Of a stretch of DNA of 64,000 nucleotides, positions 1 through 64,000 are shown one piece after another (position 1 is the stretch's first letter; each line of letters starts with the position of its first letter). The notes under the pieces were generated by a model that was not told where the DNA came from, did no database searches, and saw nothing but the letters and a program-made list of their open reading frames with translations. Made by a program: the position numbers and the translations under genes. Source of the DNA: Ruegeria sp. HKCCD7303 (GTDB lineage Bacteria > Pseudomonadota > Alphaproteobacteria > Rhodobacterales > Rhodobacteraceae); contig NZ_WVRE01000002.1 of the NCBI RefSeq assembly GCF_013111185.1, positions 620,001 to 684,000 on the forward strand, written 5' to 3'.

Positions 1-519
1 ATAGATGAGATGATCTCGGCCAAGGCCATCGCTGCCAGAATTGAAGAACTCTGTCGCGAGATCACAGCAGAATTCGGCAACACCGACAAGCTGGTTGTCG
101 TGGGCTTGTTGCGCGGCAGTTTTGTCTTCATCGCCGATCTAGTACGTGAATTGGATTTGCCGATTGAGGTAGATTTCCTTGAGGCATCCTCGTACGGAGA
201 CGCTATGGAAAGCAGCCGAGAAGTTCGAATTCTCAAAGATTTGCGCGGCGCTATTGAAGGACGCGATGTGTTGGTTGTGGAGGATATTGTTGACACCGGT
301 CACACGCTGAATCACGTCATAAAACTGCTTCAAAGCCGCAAGCCTGCGCGCTTGAAGTCAATCGCCCTGCTCGACAAGCCCAGTCGTCGTGAAGTGGATT
401 TCCGGTCAGACTGGATCGGATTCGAGATTCCAGACGAATTTGTAGTCGGTTACGGCATCGACTACGCGCAGCGGAACAGAAACCTGCCCTTTATCGGCAA
501 GGTACGGTTTACGGGTTAA
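1..519 (+). CDS. hpt: Hypoxanthine phosphoribosyltransferase, 5' end outside the window
   Basis: Purine salvage enzyme that converts hypoxanthine or guanine plus PRPP to IMP or GMP in the cytoplasm. Numbered from the first in-frame ATG at position 10, the PRPP-binding loop EDIVDTG lies at residues 91-97, preceded by the hydrophobic strand VLVV. The LLRGSFVF segment near residue 33 is also typical. The frame stays open upstream of position 10 (Ile-Asp-Glu-Met), and family members normally carry several residues before this Met. The true start is therefore probably upstream of the window. The C-terminus is complete at TAA 517-519. Its purine role fits guaA at 8.1 kb, although the two are not in one operon. 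Confidence 0.92.
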
Positions 520-642
520 TAGGTTGTCCATCACTCACCGCTTGCTGGGCGGATTCCGAACAAGCCATTCCATTATCAGAATATAAATAGACATAAGCTC
601 GTCTTTTCCTCTAGTGTTCCTTAAAACAATGGAGGTCTGTTG

Positions 643-999
643 ATGAAGCGTATTGTCGCGACAGTTGGTGTTGTTATGGCGATCGTGGCCCTAGCCAGTG
701 CAGGGGCTGCAAAGGACAACAAAGGCAAAGGGCAAGGGGCCAACAAAAACAAGGTGGAAAAAGCCATCAAGTCAAACGGCAAGGCGGTGCCACCCGGCCA
801 AATCAAAAGATATACGCGCGGCCAAAAGTTGCCGGATGACTTGCGATTTGACTACATTGACGATCTCGACAATTGGAAGCTCAAGCCACTGGGCCCGGGT
901 CAAAGATATATTCGGGTGGACGACGAGATTTTGTCGATATCAGATGACACGAAGACAGTCATAGAAGCGATTGGAATCGTTGGTGATCTCGCCAACTGA
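643..999 (+). CDS. Small exported RcnB-like protein
   Basis: A 118-residue protein. The ATG at 643 is preceded by a strong GGAGG at 631-635; an in-frame TTG at 640 is less likely. Residues 1-23 form a signal peptide (MKR, hydrophobic core, AGAA cleavage region). A Lys/Asn/Gly-rich linker follows, then a small domain with PPGQIKRYTRGQKLP and a final strand containing YIRVDDEILSI. That pattern resembles the periplasmic RcnB/YckC-like family, first known as a nickel/cobalt efflux modulator. The molecular role here is unknown and no metal transporter is adjacent. It probably forms its own transcription unit between hpt and the convergent M20 gene. Confidence 0.75.
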   Translation: MKRIVATVGVVMAIVALASAGAAKDNKGKGQGANKNKVEKAIKSNGKAVPPGQIKRYTRGQKLPDDLRFDYIDDLDNWKLKPLGPGQRYIRVDDEILSISDDTKTVIEAIGIVGDLAN

Positions 1000-1005
1000 G
1001 TGAAT

Positions 1006-2163
1006 TCAAACTGACGATCGCCTTCCAAGAATAGCGTAAATGGCGTTAAGGAAGATCCCAACACCTGCGGGTATCAACGCATCTGGAAAATCATAGTCCG
1101 GATTGTGCAGTTGTGGGTGATCCCGACCCGATCCCAACCAGAACATCGCGGCTTTTGCGCTTTTGCCGAATTGGCCAAAATCTTCTGAAAATCGCTGTGG
1201 CTGCTCCACGAGCGTGCAGGCAATGCCCTGATCAACACAGGCTTGCTTCAGGATTGAGACCGTTTCTGGGTGATTGACGCAGGCTTCGAACACCTCGTCA
1301 TAGGTAATCTCGATCGACAAACCTTCGGCCTGCGCGGTCTCACGGACCATCGCTTCGGCGTCAGTCATCAGTCGCGTCATCCGCCGGTCTGAGACTGTTC
1401 GTAATGTCACCCATAGATCAGCGCGCCCAGGCGCAACACCCACTGTGCGCTCACCCAAGTTGGCATGCGTGACCGTGGTCAGGGCATAGTCATCATCCAG
1501 GTCGCCGCCTGCCCCTAACCCCGCCAATGCAGGCAGCAGTTTGGCCAGGGCACCGGCAGGCGACACCCCATCCTGAGGCGCGGCCGCGTGCGAGGTTTTG
1601 CCTGTCAATACAATCTGCATTCCGCGCGAGGCACAATTTGCGGGGCCAGTGCAAAGCTCAACGGTGCCAAGCTCCAATCCCGGCAGGTTATGAAGGGACA
1701 GTATGATATCAGGCGAAATCTCTCCAAACTGGGGATCTGCGCGGAACGCAATGGCCCCATGGCCGGTCTCTTCCGCAGGTTGGAAAATCAAAACAACGCG
1801 GCCAGATGTCGGGCGTTGGGATTTCAAAGCATCGGCCACGCCCAGCACAATCGTCATATGGCCGTCATGTCCACAAAGATGCCCTTTGCCTTTTGTTTTT
1901 GAAGCATAAGGCAGGTCAGACATTTCCTGAATCGGCAACCCGTCCAATTCACATCGGATACCCACGGTGGGCCCCGGACGACCGCTTTCAAACACACCGG
2001 CCACGCCGTGGCCCCCGATTCCGGCTAACACATGATCAGCTTTGGCGTTGCGCAACAGATCGGCGATCCGGGCAGCAGTTTCACCCTCCTGCCCCGAAAG
2101 TTCCGGGTTCTGATGCAACTCACGACGCAAGCCAGTGAGCCGTGCAAAAAGTTCCGGGCTCAC
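1006..2163 (-). CDS. M20-family amidohydrolase (hippurate hydrolase type)
   Basis: Cytoplasmic zinc-dependent amidohydrolase of 385 residues, the usual length for the M20D group that removes acyl groups from N-acyl amino acids. The metal-binding signature is at residues 95-102 (HLCGHDGH; C97, H99) and the catalytic/metal glutamates at E131-E132 in FQPAEET. A SEDFGQF motif near the C-terminus provides another metal ligand. The start ATG overlaps the stop of lipA by four bases, so the gene is translationally coupled downstream of lipA. The substrate cannot be told from sequence; aminoacylase or indole-acetyl-amino-acid hydrolase activities occur in the same family. Confidence 0.88.
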
Positions 2164-3110
2164 GCTTGCTGCAACTTCTCTTGCCGTGCGGCACGCAGAC
2201 GGGCGAAATCGTCACCTGCGTGGTACGATGACCGGGTCAACGGTGTAGCCGACACCATCAGAAAGCCCTTGCCATACGCCGCTTTTTCGTAAGAAGCGAA
2301 TTCTTCCGGCGTGACGAAACGATCCACGCCATGATGTTTCGGGGTCGGTTGCAGATACTGACCGATGGTCAAAAAGTCGATATCCGCCGCGCGCATGTCG
2401 TCCATAACCTGACGAACCTGCTGTTCGTCTTCGCCCAAGCCGACCATGATACCAGATTTGGTGAAGATCGACGGATCCAGTTCTTTCACGCGCTGCAACA
2501 AACGCAATGAATGGAAATACCGAGCGCCCGGACGCACCTCGGGATAAAGGCCCGGTACGGTTTCCAGGTTGTGATTGAACACGTCCGGTTTTGCCTGAAC
2601 CACAATCTCAAGCACCTCGGGCTCACATTTCAGGAAGTCCGGCGTCAGAATCTCGATCGTGGTTTTGGGAGAACGGTGGCGCACAGCGCGAATAGTCTGA
2701 GCAAAATGTTCAGCCCCGCCATCGTTCAGGTCGTCGCGGTCCACCGAAGTAATGACAACGTGGTTCAGCCCCAGTTTTTCCACCGCATGCGCCACGCGAC
2801 CGGGTTCAAAAGCATCGAGTTCGTCAGGACGACCGGTCGCGATATTGCAGAAGGTACAGCCCCGAGTACAAATCTCGCCCATGATCATCATGGTAGCGTG
2901 ACCCTGGCTCCAGCACTCGCCAACATTGGGGCATCCCGCTTCTTCACATACCGTCACCAGATTGTTGTCACGCATGATCTTTCGCGTGTCTGCATAGCCC
3001 TTGCCACCCGGCGCCTTGACCCTGATCCAGTTTGGCTTTTTGGGTTGTGTGTTATCCGGACGATGCGCTTTTTCCGGATGGCGTTGTTCTGGGATCTTGA
3101 GATCTCGCAC
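2160..3110 (-). CDS. lipA: Lipoyl synthase
   Basis: Radical-SAM enzyme that inserts two sulfurs into protein-bound octanoate to make lipoate for the 2-oxoacid dehydrogenases and GcvH. Numbered from the GTG at 3110, the auxiliary 4Fe-4S cluster cysteines are C55, C60 and C66 ([12 protein letters not shown]), and the radical-SAM CX3CX2C cysteines are C81, C85 and C88 (CTRGCTFC). The C-terminal [10 protein letters not shown] motif supplies the serine ligand. The GTG start gives 316 residues beginning (M)[10 protein letters not shown], which matches the Rhodobacterales form as I recall it. AGGA lies nine bases upstream. An ATG at 3155 would add 15 residues and cannot be excluded. It overlaps the M20 gene downstream. 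Confidence 0.93.
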
Positions 3111-3371
3111 GGGCAGATGTCCTGACTTTGGGTCAACTTTTGTTACGTATAACATAAACCTGTTACCAGCGTTACACCAGCGACGCATAGCCGCTATGCA
3201 CCGTATCCAAGCAACCGCAGCAAAACCAACCTCACTAATGGTTTTTATACGATATTTCAAAAACTAACACGCATCCAAAGAATTCGCGACTGCAGCATTT
3301 CCCCGATTGAATGCGATTTAGAACTGTTTTAACTCACGAAAAAATCACAAGTGAATCACAGGAGCTTGAAC

Positions 3372-3920
3372 ATGAAATCTGGCGCAAAACTGCCTGACGT
3401 GACCTTTCACACCCGCGTCCGTGACGAGAACATCGAGGGGTCGAACCCCTTCCGCTGGGAAGACAAGACAACCGCCGATTATTTTGCTGGAAGGCGTGTG
3501 ATCCTGTTCTCGTTGCCGGGCGCGTTCACACCGACCTGCTCGACCTACCAATTGCCCGGATTCGAGAAAGGCTTTTCTGATTTCACCGCCAACGGAATTG
3601 ACGAGATTTACTGTATGTCCGTCAACGACAGTTTCGTTATGAACAAATGGGCGCAGGACCAGGGTCTGCAAAACGTCAAAGTCATCCCTGACGGTTCGGC
3701 AGAGTTCACCCGCAAGATGGGTATGCTGGTCGACAAAGACAATCTGGGTTTCGGCATGCGTTCGTGGCGCTATGCCGCCATCGTCAATGATGGCGTGGTC
3801 GAGGCCTGGTTCGAAGAGCCCGGCCTGATGGACAACTGCCCCGACGATCCTTACGGCGTCTCGTCGCCGGAAAACCTGATGGAACATCTGCAAAAGGCGG
3901 TCGAGCCGGAACTGGCCTGA
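3372..3920 (+). CDS. Peroxiredoxin, Prx5/atypical 2-Cys type
   Basis: Thiol peroxidase of 182 residues that reduces hydrogen peroxide and alkyl peroxides. The peroxidatic cysteine is C56 in PGAFTPTCSTYQLP, the Prx5-type signature, and a second cysteine C81 lies in EIYCMSVND. The start is the ATG at 3372, with AGGAG at 3360-3364; an upstream in-frame GTG at 3351 has no ribosome binding site. Bacterial Prx5 proteins are often glutathione/glutaredoxin dependent. The gene diverges from lipA over about 260 bases and ends at a strong bidirectional terminator. No OxyR-type gene is adjacent. Confidence 0.92.
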   Translation: MKSGAKLPDVTFHTRVRDENIEGSNPFRWEDKTTADYFAGRRVILFSLPGAFTPTCSTYQLPGFEKGFSDFTANGIDEIYCMSVNDSFVMNKWAQDQGLQNVKVIPDGSAEFTRKMGMLVDKDNLGFGMRSWRYAAIVNDGVVEAWFEEPGLMDNCPDDPYGVSSPENLMEHLQKAVEPELA

Positions 3921-3938
3921 ACCACTGTTTGAATATGA

Positions 3939-3963
3939 AAAGGCCCGCTTTCGGCGGGCCTTT
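3939..3963. terminator. Bidirectional rho-independent terminator
   Basis: Ten-base-pair stem AAAGGCCCGC / GCGGGCCTTT with a five-base loop. It lies between the convergent peroxiredoxin and DUF6456 genes, and its A and T flanks let it work on both strands. Confidence 0.85.
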
Positions 3964-3979
3964 GGCGTTTTCAGTGACG

Positions 3980-5062
3980 CTAACCAATCATGCGGTCGCG
4001 TTCGGCTTGTTCCAGGTAATGCCGTTTGAGCCGCTGTAAGGCGATACGCAGGACAATTTTGCCGGACCGGGCAGACCACCCCATACGTTTCTCTGCCAAC
4101 TCCAACCCCTCAAGGTAGCAGCAGCATCTCAAGGCAACATCACTTAGCCCTGGACCCAGATCAGACAACGCGCGTGCCACACGATCGCGTGCGTCGCAAA
4201 AGCCCCGCCCCCCATGCGCATCGCTGTCGTGATTATTTCGCCCCCCAGCCGTCAGGAAACGATCCCAGTTCTGCGTGACCTGAGGTCCGATTTGCGCCAA
4301 CTCAAAATCTTCGCGCAAACGTTCGCCCGCTTTGACAAGCGTGTCGTCCAGAAACGGTTTTCCGTCCCTGTCCCTGCGCCGGGCCAACGCAGTCAAGGGG
4401 CTTTCCGTGGCGCTATAGCGAATGCGACTGACGCCCTGCGCGGAACTACCGAGCGGTTTGGTCTGAAACCCGCTTTGCGCTTCGGCAAAGCCCGGTTCTG
4501 TCCCGGACCGGGCTTTATTCTCTGCCTGCGCAATCAAGTGGCTCAGCGCTGTTCGCCCCGCCGTCGTGATCCGATATCGCGAGATACGCCCCGGATTGTC
4601 GCAGGCAATCCAGTCTTTCAAAGCCAGTGCCTGCGCGATTTTACAATCGACAACCGCTGTTCTGGTTGCCGCGTTATCGCCCGTGTCGCGGACAACAACG
4701 GCCTTGTCCATTTCCTCAGCCACTGCAAGCACAGATCCGGCCTCGCTCAGACGTCGCAGGATGCGTAGGGCTTCGTGTTCGAACTCCTCTTCCTTTGCCG
4801 CCTCGTCTTGCGCAGCAAAGGACCTGCCGCCCTCACACGACACCGAAAAATGCGTTTCAGCAAGCGATTGCAAAGCCGCATCCACCAACGGATCATCGCG
4901 ACGCATCTCAATACGCCGAATTTGCCTGAGGATCGTTGAAGCATGGCATCCGGCTGACCGCGCAATGTCGCGGATCGAGCGGCCGGTTTCGGTATGGGCA
5001 AGGTATCGTTGTGCCCCTTCTGGAACCCATGCCGGAATGGTGAAAGCCATGTTGTTTTCCAT
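3980..5062 (-). CDS. DUF6456 domain protein with N-terminal helix-turn-helix
   Basis: A 360-residue protein. The N-terminal part (about residues 27-51, GRSIRDIARSAGCHASTILR) looks like a helix-turn-helix of the resolvase/sigma type. A winged-helix-like middle follows, where RISRYRITTAGRTAL resembles a wing. The C-terminal half matches DUF6456 of Alphaproteobacteria: SPLTALARRRD, AGERLREDFELAQIGPQVTQNW, and a final conserved CCCYLEGLELAEKRMGW/ARSGKIVLRIALQRL block. It is probably a DNA-binding regulator of unknown target. ATG 5062 is preceded by GAGGG nine bases upstream; the longer GTG-type start is less supported. It is head-to-head with the DUF6477 gene across 241 bases. Confidence 0.8.
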   Translation of the reverse strand: MENNMAFTIPAWVPEGAQRYLAHTETGRSIRDIARSAGCHASTILRQIRRIEMRRDDPLVDAALQSLAETHFSVSCEGGRSFAAQDEAAKEEEFEHEALRILRRLSEAGSVLAVAEEMDKAVVVRDTGDNAATRTAVVDCKIAQALALKDWIACDNPGRISRYRITTAGRTALSHLIAQAENKARSGTEPGFAEAQSGFQTKPLGSSAQGVSRIRYSATESPLTALARRRDRDGKPFLDDTLVKAGERLREDFELAQIGPQVTQNWDRFLTAGGRNNHDSDAHGGRGFCDARDRVARALSDLGPGLSDVALRCCCYLEGLELAEKRMGWSARSGKIVLRIALQRLKRHYLEQAERDRMIG

Positions 5063-5303
5063 CTTTATTTGCCCTCGTCGACAAAACAAACTGTCACTTT
5101 TCGCCCTCGGAATGCGGGTTAACCAATTCTAACTAGAGGTCCATTCGTTACTCGTTCGTTAACCGCCCAAGGCACGAACCAGATTTGATTCAAAAAGATA
5201 AACAGTCGTGAAACCATCGTTCGGCCAGACTGATACTCAGGCAACACCCGCTTAGGTTGTGTCACAAAGCCCCCAGAATTCTTCACGAAAAGGGATACAC
5301 CAC

Positions 5304-5603
5304 ATGCAGGACCTGATGACGATGATCACAACCCTTCGCCGTCCACGTATGCTGACGCGGGCCGCCAAATTCGGGGCGCAGGATTACAATCGGGACCGGC
5401 ATCTGCAACGTATCTTGGGATACGGTTCGCTGCCGGGTTCAGGTCAGGCGCTGCTTCGTTTGATAGAGATGGAAAAGGAAGTGAATGCACAACGCAAAGA
5501 CGACGACGCTGCCTATTCACTGGTGCGTCATCTGGACTTGCTTATTGCATTGTTGGGTGAGGCGCAGCTGTATCAGGCCAGCCGCGCCCACGCTTTTCAG
5601 TAA
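5304..5603 (+). CDS. DUF6477 family small protein
   Basis: A 99-residue, mostly helical, soluble protein of unknown function. The pattern LRRPRMLTRAAKFGAQDYNRDRHL near the N-terminus and YSLVRHLDLLIALLGEA at the C-terminus match the DUF6477 family, found mainly in Rhodobacterales. ATG 5304 is preceded by AAAAGGGA at 5287-5294. The gene diverges from the DUF6456 regulator, and its stop codon directly abuts the stop codon of the convergent MttB-family gene, so there is no room for a terminator between them. Shared promoter space suggests the DUF6456 protein may control it (inference). Confidence 0.78.
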   Translation: MQDLMTMITTLRRPRMLTRAAKFGAQDYNRDRHLQRILGYGSLPGSGQALLRLIEMEKEVNAQRKDDDAAYSLVRHLDLLIALLGEAQLYQASRAHAFQ

Positions 5604-7148
5604 TCAGGCGAATGCATCCGGCATGGAAGCTTTTTTCTCAGCAATATAGGCTTCCAACGCCGCAGCTGTATCCGGGTCCATCTGCGGTTGCTGGTAATTG
5701 GCCAGCAAATGTTCGACCCGCGCAGTTGCCAGCGTGCGCGTATCCCGTGCGCCCTCTTCCTGCCAGGTTTCATAAGGTTTGTAGTCCAGCAGTTCGGATT
5801 TCCAGAAGGCGTCCTTGAAGTTCGCCTGGGTGTGGGCACAGCCAAGATAGTGACCGCCTGGGCCGACTTCGCGGATCGCGTCCATGGCCTGCGCGTTGTC
5901 ATCATATGCGATACCTTTGGCCAGCGAATGCAGAACGCCCAATTGATCTGCATCCATGACGAACTTCTCGAAGTCGGCCACCAGGCCGCCTTCCAGCCAG
6001 CCGCAGGAATGCAACATGAAATTCACACCAGACAACAGGCCCATGTTAAGCGAGTTTGCTGTTTCATAAGCGGCCTGAGCGTCCGGCAGCTTCGACCCGC
6101 AGAACGAGCCCGACGACCGGTATGGCAGGTTCAGGCGACGCGCCAACTGGCCTGCACCATAGGTGATGTGGGCTGCTTCAGGCGTGCCAAAGGTGGGCGC
6201 GCCCGAGTTCATGTCGATCGACGAGACAAATGCGCCAAAGATTGCAGGTGCGCCTGGACGGACAATTTGGCTGTAAGCCACACCTGTCATAACCTCGGCC
6301 AAAACCTGCGTCAGGGTACCGGCAACCGAAACCGGAGCCATCGCACCGCCCACGATAAAGGGCGAGATGATGCACGCCTGGTTGTTGCGGGCATATACCT
6401 CAAGCGAGCCCATCATCACGTCGTCGAAGGTCATCGGTGAGTTGATGTTGGTCAGCGAAGTCATCACTGTGTTTTCCTGCACGAACTCCTTACCGAACAG
6501 GATCTCGCACATTTCGACCGAGTCCTGAGCCCGGCTGGGGTCGGTCACCGAGCCCATGAAGGGTTTGTCAGACAGCGTCATATGCGCCTTCAGCATGTCC
6601 AGGTGGCGCTTGTTCACCGGAATGTCGGTTGGTTCGCATACGGTACCGCCCGAGTGATGCAACCATTTGGACATATAGGCCAGTTTCACGAACTTGTTGA
6701 AGTCGTCCATGGTCGCATAACGACGGCCACCTTGCGCATCGCGCACAAACGGAGGTCCGTAGACCGGAGCAAGAACCATGTTGCGACCGCCGATAACCAC
6801 CGATTTCTCGGGGTTGCGGGCGTGCTGTGTGAACTGGCTTGGAGCAGTCTTGATCAACTCGCGCGCAAGGCCGCGCGGGATGCGAACACGTTCCCCATCA
6901 ACATCGGCACCGACTTCACGCCAACGTTCAATCGCAGCGGGGTTGTCGACGAAGTTAACACCGATCTCTTCCAACACGGTTTCCGCGTTGTTTTCGATGA
7001 TTTCAAGCGCCTCTTCATTAAGGACCTCGAAATTCGGAATGTTACGTTCGATGTATTTCGCGGTCTCTATTCTGACTGCGGTGCGCTCGGCTCGGCGGGC
7101 GGCGCCACCGCCACCTCTTGCCCTGCGCCGGGTGTTTGCCTCTGCCAT
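5604..7148 (-). CDS. MttB-family (trimethylamine methyltransferase-like) protein, no pyrrolysine
   Basis: A 514-residue TIM-barrel protein of the MttB family, which transfers a methyl group from a methylated amine to a corrinoid protein. The frame is continuous with no amber codon, so unlike archaeal MttB it has no pyrrolysine. It therefore belongs with the non-Pyl group that includes the glycine-betaine methyltransferase MtgB. An Arg/Gly-rich N-terminal tail (RRRARGGGGAARR) precedes the barrel. Conserved stretches include FGTPEAAHITYGAGQLARRLNLP and GPGGHYLGCAHTQ. No corrinoid protein, methyl-corrinoid:THF transferase or activase lies nearby, so partner and substrate are open. Glycine betaine, carnitine or another quaternary amine would suit a marine bacterium (inference). 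Confidence 0.87.
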   Translation of the reverse strand: MAEANTRRRARGGGGAARRAERTAVRIETAKYIERNIPNFEVLNEEALEIIENNAETVLEEIGVNFVDNPAAIERWREVGADVDGERVRIPRGLARELIKTAPSQFTQHARNPEKSVVIGGRNMVLAPVYGPPFVRDAQGGRRYATMDDFNKFVKLAYMSKWLHHSGGTVCEPTDIPVNKRHLDMLKAHMTLSDKPFMGSVTDPSRAQDSVEMCEILFGKEFVQENTVMTSLTNINSPMTFDDVMMGSLEVYARNNQACIISPFIVGGAMAPVSVAGTLTQVLAEVMTGVAYSQIVRPGAPAIFGAFVSSIDMNSGAPTFGTPEAAHITYGAGQLARRLNLPYRSSGSFCGSKLPDAQAAYETANSLNMGLLSGVNFMLHSCGWLEGGLVADFEKFVMDADQLGVLHSLAKGIAYDDNAQAMDAIREVGPGGHYLGCAHTQANFKDAFWKSELLDYKPYETWQEEGARDTRTLATARVEHLLANYQQPQMDPDTAAALEAYIAEKKASMPDAFA

Positions 7149-7285
7149 GAGAAAATCCCGTCTGGTTGGTTAGATTGAAGCTTTAGATACAGGTTTACCG
7201 AATCGCAGGCATCGGGATTGCGGCGCTCTAGGGGGAAAAGCGACATTGCCACCCTACTTGGCGGTGAACATCACGTCAAAGTTCA

Positions 7286-7981
7286 TCAGGCTTCCGAAAC
7301 GCTATCCCACTCAATACTCTCGATACTCGGTTCCAGCATAAGTGGCGCAACCACCTTGTGCTGAAGCTCTTCGGGGTGGTCTTCCATCGAAACCAAAACC
7401 GCGATTGTTTGCGACCCGTCTGCGCCGTCTCCTTTTTCGAACCCCACAATTCGAATGTCATTTTGGGCCAGAGCCTTCAGAACCGCGACACGCGCATCGG
7501 CCTGCGTCTCTTCCTTGCATTGCAGCAGAATCTTGAATTCTTGCGTCAACGGAACCCCGGCCCGTGTTGTACGCTTGAGCCATTTTACCAATGGCCTGAG
7601 ACCCAGGTTCACGAAAATGACGAAGCCCGTCATCATCAAAGCGAACAGCCAAGCCCCCGTCCCCGCCATCATTCCAACCGCCGCCGAACACCATAAGGTT
7701 GCGGCCGTATTCAGACCGTGGATCGTGAAGCCGTGACGAAAGATGATCCCAGCCCCTAAAAATCCAATACCGGATACGACCTGTGCCGCCACTCGGGTTG
7801 GGCTGACTTCATCCGGAAACAGCGCAGAAAACACAACAAAGGCCGCAGCGCTCAGGGCCACCAGTGCGTTTGTGCGCAAACCCGCCATCCTCTGTCGGAC
7901 TTGCCGTTCCGACCCGATCAATGCGCCGCAAAACAACGCCAGCGCCAGATTCAACGCAGCAATTTCTATCGAAATCGGCAA
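7286..7981 (-). CDS. MgtC/SapB family membrane protein
   Basis: Inner-membrane protein of 231 residues. The N-terminal half has four to five membrane helices, with the family motifs ALIGSERQVRQRMAGLRTNALV and GIGFLGAGIIFRHG. The C-terminal part from about residue 145 is a soluble ACT-like domain. Family members affect magnesium homeostasis and, in pathogens, F1Fo-ATPase activity; the role here is unknown. The start is TTG at 7981, supported by AAGGA seven bases upstream. An overlapping ATG is in another frame and stops after six codons. It is a single gene, divergent from guaA. Confidence 0.85.
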   Translation of the reverse strand: MPISIEIAALNLALALFCGALIGSERQVRQRMAGLRTNALVALSAAAFVVFSALFPDEVSPTRVAAQVVSGIGFLGAGIIFRHGFTIHGLNTAATLWCSAAVGMMAGTGAWLFALMMTGFVIFVNLGLRPLVKWLKRTTRAGVPLTQEFKILLQCKEETQADARVAVLKALAQNDIRIVGFEKGDGADGSQTIAVLVSMEDHPEELQHKVVAPLMLEPSIESIEWDSVSEA

Positions 7982-8139
7982 TTCATGATCCTTATCCAGA
8001 CGAATCCAGACTAGGATTCCATCCGGTTGTCATATTTTTGTTACAAAACTTTTACAATTGGCTTTTTTCCGGTCCTGAAAATCCACAGGAATTGGATGTC
8101 GCCCTTGCGAATTGAGCGGGCTTGCCCTAAGGCGCAGGC

Positions 8140-9699
8140 ATGACCCAGACATCCCATGACCGCCTTCTGATCATCGACTTCGGCAGCCAGGTGACGCAGC
8201 TCATTGCCCGCCGCCTACGTGAGCTGAATGTCTACTGCGAAATCCACCCATATCAGAACGTCACGATGGATTTCGTGCGGGAAATGGCCCCGCGCGCCGT
8301 GATCTTCTCGGGTGGTCCCGACAGCGTGACACGCGAAGGTTCGCCTCGCGCACCGCAAGAGATTTTCGACTATGGCGTACCAATTCTGGGCATCTGTTAT
8401 GGCCAGCAAGTGATGATGCATCAACTGGGCGGCAAGGTGGAAAGCGGCCACGGCACTGCTGAATTTGGTCGGGCTTTTGTCACCCCTGAAAACACCTTGG
8501 ATATTCTGGACGGCTGGTTCGTCGATGGGGATGAGCAGGTCTGGATGAGCCACGGCGATCACGTCAGTGAAATCGCGCCTGGGTTTGAGGTCTTTGGCAC
8601 CTCGCCCAACGCGCCTTACGCCATCACGGCTGACGCATCGCGCCACTTCTATGCAGTGCAATTCCACCCCGAGGTCCACCACACGCCCAAAGGTGCTAAA
8701 CTGTACGAGAATTTCGTCAAGCTGGCGGGTTTCAAGGGCGACTGGACCATGGGTGCATATCGCGAAGAGATGATCCGCAAAATACGCGAACAGGTCGGCG
8801 ATAAGAAGGTCATCTGCGGTCTGTCCGGCGGGGTCGACAGCTCGGTCGCGGCGATCCTGATCCACGAAGCCATCGGGGATCAGCTGACATGTGTCTTCGT
8901 GGACCACGGTTTGCTACGTAAAAACGAGGCCGAAGAGGTCGTGGGCATGTTCCGCGACAACTATAATATTCAGCTGATCCATGCAGACGAAACCGAGTTG
9001 TTCTTGGGCGAACTCGAAGGTCAGAGCGACCCGGAAACCAAGCGCAAGATCATCGGCAAGCTGTTCATCGACGTGTTCCAGAAACACGCCGACACCATCG
9101 AGGGTGCTGAATTCCTGGCTCAGGGTACGCTCTATCCGGATGTCATCGAGTCGGTGTCCTTCTCGGGTGGGCCTTCGGTGACCATCAAGTCGCACCACAA
9201 CGTGGGTGGCCTGCCGGAAAAGATGGGTTTGAAACTGGTCGAACCGCTGCGTGAACTCTTCAAGGACGAAGTCCGCGCACTGGGCCGTGAACTCGGACTG
9301 CCGCAGAGCTTCATCGGCCGCCACCCCTTCCCCGGACCGGGCTTGGCAATCCGCTGCCCCGGCGAGATCACCCGTGAGAAGCTGGAAATTCTGCGCGAGG
9401 CCGATGCCGTTTATATCGACCAGATTCGCAAGCATGGCTTGTATGACGAAATCTGGCAGGCGTTTGTCGCCATCCTGCCTGTACGCACCGTGGGTGTCAT
9501 GGGCGACGGTCGTACCTATGACTATGCCTGCGCGTTGCGGGCCGTCACCTCAGTCGACGGTATGACCGCTGACTACTATCCGTTCAGCCATGAGTTCCTG
9601 GGCGAAACCGCCACGCGGATCATAAACGAGGTCAAAGGCATCAACCGATGCACCTATGACATCACATCGAAACCGCCCGGAACAATCGAGTGGGAATAA
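8140..9699 (+). CDS. guaA: GMP synthase (glutamine-hydrolysing)
   Basis: Converts XMP to GMP using ATP and glutamine. The 519-residue length is normal. The class I glutamine amidotransferase triad is C86 (GICYGQQ), H176 and E178 (FHPEVHH). The ATP-pyrophosphatase P-loop is SGGVDSS at 229-235, and the dimerisation domain closes with KPPGTIEWE. The gene appears to be monocistronic, divergent from the MgtC-like gene across 158 bases. I see no purine riboswitch-like structure in that gap. Confidence 0.97.
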
Positions 9700-10021
9700 A
9701 CCAGCCACATTGAGCACGGGCGTTTTCTACTCAACACTCAGGACCAATAGTGTTGGGAAATTCGGATTTGCAGATACGTTGATCGCTTTGATCCACGTTC
9801 TGCAAATCGAATGCACCTGCAACCAGAGCCGATGCGCAGTAGATCGGGTTTTGGAAAACCGCGTAAACTCTGTGAGTTATGCTATTTAACTGCTGTCGCC
9901 CAGCGGTATTGTTTTTATTGTAGCGCATTTGGGCTTTTCCATACCTAAACGACCATTGACCCGTTGACATTCGGAATGCCTAAGAGTGCTGTGTAGGCGC
10001 ACCCGGATCAGCAGATTTATC
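9700..10021. other. 322-base intergenic region, no gene seen
   Basis: No convincing reading frame on either strand. A TTGACA at 9964-9969 could be a -35 element for the following transporter, but the -10 position is poor. No strong terminator for guaA was found; only imperfect inverted repeats around 9769-9812 are visible. Confidence 0.5.
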
Positions 10022-10927
10022 GTGACACAGCCACAAGCAAAAACACTTCAAGCTGCACTCTGGATGACCGGTGCCATTGCCTCTTTTTCATCCATGGCCG
10101 TTGCCGGGCGCGAGTTGAGCCTGACCCACGACACTTTCGAGATCATGATGTACCGCAGCATCGTGGGTTTCTTTACCGTGGCTGTCGTTTTAACCGTCAC
10201 AGGCAACTGGACGCAGGTTTCAACGGAACGCTTGGGATTGCACGCCATACGCAACACACTGCATTTCACAGGACAAAACCTGTGGTTCTATGCGCTTGCG
10301 GTGGCCCCGTTGGCGCAGGTCTTTGCGCTGGAATTTACGCAACCCCTCTGGGTCATTCTGCTGTCCCCTCTGTTTCTCAAAGAACGCCTGACCCCGCTTA
10401 AGATTGTAGCAGCGCTTATCGGATTTGCAGGCGTTCTGATCGTCACCCGACCCGGCTCGGCACCGCTGAGCCCCGGCCTTGTTACCGCGGCGCTGTCGGC
10501 GATTTTCTTTGCCTTTACAACGATCACCACCAAGAAACTCACACGATTCGCCAGCATTGGGTGCATCGTTTTCTGGTTAACGGCCATGCAGGCTGTATTG
10601 GGGGCTGTAGCGGCGGGTTTCGATGGTCAGGTTTCACTGCCGAACGCAACCACGGCCCCTTATCTTGTACTTGTAGGGTTGGCCGGATTGCTGGCCCATT
10701 TCTGCATCACCAATGCGCTGGCCATTGCCCCGGCCACCGTCGTCATTCCATTCGACTTTGCCCGGCTTCCCACGATAGCGGTCGTTGGCATGATCCTTTA
10801 TCACGAACCCATCGACCATTGGGTTCTAATCGGTGCTGCGGTCATTTTCTCTGGCATCTTTTTAAATACTTGGTCTGAAAATCGTAGCAATTTGGCAACA
10901 ACTTCAAACATGAGTCGAACCAAGTAA
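10022..10927 (+). CDS. EamA/DMT-superfamily transporter
   Basis: Ten-helix drug/metabolite transporter of about 301 residues with two EamA repeats. The first runs to about residue 130 and contains EFTQPLWVILLSPLFLKERL; the second holds the matching ATVVIPFDFARLP and EPIDHWVLIGAAVIFSG. The most natural start is GTG 10022, giving (M)TQPQAKTLQAALWMTGAI; a GTG at 9986 would add 12 non-hydrophobic residues. Neither has a clear ribosome binding site. Such proteins usually export amino acids or other small metabolites; the substrate is not predictable. A second EamA gene lies at 12.3 kb but is not a close copy. Confidence 0.83.
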   Translation: MTQPQAKTLQAALWMTGAIASFSSMAVAGRELSLTHDTFEIMMYRSIVGFFTVAVVLTVTGNWTQVSTERLGLHAIRNTLHFTGQNLWFYALAVAPLAQVFALEFTQPLWVILLSPLFLKERLTPLKIVAALIGFAGVLIVTRPGSAPLSPGLVTAALSAIFFAFTTITTKKLTRFASIGCIVFWLTAMQAVLGAVAAGFDGQVSLPNATTAPYLVLVGLAGLLAHFCITNALAIAPATVVIPFDFARLPTIAVVGMILYHEPIDHWVLIGAAVIFSGIFLNTWSENRSNLATTSNMSRTK

Positions 10928-11054
10928 CGCTCCGTCACCAGTTGACCTTAAAGTAACCAAAAAGAAAGTATCGTGCGGAATACAACGGGCAGGCGATCTA
11001 TTCACTCACTACAGTCGCCAATAAAACCCGCAGGAGACCTACAGGGAGGACAGA

Positions 11055-12218
11055 ATGAAAAGAACATTACTCACAACCTGCGCGCTGTGCGTTGGGGCCG
11101 CGACAGCCCATGCAGGTGGCCTTGACCGAAGCGGTCAGGGGATCAATTTGATTTTCGAAGAAGGCTCGGTCGTGCAGTTCCGTCTTGGATATACCAATCC
11201 AAGCGTGACCGGAACAATGCCTGCATTAGCAGGTCCAAACATTGGTCAACCTCAAGACTCTGGCGAGGTGGCGAACGACTTTTTTACGCCGCACCTGGGC
11301 TACAAGGCGGCGCTGACCGAACAGCTTGATTTCGCGATCATGTATGATCAGCCTTTTGGCGCTGACATCCAATATGCAGCTAATTATCCACTGTCGATCA
11401 ACCCAATTCCCGGTGGTCGGTCGGACGTTCTGAGGGCAACGGCGGACACGGATGCGATCACCGCATTGTTGCGCTATAAGTTCGACGGAGGCTTTAGTGC
11501 CATCGGCGGCATTCGTGCGCAGCGCGTAAAAGCGTCAGTCACCGTACCACTTGCTGCGGGCTATAACGTAGACACGAACGCCGACACAGCATTTGGGTAC
11601 GTAATCGGTGTAGCCTGGGAAAAGCCTGAGATCGCGGCCCGCGTCTCTCTGACCTACAACTCGAAGATCAGCCATGATCTTTCGCAGACAGAATCTCTGA
11701 ACCCACCGCCAATTCCCCCAATTCCTCCGGGAACGGTTGCAACCTTCAACACCAACAGCGAAATTGAAACGCCCCAGTCCATCAATCTGGACTTCCAGAC
11801 AGGTGTTGCCCCCAAAACCTTGCTGTTCGGATCGGTACGTTGGGTCGACTGGCCACAGCTGGTTTACAACCCGCCAAACTATCCACCGACCAGCAACCTT
11901 GTTGACTATGACGATGCCACCTTCACCTACTCGCTGGGTTTGGGCTACCAGTTCTCGGAAGAGTTCTCCGGCGCTGTGACTCTTGGCTACGAGTCGTCTC
12001 AAGGTACCCCGGTTTCAAACCTCGGTCCGACCGATGGTTTCTGGAGCATCGGCGTAGGCGGCACCTACTCTCTTGAGAATGCACAGATTTCTGGCGGCAT
12101 TCGCTATACGGATATTGGCGACGCAACAGCAGACGGCGCTGGTCCCGGTGCGCGCGCAACATTCACAGGCAACAGCGCCTGGAGTGTTGGGTTCCAGATC
12201 ACATACGCTCTGAACTGA
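11055..12218 (+). CDS. FadL/OmpP1-type outer-membrane porin
   Basis: A 387-residue protein with a clear signal peptide (MKRTLL, cleavage near THA-GG at residue 20) and repeated amphipathic beta strands ending in an outer-membrane C-terminal segment (SVGFQITYALN). The N-terminus GGLDRSGQGINLIFEEGS resembles the plug region of FadL-type channels that admit long-chain fatty acids or other hydrophobic compounds. A Pro-rich loop (NPPPIPPIPPG) lies around residue 217. The ribosome binding site GGGAGG sits just upstream of ATG 11055. It is a single-gene unit closed by the terminator at 12242-12270. Confidence 0.85.
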   Translation: MKRTLLTTCALCVGAATAHAGGLDRSGQGINLIFEEGSVVQFRLGYTNPSVTGTMPALAGPNIGQPQDSGEVANDFFTPHLGYKAALTEQLDFAIMYDQPFGADIQYAANYPLSINPIPGGRSDVLRATADTDAITALLRYKFDGGFSAIGGIRAQRVKASVTVPLAAGYNVDTNADTAFGYVIGVAWEKPEIAARVSLTYNSKISHDLSQTESLNPPPIPPIPPGTVATFNTNSEIETPQSINLDFQTGVAPKTLLFGSVRWVDWPQLVYNPPNYPPTSNLVDYDDATFTYSLGLGYQFSEEFSGAVTLGYESSQGTPVSNLGPTDGFWSIGVGGTYSLENAQISGGIRYTDIGDATADGAGPGARATFTGNSAWSVGFQITYALN

Positions 12219-12241
12219 TCGCCACCATCTCAGTACATGTC

Positions 12242-12270
12242 AAAGCCCCGCTGTTTCAGCGGGGCTTTTT
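12242..12270 (+). terminator. Rho-independent terminator of the FadL-like gene
   Basis: Stem AAAGCCCCGCTG / CAGCGGGGCTTT with a three-base loop and a run of five T residues, 23 bases after the stop codon. Confidence 0.9.
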
Positions 12271-12318
12271 CGCAAGAACCGGGTCGCGGTATAAGCCCCT
12301 GGATGAGACAGTGACGCC

Positions 12319-13215
12319 ATGAGTGCTCAAAAACACCTCTCACCCCGCGCCTGGGTCGAGCTTTTACTGCTTGGCATCATCTGGGGCGCGTCCTTTGTCT
12401 CGATCCGAATCGCGCTGGACACGATTCCAGTCATGACGTCCGTTCTGCATCGCACCTTCTGGGCCATGCTGGTGCTTTGGCTTGTCGTATGGGCCCAAGG
12501 GCACAAAGTGCCGCGTGCGCCTCGGGTTTGGGGTGCGTTTCTGATCATGGGGCTGCTCAACAATGCCATCCCCTTCAGCCTCATGGCTTGGGGGCAGCTC
12601 TACATCGACACCGGATTGACCGCGATTCTGAACGCAACAACCGCCGTTTTTGGAGTGCTGGTTGCAGCACTGTTTTTTCGCGATGAACGCCTGACAAGGT
12701 CGCGTCTGTTTGGCGTATGTCTAGGCTTTATCGGCGTCACGATTGCCATCGGGATTCAAAACTTCATTGGGTTCAGCCTGCAAAGCACAGCGCAGCTTGC
12801 GGTACTGGCAGGAACAGTTTCGTACGCCTTTGCGGCCGCGTGGGCCCGATACGCTTTGTCCGACCTCCCACCGATTGTTGCTGCGGCTGGCATGTTGACG
12901 GGATCGACCATTTTGGTCCTTCCGCTGACACTTATGATCGACGGCTGGCCAAGTCTGGTTTTGCCAGCCGTCACCTGGGCTGCCATCGCATATTATGCGA
13001 TCGTTGCAACCGCCGGGGCCTATCTGCTGTACTACCGTGTTCTGGCCATGGCCGGCAGTGGCAATCTGATGTTGGTGACACTGGTTATTCCCCCTGTCGC
13101 CATCGTTCTGGGGTCATTACTGCGCGGTGAAGCCCTGCCCCCCAATGCCTATTTGGGCTTTGGCATTCTTGCCACGGGTCTTTTGGTACTCAATCGCTCT
13201 GGCCGTCGTGATTGA
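12319..13215 (+). CDS. EamA/DMT-superfamily transporter
   Basis: A 298-residue inner-membrane protein with ten predicted helices in two EamA repeats. Typical motifs are WGASFVSIRIAL in helix 1, TAILNATTAVFGVLVAALFFRDERL at the end of the first repeat, and VTLVIPPVAIVLGSLLRGEALPPNAYLGFGIL at the end of the second. Likely an efflux carrier for amino acids or other metabolites; the substrate is unknown. ATG 12319 follows a weak GAGACAG. It runs in the same direction as the P-loop gene, with a 52-base gap. Confidence 0.85.
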   Translation: MSAQKHLSPRAWVELLLLGIIWGASFVSIRIALDTIPVMTSVLHRTFWAMLVLWLVVWAQGHKVPRAPRVWGAFLIMGLLNNAIPFSLMAWGQLYIDTGLTAILNATTAVFGVLVAALFFRDERLTRSRLFGVCLGFIGVTIAIGIQNFIGFSLQSTAQLAVLAGTVSYAFAAAWARYALSDLPPIVAAAGMLTGSTILVLPLTLMIDGWPSLVLPAVTWAAIAYYAIVATAGAYLLYYRVLAMAGSGNLMLVTLVIPPVAIVLGSLLRGEALPPNAYLGFGILATGLLVLNRSGRRD

Positions 13216-13267
13216 CGTCGTCCGTTGCCCGATTTAGCAAAGGCAAAAATAGGGACGACAGCTCACC

Positions 13268-14140
13268 ATGATTTACACCTCCGCCGAAGACTGGCGCACC
13301 GCCCGCCGCAAGAAAGTGCTGTTCTTTGGCATGTCTGGCCTGGGCAAGACCTATGTCTCTAACATCCTCAGGGATTCTGGGAACTGGTTCCACTATTCGA
13401 TCGATTACCGGATCGGCACACGATACATGGGCGAATACATCACCGACAACGCCAAGGCCGAGGCTATGAAGGTTCCGTTTCTACGAGAACTGCTGTTGTC
13501 GGATTCGATCTTTATCGGCTCGAACATTTCGTTCGAAAACCTGACCCCAGTTGCCACCTATCTTGGCAAACCAGGCAATCCGGCTCTGGGTGGGCTTGAG
13601 ATGCCAGAGTACCGTCGCAGACAGGAACAGTTCCGCCTGGCTGAAATTCACGCCCTTCTTGACACCGAGTATTTCATCGATCGTGCTGAACGTTTGTATG
13701 AATACCCGCATTTTATTTGTGATACGGGCGGTTCGATCTGCGAATGGGTCGACCCCGAAGACCCCAAGGATCAGATCTTGTCAGAGCTGTCCCGTCACAC
13801 TCTTATGATCTGGCTGAAGGGTGATGAAGGACACACAACCGAATTGGTACGCCGGTTCGATAAAGCACCCAAACCCATGTCTTATCAAGCCGACTTTCTG
13901 ACCCGCACATGGGCCGAGTATCTGGATCAAAAAGGGTGCGCAGAATCCGATGTAAACCCCGATGATTTTGTCCGCTGGACCTATGCACAGGCTCTGGCGC
14001 ACCGACAGCCTCGCTATGAGGCGATGGCCAAAAACTGGGGCGTGACGATTGCCGCAGATGACATTGGTAAGATCCGCGATGCGGCTGATTTCGATGAGTT
14101 GATCGAGCGCACCCTTGAGACCGAGCCCAAGAACGCCTAA
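13268..14140 (+). CDS. Conserved P-loop ATPase/kinase-like protein of unknown function
   Basis: A 290-residue soluble protein. A Walker A motif GMSGLGKT lies at residues 21-28 just after strand KVLFF, the layout of small nucleotide or shikimate-like kinases. There is no ABC or AAA signature. The remainder is helical and rich in aromatic residues, with a conserved-looking FICDTGGSICEWVDPEDP segment that could serve as a Walker B-like region. I recognise it only as a protein widespread in Rhodobacterales and annotated as an ATPase. It is 36 bases upstream of metA on the same strand, so co-transcription is likely, but a role in methionine synthesis is not established. Confidence 0.75.
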   Translation: MIYTSAEDWRTARRKKVLFFGMSGLGKTYVSNILRDSGNWFHYSIDYRIGTRYMGEYITDNAKAEAMKVPFLRELLLSDSIFIGSNISFENLTPVATYLGKPGNPALGGLEMPEYRRRQEQFRLAEIHALLDTEYFIDRAERLYEYPHFICDTGGSICEWVDPEDPKDQILSELSRHTLMIWLKGDEGHTTELVRRFDKAPKPMSYQADFLTRTWAEYLDQKGCAESDVNPDDFVRWTYAQALAHRQPRYEAMAKNWGVTIAADDIGKIRDAADFDELIERTLETEPKNA

Positions 14141-14176
14141 CTAGCAGTTTTCCTTATTCTCTTCGAAGTCTAACAC

Positions 14177-15094
14177 ATGCCCATCAAAATCCCATCTGAT
14201 CTTCCTGCTTTTGACGTCCTGACGAAAGAAGGCGTCATGGTCATGGATGAAGATCAGGCCATGCGTCAGGACATTCGACCTTTGCGCATCGGGTTGTTGA
14301 ATCTGATGCCCAAGAAAATCCAGACGGAAAACCAGTTCGCCCGCCTGATTGGTGCGACGCCCTTGCAGATCGACCTGTCCCTGATCCGCATGACGGAACA
14401 TCGTACCAGGAACACTGCGGCAGAACACATGTCGGAGTTTTACCACCCCTTTCAGGAGGTCAAAGACCAGAAGTTTGACGGTCTGATCATTACGGGTGCG
14501 CCGATCGAGCATCTGGAATTTGACGACGTCACCTATTGGGAAGAGATCAGCAAGGTCTTCGAATGGACGCAAACGAATGTTCATTCCACCTTTGGTGTCT
14601 GCTGGGGCGGTATGGCGATGATCAACCATTTCCACGGCGTGCGTAAACACATGCTGGATGCCAAGGCCTTTGGTTGTTTCCGCCACCGGAACCTGAACCC
14701 GGCCTCGCCGTTCTTGCGTGGGTTCTCGGATGATTGTGTGATCCCGGTCAGCCGCTGGACGGAAATGAAACAAGATGAAATTGATCGCGCCTCTGGTCTG
14801 AATACTCTTCTGGGTAGCGATGACGTGGGCCCTTGTCTGGTCGAAGATCCCGAGCACCGTGCACTCTATATCTTCAACCATTTCGAATATGACAGCGATA
14901 CGTTGAAACAGGAATATGACCGGGACGTTGCCAATGGCACGCCAATCAACGTGCCGGTCAACTACTACCCGGATGATGACCCTTCTAAGACGCCACAGAA
15001 CCGATGGCGCAGCCATGCGCATCTGCTGTATGGCAACTGGATCAACGAGATCTATCAGTCCACACCTTTTGATATGAGTAAAATTGGCAAGTAA
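14177..15094 (+). CDS. metA: Homoserine O-acyltransferase MetA, acetyl-CoA type by key residue
   Basis: Activates homoserine for methionine synthesis. The 305-residue length is normal. The catalytic cysteine is C142 (FGVCWGG), with H235 and E237 (FNHFEYD). Residue 111, which decides acyl donor in this family (Gly for succinyl-CoA, Glu for acetyl-CoA), is glutamate here (GAPIEHLEF). An O-acetyltransferase activity is therefore predicted despite the historical succinyltransferase name. Only 36 bases separate it from the upstream P-loop gene, leaving no room for a SAM-II riboswitch. Its last 11 bases overlap the TTG start of the alpha/beta hydrolase. Confidence 0.95.
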
Positions 15095-16037
15095 AGCTTT
15101 GATATCCATTGGTCTTATCGTTTTAGGCCTGGCCGTGTTGACCGCTTGGCGCAGCGCCAGGAATGAGGCGATGGCCGAGGCAGCCTTTCCGCCAGAAGGT
15201 CATTTCCTGGATGTCGACGGCATCGCCGTTCATGCCGTTGTCATGGGAGAAGGCCCGGATGTCGTTCTGATCCACGGATCCAGCGGGAACACACGTGACA
15301 TGACCTTCGCGCTGGCCCCCATTCTGGCGCAGAACTTCCGTGTCATCGTGTTTGATCGTCCTGGTCTGGGTTATTCTGAAAGCTTTAACCCCAACGGTGA
15401 AACTATCATCGAACAAGCAGATATTCTGCAACGTGCAGCGGCTCAGCTTGGGGCGGATAAACCCATCGTTGCAGGCCAAAGCTATGGCGGGTCGGTCTCG
15501 CTTGCCTGGGCTGTGACGCGTCCTGATAACATCTCGGCCCTTGTTCTGATCGCCCCCGCTGCTATCCCGTGGGAAACACCTTTGGATGGGTTCAACCGGC
15601 TGGCCTCAACCACCGCAGGCAATGCGCTGGCCCTGCCCCTGATCAGCTCGTTCATACCCGACTGGTATGTCACCCAAGCGCTGGACAAAGTGTTTGCACC
15701 GCAATCAGCGCCCAAGGGATATGCCGAACACTTCGGTCCCGGGCTAACGATCCGGCAGGGTTCGATGCACGCAAACGCCAAACAGCGCGCCAATCTGTTG
15801 GATGAGATCACACGCCTACAGCCAAGATATAGCGAGATTTCCGCGCCGACGGAAATCGTTCACGGAACCGCCGACGACACGGTTGGTCTTGAATGGCATT
15901 CAGAACGCCTGATCGACCAGATTCCCGGGGCCGAACTTATCGAGTTGCCCGGTATCGGACATATGCCACAGGTGGTCGCCGCCCCGGAAGTTGCAGCCGC
16001 AATAGATCGTGCGGCACAGCGCGCAGGTTTGCGTTAG
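15084..16037 (+). CDS. Alpha/beta-fold hydrolase with N-terminal membrane anchor
   Basis: A 317-residue hydrolase. Residues 5-21 are a hydrophobic signal-anchor, so the catalytic domain probably faces the periplasm. The oxyanion segment is HGSSGN at 64-69, the nucleophile is S133 in GQSYGG, and a C-terminal GHMPQ supplies the catalytic histidine; an acid residue is likely in HGTADDT. The substrate is unknown (an ester or epoxide-like compound). The proposed start is TTG 15084 inside the end of metA; other TTG codons a few residues on are possible. Overlap suggests translational coupling with metA, perhaps only for expression. Confidence 0.82.
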
Positions 16038-16047
16038 TCAGGGCTCT

Positions 16048-16071
16048 AATCCATAGTAAGATATGGATTTT
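16048..16071 (+). terminator. Weak hairpin, possible terminator
   Basis: AT-rich 8-bp stem AATCCATA / TATGGATT with a six-base loop and a short T run, between the hydrolase and ppk2. The stem is weak, so read-through into ppk2 is likely. Confidence 0.4.
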
Positions 16072-16086
16072 ATCGCGAGGTGACAT

Positions 16087-16956
16087 ATGGCCCGGTCCGA
16101 AAAAGGTTCAATCGAAAGATATTATCAAAAAGACGCTCCCAAAGCGGTGCGGGAAGAAATCAAAAAATCAGGAAAAGGGGATATTCTGAACGTCTCTTAC
16201 CCCTATCGCGAGAAAATGAAGACCAAGGACTATGACGATCAGATGGATCTTCTCCAGATCGAGCTGGTCAAGATGCAGTCCTGGGTGAAAGAAACCGACC
16301 AGCGGGTGGCGATCATCTTTGAAGGTCGTGACGCCGCCGGCAAAGGTGGCACCATCAAACGGTTCCGTGAAAACCTGAACCCGCGCGGCGCGCGCAACGT
16401 AGCACTTGCCAAACCTTCAGACGCGGAACGCAGCCAATGGTATTTTCAGCGTTATATCTCTCACTTGCCTGCTGCGGGCGAAATCGTGTTCTTTGACCGA
16501 AGCTGGTACAACCGGGGTGTCGTCGAGAATGTTTTCGGGTTTTGTACACAGGAGGAACGTGAGCGGTTTTTCCGTCAGGTTTTGCCGCTGGAAATGGGTC
16601 TGGCGAATGACGGCATTCAACTTTTCAAGTTCTGGCTCAATGTCGGGCGTGCAGAGCAGCTGAACCGCTTTTTGGCGCGTGAAACAGACCCTCTGAAACA
16701 GTGGAAGCTTAGCCCGATCGATGTGGCGGGGCTGAACAAGTGGGATGAGTATACACAGTCGATCTCGGAAACGCTGACCAGATCGCACACCGACGTATGC
16801 CCTTGGACGATTGTACGTTCAGACGACAAAAAACGCGCACGTCTCGCTGCCATTCGCACCGTGCTGCACGCGTTGGACTATGATGAGAAAGACAAAAAGA
16901 GCATCGGAAGGATTGATCCAAAGATTTGCGGTGGCCCGGATATTTGGGATGCATAA
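16087..16956 (+). CDS. ppk2: Polyphosphate kinase 2
   Basis: Cytoplasmic PPK2-family kinase of 289 residues that uses polyphosphate to phosphorylate nucleoside diphosphates (or the reverse). The Walker A-like loop [10 protein letters not shown] is at 79-88 and the Walker B/lid region [13 protein letters not shown] starts at 135 with D137. The single-domain length fits class I PPK2. ATG 16087 follows a GAGGTGA ribosome binding site. Its presence shows polyphosphate is used in this organism, which bears on the CHAD/CYTH operon at 57-60 kb, although the two loci are 40 kb apart. Confidence 0.94.
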
Positions 16957-17060
16957 ACCCTCGTTTCATCGCGTCCATATGGTGGCAAAGGTTGGACGGT
17001 CGCACATGTATGCGCTATCTCGTTGCTTTTTAACACTGAATCAAAACAACTGAGGGCTGG

Positions 17061-17675
17061 ATGACGAAACGCGGTTATCACCACGGGAACCTGAAACAGG
17101 CTTTGGTCGAGGCCGCCTTGTCCCTGATCGAAGTAAAAGGCCCGACCGGTTTCACTCTGTCCGAAGCCGCAAAAACCGCCGGAGTGACGCCCGCAGCTGT
17201 ATATCGCCATTTTCAGGGGCGCGAGGACCTGATTGCCGAGGCCGCGCGGCAAGGGTTCGAGATGTTCGCTGACCTCATGCAATATGCCTATGACAAGGGG
17301 CAACCGTCAGCGCTGGCGGCATTCGAGGCAACCGGACGCGCCTATCTGGCCTTTGCCCGCAAGAACCCCGGCTATTACATCGCCATGTTCGAGAGTGGGA
17401 TTTCGTTAAACCGGACGACCGAGCTCTCGCTGGCGGCCAATCGCGCCAAATCGGTTTTGGAAAAAGCAGCGGCGGACCTGTCTCAACATATTCCGCCAGA
17501 AAAACGCCCACCTGCATCAATGTTCAGCGCTCATATCTGGGCGATGAGCCACGGTGTTGTTGAACTGTTCGCGCGCAACACGGGCGCGACTTCACCTTTC
17601 CCACCCGAAGAATTGTTGGAAAGTGGAATTGGCATTTACCTGCGCGGTCTTGGCCTCATTCCGCAGGACGACTGA
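17061..17675 (+). CDS. TetR/AcrR-family transcriptional regulator
   Basis: A 204-residue regulator. The N-terminal helix-turn-helix is FTLSEAAKTAGVTPAAVYRHFQGREDLI (about residues 31-58). The C-terminal ligand-binding domain is of the WHG type, with YLAFARKNPGYYIAMFESG and AHIWAMSHGVVELF. The ligand and targets are unknown. It stands alone, with no divergent partner that would identify its target. The stop codon is only six bases from the convergent cyclase gene, with no terminator between them. Confidence 0.87.
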   Translation: MTKRGYHHGNLKQALVEAALSLIEVKGPTGFTLSEAAKTAGVTPAAVYRHFQGREDLIAEAARQGFEMFADLMQYAYDKGQPSALAAFEATGRAYLAFARKNPGYYIAMFESGISLNRTTELSLAANRAKSVLEKAAADLSQHIPPEKRPPASMFSAHIWAMSHGVVELFARNTGATSPFPPEELLESGIGIYLRGLGLIPQDD

Positions 17676-17681
17676 AACAGG

Positions 17682-18740
17682 TCAGAGCAACCTGTTGCCC
17701 TGTGGCATGCTCAGACCTGAGGTCACATTGATCAGGTCCATCTCGCCGATACCCTTGATGTCGACACACCCAAGGTCAGAAACCTGAAATTCGTCGATCA
17801 GCGCATATTTCATCTCTTCCGGGGCCACGATATTCATCGGGTTGGCAAATACTTGCAAGCGGGAAGCAATATTCACAGCCGGACCAAAAACGTCATAGAC
17901 ATATTTTTGAATACCGACGACCGATCCGACCGCAGCCCCCATCCCCAAACCGATCCTGGCCTGCCATTTATGCGGGTGGCTTTCGTTCCGGCGCTCCAGA
18001 TAACGCAGAAAACGTACGGCACAATGTGCAACGGCCGTGGCGTGATCCGGGGTTGGGTCAGGCATGCCGGACACCGCCAGATAAGCGTCACCAATTGTCT
18101 TTATCCGCTCGCACCCGAATTGCTCGACGATGCGGTCAAAGGCTGTGAAAATATCGTTCAGCTCACTAAGGGTCACGGTCGGATCCGTTTTGGCAGCAAA
18201 ATCGGTGAACCCGACAAAATCCAGCATGACCACCGAAACCTGCTGGTACAGCTGCGGTGTCACGACACCAAAGGTCTTAAATTCTTCATACACAGCTTTT
18301 GGCATCAGGTTCAGCAACAGACGCTCCACCCTCTCCTTTTCGCGCTCAAGTTCTCGGGTATTGCGCTCGACCATAGTGGAATAGCTGTCGATCATGCTTT
18401 CCAACTCGCGAATGCGCGTGATGTTTTGACATTCGACAATCAGCACCTGTTCAGAAAGACCATTGGCCAGAGACACTGCCACCGCAAAGATCAACGTTCG
18501 GCGTTTTGGTTTGATCTGAAGTTCGACGGAATACCTAAGGCCAGATTGTTTGACATCCTCCAGCTCTTTGGAGTCGAGGTCCGGCAGAATGTCTGTAAGC
18601 GTATTGCCTTCTTCTGGTACCCCAAACCATTCCGCGAAAGGTCCGTTGTGAAACACAAACTCCAGATCCGAGGCACGAACCACGGCGACACCAACACCAA
18701 TGGCACGCAACAGTTGCTCATTGATTGCCAGTATGCTCAT
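17682..18740 (-). CDS. Class III nucleotidyl cyclase with PAS/HNOBA-like sensor domain
   Basis: A 352-residue cyclase. Residues about 5-110 form a PAS-like domain resembling the HNOBA domain of soluble guanylate cyclases. A helical linker (110-150) follows, then the catalytic domain (about 160-340). Metal-binding aspartates are D174 (LDFVGF) and D218 (TIGDAY). The purine-specifying residues are K214 and D283 (YDVFG), the adenylate-cyclase combination; N290 and R294 (NIASR) complete the site. No membrane segment is seen. The start overlaps the stop of the haemoglobin gene by four bases (ATGA), so the two are translationally coupled. cAMP production controlled by a gas signal is the simplest reading (inference). 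Confidence 0.88.
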   Translation of the reverse strand: MSILAINEQLLRAIGVGVAVVRASDLEFVFHNGPFAEWFGVPEEGNTLTDILPDLDSKELEDVKQSGLRYSVELQIKPKRRTLIFAVAVSLANGLSEQVLIVECQNITRIRELESMIDSYSTMVERNTRELEREKERVERLLLNLMPKAVYEEFKTFGVVTPQLYQQVSVVMLDFVGFTDFAAKTDPTVTLSELNDIFTAFDRIVEQFGCERIKTIGDAYLAVSGMPDPTPDHATAVAHCAVRFLRYLERRNESHPHKWQARIGLGMGAAVGSVVGIQKYVYDVFGPAVNIASRLQVFANPMNIVAPEEMKYALIDEFQVSDLGCVDIKGIGEMDLINVTSGLSMPQGNRLL

Positions 18741-19105
18741 GCCGCTGTCCGGACGACGATGATGGACCGTTTGCCCTCAATTGCAGCCAGCGCTGTTTTG
18801 ATGTCATTGTCCGACATGCCATGAACGCTCAGCGCATCGCCGAACAGTTCCGCCATGACGTCGAATTCATCGTGCGAGATGTTCAGATGCCGATGAACAG
18901 CTTCAATTCTGTCGTCGTTGAAGGATGCAGGACCGCCGATTAACGAAGACACAAACTTCGTCTGATGGTCGATCAGACGGGGCATATCGATGTCTTCGAA
19001 GTAATGGCCGATTTCGTCAGAATCCAATGCCATCTCATAGAAGGTCATTACTACGCGGCTGATTGTTTTGAAGCCGCCATACTTTTCATAAAGTGTCTGT
19101 GCCAC
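18737..19105 (-). CDS. Group 1 truncated haemoglobin
   Basis: A 122-residue haem protein of the TrHb1 (GlbN) type. Visible signatures are YGGFKTISRVV at the N-terminus, the B10 tyrosine Y23 (TFYEMAL), HYFEDIDMPRLIDHQTKF for the CD/E helices, the GG after the E helix at 57-58, and the proximal histidine H71 (EAVHRHL). Such globins bind O2, NO or CO and may sense gas or detoxify NO. The gene is first in a two-gene operon with the cyclase and ends inside its start codon. Coupling of these two genes is the most notable feature; see findings. Confidence 0.9.
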   Translation of the reverse strand: MAQTLYEKYGGFKTISRVVMTFYEMALDSDEIGHYFEDIDMPRLIDHQTKFVSSLIGGPASFNDDRIEAVHRHLNISHDEFDVMAELFGDALSVHGMSDNDIKTALAAIEGKRSIIVVRTAA

Positions 19106-19412
19106 ACGAATACCCGCGCGTTACTGATCAATAACACCACAAGTCTATATCAATTTGATATTTTTGTTAACGTTTATGATCTACCCGATCCGGCCGACGG
19201 AGAACTTTTGGGGAATACAAACCAGAACCGCCACAGGTTTCAGCGGGTGAACAACTTCAAGGGATCAATGCAGCAGATGTAGCAAACGCAAGCGCCGAGA
19301 TTTAATGACCGCTCCCACCCGTTCGTTCATCACGAAAGTTTCGAAGTTTGCCAACAGTGAAACAACTCGACCAGCACCAGTTCGCCTACTGCCGTCAATT
19401 TTAGGAAGGTTA
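19106..19412. other. 307-base intergenic region upstream of the haemoglobin-cyclase operon
   Basis: No gene is visible. It holds the likely promoter of the haemoglobin operon near 19145-19175 and the palindrome described separately. The part from 19176 to 19412 shows nothing recognisable, and no terminator for the tRNA-Ser gene was found. Confidence 0.6.
19147..19161. promoter_or_regulatory. Perfect 7-1-7 palindrome, putative operator of the haemoglobin-cyclase operon
   Basis: ATATCAA-T-TTGATAT lies 42-56 bases upstream of the haemoglobin start. On the minus strand it sits between a -35-like TTAACA and a -10-like TATAGA, where a repressor would block polymerase. The arms are in the opposite order to an FNR/NnrR box (TTGAT-N4-ATCAA). 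The cognate regulator is unknown. Confidence 0.5.
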
Positions 19413-19502
19413 TGGCGGAGAGACAGGGATTCGAACCCTGGAGACGGTTTCCCGCCTACACACTTTCCAGGCGTGCGCCTTCGACCACTCGGCCACCTCT
19501 CC
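19413..19502 (-). tRNA. tRNA-Ser (anticodon GGA)
   Basis: Ninety bases including an encoded CCA end (TGG on the plus strand at 19413-19415). The acceptor stem pairs GGAGAGG (19502-19496) with TCTCTCC (19417-19423), with discriminator G at 19416. The anticodon loop CTGGAAA spans 19464-19470, with anticodon GGA at 19466-19468. The long variable arm expected of tRNA-Ser and the T-loop GGTTCGAATCC are present. It reads the UCC and UCU codons. Confidence 0.96.
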
Positions 19503-19512
19503 GTGTCGGCGT

Positions 19513-19541
19513 TATTTGGACCAATGCGGTTAGATTTGCAA
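19513..19541 (-). promoter_or_regulatory. Probable promoter of tRNA-Ser
   Basis: TTGCAA (19536-19541) and CAAATA (19513-19518) are separated by 17 bases and end about ten bases before the mature tRNA 5' end, a usual position for a tRNA promoter. The -10 element is weak. Confidence 0.45.
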
Positions 19542-19647
19542 GGCCCCAATGTGGCGAAAAATCGGGAACGGAACAAATAAGTTATTCAGTTCTCACGCGG
19601 CTTTCACAACGCAAATACCTGCCCGTTCAGAGGCAGCAGTTACGCAA

Positions 19648-22071
19648 TCACACCTCATCCCCGGTATCGGGATCCAAATCAGCCTCTGTCATATCCACGG
19701 GCCTGTTCGAAAGAGTGTTTGGCGTGCTTGGCTCAGGCTTAACAGGCCCCTGCTTTTCATTTTCAGCAGGTTGGAGAGCTTCAGGATTGCGCAACCAAAC
19801 ATCTCGCTGAGCAAAGGGAATCTCAATCCCGGCTTCTGCGAATCTGCGGTTGATTTCATGGTTCATGTCCGATTTCACGGACAATACCCAGTTCACATCA
19901 CGCAAGATTGCGCGGATCTCGAAATCCAGGGAATCCGCACCAAACCCTTGGAAAACAACGCTGGGTGCAGGGTTGGCCAAAACCATCGGGTGGTTATTAG
20001 CAACCTCGCCCAGAATGGTTTCAACCTGTCGCGTATCAGTGCCATACGCTACGCCCACAGGAACGATGACGCGTCCGATCGTGTTGCCACGTGTATAGTT
20101 GGTCACCACGCCGCTGATCAAATCCGAGTTCGGAACGATAACATCGGTTCGGTCAAAGGTTTCAATCGTGGTCGACCGAACCGAGATGTCACGGACATAA
20201 CCCATCATCCCGTTCACATCGATCCAGTCCCCCTTCGAGATCGGGCGCTCGACCAGAAGAATGATGCCCGACACAAAATTGGACACGATCGTTTGCAGGC
20301 CAAAGCCGATCCCAACAGACAGTGCACCCGCAACAATGGCCAGCGATGACAAATCAAAGCCTGCCACCATGATTGCGATCAGCGCGGCTATCGTGATCCC
20401 GACATAACCAGACCCGGATACAATTGCGTTCTGACCACCGGGGTCGATTTTGGTTTTCGGAAGAAGCGAATTGCGCAAGCCGCTTTGCAACAGTCGCGTC
20501 AGGGTGTAGCCGATCGCAAAAACAGCAACAAAGGTCAGGAAATTGGTGGGAGAGATTGTGACGCCACCAATGTCAAATCCAAGCAGCAACCGCGACCATG
20601 CTTCCAGCAGATCAGTTTTACGCGCGCCCCAGTATATCGCCAGAATAGGCAACGCGATGATGGCCAGTGCAAATCCAACCAATACCGAAAACAGCGAATC
20701 CCGCGCCGCGTCTCCTTGCCCGGTGATCCAACCGTAAACTTGACTGATAAATCGTTGCAGGATGACCAGCGCGCCGATCAGCACAAGTGTTTTCACCGCT
20801 GGAAACACGATGGCTTCAGAGGCATTGGTGTACCCGAAGATCGCAAGGACAGGAGAACTGATGCCCAAGAGGAACAACGCCCGACGCAAGAACTCTACGA
20901 CTTGACTGAAACCCGCAGAGCCGGTTGCAGCAGATTGATCTGAGCTGTCTGTTGATCGAATCTGGCGTATTCGCAAAAGCAACAACGCTGTTGCGACGAT
21001 AATCGGAAAACTTACGACGGCACGGGTCGCGTCGGAAACGTTTTCAATACGTTCAAACAAAAGCGCCATTCCGTGCAGAACCAACAGCACAGCGAGTAGA
21101 TCGATATACACGCGAAGTTCGGAAATTCGCGCAGCAGACAACCTTTTGAACCCTTGTGACGCCCCAATCACATATGCTTGACGACCAATCCAGTCATAAA
21201 ACAAAATGATCGCTGCCCAATAAGGGACGTTTTCCAGAAGCAAGCTTCCCCTCAACCCGGTCACGCCGGTGAGGCTGATTGCTACGACCACGGCCAACAC
21301 CCCAACCCAAGGCAGCAGAATGCGAAATAGGGATATGGCAAAAGACCATACACCCGTACCGGCACCAGCCAGGGACCTCAAATAATCCCCACCCCGTTCA
21401 GACCAACGTTTACCAAAGATGAGCAGTACAGCCGCAATGACCAACAATACAAAGATCGCCAGTCCGCGATCACGAATCTGTTCACGTACGACGTCTGATC
21501 GCAGATTGGTTACCGTTTCATTTGTCAGGCTCTGGATTGCTTCTTTGATATCCACCCATGCTGGGCCCCAGTGTGACGGGTTTATCGGCGATGGACCCTG
21601 CTCAAAGAATTCTTTTTTTTGCCGTGTGCGCAGGATTTGGTCTATTTCGCTGATCAGCCCATTTGCACGGCTGTAAGCCTCTTCAGATATGATACGCGGC
21701 ACACGGAGGCTGTTTAGCTGTTCTTCAAGATGGGCCCGAAGCTGAGCTATGTCTTCAGGCTCGGGCGCGTCCCCTTCGGGTTTTGGACCCAAAGCCTTGA
21801 TTTGACTTTGCAACGTGTTGATACGGTCAGTATTTGCTCCGCGTGCTCGATTGAAGTCGTCCCTGTAATTGTTTATTTCGGAACGTAAATTCTCTAACGC
21901 CGCGTCCGAGGCGCGGTTCGCCTCGATCACGGATTCAGCTCGGTCCGCCGTTCTTAGCCACCCCTGGTAGTACTCGCTTTGCCGATCGGTCAACTGCGCA
22001 TTCGCGCTGCTTGTGAACCCAACAAGGCACAAAAATACCAGGACCAAAAACAGGCGGACCTGTGCCAGCAT
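19648..22071 (-). CDS. DUF3772/MscK-like mechanosensitive channel protein
   Basis: Large inner-membrane protein of 807 residues. A signal peptide (about 1-26, ANAQ) is followed by a coiled-coil-rich periplasmic DUF3772-type region to about 200, then roughly ten membrane helices. The C-terminal MscS core begins near YVGITIAALIAIMVAGF, with the pore helix GALSVGIGFGLQTIVSNFVSG and the beta domain ISKGDWIDVNGMMGYVRDISVR. Family members open on membrane tension to release solutes in osmotic downshock. The ATG at 22071 shares one base with the cysK stop (TGATG), so it is the last gene of the block. The C-terminal tail is acidic and Pro-rich. Confidence 0.88.
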   Translation of the reverse strand: MLAQVRLFLVLVFLCLVGFTSSANAQLTDRQSEYYQGWLRTADRAESVIEANRASDAALENLRSEINNYRDDFNRARGANTDRINTLQSQIKALGPKPEGDAPEPEDIAQLRAHLEEQLNSLRVPRIISEEAYSRANGLISEIDQILRTRQKKEFFEQGPSPINPSHWGPAWVDIKEAIQSLTNETVTNLRSDVVREQIRDRGLAIFVLLVIAAVLLIFGKRWSERGGDYLRSLAGAGTGVWSFAISLFRILLPWVGVLAVVVAISLTGVTGLRGSLLLENVPYWAAIILFYDWIGRQAYVIGASQGFKRLSAARISELRVYIDLLAVLLVLHGMALLFERIENVSDATRAVVSFPIIVATALLLLRIRQIRSTDSSDQSAATGSAGFSQVVEFLRRALFLLGISSPVLAIFGYTNASEAIVFPAVKTLVLIGALVILQRFISQVYGWITGQGDAARDSLFSVLVGFALAIIALPILAIYWGARKTDLLEAWSRLLLGFDIGGVTISPTNFLTFVAVFAIGYTLTRLLQSGLRNSLLPKTKIDPGGQNAIVSGSGYVGITIAALIAIMVAGFDLSSLAIVAGALSVGIGFGLQTIVSNFVSGIILLVERPISKGDWIDVNGMMGYVRDISVRSTTIETFDRTDVIVPNSDLISGVVTNYTRGNTIGRVIVPVGVAYGTDTRQVETILGEVANNHPMVLANPAPSVVFQGFGADSLDFEIRAILRDVNWVLSVKSDMNHEINRRFAEAGIEIPFAQRDVWLRNPEALQPAENEKQGPVKPEPSTPNTLSNRPVDMTEADLDPDTGDEV

Positions 22072-23105
22072 CACACGTCCTCGAATACGCCGGGAATACT
22101 ACGGGGGGCCTCTGTCATCCAATCCGGCACAGGCAATTCTTTTTCACGCAGGAATTCCGGATTAAACAGTTTGGACTGATAGCGTGTGCCATAGTCACAG
22201 AGAATAGTAACGATGGTATGGCCCGGCCCCAATTCTTTGGCCAGACGTACCGCACCGGCCATGTTGATCGCGGTCGAGCCCCCCATGACCAGACCTTCTT
22301 CGCGCAGCAGGTTAAAGATATACGGCAGCGCTTCGTTGTCGCTCATCTGGTATGCGAAGTCCGGTTTAAACCCTTCCAGGTTCTTTGTGATGCGAACCTG
22401 ACCGATGCCTTCGGCAATCGAGCCCCCCTCCATCGCGATTTCGCCGGTGGTATAATAGGAATAAAGCCCTGCCCCCATCGGATCGACCAGACCGATCTTA
22501 ACACCCTTGGGCTGCAGCGCCTCGGCCACGCCGGCCAACGTTCCACCAGATCCTACGGCACAGACAAAACCATCGACCTTGCCGTCCGTCTGTTCCCAAA
22601 TTTCAGGGCCTGTTGTTTCCACATGCGCCTGACGGTTGGCCACATTGTCAAATTGGTTGGCCCAAATCGCGCCATTGGGTTCGGTCTTGGCCAACTTCTC
22701 GGCCAAACGGCGCGAGTAATGCACGAAATTGTTGGGGTTGCGGTAAGGCGCGGCAGGAACCTGCACAAGCTGAGCGCCTGCCAGACGCAGCATGTCTTTC
22801 TTTTCTTCGGACTGGGTTTCAGGGATGACAATCACTGTCTTGAACCCCATCGAAGCTCCGACCAGGGCCAGGCCGATCCCCGTGTTGCCTGCTGTCCCTT
22901 CGACAATTGTTCCGCCGGGTTTCAATTCGCCCCGCGCAATCGCATCCCGGATAATATACAGCGCCGCACGGTCCTTGACGGACTGGCCAGGGTTCATGAA
23001 CTCGGCCTTCCCCAGGATTTCGCAACCGGTTTCTTCACTGATGCGCTTTAACCGGATCAGCGGTGTTTTCCCGACTGCGTCGGCAAGGTCTCGTGCAATG
23101 CGCAT
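22071..23105 (-). CDS. cysK: Cysteine synthase A
   Basis: PLP-dependent O-acetylserine sulfhydrylase of 344 residues, a longer form than the roughly 310-residue enteric enzyme. The PLP lysine is K44 (QSVKDRA). The phosphate-binding GSGGTLAG and the substrate loop GTAGNTG are intact, and the C-terminus carries CDYGTRYQSKLFNPEFL. The gene lies 68 bases after trgB on the same strand. In Rhodobacter sphaeroides a cysK gene was, as I recall, found linked to trgAB and contributes to tellurite resistance; thiol supply would explain this. Confidence 0.94.
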   Translation of the reverse strand: MRIARDLADAVGKTPLIRLKRISEETGCEILGKAEFMNPGQSVKDRAALYIIRDAIARGELKPGGTIVEGTAGNTGIGLALVGASMGFKTVIVIPETQSEEKKDMLRLAGAQLVQVPAAPYRNPNNFVHYSRRLAEKLAKTEPNGAIWANQFDNVANRQAHVETTGPEIWEQTDGKVDGFVCAVGSGGTLAGVAEALQPKGVKIGLVDPMGAGLYSYYTTGEIAMEGGSIAEGIGQVRITKNLEGFKPDFAYQMSDNEALPYIFNLLREEGLVMGGSTAINMAGAVRLAKELGPGHTIVTILCDYGTRYQSKLFNPEFLREKELPVPDWMTEAPRSIPGVFEDV

Positions 23106-23173
23106 GGCGCCCTCTTGTCGTTTGGTATCGAAGAAGATTTACAGCCGCGCCGCCGTGACCACAAGCGTGATAG

Positions 23174-24295
23174 TCATACACGCAGCCTGTCGCGATGACG
23201 GGCCAGCCAGTAAGCCAGAGCAACCAATTGTACGTCCTTGAAAACATGACGGTCTGCCATGTCGATGAACGCGTCGAAAGGCAGGATCTGACTGCGAATG
23301 TCTTCGCCTTCGGTATCGAGACCGCCGGTGTTTGTCGTATGGGTCAAATCTCCCAATCCGACATACAGATACATGAAGCCGGTGGATGACCCGCTTGAGG
23401 AATAGGCCCCACCCGCGTATTCCAACCGATCGAATTTTACACCGGCTTCCTCCATCGCTTCACGATGCACGGCCTGTTCGGGTTCTTCGCCCGGGTCTAT
23501 CATCCCTGCCACGGCCTCCCAAAGCCACGGTTCGGGGTCGTTAATCAAAAAAGCGGGTGGCCTGAATTGTTCGACCACAAGCACCGTATCCCGCGCCGGG
23601 TCGTAGGGCAGAACGGACACGGCACTACCTTGCATCAAGCTGCCCCGATGCAGCACAGGCCCCATTGAACCATCATGCTGGCGGTGTTGAAGGTCGACTT
23701 CCTCCATCCCGAAATAGTTGACATAGGCGCGATCGTGACGATGCACGATGACATCCTTATTTGTATCTCTTGGGTCGCCTGTGCGCCGTTTGTCCGCAAG
23801 AATTTTGGCCCAAGCCCGGGTTTGAATGGCGCGAATGTTACCTGCCATCACCTCTGGCTCGATCCTGCCAAAATACGCCATCTCTTCTTCAGCGGCCAAA
23901 GCCGTGATGTCACCCAGCCTGTCTGCCCATCCCTGCAAAGACCATTGTCCATCCGGTTCCCAACTACCGGGTGCGGGAAAAAAGACCTTTGCCTCACGCT
24001 TGTTTCCGTCGTGCAGATCAACTGTCACAGGGGTCAGGTCGTAGTCGAACGCTCCTTCATAAAATGCCAACCTGGCCAGATCCTCAGACGACAAATCCTG
24101 AACAAACACGCCATGCGCGCTGTCGCCAGACAAAGGCAGGATCATCGGGAAATCCTGCCCTTTCACTGCGTGAACAGCGTGATCAGGCAGAACCGCCGAT
24201 TGAACGGAAATATCTTGTAGCGGACGTCCCAGAACGCGTTCAAGCAAGGGTAAATGCCGAAGCGTTCCGTAGAAAAACAAATCAGACAAATTCAA
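23174..24295 (-). CDS. trgB: TrgB: gamma-glutamylcyclotransferase-like plus Nudix hydrolase fusion
   Basis: A 373-residue two-domain protein. The N-terminal 150 residues are AIG2/GGACT-like, with the substrate loop FYGTLR at 8-13 and the expected catalytic glutamate at E80. The C-terminal half from about 180 is a Nudix hydrolase of the ADP-ribose pyrophosphatase group, whose complete Nudix box runs from G264 to V286 (GX5EX7REUXEEXGU). This fits TrgB of Rhodobacter, a tellurite resistance determinant. It probably hydrolyses ADP-ribose; the activity of the first domain is unproven. It lies 21 bases downstream of trgA and 68 upstream of cysK. Confidence 0.88.
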   Translation of the reverse strand: MNLSDLFFYGTLRHLPLLERVLGRPLQDISVQSAVLPDHAVHAVKGQDFPMILPLSGDSAHGVFVQDLSSEDLARLAFYEGAFDYDLTPVTVDLHDGNKREAKVFFPAPGSWEPDGQWSLQGWADRLGDITALAAEEEMAYFGRIEPEVMAGNIRAIQTRAWAKILADKRRTGDPRDTNKDVIVHRHDRAYVNYFGMEEVDLQHRQHDGSMGPVLHRGSLMQGSAVSVLPYDPARDTVLVVEQFRPPAFLINDPEPWLWEAVAGMIDPGEEPEQAVHREAMEEAGVKFDRLEYAGGAYSSSGSSTGFMYLYVGLGDLTHTTNTGGLDTEGEDIRSQILPFDAFIDMADRHVFKDVQLVALAYWLARHRDRLRV

Positions 24296-24316
24296 TCTCT
24301 CAGGTGGCAGTTCGCA

Positions 24317-24757
24317 TCAGCGCCATTGGCGATGGGCCTGTTCAGTGGCCAGACCAGCGACAACTGCTCCAACGGCAAATGCGATCAAAATTTCGGGGAC
24401 CATCAGCAACTTGCCATACTCGATACCAATCTGGAAAATGGCCATGACCGCCTCAAACGGACCGCCATATCTATTGCGCATGGCAAGGCGGAACATCTCG
24501 TAGCAGCCCTGTACGAACAAGGCCCAAAATACCAACGACGCCACACCTGTCAGGCCGTTGTTGATGCCCGCCGTCCATCCTCGTCCGGCGCGCTTGCCCA
24601 TGATTGTCCAGCCACAGGCCGCGCCAAGCGCCATGTTTACATAGGTAAAGTACCCATAGTCCTTACCCTCTTCACCATTGTCGATGATCATCCCTGAGAC
24701 GATGAAGGCCAGCACGACAAGGCAAACAGCGGCAACAAGACGCGAGGCAGTGGGCAT
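24317..24757 (-). CDS. trgA: TrgA family membrane protein
   Basis: A 146-residue integral membrane protein with four helices: roughly residues 5-26, 38-57, 68-90 and 115-137. Length, topology and position directly before the TrgB gene match TrgA, described in Rhodobacter sphaeroides as part of the trgAB tellurite resistance locus. Its biochemical function is unknown. It follows the cyclopropane fatty acid synthase gene by 15 bases, so co-transcription is very likely. Confidence 0.82.
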   Translation of the reverse strand: MPTASRLVAAVCLVVLAFIVSGMIIDNGEEGKDYGYFTYVNMALGAACGWTIMGKRAGRGWTAGINNGLTGVASLVFWALFVQGCYEMFRLAMRNRYGGPFEAVMAIFQIGIEYGKLLMVPEILIAFAVGAVVAGLATEQAHRQWR

Positions 24758-24772
24758 ATGACGGTCCGTTCG

Positions 24773-25981
24773 TTAACTTGGTTTTGCTATGGTGATCTGT
24801 GTCACATCACAATTGCTTGTGTCAAAGGCCGCGCCACATGCGGTCAAATAATAATTCCACATGCGGCGAAAACGCTCATCAAAACCCATTTCAGCGATCT
24901 GGTCCCACTTGGAATTGAACGTCTCGTACCAGCGGCGCAGTGTCAGGTCATAGCTTTTGCCAAACTCTTTGGATTTAACCACGCTCAATCCGGCTTGGTC
25001 GATCTGCTGCCGCAGGATCGAGGGGGACGGTAACATACCCCCCGGGAAGATATATTTCTGAATGAAATCAACACCGTTCTTGTAATAGTCCCAGCGATGA
25101 TCGCCCACGGTGATGATCTGCAATGTCGCTTGTGCGCCAGGCTTCAGCCGGTCACGAACAGTTTCGAAATAGACCGGCCAGTACTTTTGACCCACTGCCT
25201 CGAACATCTCGATTGAAGCAATACCGTCATACAAGCCCTTTTCGTCGCGATAGTCTTGCAACTTGAACTCCACCTGACCATTTAATCCTGCGTTGTCAAT
25301 GCGTTCCTTGGCGAATTTAAACTGTTCCTGGCTGATGGTCAGACAGGTCACACGCAGACCACGCTCTTTGGCCGCATATTCCGCAAACCCACCCCAGCCG
25401 CAGCCGATTTCCAGAATATGATCGCCGGGTTTGACGCCCATCTCATCCACAAGGCTTGCATATTTGGCGGTCTGTGCCTTTTCTAAACTCTCCTGCCCGG
25501 TCTCGAAAATCGCACTGGAATAGGTCATGGTTTCATCCAGCCAAAGGCTGTAGAAATCATTGCCCAGATCGTAGTGGTACGAGATGTTCTTTTTCGCCTG
25601 CGTCCGGTTGTTACGGTGCAACCAGAACCGAAGCCGCTCGTAGGCTTGCACTAGGAATTTGCCGGTAAACCCGTCATACACGGTCTCGGATCCCAGATGC
25701 ACAAGGTCCATGAACGAGCGCAGGTCGGGCGTGCTCCAGTGGCCATCCAGATAGGCATCGGAAAAGCCCAACTCGCCCTCTCGTACCAGGCGCGCAAAGA
25801 TATCGCCGTCATGAACGTGGACCTCAGCAACCGGCCCCGGCTTGGCTCCTTCGGCGCGGAATGTGCGACCATCGGGTAAAACGATATCAAGCCGCCCGTA
25901 TTCCATTTTGGTCAGCATCTTGAAAACTTGAGCAAAATATCTGGGCAAGTCTTTTTGCCCTTCAGTCGTCGTCAGGATCAT
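24773..25981 (-). CDS. cfa: Cyclopropane-fatty-acyl-phospholipid synthase family methyltransferase
   Basis: SAM-dependent methyltransferase of 402 residues. The SAM-binding motif is ILEIGCGWGGFAEYAA and the CFA-type region includes YHYDLGNDFYSLWLDETMTYSSA. Conserved IEMFEAVGQKYWPVYF and KYIFPGGMLPS also match. It methylenates or otherwise methylates unsaturated phospholipid acyl chains. ATG 25981 is chosen because GGGGAG lies five bases before it; a start 57 bases upstream lacks such a site. The gene lies 69 bases after the photolyase. In Rhodobacter, cfa-type genes belong to the RpoE singlet-oxygen response, consistent with the promoter proposed upstream of phr. Confidence 0.9.
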   Translation of the reverse strand: MILTTTEGQKDLPRYFAQVFKMLTKMEYGRLDIVLPDGRTFRAEGAKPGPVAEVHVHDGDIFARLVREGELGFSDAYLDGHWSTPDLRSFMDLVHLGSETVYDGFTGKFLVQAYERLRFWLHRNNRTQAKKNISYHYDLGNDFYSLWLDETMTYSSAIFETGQESLEKAQTAKYASLVDEMGVKPGDHILEIGCGWGGFAEYAAKERGLRVTCLTISQEQFKFAKERIDNAGLNGQVEFKLQDYRDEKGLYDGIASIEMFEAVGQKYWPVYFETVRDRLKPGAQATLQIITVGDHRWDYYKNGVDFIQKYIFPGGMLPSPSILRQQIDQAGLSVVKSKEFGKSYDLTLRRWYETFNSKWDQIAEMGFDERFRRMWNYYLTACGAAFDTSNCDVTQITIAKPS

Positions 25982-26050
25982 CCGCTCTCCCCTTTGCGGT
26001 GTCGATATTAAGCTAGGCCGCGATTTTGTTTCTGGCAAGTTTTCAATTCC

Positions 26051-27475
26051 TTAGTGGGTTTTTCGGCTTTCATAAGCGCCAAGCGCGCGGCTTCGACCCT
26101 CTGCCAAAGCAACAACTGGCGCTGGGTAGTCTGCGTCCTCGTGCAGGTTCCAGGACCGGGGGACCGCTTTAAAATAGGAACGGGCCGTTGCGCTGGGTTT
26201 TCTATGGCCTTCGGCAATCCAGCGCCTCAGATAAGCGCCGTCCGGGTCAAATTTCTCAGCCTGCGTCTGAGGGTTGAAAATCCGGAAAAACGGCGCGGCA
26301 TCAGGGCCAGAACCCGCCACCCATTGCCATCCCATCGCGTTGCAGGCCGGATCCCAGTCGATCAGGCACTCCTCGAACCATTGCATCCCGATTTTCCAGT
26401 GTGTCATCAGATGCTTGGTCAAATAGCTGGCCACGATCATCCGCGCCCGGTTGTGCATCCGGCCTGTCACATACATCTGGCGCAAACCAGCATCGACCAC
26501 AGGGATACCGGTTCTGGCCTGTGTCCATGCAATAACGTCCGGATGTTCGGGGTCCGTGTTCCACGGAAAACTATCCCATTCTGGCTTCCAATTGTCGCTT
26601 AGCAGATGCGGCGTGTGGTACATAAGGTGATAGGCAAACTCACGCCACACCAACTGACGCAAGAAAGCCTCGGTGCCCGAAACCCCCATCAAAGCAGCTT
26701 GGTGGACCCGGTGCCAAACCGTGCGCGGGCCAAGCTCGCCCAGCGACAGGTATTCAGATAAGTTCGATGTTCCGTCCTGATCCAGCCGGTCACGCTGGCT
26801 GGAATACTTTGAAACGCGGTCCAGAAACTCGTCCAGATGATCGCGGGCGGCCTGCTCGCCAGGTTGAACGAAAGGTCGCACAACGGCTGCGCCCCGGTTC
26901 ATTGCACGCCCCATCTGCCACGCGTTCAGATCCTCAGTTGCAGGCCAGGTGTCAGGTGATTGCAAACGCGTCACCTTCGCAGCGGGCGCAGGAACGTCCC
27001 GGCCCTGAACCGCGCGCCACATGGGGGTGTAAACGCGAAAGGGCTGACCGGCCTTGGTTGCGACTGTCCAAGGCTCAAACAGCAAATGCCCGGCAAAGGA
27101 CTTGGCTGTCACACCTTGCTCGGTCAACGCGGCCTTGATCTCTGTGTCACGCTCAATCGAGGCCAGATCATAAGAACGCGACCAATAGACCGAAGTGGCG
27201 CCGGTCTCTGCCACTATGTTTTGCAATTGAGCCAGCGCATCCCCGCTTCGCAGGATCAAACGGCTGTCCAGTCGCGCCAATCCCTCGGCAAGCGCGCCCA
27301 ATCCTAACTCAAGACGCCATTTTGGTGCCGAACCCAGGCGTCCAACAAGGTCATCGCAAACAAAGACCGGAATAACCGGGCGACCACTCTCAGCCGCTGC
27401 TGTTAAGGCTGGATGGTCCGACAGGCGCAGATCCCGCCGGAACCAAATAATGATCGGAGTTTGCCCGTGTGCCAT
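26051..27475 (-). CDS. phr: Deoxyribodipyrimidine photolyase, class I
   Basis: Blue-light DNA repair flavoprotein of 474 residues that splits cyclobutane pyrimidine dimers. The N-terminal antenna domain starts IIIWFRRDLRLSDHPAL. The C-terminal FAD-binding domain carries GTSNLSEYLSLGELGPR, FLRQLVWREFAYHLMYHTP and the conserved TGIPVVDAGLRQMYVTGRMHNRARM and NAMGWQWVAGSG. The length is normal. It is the first gene of the minus-strand block that continues through cfa, trgA, trgB, cysK and the mechanosensitive channel. Confidence 0.95.
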   Translation of the reverse strand: MAHGQTPIIIWFRRDLRLSDHPALTAAAESGRPVIPVFVCDDLVGRLGSAPKWRLELGLGALAEGLARLDSRLILRSGDALAQLQNIVAETGATSVYWSRSYDLASIERDTEIKAALTEQGVTAKSFAGHLLFEPWTVATKAGQPFRVYTPMWRAVQGRDVPAPAAKVTRLQSPDTWPATEDLNAWQMGRAMNRGAAVVRPFVQPGEQAARDHLDEFLDRVSKYSSQRDRLDQDGTSNLSEYLSLGELGPRTVWHRVHQAALMGVSGTEAFLRQLVWREFAYHLMYHTPHLLSDNWKPEWDSFPWNTDPEHPDVIAWTQARTGIPVVDAGLRQMYVTGRMHNRARMIVASYLTKHLMTHWKIGMQWFEECLIDWDPACNAMGWQWVAGSGPDAAPFFRIFNPQTQAEKFDPDGAYLRRWIAEGHRKPSATARSYFKAVPRSWNLHEDADYPAPVVALAEGRSRALGAYESRKTH

Positions 27476-27495
27476 GTTTGCCCTGCTGTTTTCTT

Positions 27496-27525
27496 CGTAT
27501 ACGAAGGCTCAGGGATAATGGATCA
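27496..27525 (-). promoter_or_regulatory. Candidate RpoE (ECF11, singlet-oxygen) promoter for the phr block
   Basis: On the minus strand TGATCC (27525-27520) is followed by 18 bases and then TATACG (27501-27496), 20 bases before the phr start. The -35 hexamer and spacing equal the Rhodobacter sphaeroides RpoE promoter as I know it (TGATCC-N18-TAAGA-like). The first three bases are also the stop codon of the upstream gene. Photolyase and cfa genes are known RpoE targets in that organism, which raises confidence; the -10 match is only partial. Confidence 0.55.
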
Positions 27526-28749
27526 CAAAACGCGTTCAAGCGCCTCTAAAAGTTGATCAATTTCCTGTTGCGATGTGTAATGCGTAAAGCTGACCCGAAG
27601 CACGCCCTGTGCCGGGTCAACCCCCATGGCTTGCAACGGGCGCACGGCATAGAAGTCTCCGCCACCTGCCATAACGCCGTGTTGCGCCAACTCTGCGGCA
27701 ACAGTTTCAGCCGGTCGATTTAACGACATCGCAACTGTTGGCGCGCGCCGAGTGGCGTCAGATGTGCCGATCAAACGCACTGCGTTGCGATCCTTGACCG
27801 CGTCCAGCACCGGCTGCAGCAAGGACACTTCCTGACCGCGCATCAGGTCATGTACAAAAGCGCCTTGTGCGGCGGCATCAGAGATCGGCCCGCCATGGTG
27901 CGCACTCAGCAATTCCACATAATCCGCCATGCCCGCACAGGCAGCGATCTGCGCGTGATCCGGACCGGCCGGGGTGAACCGTTTATACAAAACGTCACCG
28001 TTAAAATAATGCGCCTGATTGGGAAGCAACTCTCCTATTGTGCGTCGGATGACCATGCAGCCCTGATGCGGGCCATAGGTTTTATAAGTCGAAAACAGGT
28101 AGATATCTGGCCCAAGGTCACCAACATTCGGAAAACCATGCGGGGCGTACGAAACGCCGTCAACGCAGACAAACGCGCCTGCCGCGTGGGCAATTGCGGT
28201 GATTTCCGTCACTGGATTGATCTCACCTACAACGTTTGAACAATGCGGGAAACAGACCAGACGCACCCTTTCGTCCAGCATATTTTCAAGGTCTTCGGGC
28301 TTTAACGAACCGGTTTCAGGGTCAATCTGCCATTCGCGAATTTCGATCCCCTCATCGGCCAATCTACGCCAAGGGCCAGAATTTGCCTCATGATCCTGAT
28401 TGGTCACGACGATGGCTTCGCCGGGCTTCATCCATTGCCGGAACGCCTGCGCCAAAACATAGGTATTTTGCGTGGTCGAAGGGCCGAAACTTAGCTCATC
28501 GGTGTCGACCCCCAGGATTGCGGCCATACGCGCTCGTGCTTCATACATTTCGGCCCCTGCCAAACGGCTGACCTCGTAAGGCGCATAAGGCTGAACTTTG
28601 CGTTGCGTGTAGAACCGCGTCAGTCGGTCAATCACCGGTTGACACGTGTACGACCCACCGGCGTTTTCAAAAAAAGCCTGACCTTGCAAGCTGGGTTCGG
28701 AAAAAGCTGGGAATTGCGCCCGAACAAAATCGATATCAAGAGAGCTCAT
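27523..28749 (-). CDS. Class V aminotransferase, cysteine-desulfurase-like
   Basis: A 408-residue PLP enzyme of fold type I. Numbered from ATG 28749, the PLP aspartate is D197 (VCVDGVSYAPH) and the Schiff-base lysine K223 (STYKTYGPHQG). The N-terminal FFENAGGSYTCQPV resembles the cysteine-desulfurase-like SufS/CsdA outgroup often named CsdA-like or isopenicillin-epimerase-like. Substrate is unknown, and no Fe-S assembly genes are adjacent. AAGGAGC lies eight bases before ATG 28749; a longer start at 28824 is not supported. The stop overlaps the putative phr promoter, and no terminator follows, so some read-through into phr is possible. Confidence 0.85.
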   Translation of the reverse strand: MSSLDIDFVRAQFPAFSEPSLQGQAFFENAGGSYTCQPVIDRLTRFYTQRKVQPYAPYEVSRLAGAEMYEARARMAAILGVDTDELSFGPSTTQNTYVLAQAFRQWMKPGEAIVVTNQDHEANSGPWRRLADEGIEIREWQIDPETGSLKPEDLENMLDERVRLVCFPHCSNVVGEINPVTEITAIAHAAGAFVCVDGVSYAPHGFPNVGDLGPDIYLFSTYKTYGPHQGCMVIRRTIGELLPNQAHYFNGDVLYKRFTPAGPDHAQIAACAGMADYVELLSAHHGGPISDAAAQGAFVHDLMRGQEVSLLQPVLDAVKDRNAVRLIGTSDATRRAPTVAMSLNRPAETVAAELAQHGVMAGGGDFYAVRPLQAMGVDPAQGVLRVSFTHYTSQQEIDQLLEALERVL

Positions 28750-28942
28750 GCCTCTTTGCTCCTTAGTTTTTGCAGTCAGATCAATGAGATGCCCGCTCAT
28801 GTTTCCAGACACCTCAGAAATCATGGCAGGTCTTCCAGCCCAGCCTGTCGTTACGCCGAAGAAAGGCGCACCACACGGCAGCTCTTTGATAAGAAAGAGC
28901 AGTAGTACTTAGACAGCCGCTTCCATAACCGTCAAGTCGCTG

Positions 28943-28977
28943 CAAAAAAAAGAAAACCCCGGAAAGAACCCGAGGTT
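28943..28977 (-). terminator. Rho-independent terminator of pyrH
   Basis: On the minus strand, stem AACCTCGG / CCGGGGTT with a seven-base loop is followed by TTCTTTTTTTT, 24 bases after the pyrH stop. It separates pyrH from the class V aminotransferase gene. Confidence 0.9.
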
Positions 28978-29000
28978 TACATCGCGCGTTGGAACGGGAT

Positions 29001-29753
29001 TTAGCCCTGAACTTTGGTGTACGTCCCCTCGCCCGCCAAAATGCCACGGAAACCACCGGGCTCATCCAAGCCGAAAACGATCAGGGGCAGGTTGTTGTCC
29101 CGCGCCAGCGCAATCGCCGAGGCATCCATAACACGCAGTCGCTTAGCCAGCACATCATCGTATGAGACGGTATCATAGCGTACCGCGTCAGCATGTTCTT
29201 TGGGGTCTTTGTCGTATACGCCATCAACACCGTTCTTGCCCATAAAGATCGCCTCACACGCCATTTCATTGGCACGCAGGGTGGCGGCGGTGTCCGTAGT
29301 AAAATACGGGTTACCGGTTCCGGCTGCAAAAATACAGACCCGCTTTTTCTCAAGGTGGCGCACGGCGCGGCGACGAATGTAGGGCTCGCACACCTCATCC
29401 ATGCGAATGGCCGAGATCACACGCGTGAACACCCCGATTTCTTCCAGTGCCGACTGCATTCCCAGCGCGTTCATAACCGTGGCCAACATGCCCATATAAT
29501 CTGCCGTGGTTCGTTCCATGCCCTGAGCTGATCCGCTCAGGCCACGGAAGATATTGCCGCCGCCGATGACCATGCAGATCTCAACGCCCAGATCGTGAAC
29601 CGATTTCACCTCTTGCGCGATGCGCTGAACGGTTGGTGGGTGCAAGCCGAATCCCTGATCCCCCATCAATGCTTCGCCCGAGATTTTCAGCATAACTCTG
29701 TTATACTTGGTTTTCGGGGTTTCTGCGGTTTCTGATGAAGGGGAAAGGCTCAT
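29001..29753 (-). CDS. pyrH: UMP kinase
   Basis: Amino-acid-kinase-fold enzyme that phosphorylates UMP to UDP; 250 residues. Signatures: [10 protein letters not shown] near residue 22, [30 protein letters not shown], and the nucleotide-binding [15 protein letters not shown] and [11 protein letters not shown]. An N-terminal extension of about 18 residues ([14 protein letters not shown]) precedes the fold. In many bacteria pyrH is followed by frr, but here a strong terminator follows directly and frr is not in the window. It diverges from miaA across 97 bases. Confidence 0.96.
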
Positions 29754-29850
29754 ATTGCGCTCCGGGCTGGCACGGGGTTAATTTCCGGCGCAAAATGAAG
29801 CAAAAGCTCCGCAGGTTCAATGCGGTTGGTGAGGATCGAGGCAACCGCAC

Positions 29851-30744
29851 ATGGCCCAGCAATCAACAGCGCAATTATTTCGACACTTACCCGCCATCCC
29901 CGACGACAAACCGGTGCTGATTGCGGGCCCGACGGCGTCAGGAAAGTCTGCTTTGGCGCTTGAGATTGCCGAACGGTTTGGCGGTGTGATCGTTAACGCG
30001 GATGCCAGCCAGGTTTATGATTGCTGGCGCGTTGTCTCTGCCCGACCATCCGCCGAAGAAGAGGCCCGAGCCCCGCATCGCCTTTATGGTCATGTCGCAT
30101 ATGATCAGGATTATTCAACAGGTCATTGGCTGCGCGAGGTGATCCCTTTGCTGACCGGGGACAAGCGCCCAATCATCGTGGGCGGCACCGGTTTGTACTT
30201 TACCGCGTTGACCGAGGGCATGGCACAGATCCCGGCCACACCCCAAGCGATCCGGTCTGAGGCGGACCAGATACCGCTGCAAGAGCTAATCGACGGAATT
30301 GACAACGACACGCGATCCGGTCTGGACACACAAAACCGGGCTCGCGTGCAACGCGCCTGGGAAGTCCAACGCGCCACCGGACGAAGCCTGCTGTCTTGGC
30401 AGGCCGACACGCCACCACCGGTTTTGAACCTAAGGGACACCGTGCCAATTGTCTTCGACGTTGATAAGGCTTGGCTTTTGGCGCGAATAGAGCGTCGATT
30501 CGATCAGATGCTGGATCAAGGTGCCATCGAGGAAGTGCGCGCCATGCAGGATCGTTTTGACCCCAGCTTGCCCGCGTGCAAAGCCATCGGCGTACCCGAG
30601 CTCAGGGCCTACCTGAACGGGTCAATGACCTTGGATCAGGCTCGTGAACGCGCAACGATTGCGACACGGCAATTCGCTAAGCGTCAGCGCACCTGGTTTC
30701 GGGCGCGCATGAAAGAATGGAATCACGTCGAAATCTCACCATGA
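29851..30744 (+). CDS. miaA: tRNA dimethylallyltransferase
   Basis: Adds an isopentenyl group to A37 of tRNAs that read codons starting with U, which include the tRNA-Ser(GGA) in this window. It has 297 residues. The P-loop is GPTASGKS at 26-33, followed by [25 protein letters not shown] and the C-terminal [14 protein letters not shown]. This is a compact form without the C-terminal zinc-finger extension. It is monocistronic, divergent from pyrH. Confidence 0.95.
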
Positions 30745-31086
30745 TACTAAGCACATTAACGTTGCTGGGATGATCTCCTTAAGCGCCGTCAAGACACTGT
30801 TTTTAATGATTTTATTTCAAATCCACAAGTGACCCTTAACAACGGCCGCGCTCGAATCTTTACCGTCTAATGACGACAGACCACGTGTTCAACTTGGCGA
30901 GAATGTCGTTTTTGAACGTTTAATGACGAATTCGAACATTGACGTTGGCGGAATTCTGGTGCCGAATACCGTCATGGGGATGCACAGAAACCAAAAATCA
31001 AAACCCTTCAATCTGGCGACCGGTAAAAACCGGGTCGCGTAGAACCATAATCAATCAACAAAATCTAATGTCACAGGGAGACATCT
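30745..31086. other. 342-base leader region of the peptide-type ABC operon
   Basis: No gene is seen. It is AT-rich and contains two imperfect direct repeats beginning TAATGACGA at 30868 and 30921, 53 bases apart. Nearer the gene is a hairpin GCGACCGG / CCGGGTCGC with one bulged base (31016-31038). These probably belong to operon control. The ribosome binding site AGGGAG at about 31075 serves the binding-protein gene. Confidence 0.45.
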
Positions 31087-32757
31087 ATGACGAATGACGT
31101 AACCACCAATGACAAGGTACACTGGGCGGCCGAGATGCACGCACAGGAATACCGTGACGGCAAGCTGAGCCGCCGTGAGTTCCTGACCCGTGCCACCGGT
31201 CTGGGCGTTACCGCAGCCGCTGCATATGGCATGATCGGCCTTGCCGCTCCTGCTCAAGCCGAAGGCGAAGACGCCAAGAAAGAAGGCGGAACCATTCGCG
31301 TTCAACAAGAAGTACGCGCACTGAAAGATCCGCGCACTTATGACTGGTCGCAAATCGCGAACGTCTCACGCGGGACGCTGGAATATCTGGTCGAGTACAA
31401 CTCGGACGGGACATTCCGCGGCATGTTGCTGGAAGGCTGGGAAGTCAACGAAGACGCAACGGTCTACACTCTGAAAGTCCGTTCGGGCGTCAAGTGGAAC
31501 AATGGCGATGATTTCACCGCTGATGACGTGGCCCGCAACATCGCACGTTGGTGTGACAAGAGTTCGGAAACCAACTCGATGGCTGGTCGTTTTGCTACGC
31601 TGGTTGACGCAGATACAGGTCAGGCCGTGGAAGGCGGGATCGAAGTTGTCGACGCCAACACCGTTAAGCTGAACCTGCCTGCTTCTGATATCTCGCTGAT
31701 CGCAGGTATGGCTGACTATCCGGCTGCGATCGTACACAGCTCATTCAGCGAAACTGACCTGCTGAACAACGTCGGTACGGGCCCCTACCTGATGAGTGAG
31801 CTGGAAGTCGGTGTGAAAGCGGTTCTGACGCGCAACGAAGATCACACCTGGTGGGGAGAAGAGGTCTTTGGTCGCCCTGCTTTGGACAGCATCGTATACA
31901 CCGACTATGGAACCGACCCGTCAGCGTGGCTGGCGGCACTGGAGTCCGACGAAGTCGACATGCTGTATGAATCAGTTGGCGAGTTCATCGACGTGATGGA
32001 CGGACTTGGCTATGTGAAGTCCGAAGTGGTCACGATGAACACCATTGTTATCCGGCCGAACCAGCTGGCCGAAATTGATGGCAAGCAAGTCTACGCGGAC
32101 AAGCGCGTGCGTAAGGCTTTGCAAATGGCCGTTGACAATTCGGTCTGCCTGGAATTGGGCTTTGGTGGCCGCGGCACGCCTGCCGAAAACCACCATGTCG
32201 GCCCGATTCATCCAGATTATTACGAACTGCCACCGCAGAAAGTGGATCCTGAGGGTGCACGCGCCCTTATGGAAGAGGCCGGAATGGCCGATTTCGAACA
32301 TGAGCTGATCTCGATCGACGACGACTGGCGCCGGAACACAACCGACGCCGTGGCCGCGCAGCTGCGCGACGCGGGGATCAAGGTCAAGCGGACCGTTCTG
32401 CCGGGCAACACCTTCTGGAACGACTGGGCAAAGTACCCCTACAGCTCGACCAACTGGAACCACCGTCCGCTTGGTGTTCAAATCTGGGCACTGGCCTATC
32501 GGACAGGCGAAGCGTGGAATGAATTTGGCTGGTCCAACGCCGAGTTCGACTCAATCCTGACGGAAGCTCTGGCGATCGCAGATGCGGACAAGCGCCGCGA
32601 AGTCGTCGCCAAGGGCGAGGCCTTGATCCAGGAAGAAGGTGTAACCATCCAGCCCTATTGGCGTGCGCTCTATCGCCATATGAAAGATGGTCTGGTCGGT
32701 ACTGACATGCACGTGTCGTTCGAACATCATCACTACAAGTGGGGCTGGGCCGCTTAA
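31087..32757 (+). CDS. Tat-exported family 5 solute-binding protein of a peptide-type ABC importer
   Basis: Periplasmic binding protein of 556 residues (SBP_bac_5 family; peptides, nickel or other oligomeric solutes). A twin-arginine signal SRREFLTRA at 28-36 follows an unusually long 27-residue N-region, and cleavage is expected after AQA at residue 58. The mature part shows the family features [24 protein letters not shown] and DVARNIARW. It is the first gene of a four-gene importer operon with two permeases and a fused double ATPase. The ligand is not predictable. A strong hairpin after the stop may favour its expression over the permeases. Confidence 0.9.
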
Positions 32758-32775
32758 CGCCAGCCTGCTTCTCAC

Positions 32776-32801
32776 AAGGGGCGCCTGATTGGGCGCCCCT
32801 T
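32776..32801 (+). terminator. Intra-operon hairpin, attenuator or mRNA stabiliser
   Basis: Ten-base-pair stem AAGGGGCGCC / GGCGCCCCTT with a six-base loop followed by TTTCC. It lies between the binding-protein and permease genes. Such hairpins commonly protect the 3' end of the binding-protein mRNA and reduce read-through. Confidence 0.65.
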
Positions 32802-32892
32802 TCCAGCCGCAGACCTGCCGACACGGGGTCGGATGTCCGAGGCCAGAAAATGGTCCACTGATCTGCGGAACACCCGAACAACAGGGGCCAAC

Positions 32893-33939
32893 ATGGGACT
32901 TTTTATCCTCCGACGGTTTGGCGTGATGCTACTCACAGCACTCTGCCTGACTTTCGTGGTCTTCTTTTTGACCAACCTCTACCCGAACCTTGAAAAGCTT
33001 GCCAAAACGCAAGGCAACCAGCGGATGTCTGACGAGCAGGTCGAAACATGGCTGGGGAATCGTGGCTACCTTCAGCCAACGCTGATCAAGTATGGTCAGT
33101 GGCTTGGCGTGATGCCGGGCTTCACCAAAACACTGGAAGACGGCACATTCCAGGGCACCTGTGTGCGTCCCGGTTTGACCGAAGAAGATACGCCCCGCTA
33201 TTGCGGCGTCCTGCAAGGGGATTGGGGGTATTCCACTGTCTTCAAGGATGAGGTCGGAAAGATCGTCAGCGTCCGTCTTGGCAACACCGGCTATCTCATG
33301 TTCTGGGTTTTGGTCCTGATGGTTCCGTCTGCACTTTTAGTCGGAGTTCTGGCTGGGATGCGCGAAGGATCCGCGTTGGACCGGTCGCTGTCGACATTCT
33401 CTATCATCACGACCGCGACGCCTGAATACGTGTCGGGCGTGATCTTCATCGCGATTTTCACCTCGTCGACCGTTGGACTAAAATGGTTCAAGGGAACAGC
33501 GACATCAGCGATGGAAAACCCGACTTTCGAGAACTTCTTCCTGCCGGTACTGACCATCTCACTTTACGGGATGGGCTATATCGCCCGCATGACCCGCGCC
33601 TCGATGACCGAGGTGATGACCGCGCAATACATCCGGACCGCGCGGCTCAAGGGGGTGTCCTTCAGCAACATCGTCATGAAACACGCGCTGCGCAACGCGC
33701 TGATCGCGCCCTTCACCGTCATCATGCTGCAGTTCCCGTGGCTGCTGAATGGCGTCGTGATCGTCGAGACCCTTTTCAACTACAAGGGCTTTGGCTGGGC
33801 ACTGGTTCAGGCGGCGGGCAACAACGACATTCAGCTTCTGCTGGCGATCTCGGTCGTGTCGGTCTTTGTGGTTCTGTTGACTCAGCTGATTTCGGATATC
33901 GGCTATGTCTACCTTAACCCGCGCATTCGCATTTCTTAA
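32893..33939 (+). CDS. DppB/OppB-type ABC permease
   Basis: Inner-membrane permease of 348 residues with about six helices. The N-terminal MGLFILRRFGVMLLTALCLTFVVFFLT is the family's typical first helix. The cytoplasmic coupling motif appears around YIRTARLKGVSFSNIVMKHALRNALIAP. The first periplasmic loop is longer than usual and holds two cysteines (TCVRPGLTEEDTPRYCG), possibly a disulfide. ATG 32893 gives the canonical N-terminus; a start 60 bases upstream would add a polar extension. It is followed 13 bases later by the second permease. Confidence 0.9.
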   Translation: MGLFILRRFGVMLLTALCLTFVVFFLTNLYPNLEKLAKTQGNQRMSDEQVETWLGNRGYLQPTLIKYGQWLGVMPGFTKTLEDGTFQGTCVRPGLTEEDTPRYCGVLQGDWGYSTVFKDEVGKIVSVRLGNTGYLMFWVLVLMVPSALLVGVLAGMREGSALDRSLSTFSIITTATPEYVSGVIFIAIFTSSTVGLKWFKGTATSAMENPTFENFFLPVLTISLYGMGYIARMTRASMTEVMTAQYIRTARLKGVSFSNIVMKHALRNALIAPFTVIMLQFPWLLNGVVIVETLFNYKGFGWALVQAAGNNDIQLLLAISVVSVFVVLLTQLISDIGYVYLNPRIRIS

Positions 33940-33952
33940 GGAGGGATAGATT

Positions 33953-35416
33953 ATGGAACCACTTACCTGGACCGGCTCTATCGCCTTCCTGAATCCAATC
34001 CTGTTGCTCGCACTCGCCGCACTGGCGCTTTCGATCATAGTCTGGATCGTCGCGAGTATCTTTTTGCCTGAACAGCAGATCACCGTAAACTCGGATGGCT
34101 CTGTCAGTTCAAGCGGTGGGCTGCGAGGCCTCATCCAAACGGCGCTTCACTACAGCTTTCTGGCCAGCGTCGGATTGTCGGTTGCGTATCTGCTGCTGGG
34201 CATTTTTATGGGGACCAATGCAGGGATCATCGGCGCGATGTCGCAACAGTTCCTGCCTGTTTGGGTAGCACTGATCATCATGTTTGCGTCGTCCATCGCC
34301 TTTAAACGGCGTCTTGGATTGTACGGCAAACTCTATGACAGCCCCATCGGCATGATCGGTTTCGGTCTTGTGATGTTCTGGGTGTTTACCGGCATCTTCG
34401 GCGCAATGGACATGATTGTGACGCATGACCCGCTGACGCAGCTTTCGGGCATGAAGAACAAGGTACCTGGCACGCCTCTGCCAAATCTGGAAGACGGGCA
34501 ATATGCCTGGTACCTGCTGGGCGGTGACAATCTGGCCCGCGACGTCTTCAGCCGAATGGTAAAGGGCGCGTGGATCGTGGTGCAAATCGCGCCGCTTGCC
34601 ACGATGTTTGCCTTCATGGTCGGCATCACTCTGGGTCTGCCCGCAGGATATTATGGCGGTCGTCTGGACACGTTCCTGTCGTTCTTGGCCAACCTGATCC
34701 TTGCCTTCCCAGTGATCCTGCTGTTCTACCTTCTGGTAACGCCCGAGATCGTCGCGACTGGGGTACCGAACTATATGGCCGCGGTGCTGTTTGTATTCCC
34801 GATCCTGTTCCTGGCAGTTTTGCTGAACTCTCGGTTCTATACACGTCCGAAATTCCGGACGCCGCTTCTGGTGGCGGTGCTGGGGATCACGGTCTGGCTG
34901 TACCTATCGCTGATTTCGACCGGTGGGTATGTGATTAATACCGATGACTATCGCATCTGGGGCCTGCCGACATATCTGGATCTGTTCGACATTCCGGGCG
35001 GTATTCTGGTGGTGTTCGTTTCAGTGGTCTTTGTGAACTCGCCTACGGTGTTCCGTATCGTGCGGGGTCTGGCGCTGGACATCAAAACCCGTGATTACGT
35101 CGCGGCGGCGCAAACTCGTGGCGAAGGACCGTGGTACATCATGCTGTGGGAAATCCTGCCCAACGCTCGTGGTCCACTGATCGTCGATTTCTGTCTGCGT
35201 ATCGGTTACACGACCATCCTGCTGGGAACCTTGGGCTTCTTCGGACTGGGCCTTCCACCTGAAAGCCCGGACTGGGGTTCGACGATCAACGAGGGGCGTA
35301 AGCTTCTGTCGATCTACCTGCACCCTGCCCTTCCGCCTGCCTTTGCCCTGCTGTCGCTGGTTCTGGGTCTGAACCTGCTGGCTGACGGTCTGCGCGAAGA
35401 AAGCCTGAAGGACTGA
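33953..35416 (+). CDS. DppC/OppC-type ABC permease with extra N-terminal membrane region
   Basis: A 487-residue permease, clearly longer than the roughly 300 residues usual for OppC/DppC. About 150 extra N-terminal residues contain four or so additional hydrophobic helices. The normal core follows, beginning near YAWYLLGGDNLARDVFSRMVKGAWIVVQIAPLA. The coupling loop is RDYVAAAQTRGEGPWYIMLWEILPNARGPL. A further hydrophobic pair (PILFLAVLLNSRFY and TPLLVAVLGITVWLYLSL) is inserted inside the core. AAGGAGGG provides a strong ribosome binding site. The enlargement is unusual; see findings. Confidence 0.88.
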   Translation: MEPLTWTGSIAFLNPILLLALAALALSIIVWIVASIFLPEQQITVNSDGSVSSSGGLRGLIQTALHYSFLASVGLSVAYLLLGIFMGTNAGIIGAMSQQFLPVWVALIIMFASSIAFKRRLGLYGKLYDSPIGMIGFGLVMFWVFTGIFGAMDMIVTHDPLTQLSGMKNKVPGTPLPNLEDGQYAWYLLGGDNLARDVFSRMVKGAWIVVQIAPLATMFAFMVGITLGLPAGYYGGRLDTFLSFLANLILAFPVILLFYLLVTPEIVATGVPNYMAAVLFVFPILFLAVLLNSRFYTRPKFRTPLLVAVLGITVWLYLSLISTGGYVINTDDYRIWGLPTYLDLFDIPGGILVVFVSVVFVNSPTVFRIVRGLALDIKTRDYVAAAQTRGEGPWYIMLWEILPNARGPLIVDFCLRIGYTTILLGTLGFFGLGLPPESPDWGSTINEGRKLLSIYLHPALPPAFALLSLVLGLNLLADGLREESLKD

Positions 35417-35427
35417 TGTGATCGAGG

Positions 35428-35477
35428 CCGGGGGCTCTGCCCCCGGACCCCCGAGGTATTTTTAGCCAGATGAAGGG
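35428..35477 (+). repeat. Rhodobacterales-type intergenic repeat with hairpin
   Basis: A perfect hairpin CCGGGGGC-TCT-GCCCCCGG (35428-35446) is followed by ACCCCCGAGGTATTTTTAGCCAGATGAAG. I recognise this as a sequence very common between genes in Rhodobacterales genomes. The stem plus the later T5 could act as a terminator or stabilise the mRNA. It lies between the second permease and the ATPase gene. Confidence 0.65.
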
Positions 35478-35507
35478 GATCCCCGCATTTGGTGAGGAGT
35501 AAACAAG

Positions 35508-37595
35508 ATGAGCAAAATGGCGGATTATGACGGCCCGATCCTGGAGATCGACAAGCTGTCTATCTCATTCTTTACCCGCCTGCGGGAAATTCCCGCCGTG
35601 ATGGATTTCTCAGTCAGTGTGCAGCCCGGCGAGGCTGTGGGATTGGTCGGTGAATCCGGGTGCGGTAAGTCAACCGTGGCGTTGGGTGTCATGCAGGATC
35701 TTGGCAAGAACGGTCGGATCGTCGGAGGGACGATCAAGTTCAAAGGCAGGGATCTTTCAGAAATGTCGGCGGAAGAGTTGCGCGATGTTCGCGGCAACGA
35801 AATCGCGATGATCTATCAGGAGCCGATGGCATCGCTGAACCCGGCGATGAAGATCGGCAAACAGCTGATGGAAGTCCCGATGATCCACGAAGGCGTCAGT
35901 GCGGAAGAAGCATATTCACGAGCACTGGAAGTGGTGACGGATGTGCGCTTGCCTGACCCGGAGCGAATGCTGAATTCTTTCCCGCATCAGCTTTCTGGCG
36001 GTCAACAGCAACGCATTGTGATTGCGATGGCGCTGATGTCGAAACCGGCGCTGCTGATCCTGGATGAGCCAACAACCGCTTTGGACGTGACAGTCGAAGC
36101 CGCCGTTGTTGAGCTGGTCAAGGATCTGGGCAAGAAATACGGCACCTCTATGCTGTTCATTTCGCACAATCTCGGGCTGGTTCTGGAAACCTGCGACCGG
36201 CTGTGTGTGATGTATTCGGGCGAAGCGGTCGAACGTGGCTCGATCAAGGATGTGTTCGACGAGATGCAGCATCCTTATACACAGGCGTTGTTCCGGTCGA
36301 TCCCGCTGCCGGGGGCCGACAAGAATTCGCGTCCGCTGGTGGCCATCCCCGGCAACTTCCCCCTACCCCATGAGCGGCCTCCGGGGTGTAACTTTGGCCC
36401 GCGCTGCGACTACTTCGAAGAGGGGCGCTGCGACGCAAAAGACATTCTGATGGAGGCTGTGCCAGGAAATGACCGGCACCATACGCGCTGTCTGAAATTC
36501 CAAGAGATCGACTGGAACGCACCGATCACGGTAGGCGAACAGAAAGAGAAAGGCGAAATCGGGCGGACTGTTTTGAAAATGGACAACCTCAAGAAATACT
36601 ATGAGGTTGCGGCAAACGCTCTGTTCGGTGGCGGCGAGACGAAAGTTGTGAAAGCCAACGAAACGCTCAGTTTCGAAGCACATGAATCCGAGACGCTGGC
36701 CATCGTGGGTGAATCCGGTTGCGGCAAATCTACTTTTGCCAAGGTGCTCATGGGGCTGGAAACGGCCACGGATGGTCAAATCCTGTTGGACAATCGGAAT
36801 ATCGAACAGGTGCCCATCGAAGAACGGGATGCCAAGACGGTTGGCGAAGTTCAGATGGTGTTCCAGAACCCGTTTGACACCTTGAACCCCTCGATGACCG
36901 TCGGGCGTCAGATCATTCGAGCGCTCGAGATTTTTGGGGTTGGAAACTCTGAGGCCGAGCGCAAGAAGCGGATGCTGGAGCTTCTGGATCTGGTGAAGCT
37001 GCCGCGTGCATTTGCGGATCGGATGCCGCGCCAGTTGTCCGGTGGTCAGAAACAGCGCGTGGGCATTGCGCGCGCCTTTGCGGGTGATGCTCGTATCGTG
37101 GTTGCGGACGAGCCTGTCTCGGCCCTGGACGTGTCGGTGCAGGCAGCTGTGACCGACCTACTGATGGAAATCCAACGAGAGCATAAAACCACCTTGCTGT
37201 TCATCAGCCACGATCTGTCCATCGTGCGGTATCTCAGTGACCGGGTCATGGTCATGTATCTGGGTCATGTAGTCGAACTGGGCACGACCGATCAGGTTTT
37301 TGCCCCGCCCTATCACCCCTACACCGAAGCTCTTTTGAGCGCTGTTCCAATCGCCGATACTTCGGTCGAGAAGCAGCATATCGTGCTTGAAGGTGATATT
37401 CCCTCAGCCATGAACCCGCCGCCAGGCTGCCCGTTCCAGACACGATGCCGCTGGAAAACCGAAGTGCCGGATGGGCGTTGCGAGTCGCATGTTCCGCCGG
37501 TGCAGACCTTGGCAGATGGGCATCAGGTGAAATGCCATCTGGCCGAAGACATTCTGGCGCGGATGGAACCGGTGATCAAAGTCGCTGCGGAGTAA
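35508..37595 (+). CDS. Fused double ABC ATPase (DppD-DppF type)
   Basis: A 695-residue protein with two complete ABC ATPase modules, whereas most peptide importers encode them separately. Module one has Walker A GESGCGKST at 48-56 and signature LSGGQQQR near 162. Module two has Walker A near 401-409 and signature LSGGQKQR near 512. Each module is followed by an oligopeptide-transporter C-terminal region with a cysteine cluster (PPGCNFGPRCDYFEEGRC and PPGCPFQTRCRWK). It energises the two permeases upstream. The ribosome binding site GAGGAG precedes ATG 35508. It is the last gene of the operon, ended by the hairpin at 37615-37641. Confidence 0.92.
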   Translation: MSKMADYDGPILEIDKLSISFFTRLREIPAVMDFSVSVQPGEAVGLVGESGCGKSTVALGVMQDLGKNGRIVGGTIKFKGRDLSEMSAEELRDVRGNEIAMIYQEPMASLNPAMKIGKQLMEVPMIHEGVSAEEAYSRALEVVTDVRLPDPERMLNSFPHQLSGGQQQRIVIAMALMSKPALLILDEPTTALDVTVEAAVVELVKDLGKKYGTSMLFISHNLGLVLETCDRLCVMYSGEAVERGSIKDVFDEMQHPYTQALFRSIPLPGADKNSRPLVAIPGNFPLPHERPPGCNFGPRCDYFEEGRCDAKDILMEAVPGNDRHHTRCLKFQEIDWNAPITVGEQKEKGEIGRTVLKMDNLKKYYEVAANALFGGGETKVVKANETLSFEAHESETLAIVGESGCGKSTFAKVLMGLETATDGQILLDNRNIEQVPIEERDAKTVGEVQMVFQNPFDTLNPSMTVGRQIIRALEIFGVGNSEAERKKRMLELLDLVKLPRAFADRMPRQLSGGQKQRVGIARAFAGDARIVVADEPVSALDVSVQAAVTDLLMEIQREHKTTLLFISHDLSIVRYLSDRVMVMYLGHVVELGTTDQVFAPPYHPYTEALLSAVPIADTSVEKQHIVLEGDIPSAMNPPPGCPFQTRCRWKTEVPDGRCESHVPPVQTLADGHQVKCHLAEDILARMEPVIKVAAE

Positions 37596-37614
37596 CCTTG
37601 CCAATAAGACTTAG

Positions 37615-37641
37615 AAAGGGCCGGTCATTGACCGGCCCTTT
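37615..37641. terminator. Bidirectional terminator between the ABC operon and the metallo-hydrolase
   Basis: Eleven-base-pair stem AAAGGGCCGGT / ACCGGCCCTTT with a five-base loop, located between convergent genes. Confidence 0.82.
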
Positions 37642-37712
37642 CTGGTAGTGCCGCGTTTTGCGGGGAGACAGGCGGCGCTTAGGAATATGCGTGAGTGGTG
37701 TCCCGATTTTCC

Positions 37713-38699
37713 TCAGCCTGTCATGACATTGTTGCCGAAATGCATGAACTCTTGGTTCATTCCGGCAACGTCACCGGCCTCTAGCTGCAAGCTGGCGCTT
37801 TCGAGCATTTTGTAGCTTTGCTGCCCCTTCACCCAATCGTCAGCCGATTGCAACGTGGTCAGTGTGTAGGATGTGACTTCGTTCAGGTAATGGGTGGGAA
37901 TGATAACCTTGGGCTTAAGTTTAGAAACGATATCATTGCCTTGCTCAAAGCTGAGAATATGTTCCGATCCGTCCACCGGCAATGTCAGAACATCCACCTG
38001 TCCAATGGCATCCCAAAACTCCTGCGGCGGGTTGTGACGATTGTCGCCCCAGATCAGCGTGCGAATTCCACCGGTTTCCACCAGATAGACCACCATATCC
38101 ATGTGACCCACATTGTTCGGCGGACAGGCTTCTGCCCCGAACTCGGCCAGCGCATTGGTCCAATCATACCACCCGGGTGCAACGCAGGCGTGCTTGTCTG
38201 CAAAACCAGTGATCTTGAGATCGGCGAACTCAAATTTGCCAACCATCCGGTCCAGCACCATGGTCGAGCTTGGCCGTTCGATGGCGTCATGGTCAAAATG
38301 CGCGTGGGTCGACAACGTGATATCCACCGGGATCTGAGGAAACTCGTTGCGGAACCACAAACCCCACGCCCCTGATGGATCATCGCGCCACGGGTCAAAC
38401 AGAACGGTCGCCCCGTTGGGTGACGTGATTTTGATGGCGCAATGACCGTAATAGTCGATCCCTACCGTTCCGGTGCTGGCCTGCCCGGTCGATCCCTGCA
38501 GATCGATGACGTGGTTATTGTTTCCCGGTTGCAACCAGGCTTGAGACTGCGCCTCAGCCGGTTTTGCGCCCAGTACTGAAGCCGTCGCACCAACGCCGGC
38601 AGCCCCTGCGGCCATAAAAAATGATCGACGTGAAAGCCCAGGTGCCAGGTGATCCTTGTCCCCGTTCAGGATGGTCGGTTTCAGATCTTTGCGATCCAT
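37713..38699 (-). CDS. Tat-exported metallo-beta-lactamase-fold hydrolase
   Basis: A 328-residue protein. The twin-arginine signal LSRRSFF is at 22-28, with the cleavage site AEA-QS at 48-50, so the enzyme is probably periplasmic and exported folded. The metal motif H132-H134-D136-H137 (THAHFDHDA) marks an MBL-fold hydrolase of the UlaG-like branch. Later ligand candidates are in NNVGHMDMVVYLVE and IIPTHYLNE. Substrate unknown. It may be co-transcribed with the upstream GAF-LuxR gene only if the perfect hairpin between them is read through. Confidence 0.85.
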   Translation of the reverse strand: MDRKDLKPTILNGDKDHLAPGLSRRSFFMAAGAAGVGATASVLGAKPAEAQSQAWLQPGNNNHVIDLQGSTGQASTGTVGIDYYGHCAIKITSPNGATVLFDPWRDDPSGAWGLWFRNEFPQIPVDITLSTHAHFDHDAIERPSSTMVLDRMVGKFEFADLKITGFADKHACVAPGWYDWTNALAEFGAEACPPNNVGHMDMVVYLVETGGIRTLIWGDNRHNPPQEFWDAIGQVDVLTLPVDGSEHILSFEQGNDIVSKLKPKVIIPTHYLNEVTSYTLTTLQSADDWVKGQQSYKMLESASLQLEAGDVAGMNQEFMHFGNNVMTG

Positions 38700-38794
38700 T
38701 TAATGTACCTCTCTGTTGGACGTGTGCGATTTGCCCGCACCCCATCACAGAGGGTAACAAGCCAAAGCATGTTGGCTCAGACCGGAAAATTAGG

Positions 38795-38827
38795 GGTGGA
38801 ATATGGGGGCAATCCCCATATTCCACC
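38795..38827. terminator. Perfect 14-bp inverted repeat after the GAF-LuxR gene
   Basis: GGTGGAATATGGGG / CCCCATATTCCACC with a five-base loop, beginning one base after the GAF-LuxR stop. On the minus strand it is followed by CCTAATTTT, so it can act as a terminator. It also lies about 95 bases upstream of the metallo-hydrolase start. Confidence 0.6.
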
Positions 38828-38828
38828 A

Positions 38829-39791
38829 TCACGAAATTGAGAGAAGATGGCTGCGCAGGTTCTGGTCGCGCCCATCAAGGCCTAATTTGCGGCGAATGTT
38901 GTTGCGGTGAAAGTCGATTGTCGAAGTCTCGCGCGACAGCGCCTTTGCGATGTCCTTGGTAGTCTTTCCAAACATCACCATCTGGGCAATTTCCATCTCG
39001 GTCGGGGTCATCGCCGCAAACGCATCTGTCAATTTGTCGGACAGCGACGACGTGATCTCGTTCAGGTTATTCTCAACCAGGTCGAGGTAAACACTCTGCG
39101 CCTCATCACCTGCCAACTGCGCTCGAACCTTATCCAGATAGGGCAGCACCCGGCTACGCACCTGTTCGACAATCTCCATGTCACGGCTCTTGCGATCATC
39201 TTCAAGACTGGACAGCAACACGCGCAACGCCGTGTTGGCTTCCTGTAATTCACGCGTGCGATCCGAGACCCGCGTTTCAAGCTGCGCAAGTGTTTCATTC
39301 AGTTTCTCTTCCAACGCGCGGCGCAGATAAACCTCTTGCAACAAAGCCAAATCCGACTCGACCATGCGCGCAAACTGCGTCAGCCCTTCGCGGAACAGCA
39401 ATGCCCGGCGGTTTTGTTTGCGATCTAGAACGCAGATTGTTCCGAACACGGATCCATCGGGCCATTTCAGCGGCAGACCGATGTAAAACGTCATGCCGTG
39501 TTCCAGATCGTCATTGTCCGACCAGACCGGGTCACAGGTGGCATCCTCGACCACCAGCTCTCCGTCCCGCTGCAGAACGCCCTGACAATAGAGTTTGGGA
39601 TTCAACTGGAAGGTCAATCCGACCGGATAGGGGTTTTCGGGATGATCTGAGGTGATAAGAACCGCATGGTCAGGCGCATCGGTTTTCATGATCAGGCTCG
39701 CGGGCACATCTGCCAACTCGGCGACCAGATCAACCAGTTGCTGCCAGTTGGCCAGTGTTTCTTTGGGAATTTGCGGGTGGTCAACAGGCAT
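38829..39791 (-). CDS. GAF domain - coiled coil - LuxR-type regulator
   Basis: A 320-residue transcription factor. An N-terminal GAF sensor domain (about 10-160) contains YIGLPLKWPDGSVFGTICVLD. A long coiled coil (about 165-235) includes LEEKLNETLAQLETRVSDRTRELQEAN, a linker usually found in histidine kinases. The C-terminal LuxR-like helix-turn-helix is MTPTEMEIAQMVMFGKTTKDIAKAL. There is no kinase or receiver domain, so the GAF signal would act directly on DNA binding. ATG 39791 follows GAGG; an in-frame GTG at 39803 is the alternative. The ligand is unknown. The nearest possible target is the metallo-hydrolase downstream (inference). Confidence 0.82.
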   Translation of the reverse strand: MPVDHPQIPKETLANWQQLVDLVAELADVPASLIMKTDAPDHAVLITSDHPENPYPVGLTFQLNPKLYCQGVLQRDGELVVEDATCDPVWSDNDDLEHGMTFYIGLPLKWPDGSVFGTICVLDRKQNRRALLFREGLTQFARMVESDLALLQEVYLRRALEEKLNETLAQLETRVSDRTRELQEANTALRVLLSSLEDDRKSRDMEIVEQVRSRVLPYLDKVRAQLAGDEAQSVYLDLVENNLNEITSSLSDKLTDAFAAMTPTEMEIAQMVMFGKTTKDIAKALSRETSTIDFHRNNIRRKLGLDGRDQNLRSHLLSIS

Positions 39792-39888
39792 GAGGGGCCT
39801 CACCAGTTACTGGGCGGTACCCTCTCAGGTTAGTTGGACGAGCCGCACGGAATCAAGAATTGGACGCTCTGCGTCGCAGCATCCGGGC

Positions 39889-40467
39889 TTACCCGCCCCA
39901 GATGACCTTCACATAGTTCTGCGTTTCTTTATACGGCGGAATACCACCATGTTTTTCAACCGCTTTGGGACCCGCATTATAAGCAGCCAAAGCCAGTGGC
40001 CAGGATTTGAACTTGCGATACTGCCAGGACAGATATCTGGCCCCGCCTTCCAGGTTTTGTTTGGGATCGAGCGGATTTACACCCAAAAGCTCGGCGGTCT
40101 GAGGCATCAGCTGCGCCAGTCCCAGCGCGCCTTTGTGAGATTTCGCCTGCGGATTCCATCCGCTTTCCTGTTGTACAAGGCGCAGGAACAAGTCCTCGGG
40201 GATGTTGTGAAGCCTCGCAGCTTGCTTCGCCAGGTCCAGATACTGACCCCGGTACTTTCCGGTATAGCGTTTGCTGACCTGCGCGCGGGACGTTTTGGGT
40301 TTGAGACGCTCAGAATCCCGATACTGAGTGGCCGCGCGTGAATCCAAAACTTTGGATTGCTTCAGAAAAATATCCTTACGGCTTTTGGTGGACAGCGTTT
40401 GCGCCTGCACGGGCGCAACAGCCAGCACAAGGCAGACAACAGTAAACCCAGCAACCCAAGAACGCAT
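39889..40467 (-). CDS. Lytic transglycosylase (SLT domain)
   Basis: Periplasmic peptidoglycan-cleaving enzyme of 192 residues. The signal peptide ends near VQAQ (residue 23). The SLT catalytic glutamate is E101 ([10 protein letters not shown]), followed by the typical [31 protein letters not shown] and [12 protein letters not shown]. It yields anhydro-muropeptides. ATG 40467 is chosen because it gives a proper signal peptide and has AGGA nine bases upstream; a start 99 bases earlier would bury the signal. It diverges from ssb. Confidence 0.9.
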
Positions 40468-40670
40468 CAATGCCAATCCTGCTCGATCAGAAACCAGTCG
40501 GAGTATAGGTATTCCCGACAAAAATGAAAGCTTGGTAAACATCAAAGTAAGACTCTTGTTGAACACTGTTGTATCAACTGTGTTTCAACCACGATGCAGG
40601 CCGTATAGGGTCACACGAAACAAGCCGCGCCGGATTCGGTGCATATACGCGAAACAGAACGAGGAATTAC

Positions 40671-41159
40671 ATGGCGGGTTCAGTCAACAAGGTCATTCTG
40701 GTAGGTAATCTTGGCCGCGACCCCGAGGTTCGGTCGTTTCAGAACGGCGGCAAAGTGTGCAATCTGCGCATTGCCACCTCGGAAAACTGGAAAGACCGCA
40801 ACACAGGCGAGCGTCGCGAACGTACAGAATGGCATTCGGTTGCCATCTTCTCAGAGCCTTTGGCCCGCATTGCCGAGCAATATTTGCGCAAGGGCAGCAA
40901 GGTCTACATCGAAGGTCAGCTGGAAACCCGCAAGTGGCAGGATCAATCCGGTCAGGATCGTTATTCCACCGAAGTTGTCCTGCGCCCCTATCGAGGTGAA
41001 CTGACCCTTCTGGACAGCCGTGGCGAAGGTGGCGGCGGAAGTGGCGGTGGTTATGGCGGCGGCCAAGCTGGTGGCGGTTACGGCGACCCTTACGGTGGCC
41101 CGTCCAGCTCACCAGCGCCTGCATCAGGTGGAATCGACGACGACGAGATTCCGTTCTAA
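40671..41159 (+). CDS. ssb: Single-stranded DNA-binding protein
   Basis: A 162-residue SSB. The OB fold (about 5-110) starts [19 protein letters not shown] and contains [27 protein letters not shown] Gly-rich linker and the acidic tip DDDEIPF, which recruits repair and replication proteins, follow. ATG 40671 is preceded by GAGGAATTAC; an in-frame start 102 bases upstream gives a non-family extension. The gene is followed by the site-2 protease gene after 18 bases. Confidence 0.97.
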
Positions 41160-41177
41160 TCGAAACGGAGACACGAC

Positions 41178-42248
41178 ATGACATGGTCCTTCTCTCTCGG
41201 CCGGTTGCTCGGGTCCGAACTGAGGGTCCATGTCACTTTTCTTTTGCTTTTAGCATGGGTCGGCTTTGCAGCCTATTCCGCGGGCGGTCTGCCCGCCGCC
41301 ATAGACAACCTTATTTTTGTTCTGGCGCTTTTTGCTTGTGTGGTTGCGCATGAATTTGGCCATGCCCTCATGGCCCGGCGCTATGGTATCAAAACCCCTG
41401 ACATAACTCTGCTGCCAATCGGTGGACTGGCTCGGCTGGAACGCATGCCGGAAAAACCCATGCAAGAGGTCTATGTGGCGCTTGCGGGCCCTGCTGTGAA
41501 TATTGTCATCTGGATCGTACTTGTTGCCCTTGGCGCAGGGACGCCATTTGAAACTTTTGCGCAGATCGACTCGCCCGGTACCGGGTTGTTGGACAGGTTG
41601 GCCTATATCAACCTGCTGTTGGCCGCTTTCAATATGATCCCCGCCTTTCCCATGGACGGAGGGCGGGTGTTCAGGGCCCTGTTGTGCTTGCGCATGGACA
41701 GGGTCAAGGCAACGCGTTTGGCCGCAATAGGTGGCCAGATCGTCGCCATCGGCCTTGGCTTTCTTGGTCTTAGCACCGCAAACCCCATCCTTGTCCTGAT
41801 TGCGGTGTTCGTTTTCATCGCAGCCAACGCAGAAAGCCAGGATGTTGCATTGCGGTCCGCCGCCCGCCGCGTCTTGGCCCGGGACGCGATGATCACCGAG
41901 TTTCACGCCTTATCCCCCAGCGACACGCTCAGCACGGCGGCGCAAGCCGTCATTCATACGACACAGCACGAATTTCCTGTCCTGGAGGATGATCGTGGCC
42001 TGCTGGGTTTCGTAACCCGGGATCGCCTGTTCGCCGCTCTGGCCAGCGATCAGCCCCGATCAACCTCTGCGCTTTCGGTGATGGATGCCGATATTCCCTC
42101 AGTCACCCTGACCACTGGGCTAGAAGAGGTGCTGGAGCATCTTCACAAAGGCGCTCCGGCCATCGCTGTTGTCACCCATGGCGGGCGCATGGTGGGCTAT
42201 ATCACGCGTGAGAATATCGGTGAACTCATGGTGATTCAGGGCCGCTAG
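41178..42248 (+). CDS. Site-2 protease family zinc metalloprotease with CBS pair
   Basis: Membrane-embedded M50B protease of 356 residues. The zinc motif is H58-E59-xx-H62 (AHEFGHALMARRYG), and the second motif NMIPAFPMDGGRVFRALL gives the third ligand. About six membrane helices occupy residues 15-210. A C-terminal CBS domain pair (about 235-350) probably binds adenine nucleotides. The architecture resembles the archaeal and Rv-type CBS S2P rather than RseP, as there is no PDZ domain. The substrate is unknown; S2Ps usually release membrane-bound regulators. Confidence 0.9.
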   Translation: MTWSFSLGRLLGSELRVHVTFLLLLAWVGFAAYSAGGLPAAIDNLIFVLALFACVVAHEFGHALMARRYGIKTPDITLLPIGGLARLERMPEKPMQEVYVALAGPAVNIVIWIVLVALGAGTPFETFAQIDSPGTGLLDRLAYINLLLAAFNMIPAFPMDGGRVFRALLCLRMDRVKATRLAAIGGQIVAIGLGFLGLSTANPILVLIAVFVFIAANAESQDVALRSAARRVLARDAMITEFHALSPSDTLSTAAQAVIHTTQHEFPVLEDDRGLLGFVTRDRLFAALASDQPRSTSALSVMDADIPSVTLTTGLEEVLEHLHKGAPAIAVVTHGGRMVGYITRENIGELMVIQGR

Positions 42249-42257
42249 GACCCTGTT

Positions 42258-43370
42258 TCACGCCGCTGCCAAAGCGTCTGACAGGACTGAGAGAACGGCG
42301 TCTTTCGGAACATCAGACGTAACAAAAGCCTGACCGAGGCCGCGCGCGAGGATGAAGCGCAATTGCCCATCCACAACCTTCTTGTCCTGCCCCATCAGTT
42401 CCACCAGCGCGTTGGCACTTGGAAGGTCTCCAGGAATATCAGCAAGATCGGTTTTCATCCCCATCGCGCGTAGATGCGCCCGCACCCGGCTTGGGTCTTC
42501 CTGCGAACACAGGCCAAGACGCGAGGACAGTTCAAACGCAAGCGCACAGCCGATGGCGACGCCTTCGCCATGCAGCAACCGGTTGGAATACCCTGTTGCC
42601 GCCTCAAGCGCGTGGCAGAACGTATGCCCCAAGTTCAGCAAAGCACGATCACCCTGTTCGGTTTCATCCCGAGCAACGATATCGGCTTTCATCTGCACTG
42701 AACGGGTGACGGCCCGCACGCGTGCCGCCATGTCTCCGGCGGACACGCTTGGGCCGTTTTGCTCGAGCCATTCAAAGAATTCCGCGTCACCCAGCAGACC
42801 GTATTTCACGACCTCGCCATAGCCCGACAGAAAATCCCTCTGGGTCATGGTTCCCAGGACCGAGGTATCGGCCAAAACCAGCGATGGTTGATGGAACGCC
42901 CCAATCAGGTTTTTTCCCTGAGGCGCATTGATCCCGGTTTTGCCGCCAACCGAGCTGTCAACTTGCGCCAGCAGCGAGGTAGGGATCTGCACAAACCTGA
43001 CCCCGCGGCGCAGGACAGCCGCAGCAAAACCTGCAAGATCACCAATGACCCCACCACCCAAAGCCACAACCACATCCCGGCGCTCGACTTTCTCTGCCAG
43101 CAGCCATTCAACCGCGCGTTCAAAATGTGGCCAGCTTTTGGTGGCCTCGCCCGCAGGCAAGGCCAAGGCAGTCATCTCGACACCGGCGGCGTTGAGACCC
43201 GCACGCAGAGCGTCCAAGTGCAACTCAGCCACGTTCTCATCGGTCAGGACGGCCACTTTGGGGCGCGGCAATAGTGGGGAAATCCACTCTCCTGCCCGCG
43301 CCAGAAGATCCGGGCCGATCTCGACATCATACGAACGGTCGCCCAGATCCACATGTACTGTTTGATGCAT
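42258..43370 (-). CDS. aroB: 3-dehydroquinate synthase
   Basis: Second enzyme of the shikimate pathway, 370 residues. The NAD-binding GGGVIGDLAGFAAAVLRRGV, the KTGINAPQGKNLIGAFHQP loop and the zinc-site HTFCHALEAATGY and HGEGVAIG motifs are intact. The start ATG at 43370 shares one base with the aroK stop (TAATG), so the two are translationally coupled. A far upstream in-frame start would run through aroK and is rejected. It converges with the site-2 protease gene. Confidence 0.97.
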   Translation of the reverse strand: MHQTVHVDLGDRSYDVEIGPDLLARAGEWISPLLPRPKVAVLTDENVAELHLDALRAGLNAAGVEMTALALPAGEATKSWPHFERAVEWLLAEKVERRDVVVALGGGVIGDLAGFAAAVLRRGVRFVQIPTSLLAQVDSSVGGKTGINAPQGKNLIGAFHQPSLVLADTSVLGTMTQRDFLSGYGEVVKYGLLGDAEFFEWLEQNGPSVSAGDMAARVRAVTRSVQMKADIVARDETEQGDRALLNLGHTFCHALEAATGYSNRLLHGEGVAIGCALAFELSSRLGLCSQEDPSRVRAHLRAMGMKTDLADIPGDLPSANALVELMGQDKKVVDGQLRFILARGLGQAFVTSDVPKDAVLSVLSDALAAA

Positions 43371-43957
43371 TACTTCTGTTCCAAAACATCGGGGCGCGCC
43401 AGCAACGCTGCGACAACCCTGTCCACCATATTCTCGATCGAGGTTTCGCCATCGGACTCGACCGTCAAATCCGCCTCGGCGTAAACCGGTACGCGCGCCT
43501 CGTAGAGGGCTTTTAATGTCGCATACGGATCTGCGGTTCGAAGCAACGGGCGCGTGTCCTTGTGGCGCACCCGGTTCCACAACACGTTCAGGTCAGCCCG
43601 TAGCCATACCGAGGCGCCCTGCTGGCTGATCGTTCGCCGGTTTCCCGGTTGCAGAAATGCCCCGCCGCCAGTGGACAGGACACCCTTCTTCTCTTCCAGC
43701 AAGCGGCCGATAACCTGCGCTTCCTTTGCCCGAAAAAACGGTTCTCCGTCCCGTTCGAAAATTTCCGGGATGGTCATGTTGGCCGCTGATTCGATCTCGG
43801 CGTCGCTGTCCAGAAACGGAACGCCCAAGCGCGCCGCCAAAGCGCGGCCCACAGCAGTCTTGCCTGCCCCCATCATCCCGACCAAAACCACGGTTTTGTG
43901 CAGATCAAACCTGCCCTGTGCGTCTGCGATGTGCGTGTTATGCTTAATTTCGCTCAT
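43370..43957 (-). CDS. aroK: Shikimate kinase
   Basis: Phosphorylates shikimate; 195 residues. Walker A GMMGAGKT is at 27-34, DSDAEIE is the Mg/shikimate region, FFRAKEAQV and GGGAFLQPGNR bind shikimate, and the LID carries RHKDTRPLL. An N-terminal extension of about 18 residues precedes the fold. It is first in the aroK-aroB operon and diverges from the 49-residue membrane protein gene across 79 bases. Confidence 0.96.
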   Translation of the reverse strand: MSEIKHNTHIADAQGRFDLHKTVVLVGMMGAGKTAVGRALAARLGVPFLDSDAEIESAANMTIPEIFERDGEPFFRAKEAQVIGRLLEEKKGVLSTGGGAFLQPGNRRTISQQGASVWLRADLNVLWNRVRHKDTRPLLRTADPYATLKALYEARVPVYAEADLTVESDGETSIENMVDRVVAALLARPDVLEQK

Positions 43958-44036
43958 TTCTCTGTGAATGACGTGATCTTAGGAAAAATGCCAGTTATAA
44001 CTTGGCCAAAATCAAAAATTGAGGCAGCGTGGGGCC

Positions 44037-44186
44037 ATGGGCCGTCTGATCAAATTCGTGATATATGTTCTTTGCCTGGGTTTCATTGGGCTGGTGGCTT
44101 ATGCCTATGTCGGTCCTTTCTTTGGCGCGGATTTCTCAGCACCCCAAAGTGAAATCCGCGAACCGGTCGTGCTGGATGTCGACTAA
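44037..44186 (+). CDS. Small single-span membrane protein (49 residues)
   Basis: A short gene starting at ATG 44037 and ending at TAA 44184-44186. The product begins MGRLIKF, has one hydrophobic helix (about residues 7-29) and ends with an acidic tail (EIREPVVLDVD). A purine-rich GAGG lies upstream, and the last 11 bases overlap the start of the next gene, implying coupling. Codon choice matches its neighbours. I recognise similar small proteins beside aroK in Roseobacter genomes, but not a function. Confidence 0.68.
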   Translation: MGRLIKFVIYVLCLGFIGLVAYAYVGPFFGADFSAPQSEIREPVVLDVD

Positions 44187-45696
44187 ACAGGCGCTTTTTG
44201 CCGTCTTTCTGGCAGGATCGGCACAGGCGCAGGACCCTTTGTCAGCCATCGATTGGCTGTCGAATCCGCCCGAAAACCTTCCCGGAACCGTTCTGCTAGA
44301 GCCCCCGGTCGCCCAAAACGGCGCATTACCGGACATCGAGGTGACGTCGCTTGAGGCTCTGTCGCGGCCGTTGGGTCTTGTTTCGTCCACCGTTACGGGA
44401 CTGCCGATCGACCTTTGGAAAGGCAGTGACCCCGCTCGCCTGGCTGAGCTAATCTCCAAAATCCCTGTTCGTGACAATCCTGCCATGCAGCGCTTGCTGT
44501 TCACGTTGCTCTTGTCCGAATCCCGCGCCCCGTCCGGGCCTGATGCGCAAGAGGTGCTGCTTTTGGCCCGCCTGGATCGGCTGATGCAGTTGGGTGCAGC
44601 AGATCCTGTACAATCCCTTGTGCAATTGGCAGGACCGACGGATACCCAGGAGCGGTTTCAACGCTGGTTTGACGCAACTCTGCTGACCGGGGACGAAGAT
44701 CGCAGCTGCACCGCCCTGATTGCCCAACCTCATCTGTCGCAGAACTATGCGGTGCAGATATTCTGCAAAGCACGTCGCGGGGATTGGGCGTCTGCGGCGC
44801 TGACACTCGAAGCGGCGCACGCACTAGAACTTCTGCCGCCCGAAGAACTTGCTGTTCTTGATCGGTTTCTAAGCCCCGAGCTTTATGAGGGCGCAGCCTA
44901 TTTGCCGCAGCCCGAAGACCCGGACCCGCTGAGTTTCCGGCTGTTCGAAGCCATCGGGGAACGCCTGCCATCCGCCCCTTTGCCGCGTGCTTTTGCCAAT
45001 GCAGATCTGCGGGACGTCGCGGGCTGGAAGGCTCAGATCGAAGCCGCAGAACGGTTGACGCGGATCGGTGCTTTGACCCCAAATCAGCTCTTGGGCCTGT
45101 ATACCGAACGTGATCCCGCTGCTTCTGGTGCAGTCTGGGATCGTGTCGCAGCCATCCAACAATTTGAAAGCGCGCTGAATACGGGCAATGCCGACGCCAT
45201 CGGAAAGACTCTGCCTACAGTCTGGCAACAGATGCGCAGCGTGGGACTTGAAGTATCCTTTGCCGACCTTTTTGCCGAGCGCTTGTCGCAGGTAACTTTG
45301 CCGGTGCCCGCCACCGAAAACCTGCGCTGGCGCATCCTCATGTTGTCCGACATGTATGAGCGTGCAGCCCTTGCTACGCCCAACAACGGGACCGACACAT
45401 TGTTCCTTGCGGCACTTGCGCAAGGCGATCCCGGACGCGCTGTTTCCCCTTCCCCCTTGGCAGATGCCGTCGCGCAGGGATTCGAGTGGTTGGCACCTGT
45501 GCCCAGCGACATCGACGCGTTGTTAGCCAACGGTCAGTTGGGCGAAGCCATTTTGGAAGCGATGCAACTGTTTGCCCATGGCGCGCGCGGCAATCTGGTG
45601 GATCTGGCCGGAGCAATCGCAACCTTCCGAAAGGTGGGGCTTGAGGACACGGCCCGCCGTGCCGCGCTGACGCTGCTGATCCTGCAAGAGCGGTGA
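44176..45696 (+). CDS. Exported protein of unknown function, helical
   Basis: A 506-residue protein. The ATG at 44176 gives a clean signal peptide (MSTKQALFAVFLAGSAQAQ, cleavage near residue 19); an in-frame start further upstream would destroy it. The mature part is Ala/Leu-rich and almost entirely helical, with no recognised domain, suggesting a repeat-type helical scaffold. There is no catalytic motif and no membrane segment beyond the signal. It overlaps the small membrane protein gene upstream, and its stop overlaps an in-frame GTG of xerD. Perhaps it is envelope or division related given that setting (inference only). Confidence 0.75.
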   Translation: MSTKQALFAVFLAGSAQAQDPLSAIDWLSNPPENLPGTVLLEPPVAQNGALPDIEVTSLEALSRPLGLVSSTVTGLPIDLWKGSDPARLAELISKIPVRDNPAMQRLLFTLLLSESRAPSGPDAQEVLLLARLDRLMQLGAADPVQSLVQLAGPTDTQERFQRWFDATLLTGDEDRSCTALIAQPHLSQNYAVQIFCKARRGDWASAALTLEAAHALELLPPEELAVLDRFLSPELYEGAAYLPQPEDPDPLSFRLFEAIGERLPSAPLPRAFANADLRDVAGWKAQIEAAERLTRIGALTPNQLLGLYTERDPAASGAVWDRVAAIQQFESALNTGNADAIGKTLPTVWQQMRSVGLEVSFADLFAERLSQVTLPVPATENLRWRILMLSDMYERAALATPNNGTDTLFLAALAQGDPGRAVSPSPLADAVAQGFEWLAPVPSDIDALLANGQLGEAILEAMQLFAHGARGNLVDLAGAIATFRKVGLEDTARRAALTLLILQER

Positions 45697-45698
45697 CC

Positions 45699-46655
45699 AT
45701 GGGCGGCCCAGCATCCAACGAGCTATGGATCTCAACCTTCCTGCAAGCGCAGGCGGCTGAACTTGGCGCGGCGACAAACACGTTGCTGGCTTATGGGCGT
45801 GATCTGAAAGATCTTGCCGCGTGGCTGGAGCACCGAGCCACAGGGTTTGAACAGGCCGACCGCGACCAAATCGAAGCCTACCTAATCGACTGCGATGCGC
45901 AGGGCTTGTCCCGTTCCACCCGAGCGCGACGTCTTTCGGCCATCAAACAACTCTATCGATTTGCCTTCGAGGAAGGTTGGCACGATGTGAACCCGGCCAT
46001 TCAGATCAAAGGTCCCGGGCGACAGAAACGTCTTCCCAAAACTTTGGGTGTGCCCGAGGTGGACCGCCTTCTTGAAGCAGCGCGCCAAACCGGACGCACC
46101 CAGTCGGACCGGTTGCGTAACACTTGCCTGATGGAACTGCTTTACGCCACGGGAATGCGCGTGACCGAACTTGTGTCCCTGCCCGTTTCCTCGGCGCGCG
46201 GCGATCCGCGTATGCTGCTGGTGCTGGGCAAAGGTGGCAAGGAACGCATGGTGCCATTGTCCCCACCTGCGCGGAATGCATTGGCCGATTGGCTGACCGA
46301 ACGGGATGAAGCCGAAGAGCAGACCGTTGAGAAAGGTGGCCAAAGGTCCCGCTTTTTGTTCCCGTCGCGCGGGAAATCGGGCCATCTGACGCGACACAGG
46401 TTCTTTCTGCTGGTCAAGGAACTGGCCGTGCACGGTGGTGTTTCACCCGAAAAGGTTACGCCGCACACGTTGCGACATGCCTTTGCCACGCATCTTCTGG
46501 CAAATGGCGCTGATCTGCGTTCGATCCAGACCCTGTTGGGTCACGCCGACGTCGCAACAACCGAGATTTACACCCATGTTCTGGACGAACGTCTGGCGGA
46601 ACTGGTGTTGCAGCATCACCCGCTGAGCAAAGACCCCAAGAAAGACGAGGGCTAA
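45699..46655 (+). CDS. xerD: Tyrosine recombinase XerD
   Basis: Site-specific recombinase of 318 residues that, with XerC, resolves chromosome dimers at dif. The N-terminal SAM-like domain holds TLLAYGRDLKDLAAWLE. Catalytic residues numbered from ATG 45699: R154 (ATGMRVTEL), K178 (GKGGKER), H256 and R259 (HTLRH), H282 (LLGH) and Y291 (EIYTHV). A GTG at 45693 overlapping the previous stop is the alternative start. No dif-like site was looked for successfully in the window. The setting is core genome, not an integrative element. Confidence 0.92.
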   Translation: MGGPASNELWISTFLQAQAAELGAATNTLLAYGRDLKDLAAWLEHRATGFEQADRDQIEAYLIDCDAQGLSRSTRARRLSAIKQLYRFAFEEGWHDVNPAIQIKGPGRQKRLPKTLGVPEVDRLLEAARQTGRTQSDRLRNTCLMELLYATGMRVTELVSLPVSSARGDPRMLLVLGKGGKERMVPLSPPARNALADWLTERDEAEEQTVEKGGQRSRFLFPSRGKSGHLTRHRFFLLVKELAVHGGVSPEKVTPHTLRHAFATHLLANGADLRSIQTLLGHADVATTEIYTHVLDERLAELVLQHHPLSKDPKKDEG

Positions 46656-46690
46656 GCCCTTGATCCGGCGGGGTCGCATCCCCATAACGG

Positions 46691-48025
46691 ATGCAGAACT
46701 CTAGCTCTCAAGGACCTATGGAACCCTCACCTTCTCTGATCGACAGCACTTTCTGGTTTACCTCTGGTGCTATCCTCCTTTTGCTCGTCTTGTCCGGCTT
46801 CTTTTCTGGCTCGGAAACAGCGCTTACGGCCTCTTCTCGCGGAAAACTCAGGGCGCAGGCCGACAAAGGATCACGCGGGGCAAAAAAGGCGCTCGAGATC
46901 ACCGATGACAACGAACGTCTGATCGGATCGGTTCTACTGGGCAATAACCTGGTCAACATTTTGGCGGCGTCGCTGGCGACGGCGTTGTTCACACGCTTGT
47001 TCGGCGAAAGCGGCGTGGCCTTGGCGACACTGGTGATGACATTGCTGGTTCTGATCTTTGCCGAAGTGCTGCCGAAGACCTACGCCATCACCAATTCTGA
47101 AAAAGCTGCATCTGCGGTTGCACCAATCATCAGCGTGGTTGTGACGGTGTTTTCGCCCATCGTTGCCGCTGTGCGATTGCTGGTGCGCGGTGTCTTGCGC
47201 CTGTTTGGGGTGCAGATCGACCCCGACAGCAACATTCTGGCTGTTCGTGAAGAAATTGCCGGCGCCCTGCAACTGGGCCATTCCGAAGGCGTGGTAGAAA
47301 AGGAAGACCGCGACCGTATTCTGGGCGCACTGGATTTGGGTGACCGCGCGGTGGAAGAGATCATGTTGCACCGCTCGAATATCGAGATGATTGACGCCGA
47401 CGCCGCGCCCGAAGCGATCCTTAAGCAATGTCTGGAAAGCCCGCATACGCGCCTTCCCGTCTTTCGGGATGAGCCGGAAAACATTGTGGGTGTTGTGCAT
47501 GCCAAAGACCTTTTCCGCGCGATGTATGCGCAAGCCGGTGGCAGCGATGGCGGCACTGACCGTCTGGCCAGCTTTGATATCGGTAAAGTTGCCAATGACC
47601 CCTATTTCGTGCCGGAAACCACCACTCTGGACGACCAGATGCGTGAATTCCTGCGGATGCACAGCCATTTTGCACTGGTGGTCGACGAATACGGATCTTT
47701 GCGCGGACTGATCACGCTGGAAGACATTCTGGAAGAGATCGTAGGCGAAATCGCAGACGAATTTGACATTGATGAAGAAGTGCCTGTCACCCGCACCGAA
47801 GACGGGCAGTACCTTGTCGAAGGCGCAATGACCATCCGTGATGCCAACCGGGCGCTGGACTGGTCACTGCCGGATGAAGAGGCCAATACACTTGCTGGGC
47901 TGGTCATACACGAAGCACAAATGATCCCCGTCGTGGGTCAGGTGTTTTCGTTCCACGGGTTCCGCTTCGAAGTGACCGATCGCGAAGGCAATCGTATCAC
48001 CGCTTTGAAAGTCCGCCCGCTGTAA
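46691..48025 (+). CDS. CNNM/CorC-HlyC family membrane protein
   Basis: A 444-residue protein of the hemolysin/CorC group, linked to magnesium or cobalt efflux. The N-terminal DUF21 membrane domain (about 15-195) contains FFSGSETALTASSRGKLRAQ. A CBS pair (about 215-345) carries HRSNIEMIDAD and FALVVDEYGSLRGLITLEDILEEIVGEI. A C-terminal CorC/HlyC domain follows (about 365-440). ATG 46691 is used here; ATG 46718 (MEPSPSLID) has AAGGA close in front and may be the real start. It is 35 bases after xerD and ends at a bidirectional terminator. Confidence 0.9.
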   Translation: MQNSSSQGPMEPSPSLIDSTFWFTSGAILLLLVLSGFFSGSETALTASSRGKLRAQADKGSRGAKKALEITDDNERLIGSVLLGNNLVNILAASLATALFTRLFGESGVALATLVMTLLVLIFAEVLPKTYAITNSEKAASAVAPIISVVVTVFSPIVAAVRLLVRGVLRLFGVQIDPDSNILAVREEIAGALQLGHSEGVVEKEDRDRILGALDLGDRAVEEIMLHRSNIEMIDADAAPEAILKQCLESPHTRLPVFRDEPENIVGVVHAKDLFRAMYAQAGGSDGGTDRLASFDIGKVANDPYFVPETTTLDDQMREFLRMHSHFALVVDEYGSLRGLITLEDILEEIVGEIADEFDIDEEVPVTRTEDGQYLVEGAMTIRDANRALDWSLPDEEANTLAGLVIHEAQMIPVVGQVFSFHGFRFEVTDREGNRITALKVRPL

Positions 48026-48037
48026 GGCGTCGCGAAA

Positions 48038-48064
48038 ACCGGTGCCCCAAATCAGGGCACCGGT
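48038..48064. terminator. Bidirectional hairpin between convergent genes
   Basis: Ten-base-pair stem ACCGGTGCCC / GGGCACCGGT with a seven-base loop, between the CorC-like gene and the orphan binding-protein gene. No strong T run, so efficiency is uncertain. Confidence 0.6.
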
Positions 48065-48077
48065 CGCAATCTCTACC

Positions 48078-49646
48078 TCAGGCGAACCAGGTACGGCTGG
48101 CGACATAGCCGTCCATAAGGTCGCCATTGGCGTGCGCGCCCCAGCCGGTCACCTTATCCGAGTAGCCATCGATGAACTGGTTGAACATCGGGTTGATCAG
48201 ACCACCTTCTTCCCAGACGATCCGGGCCATCTGACCATAGAGCTCTTTGCGCTTGGTCTCGTCCAACTCGGAACGCGCCTTCAAGAGCAACGCGTCGAAC
48301 TGTTCGTTTTTGAAACGCGTATCGTTCCAGTCGGCAGTGGAAAGATAACCAACCGACCACATCTGATCCTGCACCGGGCGACCACCCCAATAGGACGCGC
48401 AGAACGGCTTGTTGTTCCACACTTCGGACCAGTACCCATCTGCGGGCTCACGCTGAATCTCCAGCGGGATACCCGCCTCTTGCGCTGACAGTTGGAACAG
48501 TTGCGCGGCGTCAACGGCACCTGCAAAAGCGGCATCCGAGACATGCAGTACGATAGGCGAGCCATCATGGCCCGACGCTTTGTAGTGCTCGGAAGCCTTG
48601 GCCAGATCAAAAGCGCGCTGTTCCATCGTATCATCGAACAAAGGATAGGCTTCATTGATCGGTATATCGTTCCCGACCGAGCCGTAGCCGCGCAATACAT
48701 TCTCGACCATCTGTTCGCGATTGATCGCGTATTTCAGCGCCAGACGCAGGTCTTTGTTGTCGAACGGAGCGGTGTCGCAATGCATAACAAAGATGTAGTG
48801 CCCGCGGCCCGATGTGGCGTTGATGTTGATGCCAGGCGCGCGCCCGAACAGTTTCGCGGTCCGTGGTGGGACGATGTTCATCGCGTGAACCTGACCTGAC
48901 TGCAAAGCCGCCGAACGAGCGGTGTCATCATTCAGAACCAGAATCTCGTGGCTGTCATAATGGCCGACGCTGTCATCCCAGTGGTTGGCGAATTTTTCGA
49001 ACCCATAGAGTACGCCCGGTTCGTCCGCGACGACCTTGTATGCCCCGGTCGAAATGCCTTCGGCCGGATTGTCCATGCCGCCACCCGGTTGCATGACCAG
49101 GTGGTAATCCGACATCAGATACGGCAGGTCCGCATTTGGAGTGGTTAAGGTGACGACCACATAGTCACCGTCGACCCGGATATCCTCGATCCCACGCATG
49201 ATCCCTAACGCACCGGATTGAGCATCCTCGTTCGAGTGACGCGCCAACGTCTGTTGAACATCCTCTGGCGTCAATGTCTTTCCGTTGTGGAACTCTACTC
49301 CCTTGCGGATGCGGAAAGTCCAAACCTTGCCATCCCCGGACGCTTCCCAGCTTTCAGCAATGCTTGGGGCAATGCCGCCATCTGCGGTGACAATCGTCAA
49401 AGTGTTGCCAAAGGCGCGCAAAGCCTTCGCAGTCACGTGCGACGTCGACAGGGCCGGGTCCAGAGTGTTGGTGCTTTCTCCTCCTTTCAGACCCAGAACA
49501 AAGTGCCCCCCTTTCTTGGGCGTATCCGCCAGCCCGGATTCAGCCCAAATGGTGCTGGCTACAGCCGCGCTCAGGCCCAGGGCCGCAGATTTCGCCATGA
49601 ACTCACGGCGGCTCAACGCTTGGGGGTTGAGTTCGAATTTACTCAT
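48078..49646 (-). CDS. Orphan Tat-exported family 5 solute-binding protein
   Basis: Periplasmic binding protein of 522 residues, SBP_bac_5 family. Twin-arginine signal LSRREFMAKSAALG starts at residue 11, and cleavage is expected near GLAD (about 41). The mature part has the family patterns WEASGDGKVWTFRIRKGVEFHNGK and NADLPYLMSDY. No permease or ATPase is adjacent, so it must use a distant transporter. AGGA lies six bases before the start. It is divergent from the FAD/GcvT-type dehydrogenase across 192 bases, which suggests shared regulation and perhaps a methylated-amine ligand (inference). Confidence 0.88.
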   Translation of the reverse strand: MSKFELNPQALSRREFMAKSAALGLSAAVASTIWAESGLADTPKKGGHFVLGLKGGESTNTLDPALSTSHVTAKALRAFGNTLTIVTADGGIAPSIAESWEASGDGKVWTFRIRKGVEFHNGKTLTPEDVQQTLARHSNEDAQSGALGIMRGIEDIRVDGDYVVVTLTTPNADLPYLMSDYHLVMQPGGGMDNPAEGISTGAYKVVADEPGVLYGFEKFANHWDDSVGHYDSHEILVLNDDTARSAALQSGQVHAMNIVPPRTAKLFGRAPGININATSGRGHYIFVMHCDTAPFDNKDLRLALKYAINREQMVENVLRGYGSVGNDIPINEAYPLFDDTMEQRAFDLAKASEHYKASGHDGSPIVLHVSDAAFAGAVDAAQLFQLSAQEAGIPLEIQREPADGYWSEVWNNKPFCASYWGGRPVQDQMWSVGYLSTADWNDTRFKNEQFDALLLKARSELDETKRKELYGQMARIVWEEGGLINPMFNQFIDGYSDKVTGWGAHANGDLMDGYVASRTWFA

Positions 49647-49838
49647 TTCATTTCCTAACTGAGAGTCTCACGAAGGTGCAGTCGCAGCGCCTTTAGATTG
49701 ATTCTGTAACGGGCGCGTGACCGACCTTGGGTGCGTTTATCCAGCCTTGCGCATGACTTCCACGACAAGTTTTGTCGCGTTTGGCATTGCGCTCAGTAGC
49801 GCCCTGCGCACACTGGCGGAAATCAATCGGAGGTCTTT

Positions 49839-52256
49839 ATGAAACTGCAAACCCGCGTGGTGGTCATTGGCGGCGGTGTCGTCGGTTGTTCAGTCCTGTA
49901 TCACCTGACCAAGCTGGGCTGGTCGGATGTCATGCTGCTGGAACGCTCCGAGTTAACCAGCGGATCGACCTGGCACGCGGCGGGCGGGTTTCACACCCTC
50001 AACGGCGACACCAATATGGCCGCGCTGCAGGGCTATACCATCCGACTGTATAAAGAGCTGGAAGAAATCACAGGCATGTCCTGCGGGTTGCACCACGTCG
50101 GCGGCGTGACCCTGGCCGACAATCAGGACCGTTTTGACATGCTGCTGGCCGAGCGCGCCAAGCACCGTTTCATGGGGTTGGAAACAGAAATCGTCGGGCC
50201 GGACGAGATCAAAAAAATCGCCCCGATCACCAATACCGATGGCATCATCGGCGCGCTCTACGACCCTCTCGATGGGCATCTTGACCCCTCGGGCACCACA
50301 CATGCCTACGCCAAGGCGGCGCGGATGGGTGGGGCCACGATCGAAACCCATTGCATGGTGCGAGAAACCAACCAGCGCCCGGATGGCACATGGGATGTGG
50401 TGACCGACAAGGGGACGATTCACACGGAGCATGTGGTCAATGCAGGCGGTCTCTGGGCGCGCGAGGTGGGCGCGATGGCGGGTATCTACTTCCCTCTGCA
50501 CCCGATGGAACACCAATATCTTGTCACGGACTCGATCCCTCAGATCGAGGCGATCATCGACGCCGGTGGCGAGCATCCCCATGTGATGGACCCGGCGGGC
50601 GAAAGCTATCTCCGGCAGGAAGGGCGCGGCCTTTGCATCGGGTTTTACGAGCAACCCTGTAAACCCTGGGCCGTCGATGGAACACCTTGGGAGTTCGGCC
50701 ATGAACTGCTGCCTGATGACTATGACAAGATCACCGACAGCATCGAATTTGCCTACAAACGTTTCCCAGTTCTCGCCGAAGCTGGTGTGAAGTCTGTAAT
50801 CCACGGGCCGTTCACCTTCGCACCCGACGGAAACCCTCTGGTCGGGCCGGTTCCCGGAATGCGCAACTACTGGTCGGCTTGTGGCGTGATGGCCGGGTTC
50901 AGCCAGGGCGGCGGTGTTGGCCTGACGCTGGCGCAATGGATGATCGAAGGCGAGCCCGAACGCGACGTGTTTGCCATGGACGTGGCCCGGTTCGGCGACT
51001 GGATCAGCCCCGGTTATACCCGCCCCAAAGTGATCGAGAACTATCAGAAACGCTTCAGCGTCGCCTACCCGAACGAGGAACTGCCCGCAGCGCGTCCCAA
51101 CCGCACAACGCCGATGTACGACATCTTCAGTGATCTGGGCGCGGTTTGGGGCCAGCAATACGGGCTCGAAGTCGCCAACTACTTTGCCCAAGGAGAGGAG
51201 CCGGGGTTCGAGACCCCATCGTTCCGACGGTCTGACGCGTTCGATGCGACAGGTCGCGAAGTGCGCGCTGTGCGCGAGAACGTGGGTATCAACGAGGTCC
51301 ACAACTTTGGTAAATACCGGATCACCGGACCATCGGCGCGGGATTGGCTGGACCGGATCATGGCTGGACGTATGCCAAAACCCGGCCGCCTGTCCCTGAC
51401 ACCGATGCTCTCGCCCAAAGGCAAACTGATCGGCGATTTCACCGTGTCGTGTCTGAGCGAAAACGAGTTTCGACTTACGGCCTCATACGGCAGCCAAGCG
51501 TTCCACATGCGCTGGTTCTTACAAAATGTGCAGGAAGGTGTATCCATCGAGAACATCAGCGACCGCTTGAACGGGTTTCAGATCGCAGGCCCCAAGGCAA
51601 CACAGGTGCTGGCCGCCTGCACGCGTGACGATCTGAGTGATTTCCAGTTCCTCGATGTCCGCCGTATGACAGTTGGCATGACCGATTGTATCGTTCAACG
51701 TGTCAGCTATACCGGCGATCTTGGGTACGAGATCTATTGCGATCCGATGGCCCAACGACAACTCTGGTGGGCATTGTGGGAAGCCGGGCAAACACATGGC
51801 ATGGTTCCCTTTGGGATGCGCGCGATGATGAGCCTGAGGTTGGACAAGTTTTTTGGCTCGTGGATGCGAGAGTTCTCGCCTGATTACACCGCTGCGGAAA
51901 CCGGGTTGGACCGCTTCATCTCCTTCCGCAAGAACAGCGACTTTATCGGCCGCGCCGCCGCCGAGGCAGACCGCGCGGACGGAAGCGCCCGCACATTGGT
52001 TGCGTTTGAAGTCGATGCACAAGATGCAGACGTCAACGCCTATGAGCCGATCTGGCTGGACGGTTCGGTGGTTGGCTTCTGCACGTCGGGTGGCTTTTCT
52101 CACTTCGCGCAGAAATCCATTGCGATGGGGTTCTTGCCTTCTGAGCGTGTGTCAGACGGGCTTGAGGTCGAAATCGAAATCCTGGGGCAGATGCGTAAGG
52201 CCCGGGTGATCTCGACGCCCTTGTTCGATCCGGACGGGGCACGCATGAGGGGATGA
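49839..52256 (+). CDS. Dimethylglycine/sarcosine dehydrogenase-like FAD-GcvT fusion
   Basis: An 805-residue oxidoreductase. The N-terminal FAD-binding DAO domain starts VVVIGGGVVGCSVLYHL. H46 in STWHAAG aligns with the histidine that binds FAD covalently in dimethylglycine dehydrogenase. A middle FAO-type region follows, then a C-terminal GcvT-like tetrahydrofolate-binding domain (about 425-800) with FGMRAMMSLRLDKFFGSWMREFSPDYTAAE. It would oxidatively N-demethylate a methylated glycine derivative and pass the C1 unit to tetrahydrofolate. GGAGG precedes ATG 49839. The substrate is not certain: dimethylglycine, sarcosine or a related compound. Confidence 0.9.
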   Translation: MKLQTRVVVIGGGVVGCSVLYHLTKLGWSDVMLLERSELTSGSTWHAAGGFHTLNGDTNMAALQGYTIRLYKELEEITGMSCGLHHVGGVTLADNQDRFDMLLAERAKHRFMGLETEIVGPDEIKKIAPITNTDGIIGALYDPLDGHLDPSGTTHAYAKAARMGGATIETHCMVRETNQRPDGTWDVVTDKGTIHTEHVVNAGGLWAREVGAMAGIYFPLHPMEHQYLVTDSIPQIEAIIDAGGEHPHVMDPAGESYLRQEGRGLCIGFYEQPCKPWAVDGTPWEFGHELLPDDYDKITDSIEFAYKRFPVLAEAGVKSVIHGPFTFAPDGNPLVGPVPGMRNYWSACGVMAGFSQGGGVGLTLAQWMIEGEPERDVFAMDVARFGDWISPGYTRPKVIENYQKRFSVAYPNEELPAARPNRTTPMYDIFSDLGAVWGQQYGLEVANYFAQGEEPGFETPSFRRSDAFDATGREVRAVRENVGINEVHNFGKYRITGPSARDWLDRIMAGRMPKPGRLSLTPMLSPKGKLIGDFTVSCLSENEFRLTASYGSQAFHMRWFLQNVQEGVSIENISDRLNGFQIAGPKATQVLAACTRDDLSDFQFLDVRRMTVGMTDCIVQRVSYTGDLGYEIYCDPMAQRQLWWALWEAGQTHGMVPFGMRAMMSLRLDKFFGSWMREFSPDYTAAETGLDRFISFRKNSDFIGRAAAEADRADGSARTLVAFEVDAQDADVNAYEPIWLDGSVVGFCTSGGFSHFAQKSIAMGFLPSERVSDGLEVEIEILGQMRKARVISTPLFDPDGARMRG

Positions 52257-52287
52257 CACTGCGCTTTACCGGCGGCATGGTGGCTGC

Positions 52288-52890
52288 ATGACTGATGTTC
52301 CCATCATACTGCTGGCCGCCGGTCAATCCAGCCGCATGGGCGGCGTGGACAAGTTGATGCAACCAATCGACGACACCCCGCTGCTGAAGCGATCCGCACG
52401 CACGGCGCGAGCTGTAGGTCCCGTATTAGTCGCCCTGCCCCCAAAACCGCATCCTCGATATGAGGCGCTAAAGGGTTTGGACGTTCTTCCGGTGCCGGTC
52501 GCTGAAGCCGCAGAGGGAATGAATGCAAGCTTACGGGCGGCGATGCGACATGTTCCGCCGGGTGCAGAAGCTGTCATGGTATTGCTCGCAGATCTGCCTA
52601 ACCTGACTCAGGTCGATCTGCGCGCGGTTTTACAGGCACGCGATGCCCACCCGGAAAACCTCATCTGGCGTGGGGCCACTGCAAATGGCAAGCCGGGCCA
52701 TCCAGTCGTCTTTGACCAATCGCTCTTTGATCAACTCTCGGGCCTACGGGGCGATGAAGGCGCGCAAAAGGTGGTCCAGGCACATGCACAAAAAGTGTAC
52801 CTGCACCGCCTGCCCGACCGAAATGCGTTGCTGGACTTGGATACACCCCAAGACTGGGACGTTTGGAAAAAAAACCGTGCCCCGGAATAA
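52288..52890 (+). CDS. MobA/MocA-like nucleotidyltransferase
   Basis: A 200-residue NTP-transferase. The N-terminal nucleotide-binding signature LLAAGQSSRMGGVDKLM, the LLADLPN motif (metal-binding Asp) and the PGHPVVF segment are typical of MocA-type molybdenum cofactor cytidylyl- or guanylyltransferases. It could mature a molybdenum cofactor for a xanthine-dehydrogenase-type enzyme, but no molybdoenzyme is nearby, so other sugar or cofactor substrates are possible. It lies 31 bases after the FAD-GcvT gene and is probably co-transcribed. Confidence 0.83.
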   Translation: MTDVPIILLAAGQSSRMGGVDKLMQPIDDTPLLKRSARTARAVGPVLVALPPKPHPRYEALKGLDVLPVPVAEAAEGMNASLRAAMRHVPPGAEAVMVLLADLPNLTQVDLRAVLQARDAHPENLIWRGATANGKPGHPVVFDQSLFDQLSGLRGDEGAQKVVQAHAQKVYLHRLPDRNALLDLDTPQDWDVWKKNRAPE

Positions 52891-52893
52891 ACT

Positions 52894-52919
52894 CGGCCCG
52901 GTCTGTTAAGACCGGGCCG
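52894..52919 (+). terminator. Hairpin terminator after the MocA-like gene
   Basis: Eleven-base-pair stem CGGCCCGGTCT / AGACCGGGCCG with a four-base loop, three bases after the stop codon. Only a short T stretch follows. Confidence 0.7.
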
Positions 52920-53635
52920 TTGCCCAAAACAGGACTACCACTTTTCTCAATCCCAAAAGTCCGGCCAGTGCGCCGTCAAAGCACGCTGACTAAATAGCCG
53001 CCAAACCTAAACAAGACCCCCTCGTTAACACGCCGCTAAAACTCTCGGTGATCGAGTGAACCAGCAGCGCCCCCTAGCGCTTTTGGCTCCCCCTCACTTG
53101 GGCATGTTCATCCTCACTGATCTGATCGTTCAAAACAATGTAAAATTGGAGGGAATGGTTAACTTGGCTCAACTCTGAATGGTTTTTGGGCAACAACGCC
53201 ATTTACGACGATCAACCCTAGGGCGATTTCGAATTTATGCACAAGATAACGATTCGAGATTATGCGCAAACTTATTCGCGATTTCACCTCGCACACGTTA
53301 CATTTTTGGTGTCAAGGCCGACCAGCAGCCTTCAAACACACAACCATTGAGGGAGCAGCTATTTTCCCCATCCTGCTGACCAATCATTGTCAACAAAACA
53401 AAAATAATTCAACGGTTTTGAGAGTTTGACGTCGATTTCAGCAACAATCCTCCGATTCGCACGACTCCGACCCGTCAATTTCGACGAATCCAGTCTGACG
53501 TCGACCGTCACAGAACATCGCCTTTGTGGCGAAATTAAGATTTCTTCACGTATCCCTCAGGAAAGACCAATCCTGGTGCTGCATCTCTTGCTTTAACGCG
53601 CAGTCGAATCTGCGCGACACATACAGGAGACAGAA
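52920..53635. other. 716-base gene-free region upstream of degP with repeats
   Basis: No believable gene on either strand. It is AT-rich against its surroundings. It contains a pair of 20-base direct repeats (53225-53244 and 53251-53269, each ending TTATGCRCAA), two copies of TGACGTCGA (53427-53435 and 53496-53504, 69 bases apart), and a hairpin CGCGCAG / CTGCGCG at 53597-53616 just before the degP ribosome binding site. These look like regulatory signals for the degP/two-component operon. Confidence 0.55.
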
Positions 53636-55072
53636 ATGAGCATCCGCAAATCATCGCTTTTACTTCCCCGAACCTCCAACTGGATGGGCATCAGCGCCCT
53701 AGGGGCCGCGCTGTTGGCGACAACAGCCATTCCGTCCGTGGCGGACGAGGCACTGGCTGATCTGGTTGAAACCGTTTCCCCTTCGGTGGTGACCATCATC
53801 GCGGAGCAGGACAATGTACCTAGCGCAGCGCCTGGGCAAAACTTCGACTTTGACGGGCACCCATTTGGCGAGTTCTTCAAGCGATTTGGTGCGCCCGAAG
53901 GTTTCAATGCACCCCAGCGCGGTCCGGCACAGGGCTTAGGCTCGGGCTTTGTGCTGGATGAGGCGGGATATATCGTCACCAATCATCATGTCGTAGACAA
54001 CGCCTCTACCGTTACCGTTCGGCTGAGTGATGATCGCAGCTATGAAGCCGAGGTGGTCGGCACCGACCCGCTGACCGACATCGCCGTTTTGAAAATCGAC
54101 CCGGACACCGCGCTTCAGGCCGTTGAACTGGGCGACAGCGATGTCATCCGTGTCGGCGAAGACGTCGTGGCCATCGGCAATCCCTTTGGCCTCAGCTCCA
54201 CAGTGACCACCGGCATCGTCTCGGCAAAAGGTCGCAACATCTCTGAAGGCCCCTATGCAGAGTTCATTCAAACCGATGCTGCGATCAACAAGGGCAACTC
54301 GGGCGGCCCCCTGTTCAATATGGAAGGCGAAGTTATTGGCGTGAATTCAGCCATTTATTCGCCCAGCGGTGGATCCGTTGGATTGGGCTTTGCCGTGACT
54401 TCGAATATCGTCCAGCATATCGCAGCCGACCTGCGTGACGATGGCCAGGTCAGCCGTGGCTGGTTGGGCGTTTCGATCCAAAACGTCAGCCCACAACTTG
54501 CTGCCGCTTTGGGTATCGATGCCTCCTCTGGCGCGCTGGTGTCCGATGTTGTTTCCGACAGCCCGGCGGATGGTGTTCTGAAGCAAGGCGATGTGATCCT
54601 GACGTTCAACGATGAAGCCGTAGACTCAAGCAGTGACCTGCCCATTCTCGTCGGCACGACCAAAGTTGGCACGGACAGCACTCTGACGGTTTTGCGTGAT
54701 GGTAAGCAGGAAACGCTGACTCTGACCGTCGGTCAGCATCAGGCAGCGTCTGCCCAACCTGATACACCGGTCGAGGCTGAGGTTGCAGGTACGACACTGG
54801 GTGTCACTGTAGCCCCGCTGACTGAAACGGTACGTGCCGAGACGGGCATTCCCGAGACTGTCGACGGTGTTGTCGTCACGGATCTGAAACCCGATAGCCC
54901 CGCCGCAAAGGCCGGTCTGCAGCGTGGTGACGTGATCGTCAAACTGGGCAACCAAGAGACGTTCACACCCGATGCTTTGAAGGCGGCGCTGGACAGCGAA
55001 AAGACCGATCCGGCCCTGGTGCTGATCAATCGCGGCGGTAGTCAGATCTTCGTCGCAGTCGAACTCGCCTGA
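53636..55072 (+). CDS. degP: Do-family serine endopeptidase/chaperone
   Basis: Periplasmic quality-control protease of 478 residues. A signal peptide ends near residue 36 (SVAD). The catalytic triad is H118 (TNHHVV), D148 (LTDIAVLKID) and S222 (GNSGGP). Two PDZ domains follow (about 265-365 and 380-475) with GWLGVSIQNV and TLGVTVAPL. It degrades or refolds misfolded envelope proteins. AGGAGA precedes the start. The response regulator and histidine kinase genes downstream in the same direction suggest an envelope-stress module like CpxRA-DegP or MprAB-PepD. Confidence 0.94.
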   Translation: MSIRKSSLLLPRTSNWMGISALGAALLATTAIPSVADEALADLVETVSPSVVTIIAEQDNVPSAAPGQNFDFDGHPFGEFFKRFGAPEGFNAPQRGPAQGLGSGFVLDEAGYIVTNHHVVDNASTVTVRLSDDRSYEAEVVGTDPLTDIAVLKIDPDTALQAVELGDSDVIRVGEDVVAIGNPFGLSSTVTTGIVSAKGRNISEGPYAEFIQTDAAINKGNSGGPLFNMEGEVIGVNSAIYSPSGGSVGLGFAVTSNIVQHIAADLRDDGQVSRGWLGVSIQNVSPQLAAALGIDASSGALVSDVVSDSPADGVLKQGDVILTFNDEAVDSSSDLPILVGTTKVGTDSTLTVLRDGKQETLTLTVGQHQAASAQPDTPVEAEVAGTTLGVTVAPLTETVRAETGIPETVDGVVVTDLKPDSPAAKAGLQRGDVIVKLGNQETFTPDALKAALDSEKTDPALVLINRGGSQIFVAVELA

Positions 55073-55153
55073 TCAGGAAACCGGGCGCGCCGCTTGATGG
55101 GGATTTTCGGCGCGCCTCACCCGGCAGATCAGAATTGTCCACTGTCTGCCGGG

Positions 55154-55184
55154 CTTGCCGGGTGCGTGCCCAGCACCCGGCAAG
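55154..55184 (+). terminator. Hairpin between degP and the response regulator
   Basis: Twelve-base-pair stem CTTGCCGGGTGC / GCACCCGGCAAG with a seven-base loop. A second, longer-looped repeat GGCGCGCCG / CGGCGCGCC spans 55084-55116. No T run, so partial termination or mRNA protection is likely rather than full separation of degP from the regulator genes. Confidence 0.55.
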
Positions 55185-55250
55185 ATCCCCCGAATTCAAT
55201 GTGCATCACCTGAATATTGTGTTTAAATCCCGATAGAAAGGAGCCAGACC

Positions 55251-55931
55251 ATGAGCCGCCGCCTGTTGATCGTGGAAGATGACGCTGACACCAGGGACTT
55301 CATCGCCAAAGGGTTCGGCGAAGAAGGCTATGTGGTCGAAACCGCCGCAGATGGGCGCGAAGGGTTGTATCACGCCACAGATGGCGGGTTTGACGCCATT
55401 GTACTGGACCGGATGCTGCCGGGCTTGGATGGGCTGTCCTTGATCAAGTCACTGCGGGCAGCCGGTTTGAAAACACCCGTCCTGATGCTGACAGCCATGA
55501 GCGCGGTGGATGAACGGGTCAAGGGCCTGCGCTCGGGCGCAGACGATTACCTGGTCAAACCGTTTTCCTTTCAGGAGTTGCACGCCCGCATCGAGGCTCT
55601 GCTGCGTCGTCCTCAGGAATCCGAAGAAACACCGACACTCACCTGCAAAGACCTTGAGATGGATCTGTTGACCCGCAAGGTTACTCGCGCCGGGCACGAG
55701 ATCACCCTCACCCCGCGCGAGTTCCAGATCCTCGAATATTTTCTGCGCCGTAAGAACCGTGTGGTGTCGCGCACCATGCTGCTTGAAGGCGTTTGGGATT
55801 ATCACTTCGATCCAAACACAAATGTTGTCGACGTCCATATCTCAAAGCTGCGGCGGCAGTTGGATGAAGGCGGCGATGCCCCCCTGATTGAAACCGTTCG
55901 CGGCGCGGGTTACATGATGTCCGATGGATAA
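55251..55931 (+). CDS. OmpR-family response regulator
   Basis: A 226-residue regulator. The receiver domain (1-120) has acidic residues at 9-11, the phosphoacceptor D53 (IVLDRMLPG) and the conserved lysine in YLVKPFSF. The C-terminal winged helix (about 130-225) carries LTPREFQILEYFLRRKNRVVSRTMLLEGVWDYHFDPNTNVVDVHISKLR in the OmpR style. AAGGAG lies before ATG 55251. It overlaps the histidine kinase gene by eight bases; the kinase is its likely partner. Targets probably include degP (inference). Confidence 0.93.
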   Translation: MSRRLLIVEDDADTRDFIAKGFGEEGYVVETAADGREGLYHATDGGFDAIVLDRMLPGLDGLSLIKSLRAAGLKTPVLMLTAMSAVDERVKGLRSGADDYLVKPFSFQELHARIEALLRRPQESEETPTLTCKDLEMDLLTRKVTRAGHEITLTPREFQILEYFLRRKNRVVSRTMLLEGVWDYHFDPNTNVVDVHISKLRRQLDEGGDAPLIETVRGAGYMMSDG

Positions 55932-57294
55932 CCTTTGGCTTTCCCTAAACAATTCCAGAACACGGCTGGTCGCGACCAGCATGTTTCTCAGCACCTTTCT
56001 GACTGCGTCGGTACTGGCCGTGGTGTACGTCACCGCAAACCGAAGCATTGAAGCCGAGACACGCTCGGTCGTCTCGGCCGAGCTGACCGGGTTGGCGGAT
56101 GAATATGAACGGCGAGGTCTGCTTGGGCTGATCACCGCAATCGAACGTCGCCTGCCAAGCGCCTCTGAACGCGACGCGCTTTACCTGTTGACCGACCGGC
56201 TTGGGGTCAAGCTGGTGGGCAACCTGAAATCCTGGCCTGTCAATGTTGCAGCAGGCAGTGGTTGGGTCGATCTGGAGCTTCGCCGCGCCGACAATGACCA
56301 GCTTGTCCCGGTCTCTGCTGCATCGATCCGCCTGCCCGGCGGAGAGCGTCTTCTGGTTGGGCGCGACGCCGCCACGCGTCAGCAGTTTGACCGCGTCTTG
56401 TTCCGATCCGTTGCACTGGCGCTGGGGATTGCCTTTGTGCTGAGCGTGATTACCGGCTGGCTGTTTACACGCCTGGTCTTTGCACGCCTCTCGGACATAG
56501 CTAGCACAGCAGAAAACATCGTATCAGGCGATCTATCCAAAAGAATGCCCCTGCGCGGAACCGGCGACGAATTCGACCAGGTCTCGGGCACTTTGAACAA
56601 CATGCTGGATCGGATCGAAGAATTGATCAGCAACCTGCGCACCACGTCGAATTCCATCGCGCATGACCTGCGGTCTCCATTGTCACGCCTGCGCCAGCGC
56701 GTTGAAGCCCTGTCAGAGCCGGGAAAAACCGATTTGGAACGAGAAATCGATGTCGCCCGCGCTACGGCAGAAATTGACCACGTGCTGCGCGTGCTGGCAC
56801 AGCTGACCGAGATTTCGCGCGCCGAAGCCGGGCTTGGGCGCGAACAGTTTGAAACCATCGACTTGCAGCACCTCGTCGGCGATGTTGTCGAACTTTACGA
56901 CCCGGTGGCTGCCGATCAGGGCATAACACTCGAGGTGACTGGCTCAGCCCCCCCAATCGAAGGGCACCGCCCTCTATTGTCACAGGCCCTGTCCAACCTG
57001 CTTGAAAACGCGATGCGATATGCGCCTGCGGAGTCGACCATCACGATTTCGCTGGATACCGAAAACGGTTTTGCATGTCTGCACGTGCGCGACCAAGGCC
57101 CGGGCGTCCCACCTGAAGAACTGGATCGCCTGCAACTGCCTTTCGTAACGCTTGACCCTGCGCGTACGGAGCGAAACGCCGGGCTGGGTCTGGCATTGGT
57201 CGCAGCGATTTCGCATATGCATGGCGGAAGGTTTGCAGCCCAAAATTGTGATCCTGGGCTGAAGGCGACGATCTATCTGGCGCAGAATCCCTAA
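55924..57294 (+). CDS. HAMP-domain sensor histidine kinase
   Basis: A 456-residue membrane kinase. Two membrane helices (about 16-37 and 160-183) flank a roughly 120-residue periplasmic sensor. A HAMP domain (about 184-235) follows. The H-box histidine is H247 (SIAHDLRSPLSRL). The catalytic domain has the N-box NLLENAMRYAP, DQGPGVP and GLGLALV. It phosphorylates the response regulator encoded just upstream. Its stop overlaps the stop of the convergent CYTH gene by four bases. Confidence 0.93.
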   Translation: MDNLWLSLNNSRTRLVATSMFLSTFLTASVLAVVYVTANRSIEAETRSVVSAELTGLADEYERRGLLGLITAIERRLPSASERDALYLLTDRLGVKLVGNLKSWPVNVAAGSGWVDLELRRADNDQLVPVSAASIRLPGGERLLVGRDAATRQQFDRVLFRSVALALGIAFVLSVITGWLFTRLVFARLSDIASTAENIVSGDLSKRMPLRGTGDEFDQVSGTLNNMLDRIEELISNLRTTSNSIAHDLRSPLSRLRQRVEALSEPGKTDLEREIDVARATAEIDHVLRVLAQLTEISRAEAGLGREQFETIDLQHLVGDVVELYDPVAADQGITLEVTGSAPPIEGHRPLLSQALSNLLENAMRYAPAESTITISLDTENGFACLHVRDQGPGVPPEELDRLQLPFVTLDPARTERNAGLGLALVAAISHMHGGRFAAQNCDPGLKATIYLAQNP

Positions 57295-57758
57295 ATCGGG
57301 ATACCGTTTGTTGCCATCGTCTTGTTCTTAAAGCGTTTGTCTTCTGTTACATCCGCCCCGAACCAATCAGGTGGTACAAAAGCTTCGGCATCATCCTCCG
57401 AGTCGAATTCGACCTCAACCAGGCGTAACGGCGCCAGATCACCGGAAAAAATATCCAGCTCGAACATGAGCCCATCCGGCAAACGCCCGGTGTAACGCTC
57501 TTTCTCGACACGGCGGCCTTCTGTTTCGGGCCAGAAGGTTTCAAACTGTTCCGCTGTGATTTGTGCCTCGCGCTCAACACGGACCAGACCACCGCCGCCT
57601 TTCAGTGTCAGGAAAAACGCATCGTCCTTCTGCCTCAACCGCAACTCAGTCGAGTCGTCAGGCGCGGTCAAGTAACCCTGTCGCACAACGGATTTCTGCG
57701 CGTTGCTCAGGTCCGGCGCGGCTGCCACCAGAAACTTGCGCTCGATTTCTTTGCTCAT
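57291..57758 (-). CDS. CYTH-domain phosphohydrolase (inorganic triphosphatase-like)
   Basis: A 155-residue protein made only of a CYTH fold. It begins with the ExExK signature (EIERKFL, residues 4-10), followed by RQGYLT, ELRLRQKDDAFFLTLKG and the acidic/basic strand residues EFDSEDDAEAF that line the triphosphate tunnel. Such enzymes hydrolyse triphosphate or thiamine triphosphate; class IV adenylate cyclases share the fold. Its ATG overlaps the stop of the ParA gene by four bases. It is third in the CHAD-ParA-CYTH operon, consistent with polyphosphate-related chemistry. Confidence 0.87.
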   Translation of the reverse strand: MSKEIERKFLVAAAPDLSNAQKSVVRQGYLTAPDDSTELRLRQKDDAFFLTLKGGGGLVRVEREAQITAEQFETFWPETEGRRVEKERYTGRLPDGLMFELDIFSGDLAPLRLVEVEFDSEDDAEAFVPPDWFGADVTEDKRFKNKTMATNGIPI

Positions 57759-58510
57759 TGGGTTGAAACCACTCCGTTTTCCAGTTCGTCGAACAGCGCC
57801 CGATAGGCCACACAGGCTGCACTGCGCCCGGCATAGGTGCTGACGGGCGCTCGATGCTGACCCATCTTTTCAATATCCGCAGCAAATGGAACCGCCGTTT
57901 GCAAAAACCGTTTAGGATATAGCTTGCGCATCGAGGCCATTGTCTCCTGATGTAAAACCTTTCGTTTCTGCACCATCGAAAAGAACGCACGCAACTTCTT
58001 CTTGCGCAGCTTGTGTTCGTCGAAAAAGCGTACCAATTGATCAAACGTTCGCTCGGACAGAGTCGTGGGGATGACGGGAACAACGATTTCATCTGCCGCC
58101 TTGAAGATGTTTTCAGACAGGGTGGAAAAGTTCGGCGGACAATCCAGAAGGACCACGTCATAATCGCTGCCGGCGGACACCAGCGCCTTTTTCAAGCGTG
58201 AGCGCTTGTTGCGCATTCGGGACAAGAAAACATCGAAATCGCGGAAGGTCAGATTTGCGGGCAACACGTCCAATCCTTCGAAATCGCTGGCCCGGATCGC
58301 TTTGGTAAACCGTTCCACGTCCTCGAAAAACCGCGCGTCCGTCAACTTTTTGGACGGCTTCACGCGAAAATAAAAACCCGACGCGCCCTGAGGGTCTAGA
58401 TCACACAGCAAAACCTGCTTGCCTGCCTGTGCATATGCATGAGCCAGGTTCACCGAGGTCGCGGTTTTGCCGACACCGCCCTTGTTGCTGTAGCAGGCAA
58501 TGATCTTCAT
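57755..58510 (-). CDS. ParA-family ATPase, orphan of ParB
   Basis: A 251-residue deviant-Walker ATPase. KGGVGKT at residues 10-16 includes the signature lysine K10 and the P-loop K15; CDLDPQGAS gives switch I and VVLLDCPPN the Walker B. No N-terminal DNA-binding domain is present, as in type Ib/chromosomal and cargo-positioning ParAs. No parB, gidA or gidB is nearby, so it is not the chromosome partition ParA. It sits between the CHAD and CYTH genes (three-base gap and four-base overlap), so its cargo or partner is probably one of these. AGGAGTGAGGA provides a strong ribosome binding site. Confidence 0.88.
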   Translation of the reverse strand: MKIIACYSNKGGVGKTATSVNLAHAYAQAGKQVLLCDLDPQGASGFYFRVKPSKKLTDARFFEDVERFTKAIRASDFEGLDVLPANLTFRDFDVFLSRMRNKRSRLKKALVSAGSDYDVVLLDCPPNFSTLSENIFKAADEIVVPVIPTTLSERTFDQLVRFFDEHKLRKKKLRAFFSMVQKRKVLHQETMASMRKLYPKRFLQTAVPFAADIEKMGQHRAPVSTYAGRSAACVAYRALFDELENGVVSTQ

Positions 58511-58513
58511 TCC

Positions 58514-60079
58514 TCACTCCTCTTTGTCGTGAAACAAACTGCGGAACAGATTTCGGGTTTCGGGGCTGTCAAAGTGTTGGAAACTGGCGATCACACGGCT
58601 GCGTTCGGATTTTTGGCGTTGATCCAGCACGGCAATCAATCCACCAACGGCCAGGCCAACCTGGGCGTCCACACGGCCCTGCGTGTTGCTTTGCTGAGAG
58701 ACAAAGGCCAGCAAAGCCTCTTGCTGGACGGAATAGTCATTAAAAAGACCCAGATTATCCTGAAGCTTTTTCAAAGGCTTGAGGATCAATTTAAATCCCT
58801 TTGCGTCAAAGAGAGGTGCAAAGAATTCCATCAGATAGCGCAGTTTCTTACAGTCGATGCGCAGGTTATGAACCGTTTCGTCCGGGGTGTCATCGGTGAT
58901 GCCGCGTGCGATTTTGCATACCTTGCGATAGCGTTTCCAGATCAGCGCGCAGGCATAGTCGTACGCGCCCCGATCCGCATTTGGCCCGGGTTGCAGTTGA
59001 CCGATGCCGTCGAACGTTTCGATCAAATGCTTCATCGAGGTGGCATAGGCTTTGCTGCGCAATCTGCGAGACAAGCGCGACAATTCTTGCCCGCGCTCTG
59101 ACTGGAACCGGTCGAACATCGCTTGCAAACCAGAATGAAGATGCTCTGGTATTAGATTGAAATACATATCTTTTTCCAAAAGATACACGTCCAGATCACG
59201 CATGCGCCCGGTCGGTGCCATAATATCTGAAAACACTCGTTTAAGCTCGACGGTTTGATCTTCGGAAAAGACGCCTTTGAACAGGCTGATCACAGACCGG
59301 ATCTTACGTAGCGAAACACGGTAATCGTGCAAAAACTCTGTATCAATGTCGGCAACCATACCGCTTTCGTTTTGCCGGGCAACCTTCAGATATGTGTGAA
59401 TAATATCTGCTGCGACTTCGATGGACGGTTCCGCTCTTCCCAATTGGATATCGGGCTTGGCGCGATAGGTCTCCATGCCAGGAAACAACCCGGCATACAG
59501 CGCTTCAACATCCTTCGCGCAGTCTGGCAGATCGGCAAAGGCTGTACTGACCTTTTGATATGTCCGTTCGTACCCGCGCAACCTCTGAAGCCGGACAAGC
59601 GTGGCCTGCCCCGAGGTTGAAGTCATTGACCAGATCACCCCTCTGACCTGGGTCTTTTGCAATTCATCCAGCACAACAAAGTTTTTTTCTTCTAACTTAC
59701 CGGCCCCAATCTGCATGAGGGCTCTGAGCTTTGGAAAATCACGCAACGCCGCCTGCACTTCACCGCTCGGCAGATCCTGAATGAACCGCCCCTTGCCTGA
59801 GCAGTTCTGGAACAATGGGCGCTGTTCCTTTTGCAGCAATTGCAACGCATCACCGATTTCGATCAGCATCCAACCCTTGGCCCGCAAAGATTGATCATGG
59901 CAATCCAGCAATGAAAAAGGTTTGGCCTCGCTGTCCTGTTCAACAACAACAGAGAACCCCGGCAAGGCGGCTTCAACAGCGGACGTGTCCATCACAGAGG
60001 GCAGAAAAAACAGGTCTTCAAACGCCCCGGGCATCCTCCTTGCGGTTGATCCACCTCTGGTCTTTTTGTGTTCTGACAC
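58514..60079 (-). CDS. CHAD-domain protein with degenerate CYTH-like N-terminal domain
   Basis: A 521-residue soluble protein. The C-terminal CHAD domain (about 220-515) has conserved basic positions H251, R254, R258 and R261 (HDYRVSLRKIR), and H404, R407, K411 and R414 (HNLRIDCKKLR), which bind polyphosphate in studied members. Residues about 35-215 resemble a CYTH domain (LLDCHDQSLRAKGWMLIEI) but lack ExExK, so this part is probably inactive. The first 27 residues are a basic, flexible tail (KK, R, RR). The start is GTG 60079 with GGAGG five bases upstream. First gene of the CHAD-ParA-CYTH operon. Confidence 0.86.
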   Translation of the reverse strand: MSEHKKTRGGSTARRMPGAFEDLFFLPSVMDTSAVEAALPGFSVVVEQDSEAKPFSLLDCHDQSLRAKGWMLIEIGDALQLLQKEQRPLFQNCSGKGRFIQDLPSGEVQAALRDFPKLRALMQIGAGKLEEKNFVVLDELQKTQVRGVIWSMTSTSGQATLVRLQRLRGYERTYQKVSTAFADLPDCAKDVEALYAGLFPGMETYRAKPDIQLGRAEPSIEVAADIIHTYLKVARQNESGMVADIDTEFLHDYRVSLRKIRSVISLFKGVFSEDQTVELKRVFSDIMAPTGRMRDLDVYLLEKDMYFNLIPEHLHSGLQAMFDRFQSERGQELSRLSRRLRSKAYATSMKHLIETFDGIGQLQPGPNADRGAYDYACALIWKRYRKVCKIARGITDDTPDETVHNLRIDCKKLRYLMEFFAPLFDAKGFKLILKPLKKLQDNLGLFNDYSVQQEALLAFVSQQSNTQGRVDAQVGLAVGGLIAVLDQRQKSERSRVIASFQHFDSPETRNLFRSLFHDKEE

Positions 60080-60201
60080 TCGACCCTCCGCGATAGCATA
60101 GCCTTATGCAATCTCAAGCTTGGAAAAACTTCAAGACATTCCGCTTTGACCATGCGTAATCCCCGGGTGACAGGGGTCAGGGATAAACGTAAAACGAACG
60201 A

Positions 60202-60549
60202 ATGAGCGACCCTGTTTCATCGATCCGAAACCTTGGCCCGGCTTTCGAACAAGCCTGCGCCCGTGCGGGTATTCACTCGGCTGAAGAATTGCGTGATCTC
60301 GGGCCGGATGAAGCCTATGCCCGCCTGCTCAAAGCAGGCACTAAGGCCCACTTCATCGGTTACTCCGTGCTGGTGATGGGCTTGCAGGGCCGTCCGTGGA
60401 ACGATTGCAAGGGTGAAGAAAAGAAGGCCCTGCGTCAACGCTTTGACGCCATAAAGTCAGGCAACAGTGCCGCGCCGGAAAATAAGATGATCGCCGATCT
60501 GGATGCCATTGGCGTGCGCGTTGCACCACAAGATCTAAAGCAAATCTGA
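60202..60549 (+). CDS. TfoX C-terminal-domain protein
   Basis: A 115-residue protein consisting of the helical TfoX/Sxy C-terminal domain, with the pattern IRNLGPAFEQACARAGIHSAEELRDLGPDEAYARLL. The N-terminal TfoX domain is absent. A helix-hairpin-helix-like fold is likely. In gammaproteobacteria full TfoX activates competence genes with CRP; for this short form no function is known. It is a single gene, converging with ndk at a strong terminator. Confidence 0.82.
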   Translation: MSDPVSSIRNLGPAFEQACARAGIHSAEELRDLGPDEAYARLLKAGTKAHFIGYSVLVMGLQGRPWNDCKGEEKKALRQRFDAIKSGNSAAPENKMIADLDAIGVRVAPQDLKQI

Positions 60550-60551
60550 AC

Positions 60552-60579
60552 AAAAAAGGCCGCCCCAGTTGGAGCGGCC
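60552..60579 (-). terminator. Rho-independent terminator of ndk
   Basis: On the minus strand, stem GGCCGCTCC / GGGGCGGCC (one G-T pair) with a four-base loop is followed by TTTTTTG, 24 bases after the ndk stop. Confidence 0.9.
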
Positions 60580-60603
60580 CAATGATTTGGCAGAAGCGTT
60601 GGC

Positions 60604-61026
60604 TTAGCCAACAAGTTCGATGCCCGAGAAGAAGTACGCGATCTCAACCGCTGCGGTTTCCGGAGCGTCCGAACCGTGGACCGAGTTTTCGCCAACCGAT
60701 TCCGCGAACTCGGCGCGGATGGTGCCAGCGGCTGCGTCTGCGGGGTTGGTTGCGCCCATGACTTCGCGGTTCTTTGCAATGGCGCCTTCGCCTTCCAGAA
60801 CCTGAACAACGACCGGAGCCGACGACATGAACTCGCACAGTTCGTCATAGAACGGACGCTCGGCGTGCACTTCGTAGAACTTGCCAGCTTGCTCTTTGGT
60901 CATGTGGATGCGCTTTTGCGCGACGATGCGCAGGCCGGCCTCTTCGAACTTGGCATTGATTTTGCCAGTCAGGTTGCGGCGGGTTGCATCGGGTTTGATG
61001 ATCGAGAATGTGCGTTCCAGTGCCAT
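60604..61026 (-). CDS. ndk: Nucleoside diphosphate kinase
   Basis: Transfers the gamma phosphate of ATP to other NDPs; 140 residues, normal length. The phosphohistidine is H117 ([12 protein letters not shown]), and [14 protein letters not shown] and [18 protein letters not shown] are intact. It is monocistronic with its own terminator. GGAGAGG in front of the start (61030-61036 on the minus strand) is a strong ribosome binding site. Confidence 0.97.
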
Positions 61027-61141
61027 ATCGGCCTCTCCTTACAATGTGGCGCGGGGCCCGCGCCGAAATCCATCGCGCGCCGCGTATCACGGTCTTTGGC
61101 TTATGAAAAGTGTTATGATGGCCCGTTCGCCGCTTTGGGGT

Positions 61142-62344
61142 TCAGAATGTGTCAGGCAGCGGGTCGATCCAATCCAGACGACGAACATAAACTACGGCCA
61201 ACAACCCGGCAAAGCTGCACGCCCACATCATGCCCAGAACCAGAAAGGGCCCGTTTTCAGGGCTGACAAATGCACCCGTCACCGAGGTCAGGATAGCCCC
61301 AAGCGCCACGATCATTGCCCCAGACAGCCCGGCTGCGCTGCCCGCCAACTTAGGGCGCACGGACATGATCCCTGCAGTGGCATTTGCATTGGTCAGGCCA
61401 TTGCCGAATCCAACGCAGATGGCCGATCCGAAGAACACCCAGACTGACCCCAGGCCAGTGAGAAACAGAAGTAATCCAAGGAATGGCCCGGTCGAAGCCA
61501 CAACCCGGCCGATCAGGATCATCGTGGTCAGGCGTGTCCGCGCCGCTATCCGACCGGTGACGAAGTTCCCGACCATGTACCCACCGGTTATGATGCCAAT
61601 CCCAAGACCCAACATCGCCGGGCTTAGATCGAACCAGGCAGCCGCGACCAGAGGCGCGCCAGTGATAAAGCTATAGAATCCACCAATCGAAAACGACGCA
61701 CACAAGGCGTAACCCCAAAACCTGCGGGCGCGAAACAGATCCGGATATTCGCGCAGTTGGGCAGTAAAGGTAGAAGAACGGTTCGTGTTGGTTTCGCCCA
61801 TGTCAAACCACAGCAGAACCAGCACCCCTGCACCCAGCAACGTGTAAAGCACAAACCCCGAGCGCCAACCAAAAAGCACATCCAGCCCGCCGCCCAGCAT
61901 CGGCCCAAGCATCGGCGCCAAAGCCATGGCCATCGTCACATAACCCAGTTTGCTGGCCGCCTCGTTCGGCGGATACTGGTCTCTGATTGATGCGCTGGAC
62001 AGAACCGACCCGGCCACCACTGCGGCCTGCAAAAGACGGAACCCCAGGAACACCCAGATCGACTGGGCCAGTGTGCATCCGATTGAGGCGATGACGAAGA
62101 AGGTCATGCACATCAACAGTATCGGTCTGCGCCCGAAGCGATCAGACAGCGGCCCCATGATCAGTTGCAGCACGGCTGAAACCGCCAGATACCCGGCAAC
62201 TGACAGGTTCATCAGGCCGTAATCCACGCCGAAATCTTCGCTCATGTGGGCCAGCGACGGCAGGAACAAGTTCAGCGACAGCACCGACAACGCAGTGGCA
62301 AAGATCAGCGTGATCAGATGAGGGGGCGTTTGGGCCGCGCGCAT
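61142..62344 (-). CDS. Bcr/CflA-type multidrug efflux MFS transporter
   Basis: Twelve-helix major facilitator of 400 residues. The signature after helix 2, QLIMGPLSDRFGRRPILL, and SLNLFLPSLAHMSEDF in helix 1 are typical of the DHA1 Bcr/CflA subgroup that exports drugs by proton antiport. The substrate is unknown. It stands alone, divergent from the ABC-F gene across 107 bases, and both may be linked to antibiotic stress. Confidence 0.88.
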   Translation of the reverse strand: MRAAQTPPHLITLIFATALSVLSLNLFLPSLAHMSEDFGVDYGLMNLSVAGYLAVSAVLQLIMGPLSDRFGRRPILLMCMTFFVIASIGCTLAQSIWVFLGFRLLQAAVVAGSVLSSASIRDQYPPNEAASKLGYVTMAMALAPMLGPMLGGGLDVLFGWRSGFVLYTLLGAGVLVLLWFDMGETNTNRSSTFTAQLREYPDLFRARRFWGYALCASFSIGGFYSFITGAPLVAAAWFDLSPAMLGLGIGIITGGYMVGNFVTGRIAARTRLTTMILIGRVVASTGPFLGLLLFLTGLGSVWVFFGSAICVGFGNGLTNANATAGIMSVRPKLAGSAAGLSGAMIVALGAILTSVTGAFVSPENGPFLVLGMMWACSFAGLLAVVYVRRLDWIDPLPDTF

Positions 62345-62451
62345 TGGAAAAACCGATCAGAAAAGCAAACGACACAGCGCTAACACATTGAATGAGGCTT
62401 GAACATGCCAAGCCGCTGGCGGCGGCATCACGCCTCTGCTAAGAGCGGCCC

Positions 62452-64000
62452 ATGCTACGGATCGAAGACATCACCTATGCCGTTGAAGGCCGCCCTTTAT
62501 TTGACGGCGCAAGCGCGACCATACCAGACGGGCACAAGGTTGGCCTTGTGGGCCGGAATGGTACCGGCAAGACCACTCTGTTCCGCCTGATCCGGGGGGA
62601 ACTGGCGCTGGAGTCCGGCAATATCTTGGTCCCCAAACGCGCTCGGATTGGTGGTGTGGCGCAAGAGGTGCCCTCGTCTGGCGTCTCGTTGATCAACACG
62701 GTTCTTGCCGCTGATACAGAACGCAGCACCCTGATGGCCGAGGCTGAGACGGCGGATGACCCGGCCCGCATTGCCGAGATCCAGACCCGCCTTGCCGATA
62801 TCGACGCTTGGTCCGCCGAGGCGCGCGCAGCCTCAATCCTCAAGGGGTTGGGTTTTGACGACGAAGACCAGTTGCGCCCGTGTTCCGATTTCTCGGGCGG
62901 CTGGCGGATGCGTGTCGCTTTGGCGGCGGTGTTGTTTTCGCAGCCCGATCTGCTGTTGCTGGACGAACCGACCAACTATCTGGACCTTGAAGGTGCTCTG
63001 TGGCTGGAAAGCTATTTGGCCAAATATCCGCACACGGTGATCATCATCAGCCACGACCGAGGGTTGTTGAACCGTGCTGTCGGCTCGATCCTGCATCTCG
63101 AGGACCGCAAGCTGACTTATTACGCGGTGCCTTATGACAAGTTCGCCGAACGACGCGCCGAACGTCTGGCGCAGGCGGAATCCGAGAACGCCAAGGCGAA
63201 GGCACGCATCGCGCATTTGCAAAGCTTTGTAGATCGCTTCCGCTATAAGGCGTCCAAGGCCGTTCAGGCCCAATCCCGCCTGAAGATGATCGAGCGCATT
63301 CAACTTGTCTCGACCCCGCAAGAGGCCGCCCTGCGCGCGTTTTCCTTCCCCGAACCCGAAGAACTGTCGCCGCCGATCATCCAGATCGAGGGCGGTGCGA
63401 CAGGCTATGGCGAGACTGAGGTTCTGCGCCGCCTGAACCTGCGGATTGACCAGGATGACCGGATTGCCCTGTTGGGCAAGAACGGTCAGGGCAAATCAAC
63501 CTTGTCCAAGCTTTTGTCTGACCGCCTGCCCCTGATGGCGGGCAAGATGAGCCGTTCCAACAAGCTGCGCATCGGCTATTTCGCACAGCATCAAGTGGAT
63601 GAGCTTTATGTGGACGAAACGCCATTGGACCACCTGCGCCGTCTGCGTCCTGACGAAGCGCCGGGCAAGTGGCGCTCTCGGCTGGCTGGATTTGGACTGA
63701 ACGCGGATCAGGCCGAAACCGAGGTTGGTCGTCTGTCCGGTGGCCAAAAAGCACGCCTTTCGCTGCTGATCGCCACGATTGATGCGCCGCATATGCTGAT
63801 CCTGGATGAACCGACCAACCACCTCGATATCGAAAGCCGCGAGGCTCTGGTCGAAGCACTGACCGCCTATTCCGGTGCAGTCGTGTTAGTCAGCCACGAC
63901 ATGCACCTTCTAAGCCTTGTCGCGGACCGGCTTTGGTTGGTCTCGGACGGGACAGTCAAACCCTTCGACGGCGACCTTGAAGCGTACCGATCTTTGTTGT
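62452..64000 (+). CDS. ABC-F family ATPase, 3' end outside the window
   Basis: Open from ATG 62452 to the window end (516 codons, no stop), so the C-terminus is missing. It is a soluble protein with two ABC modules and no membrane domain. Module one: Walker A GRNGTGKTT at 34-42, SGGWRMRVALAAVLF, Walker B LLLLDEPTNYLD. The inter-module linker is highly charged (ERRAERLAQAESENAKAKARIAHL). Module two: GKNGQGKSTL, LSGGQKARLSLL, LDEPTNHLD. It acts on ribosomes or in translation quality control. The pattern is closest to the YheS/Uup group; the exact subfamily is not certain. Confidence 0.92.
   Translation, partial: MLRIEDITYAVEGRPLFDGASATIPDGHKVGLVGRNGTGKTTLFRLIRGELALESGNILVPKRARIGGVAQEVPSSGVSLINTVLAADTERSTLMAEAETADDPARIAEIQTRLADIDAWSAEARAASILKGLGFDDEDQLRPCSDFSGGWRMRVALAAVLFSQPDLLLLDEPTNYLDLEGALWLESYLAKYPHTVIIISHDRGLLNRAVGSILHLEDRKLTYYAVPYDKFAERRAERLAQAESENAKAKARIAHLQSFVDRFRYKASKAVQAQSRLKMIERIQLVSTPQEAALRAFSFPEPEELSPPIIQIEGGATGYGETEVLRRLNLRIDQDDRIALLGKNGQGKSTLSKLLSDRLPLMAGKMSRSNKLRIGYFAQHQVDELYVDETPLDHLRRLRPDEAPGKWRSRLAGFGLNADQAETEVGRLSGGQKARLSLLIATIDAPHMLILDEPTNHLDIESREALVEALTAYSGAVVLVSHDMHLLSLVADRLWLVSDGTVKPFDGDLEAYRSLL

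Follow-up and report, generated by a model that had tools for sequence, protein, structure and literature searches.

A CHAD-ParA-CYTH operon as a candidate ParA-type system for positioning polyphosphate

Genes for a CHAD protein, a ParA ATPase and a CYTH enzyme form a compact operon on the minus strand of the window, as we call the whole stretch of 64,000 nucleotides analyzed here. We read this operon as a ParA-type cargo system whose cargo would be polyphosphate (probability about 0.6). The reading builds on an [RKQ]GY motif in the CHAD protein, newly found here to be tied to the linkage of CHAD with ParA; this association, together with parallel losses of motif and ParA, suggests a CHAD-ParA contact and thereby a cargo system. 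The CHAD gene (58514-60079, minus strand) begins with GTG and encodes 521 aa (Pfam PF05235, 4.5e-55). It is followed after 3 bases by the ParA gene (57755-58510, minus strand; 251 aa, AAA_31, 7.8e-39), which shares 4 bases with the CYTH/TTM triphosphatase gene (57291-57758, minus strand; 155 aa, PF01928, 1.1e-7). Coordinates and Pfam matches thus bear out the composition and spacing given in a preliminary description of this DNA.

The AlphaFold2 model of the CHAD protein (mean pLDDT 93) and PDB matches divide it into a disordered N-terminal tail (residues 1-17), a degenerate CYTH domain (about 17-203) and the CHAD domain (about 205-521). The degenerate domain (residues 17-203; 59471-60031, minus strand) has a TTM-like fold, matching 2gfg at Z = 9.9 and several TTMs at Z near 9, although the catalytic ExExK motif is absent from residues 1-205. 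The CHAD domain (residues 205-521; 58517-59467, minus strand) matches CtCHAD of Chlorobium tepidum (6qva, 6qv7), of which residues 208-522 were expressed; for 6qv7, Z is 35.5 and the identity 34%. Both have the central polyphosphate ligands in common: by structure and sequence register H251, R254, R258, R294, R414 and Y415 correspond to H253, R256, R260, R296, R418 and Y419 of CtCHAD, as described in PMC6537752. All six are invariant in 47 CHAD sequences, the comparison covering this central set, with the outer basic patches of CtCHAD mapped incompletely. CHAD domains bind polyphosphate (PMC6537752), and the conserved ligands indicate that the window domain probably does so too, in agreement with the polyphosphate-binding type proposed beforehand. 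Concerning the start of the gene, a good Shine-Dalgarno sequence accompanies the GTG codon, and the alignment with the closest relative (L043) begins at residue 1, while residues 1-15 are unmatched in more distant orthologs with the start codons as chosen; the start position is slightly open. The basic N-terminal tail resembles ParA-activating peptides. As a ParB-like activator of ParA it was rejected, being kept in close relatives only, and matches of the CHAD part to helical bundles and receptors were disregarded, as they have middling Z and common arrangements.

The CYTH-like domain had been overlooked in the preliminary description, as had the absence of a PPK1 match from the genome of the window. 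With no such match, PPK2 is the enzyme that would have to supply polyphosphate. The genome holds four PPK2 matches, among them a PPK2 polyphosphate kinase gene elsewhere in the window, as previously noted (16087-16956, plus strand). According to a review (PMC8776046), there are strains of P. aeruginosa and R. eutropha for which PPK2 by itself is enough. In one relative (L095) PPK2 is located immediately upstream of CHAD.

The second gene encodes a ParA/MinD ATPase, as judged from a deviant Walker A motif (SNKGGVGKT, residues 8-16; 58463-58489, minus strand) with the signature lysine K10 and from a Soj/MinD-like fold. K10 and K15 are invariant in 36 sequences. The modeled structure (mean pLDDT 80, with some weaker stretches) appears closest to H. 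pylori Soj (6iub; Z = 26.1, rmsd 2.2, 221 aligned residues), ahead of BcsQ (Z = 23.4) and FleN (Z = 23.1); in sequence, the BcsQ match falls under the curated cut-off. The genes scanned around ParA were CHAD, CYTH, a TfoX_C gene, ndk and a two-component pair. This stretch contains no parB, the neighbor that would mark ParABS, and no McdB, carboxysome or division gene, so the earlier designation as an orphan ParA holds for the operon. A second, Soj-like ParA match occurs elsewhere in the genome (109 bits). Upstream of CHAD, no promoter beyond chance level was detected. No clear Pho box emerged there either: over 79 loci the best match averaged 9.5/14, compared with 8.8 for shuffled sequences and 8.9 for positions within genes, an unconvincing difference, and the window CHAD has 8/14.

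The third gene is orthologous to NeuTTM (NE1496; profile to 2fbl, E-value = 1.7e-67). Residues E4, E6 and K8 of the ExExK motif, Y29 and K53 are invariant in nine sequences, the latter two corresponding in the 2fbl alignment to the Tyr28/Lys52 dyad of NeuTTM (PMC3440374). By sequence it is a CYTH/TTM triphosphatase, as had been proposed.

The order of the three genes exceeds chance. Among 80 named loci, ParA is established directly behind CHAD in 75, at a gap of -4 to +10 bases, and all three genes are present in 62; Paracoccus denitrificans DSM 413 (L117) is among the strains with CHAD-ParA-CYTH. The expected conservation was therefore found for the CHAD-ParA pair and only in part for the rest: CYTH is the less constant member (65/80; 13 of the 15 loci missing it keep or begin ParA), and ParA is sometimes lost. 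The pair spans Alpha-, Beta- and Gammaproteobacteria, MAGs included, and is still kept where ParA identity is down to 39-58% (L254-L261). A Nudix hydrolase gene joins the operon in some relatives. In a class search of 30 loci, 26 other CHADs had no ParA within 1.5 kb. Within 100 genomes of the family, 13 carry this CHAD (>370 bits, the window's own included), 12 with an intact ParA adjoining and the 13th with a ParA remnant, and in the remaining 87 this ParA was not found at E ≤ 1e-40. Across the phylum, relatives of ParA occur at E ≤ 1e-40 in 68 of 398 genomes; CHAD is also present in 57 of these 68 versus 145 of the 330 others (Fisher 7e-10, kinship ignored). Thirty of the 69 ParA places were listed, and six of the 29 besides the window have CHAD adjoining within 1.5 kb flanks (L165-L168, L173 and L177). 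On about seven occasions ParA disappeared and CHAD was retained, so ParA is an accessory and not an essential partner of CHAD.

The [RKQ]GY motif of the window protein (R168-G169-Y170; 59570-59578, minus strand) is located between a strand (158-165) and a helix (171-182) of the degenerate CYTH domain. It was counted as in place at 72-95 residues before the first HxxR, a range chosen to bracket the value of 83 in the window protein. By this rule, all 91 ParA-linked CHADs have it (85 RGY, 5 KGY, 1 QGY; 79-88 residues before the first HxxR) compared with none of 34 other CHADs, two of which (L127 and L041) could hardly show it, having fewer than 150 residues in front. An RGY of the SKxxRGYxL type is present in 13 of the 34, at 58-63 residues before the first HxxR, and another carries QGY at a distance of 113. 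Because of this different distance, we rejected the motif as a general feature of CYTH-CHAD proteins; the two RGY motifs may nevertheless be of common origin. A stricter pattern (a hydrophobic residue, then [RK]GY) matched 88 of the 91 ParA-linked CHADs, and 3 of the 34 others without the position rule. CHADs from genomes with an orphan ParA lacked the motif in place (0/7 stretches; in a further one, G798, no CHAD was found with the profiles used), hence the contact claim is not extended to orphan ParAs. The motif was in place in none of nine control CHAD stretches from genomes without this ParA.

A survey of 54 genomes of the genus showed that the motif is kept in 36/36 CHADs with an intact ParA and gone in 5/5 with a clean ParA loss, while one CHAD with a decaying ParA retains it. 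None of the five clean-loss genomes has a second copy of this ParA elsewhere, and among 127 conserved CHAD columns only R168 and Y170 deviate in all five. The CHADs that retain the motif despite ParA decay or absence are those of L023 (decaying ParA) and L097 (ParA absent). On the tree, ParA is lost seven times and the motif five times, too few events for an independent-pairs sign test to reach 0.05 (p = 0.5, later 0.125; not significant). A branch-length estimate of the chance that every one of the five motif losses lies on a tip without ParA gave 5e-6, after the scan of 127 columns, and the two held-out motif losses alone gave 0.008. CHADs without their former ParA evolve faster overall, so part of the motif change could be general relaxation. 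Taken at the level of sequence, these data suggest that [RKQ]GY marks the CHAD-ParA contact, and they favor the earlier proposal of CHAD as the likely partner of ParA.

In ParA-family proteins, the ATP-bound dimer sits on the nucleoid. In the proposed cargo system, the CHAD domain would bind polyphosphate and the degenerate CYTH domain would serve as the adaptor, which, judging from the phylogeny, may touch ParA via the [RKQ]GY loop. Granules or condensates coated with CHAD could then stimulate ParA, which would fall off locally, and the granules would be spread or anchored over the nucleoid and shared between daughter cells. The CYTH enzyme might clear tripolyphosphate, a short end product, and the Nudix hydrolase may join in some relatives. 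Chances are about even for the fuller version, a self-contained, horizontally spread ParA system for polyphosphate positioning that works in PPK2-only cells, with CHAD as adaptor and a former triphosphatase domain turned to docking ParA by the [RK]GY loop.

ParA could bind CHAD without positioning anything, as an ATP-driven switch or assembly factor of a polyphosphate enzyme complex made up of CHAD, the CYTH triphosphatase and Nudix. The presence of CYTH in the operon, and of Nudix in some relatives, would agree with this, as would the resemblance of ParA to BcsQ and FleN, relatives of a type that regulates complexes; the predicted fold is nevertheless nearer Soj, and ParA largely persists at loci missing CYTH, which makes such a role rather doubtful. 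Since CHAD domains bind polyphosphate, CHAD might instead report its level to ParA and so adjust segregation or division under starvation, polyphosphate being a signal and not a cargo. This is unlikely, as among the 100 family genomes this ParA was found only beside its CHAD, the scanned stretch has no parB or division gene and a separate, Soj-like ParA match exists in the genome.

It is more improbable still that the genes merely travel together without a joint function. Six Paracoccus plasmid records carry CHAD, the one viewed having the whole set, and distant genera are scattered in the tree, but the pair survives deep divergence and motif loss tracks ParA loss. Hardly credible is a cyclase role of the CYTH part within a cAMP signaling unit tied to polyphosphate, as proposed for Acidithiobacillus (PMC6416229), where CYTH-CHAD occurs with ppk and parA; the CYTH gene here is orthologous to a specific triphosphatase with the Tyr/Lys dyad kept, and ExExK is missing from the CYTH-like part of the CHAD protein.

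Several known systems resemble the putative cargo system. McdAB likewise positions carboxysomes by a ParA-type ATPase and a cargo-bound partner, but its adaptor is McdB, while the candidate here is a polyphosphate-binding CHAD protein; additionally, S. elongatus McdA has no signature lysine (PMC6328274), which the window ParA keeps. The latter shares the Soj type with ParABS, in which ParB touches ParA by an N-terminal peptide (PMC12462528) and not, as would be the case here, by an internal loop. AlgP of Pseudomonas aeruginosa also concerns the spacing of polyphosphate granules over the nucleoid, although it is histone-H1-like and itself binds DNA, and the passages on AlgP in PMC9239181 and PMC13052382 name no ATPase for this spacing. 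The preliminary description knew of no system of this composition. In Acidithiobacillus, a genus-wide folD-ppk1-parA-CHAD cluster has parA adjoining both a CYTH-CHAD gene and ppk1, so the vicinity of parA to CHAD and ppk has a printed precedent; the relevant sections of PMC10892726 and PMC6416229 interpret it via copper or cAMP and give no positioning role.

The placement and inheritance of polyphosphate granules in bacteria is an open question. A 2025 review counts these granules among emerging models and, in its treatment of them, mentions AlgP and a connection with chromosome segregation, without bringing in a ParA (PMC13052382). The idea of a dedicated motor for polyphosphate stores is now testable, one point mutant being enough. 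If true, a dedicated ParA with a docking prediction at residue level would extend a known family to a new cargo and explain why ParA accompanies CHAD in many bacteria. It would also supply a likely context for NeuTTM of Nitrosomonas europaea, which has been described as an enzyme; in a Nitrosomonas relative (L116), a NeuTTM-type gene is located behind CHAD-ParA.

The CHAD gene is located at 58514-60079 on the minus strand (Pfam CHAD, 4.5e-55) and is followed on the same strand by a ParA-type ATPase at 57755-58510 (AAA_31, 7.8e-39) and a CYTH gene at 57291-57758 (CYTH, 1.1e-7). Coordinates and Pfam matches bear out the three-gene operon of the preliminary description, with a gap of three bases between CHAD and ParA and an overlap of four between ParA and CYTH. 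Flanking the operon are a TfoX_C gene with ndk at one end and a two-component pair at the other; no parB was found among these scanned neighbours. The start of CHAD (60020-60079) is uncertain, either a GTG with a good Shine-Dalgarno or an in-frame ATG at residue 16.

Structure comparison of the CHAD protein (AlphaFold2 model, mean pLDDT 93) showed that residues 205-521 resemble the Chlorobium tepidum CHAD protein, CtCHAD (Z 35.5, 34% identity, rmsd 1.8). According to PMC6537752, the central polyphosphate (polyP) ligands of CtCHAD probed by mutation are H253, R256, R260, R296 and R418/Y419; their counterparts here, H251, R254, R258, R294 and R414/Y415, are invariant (n = 47 sequences). Residues 17-203 resemble CYTH/TTM folds (Z 9.9 to 2gfg) and lack the ExExK motif. 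The ParA bears the signature lysine K10 and its fold is nearest to Soj (Z 26.1), while the CYTH enzyme is an ortholog of the Nitrosomonas europaea triphosphatase NeuTTM (2fbl, 1.7e-67), described in PMC3440374 as a specific tripolyphosphatase with a Tyr/Lys dyad, which is conserved. A Nudix gene comes next in some relatives' loci and is likely a fourth member of the set; SixA-like genes lie nearby in a few. In L078 (10664-11107) and some other non-Ruegeria loci, a Nudix hydrolase gene lies downstream of CYTH.

A CHAD of this kind (>370 bits) is present in 13 of 100 family genomes, own included, with an intact ParA beside it in 12, a decayed one in a same-genus genome (L023) and CYTH in nine. 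At E<=1e-40 the ParA is confined to the same 12 genomes, with 0/87 among the others. The L023 remnant lies at 6150-6560, between intact CHAD and CYTH. Ruegeria are the nearest named relatives. The gene order, which the preliminary description had proposed to survey, held among named genomes: in the best 80 of 544 confirmed matches, ParA adjoins CHAD in 75 loci (separated from it by -4 to +10 bases, with a median of 2), CYTH is downstream in 65 and both are present in 62. ParA is absent in L067, L069, L072 and L097, and cut by a contig end in L115. These loci, some of them MAGs, take in Paracoccus, Falsochrobactrum, Alcaligenaceae, Nitrosomonas and Colwellia; the last four are dispersed among Rhodobacterales on a midpoint-rooted tree, which suggests that the gene set moved between lineages. 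CHAD is also carried on six Paracoccus plasmid records, and the one inspected, a Paracoccus marcusii plasmid (L253, 5296-6777), has the order CHAD, ATPase, CYTH, NUDIX, CYTH, with two CYTH genes and a Nudix gene behind CHAD-ATPase. A class search matched 92 of 385 genomes; among the 30 loci listed, ParA is present in four (the window's own, L124, L125, L126) and absent from 26, most of which match the search model only partly. Other Pseudomonadota have orphan ParAs that belong to a broader related family (L169-L193), with no CHAD in their 1.5 kb flanks except in L173 and L177.

Comparison of CHADs with and without ParA revealed that the three ParA-less orthologs L067, L069 and L072 all depart from the other CHADs at R168 and Y170. 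The corresponding motif ([RKQ]GY, placed 79-88 residues ahead of the first HxxR) is found in 91/91 ParA-linked CHADs (85 RGY, 5 KGY, 1 QGY; 70 from named loci; duplicates with identical last 150 residues dropped), distant members scoring 184-318 bits among them, and in 0/34 other CHADs, two of which are too short in front of the CHAD domain. One of four ParA-less orthologs keeps it (L023), as do both CHADs near contig ends, L115 (cut inside ParA) and L097 (CYTH directly next). A distant relative, encoded on a Thiodictyon plasmid and with no ParA recorded beside it, has RGH at distance 87.

Within the genus (54 genomes, CHAD in 42), ParA is intact beside 36 CHADs, all with the motif (one as QGY). 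The other six comprise L023, which keeps it, and five clean ParA losses, L228 (= L067), L230, L231 (= L072), L232 (= L069) and L233, which all lack it (KGN for KGY in L230); L230 and L233 were held out, not yet known when the motif was found. Conservation across 85 ParA-linked CHADs reaches >=90% in 127 columns, of which 168 and 170 are the only ones altered in every one of the five. A quick tree that leaves out the motif columns gives seven losses of ParA (six of them required by supported branches) and five of the motif. If losses were distributed by branch length, all five motif losses would land on ParA-less tips with a chance of 5e-6, and the two held-out losses alone with a chance of 0.008. 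General relaxation may add to motif loss, since ParA-less CHADs evolve faster (tips 0.36-0.59 versus a median of 0.19). No copy of the operon ParA was detected elsewhere in the losers' genomes, only other ParAs of <=109 bits and the L023 remnant.

A ParA cargo system, in which CHAD would serve as the polyP adaptor for ParA, is the best-supported mechanism, with a probability of roughly 0.6. Physical contact between the paired gene products is suggested by the parallel losses, and positioning would follow from the usual role of the ParA-type ATPase family. ParA is accessory, because CHAD outlives it; CHADs without ParA retain the polyP ligands while the candidate docking motif goes. Concerning the cargo, PPK1 (PF02503) had no match in the window's genome and PPK2 had four. 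Ignoring kinship, PPK1 is absent in 6/13 CHAD-bearing genomes versus 7/87 others (Fisher 0.0015) and PPK2 matches are commoner (mean 3.0 versus 1.8), an excess that is not significant within the PPK1-bearing genomes (p 0.13). In strains of P. aeruginosa and R. eutropha, PPK2 can produce granules on its own (PMC8776046), and polyP granules are therefore possible in this organism by analogy. A search of 107 loci, with a single protein of each kinase (PPK1, PPK2) as query, detected PPK2 in L095, where it lies upstream of the CHAD match by about 350 bases, and PPK1 in L109 and L111, where it sits on the opposite strand about 2.5 kb past the Nudix gene; neither kinase was found near CHAD in the remaining loci.

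The preliminary description knew of no system of such composition, a claim that needs qualification: no proposal of a ParA for polyP via CHAD was found in the open-licence literature, but a conserved folD-ppk-parA-CHAD group is reported in Acidithiobacillus, with no positioning role given in the available portions of the two sources (PMC10892726; PMC6416229). The accessible text of a 2025 organelle review (PMC13052382) likewise names no ParA for polyP. The CtCHAD construct comprises residues 208-522 of UniProt Q8KE09; the omitted N-terminal part is about as long as the degenerate CYTH domain of the window's CHAD and may carry the motif.
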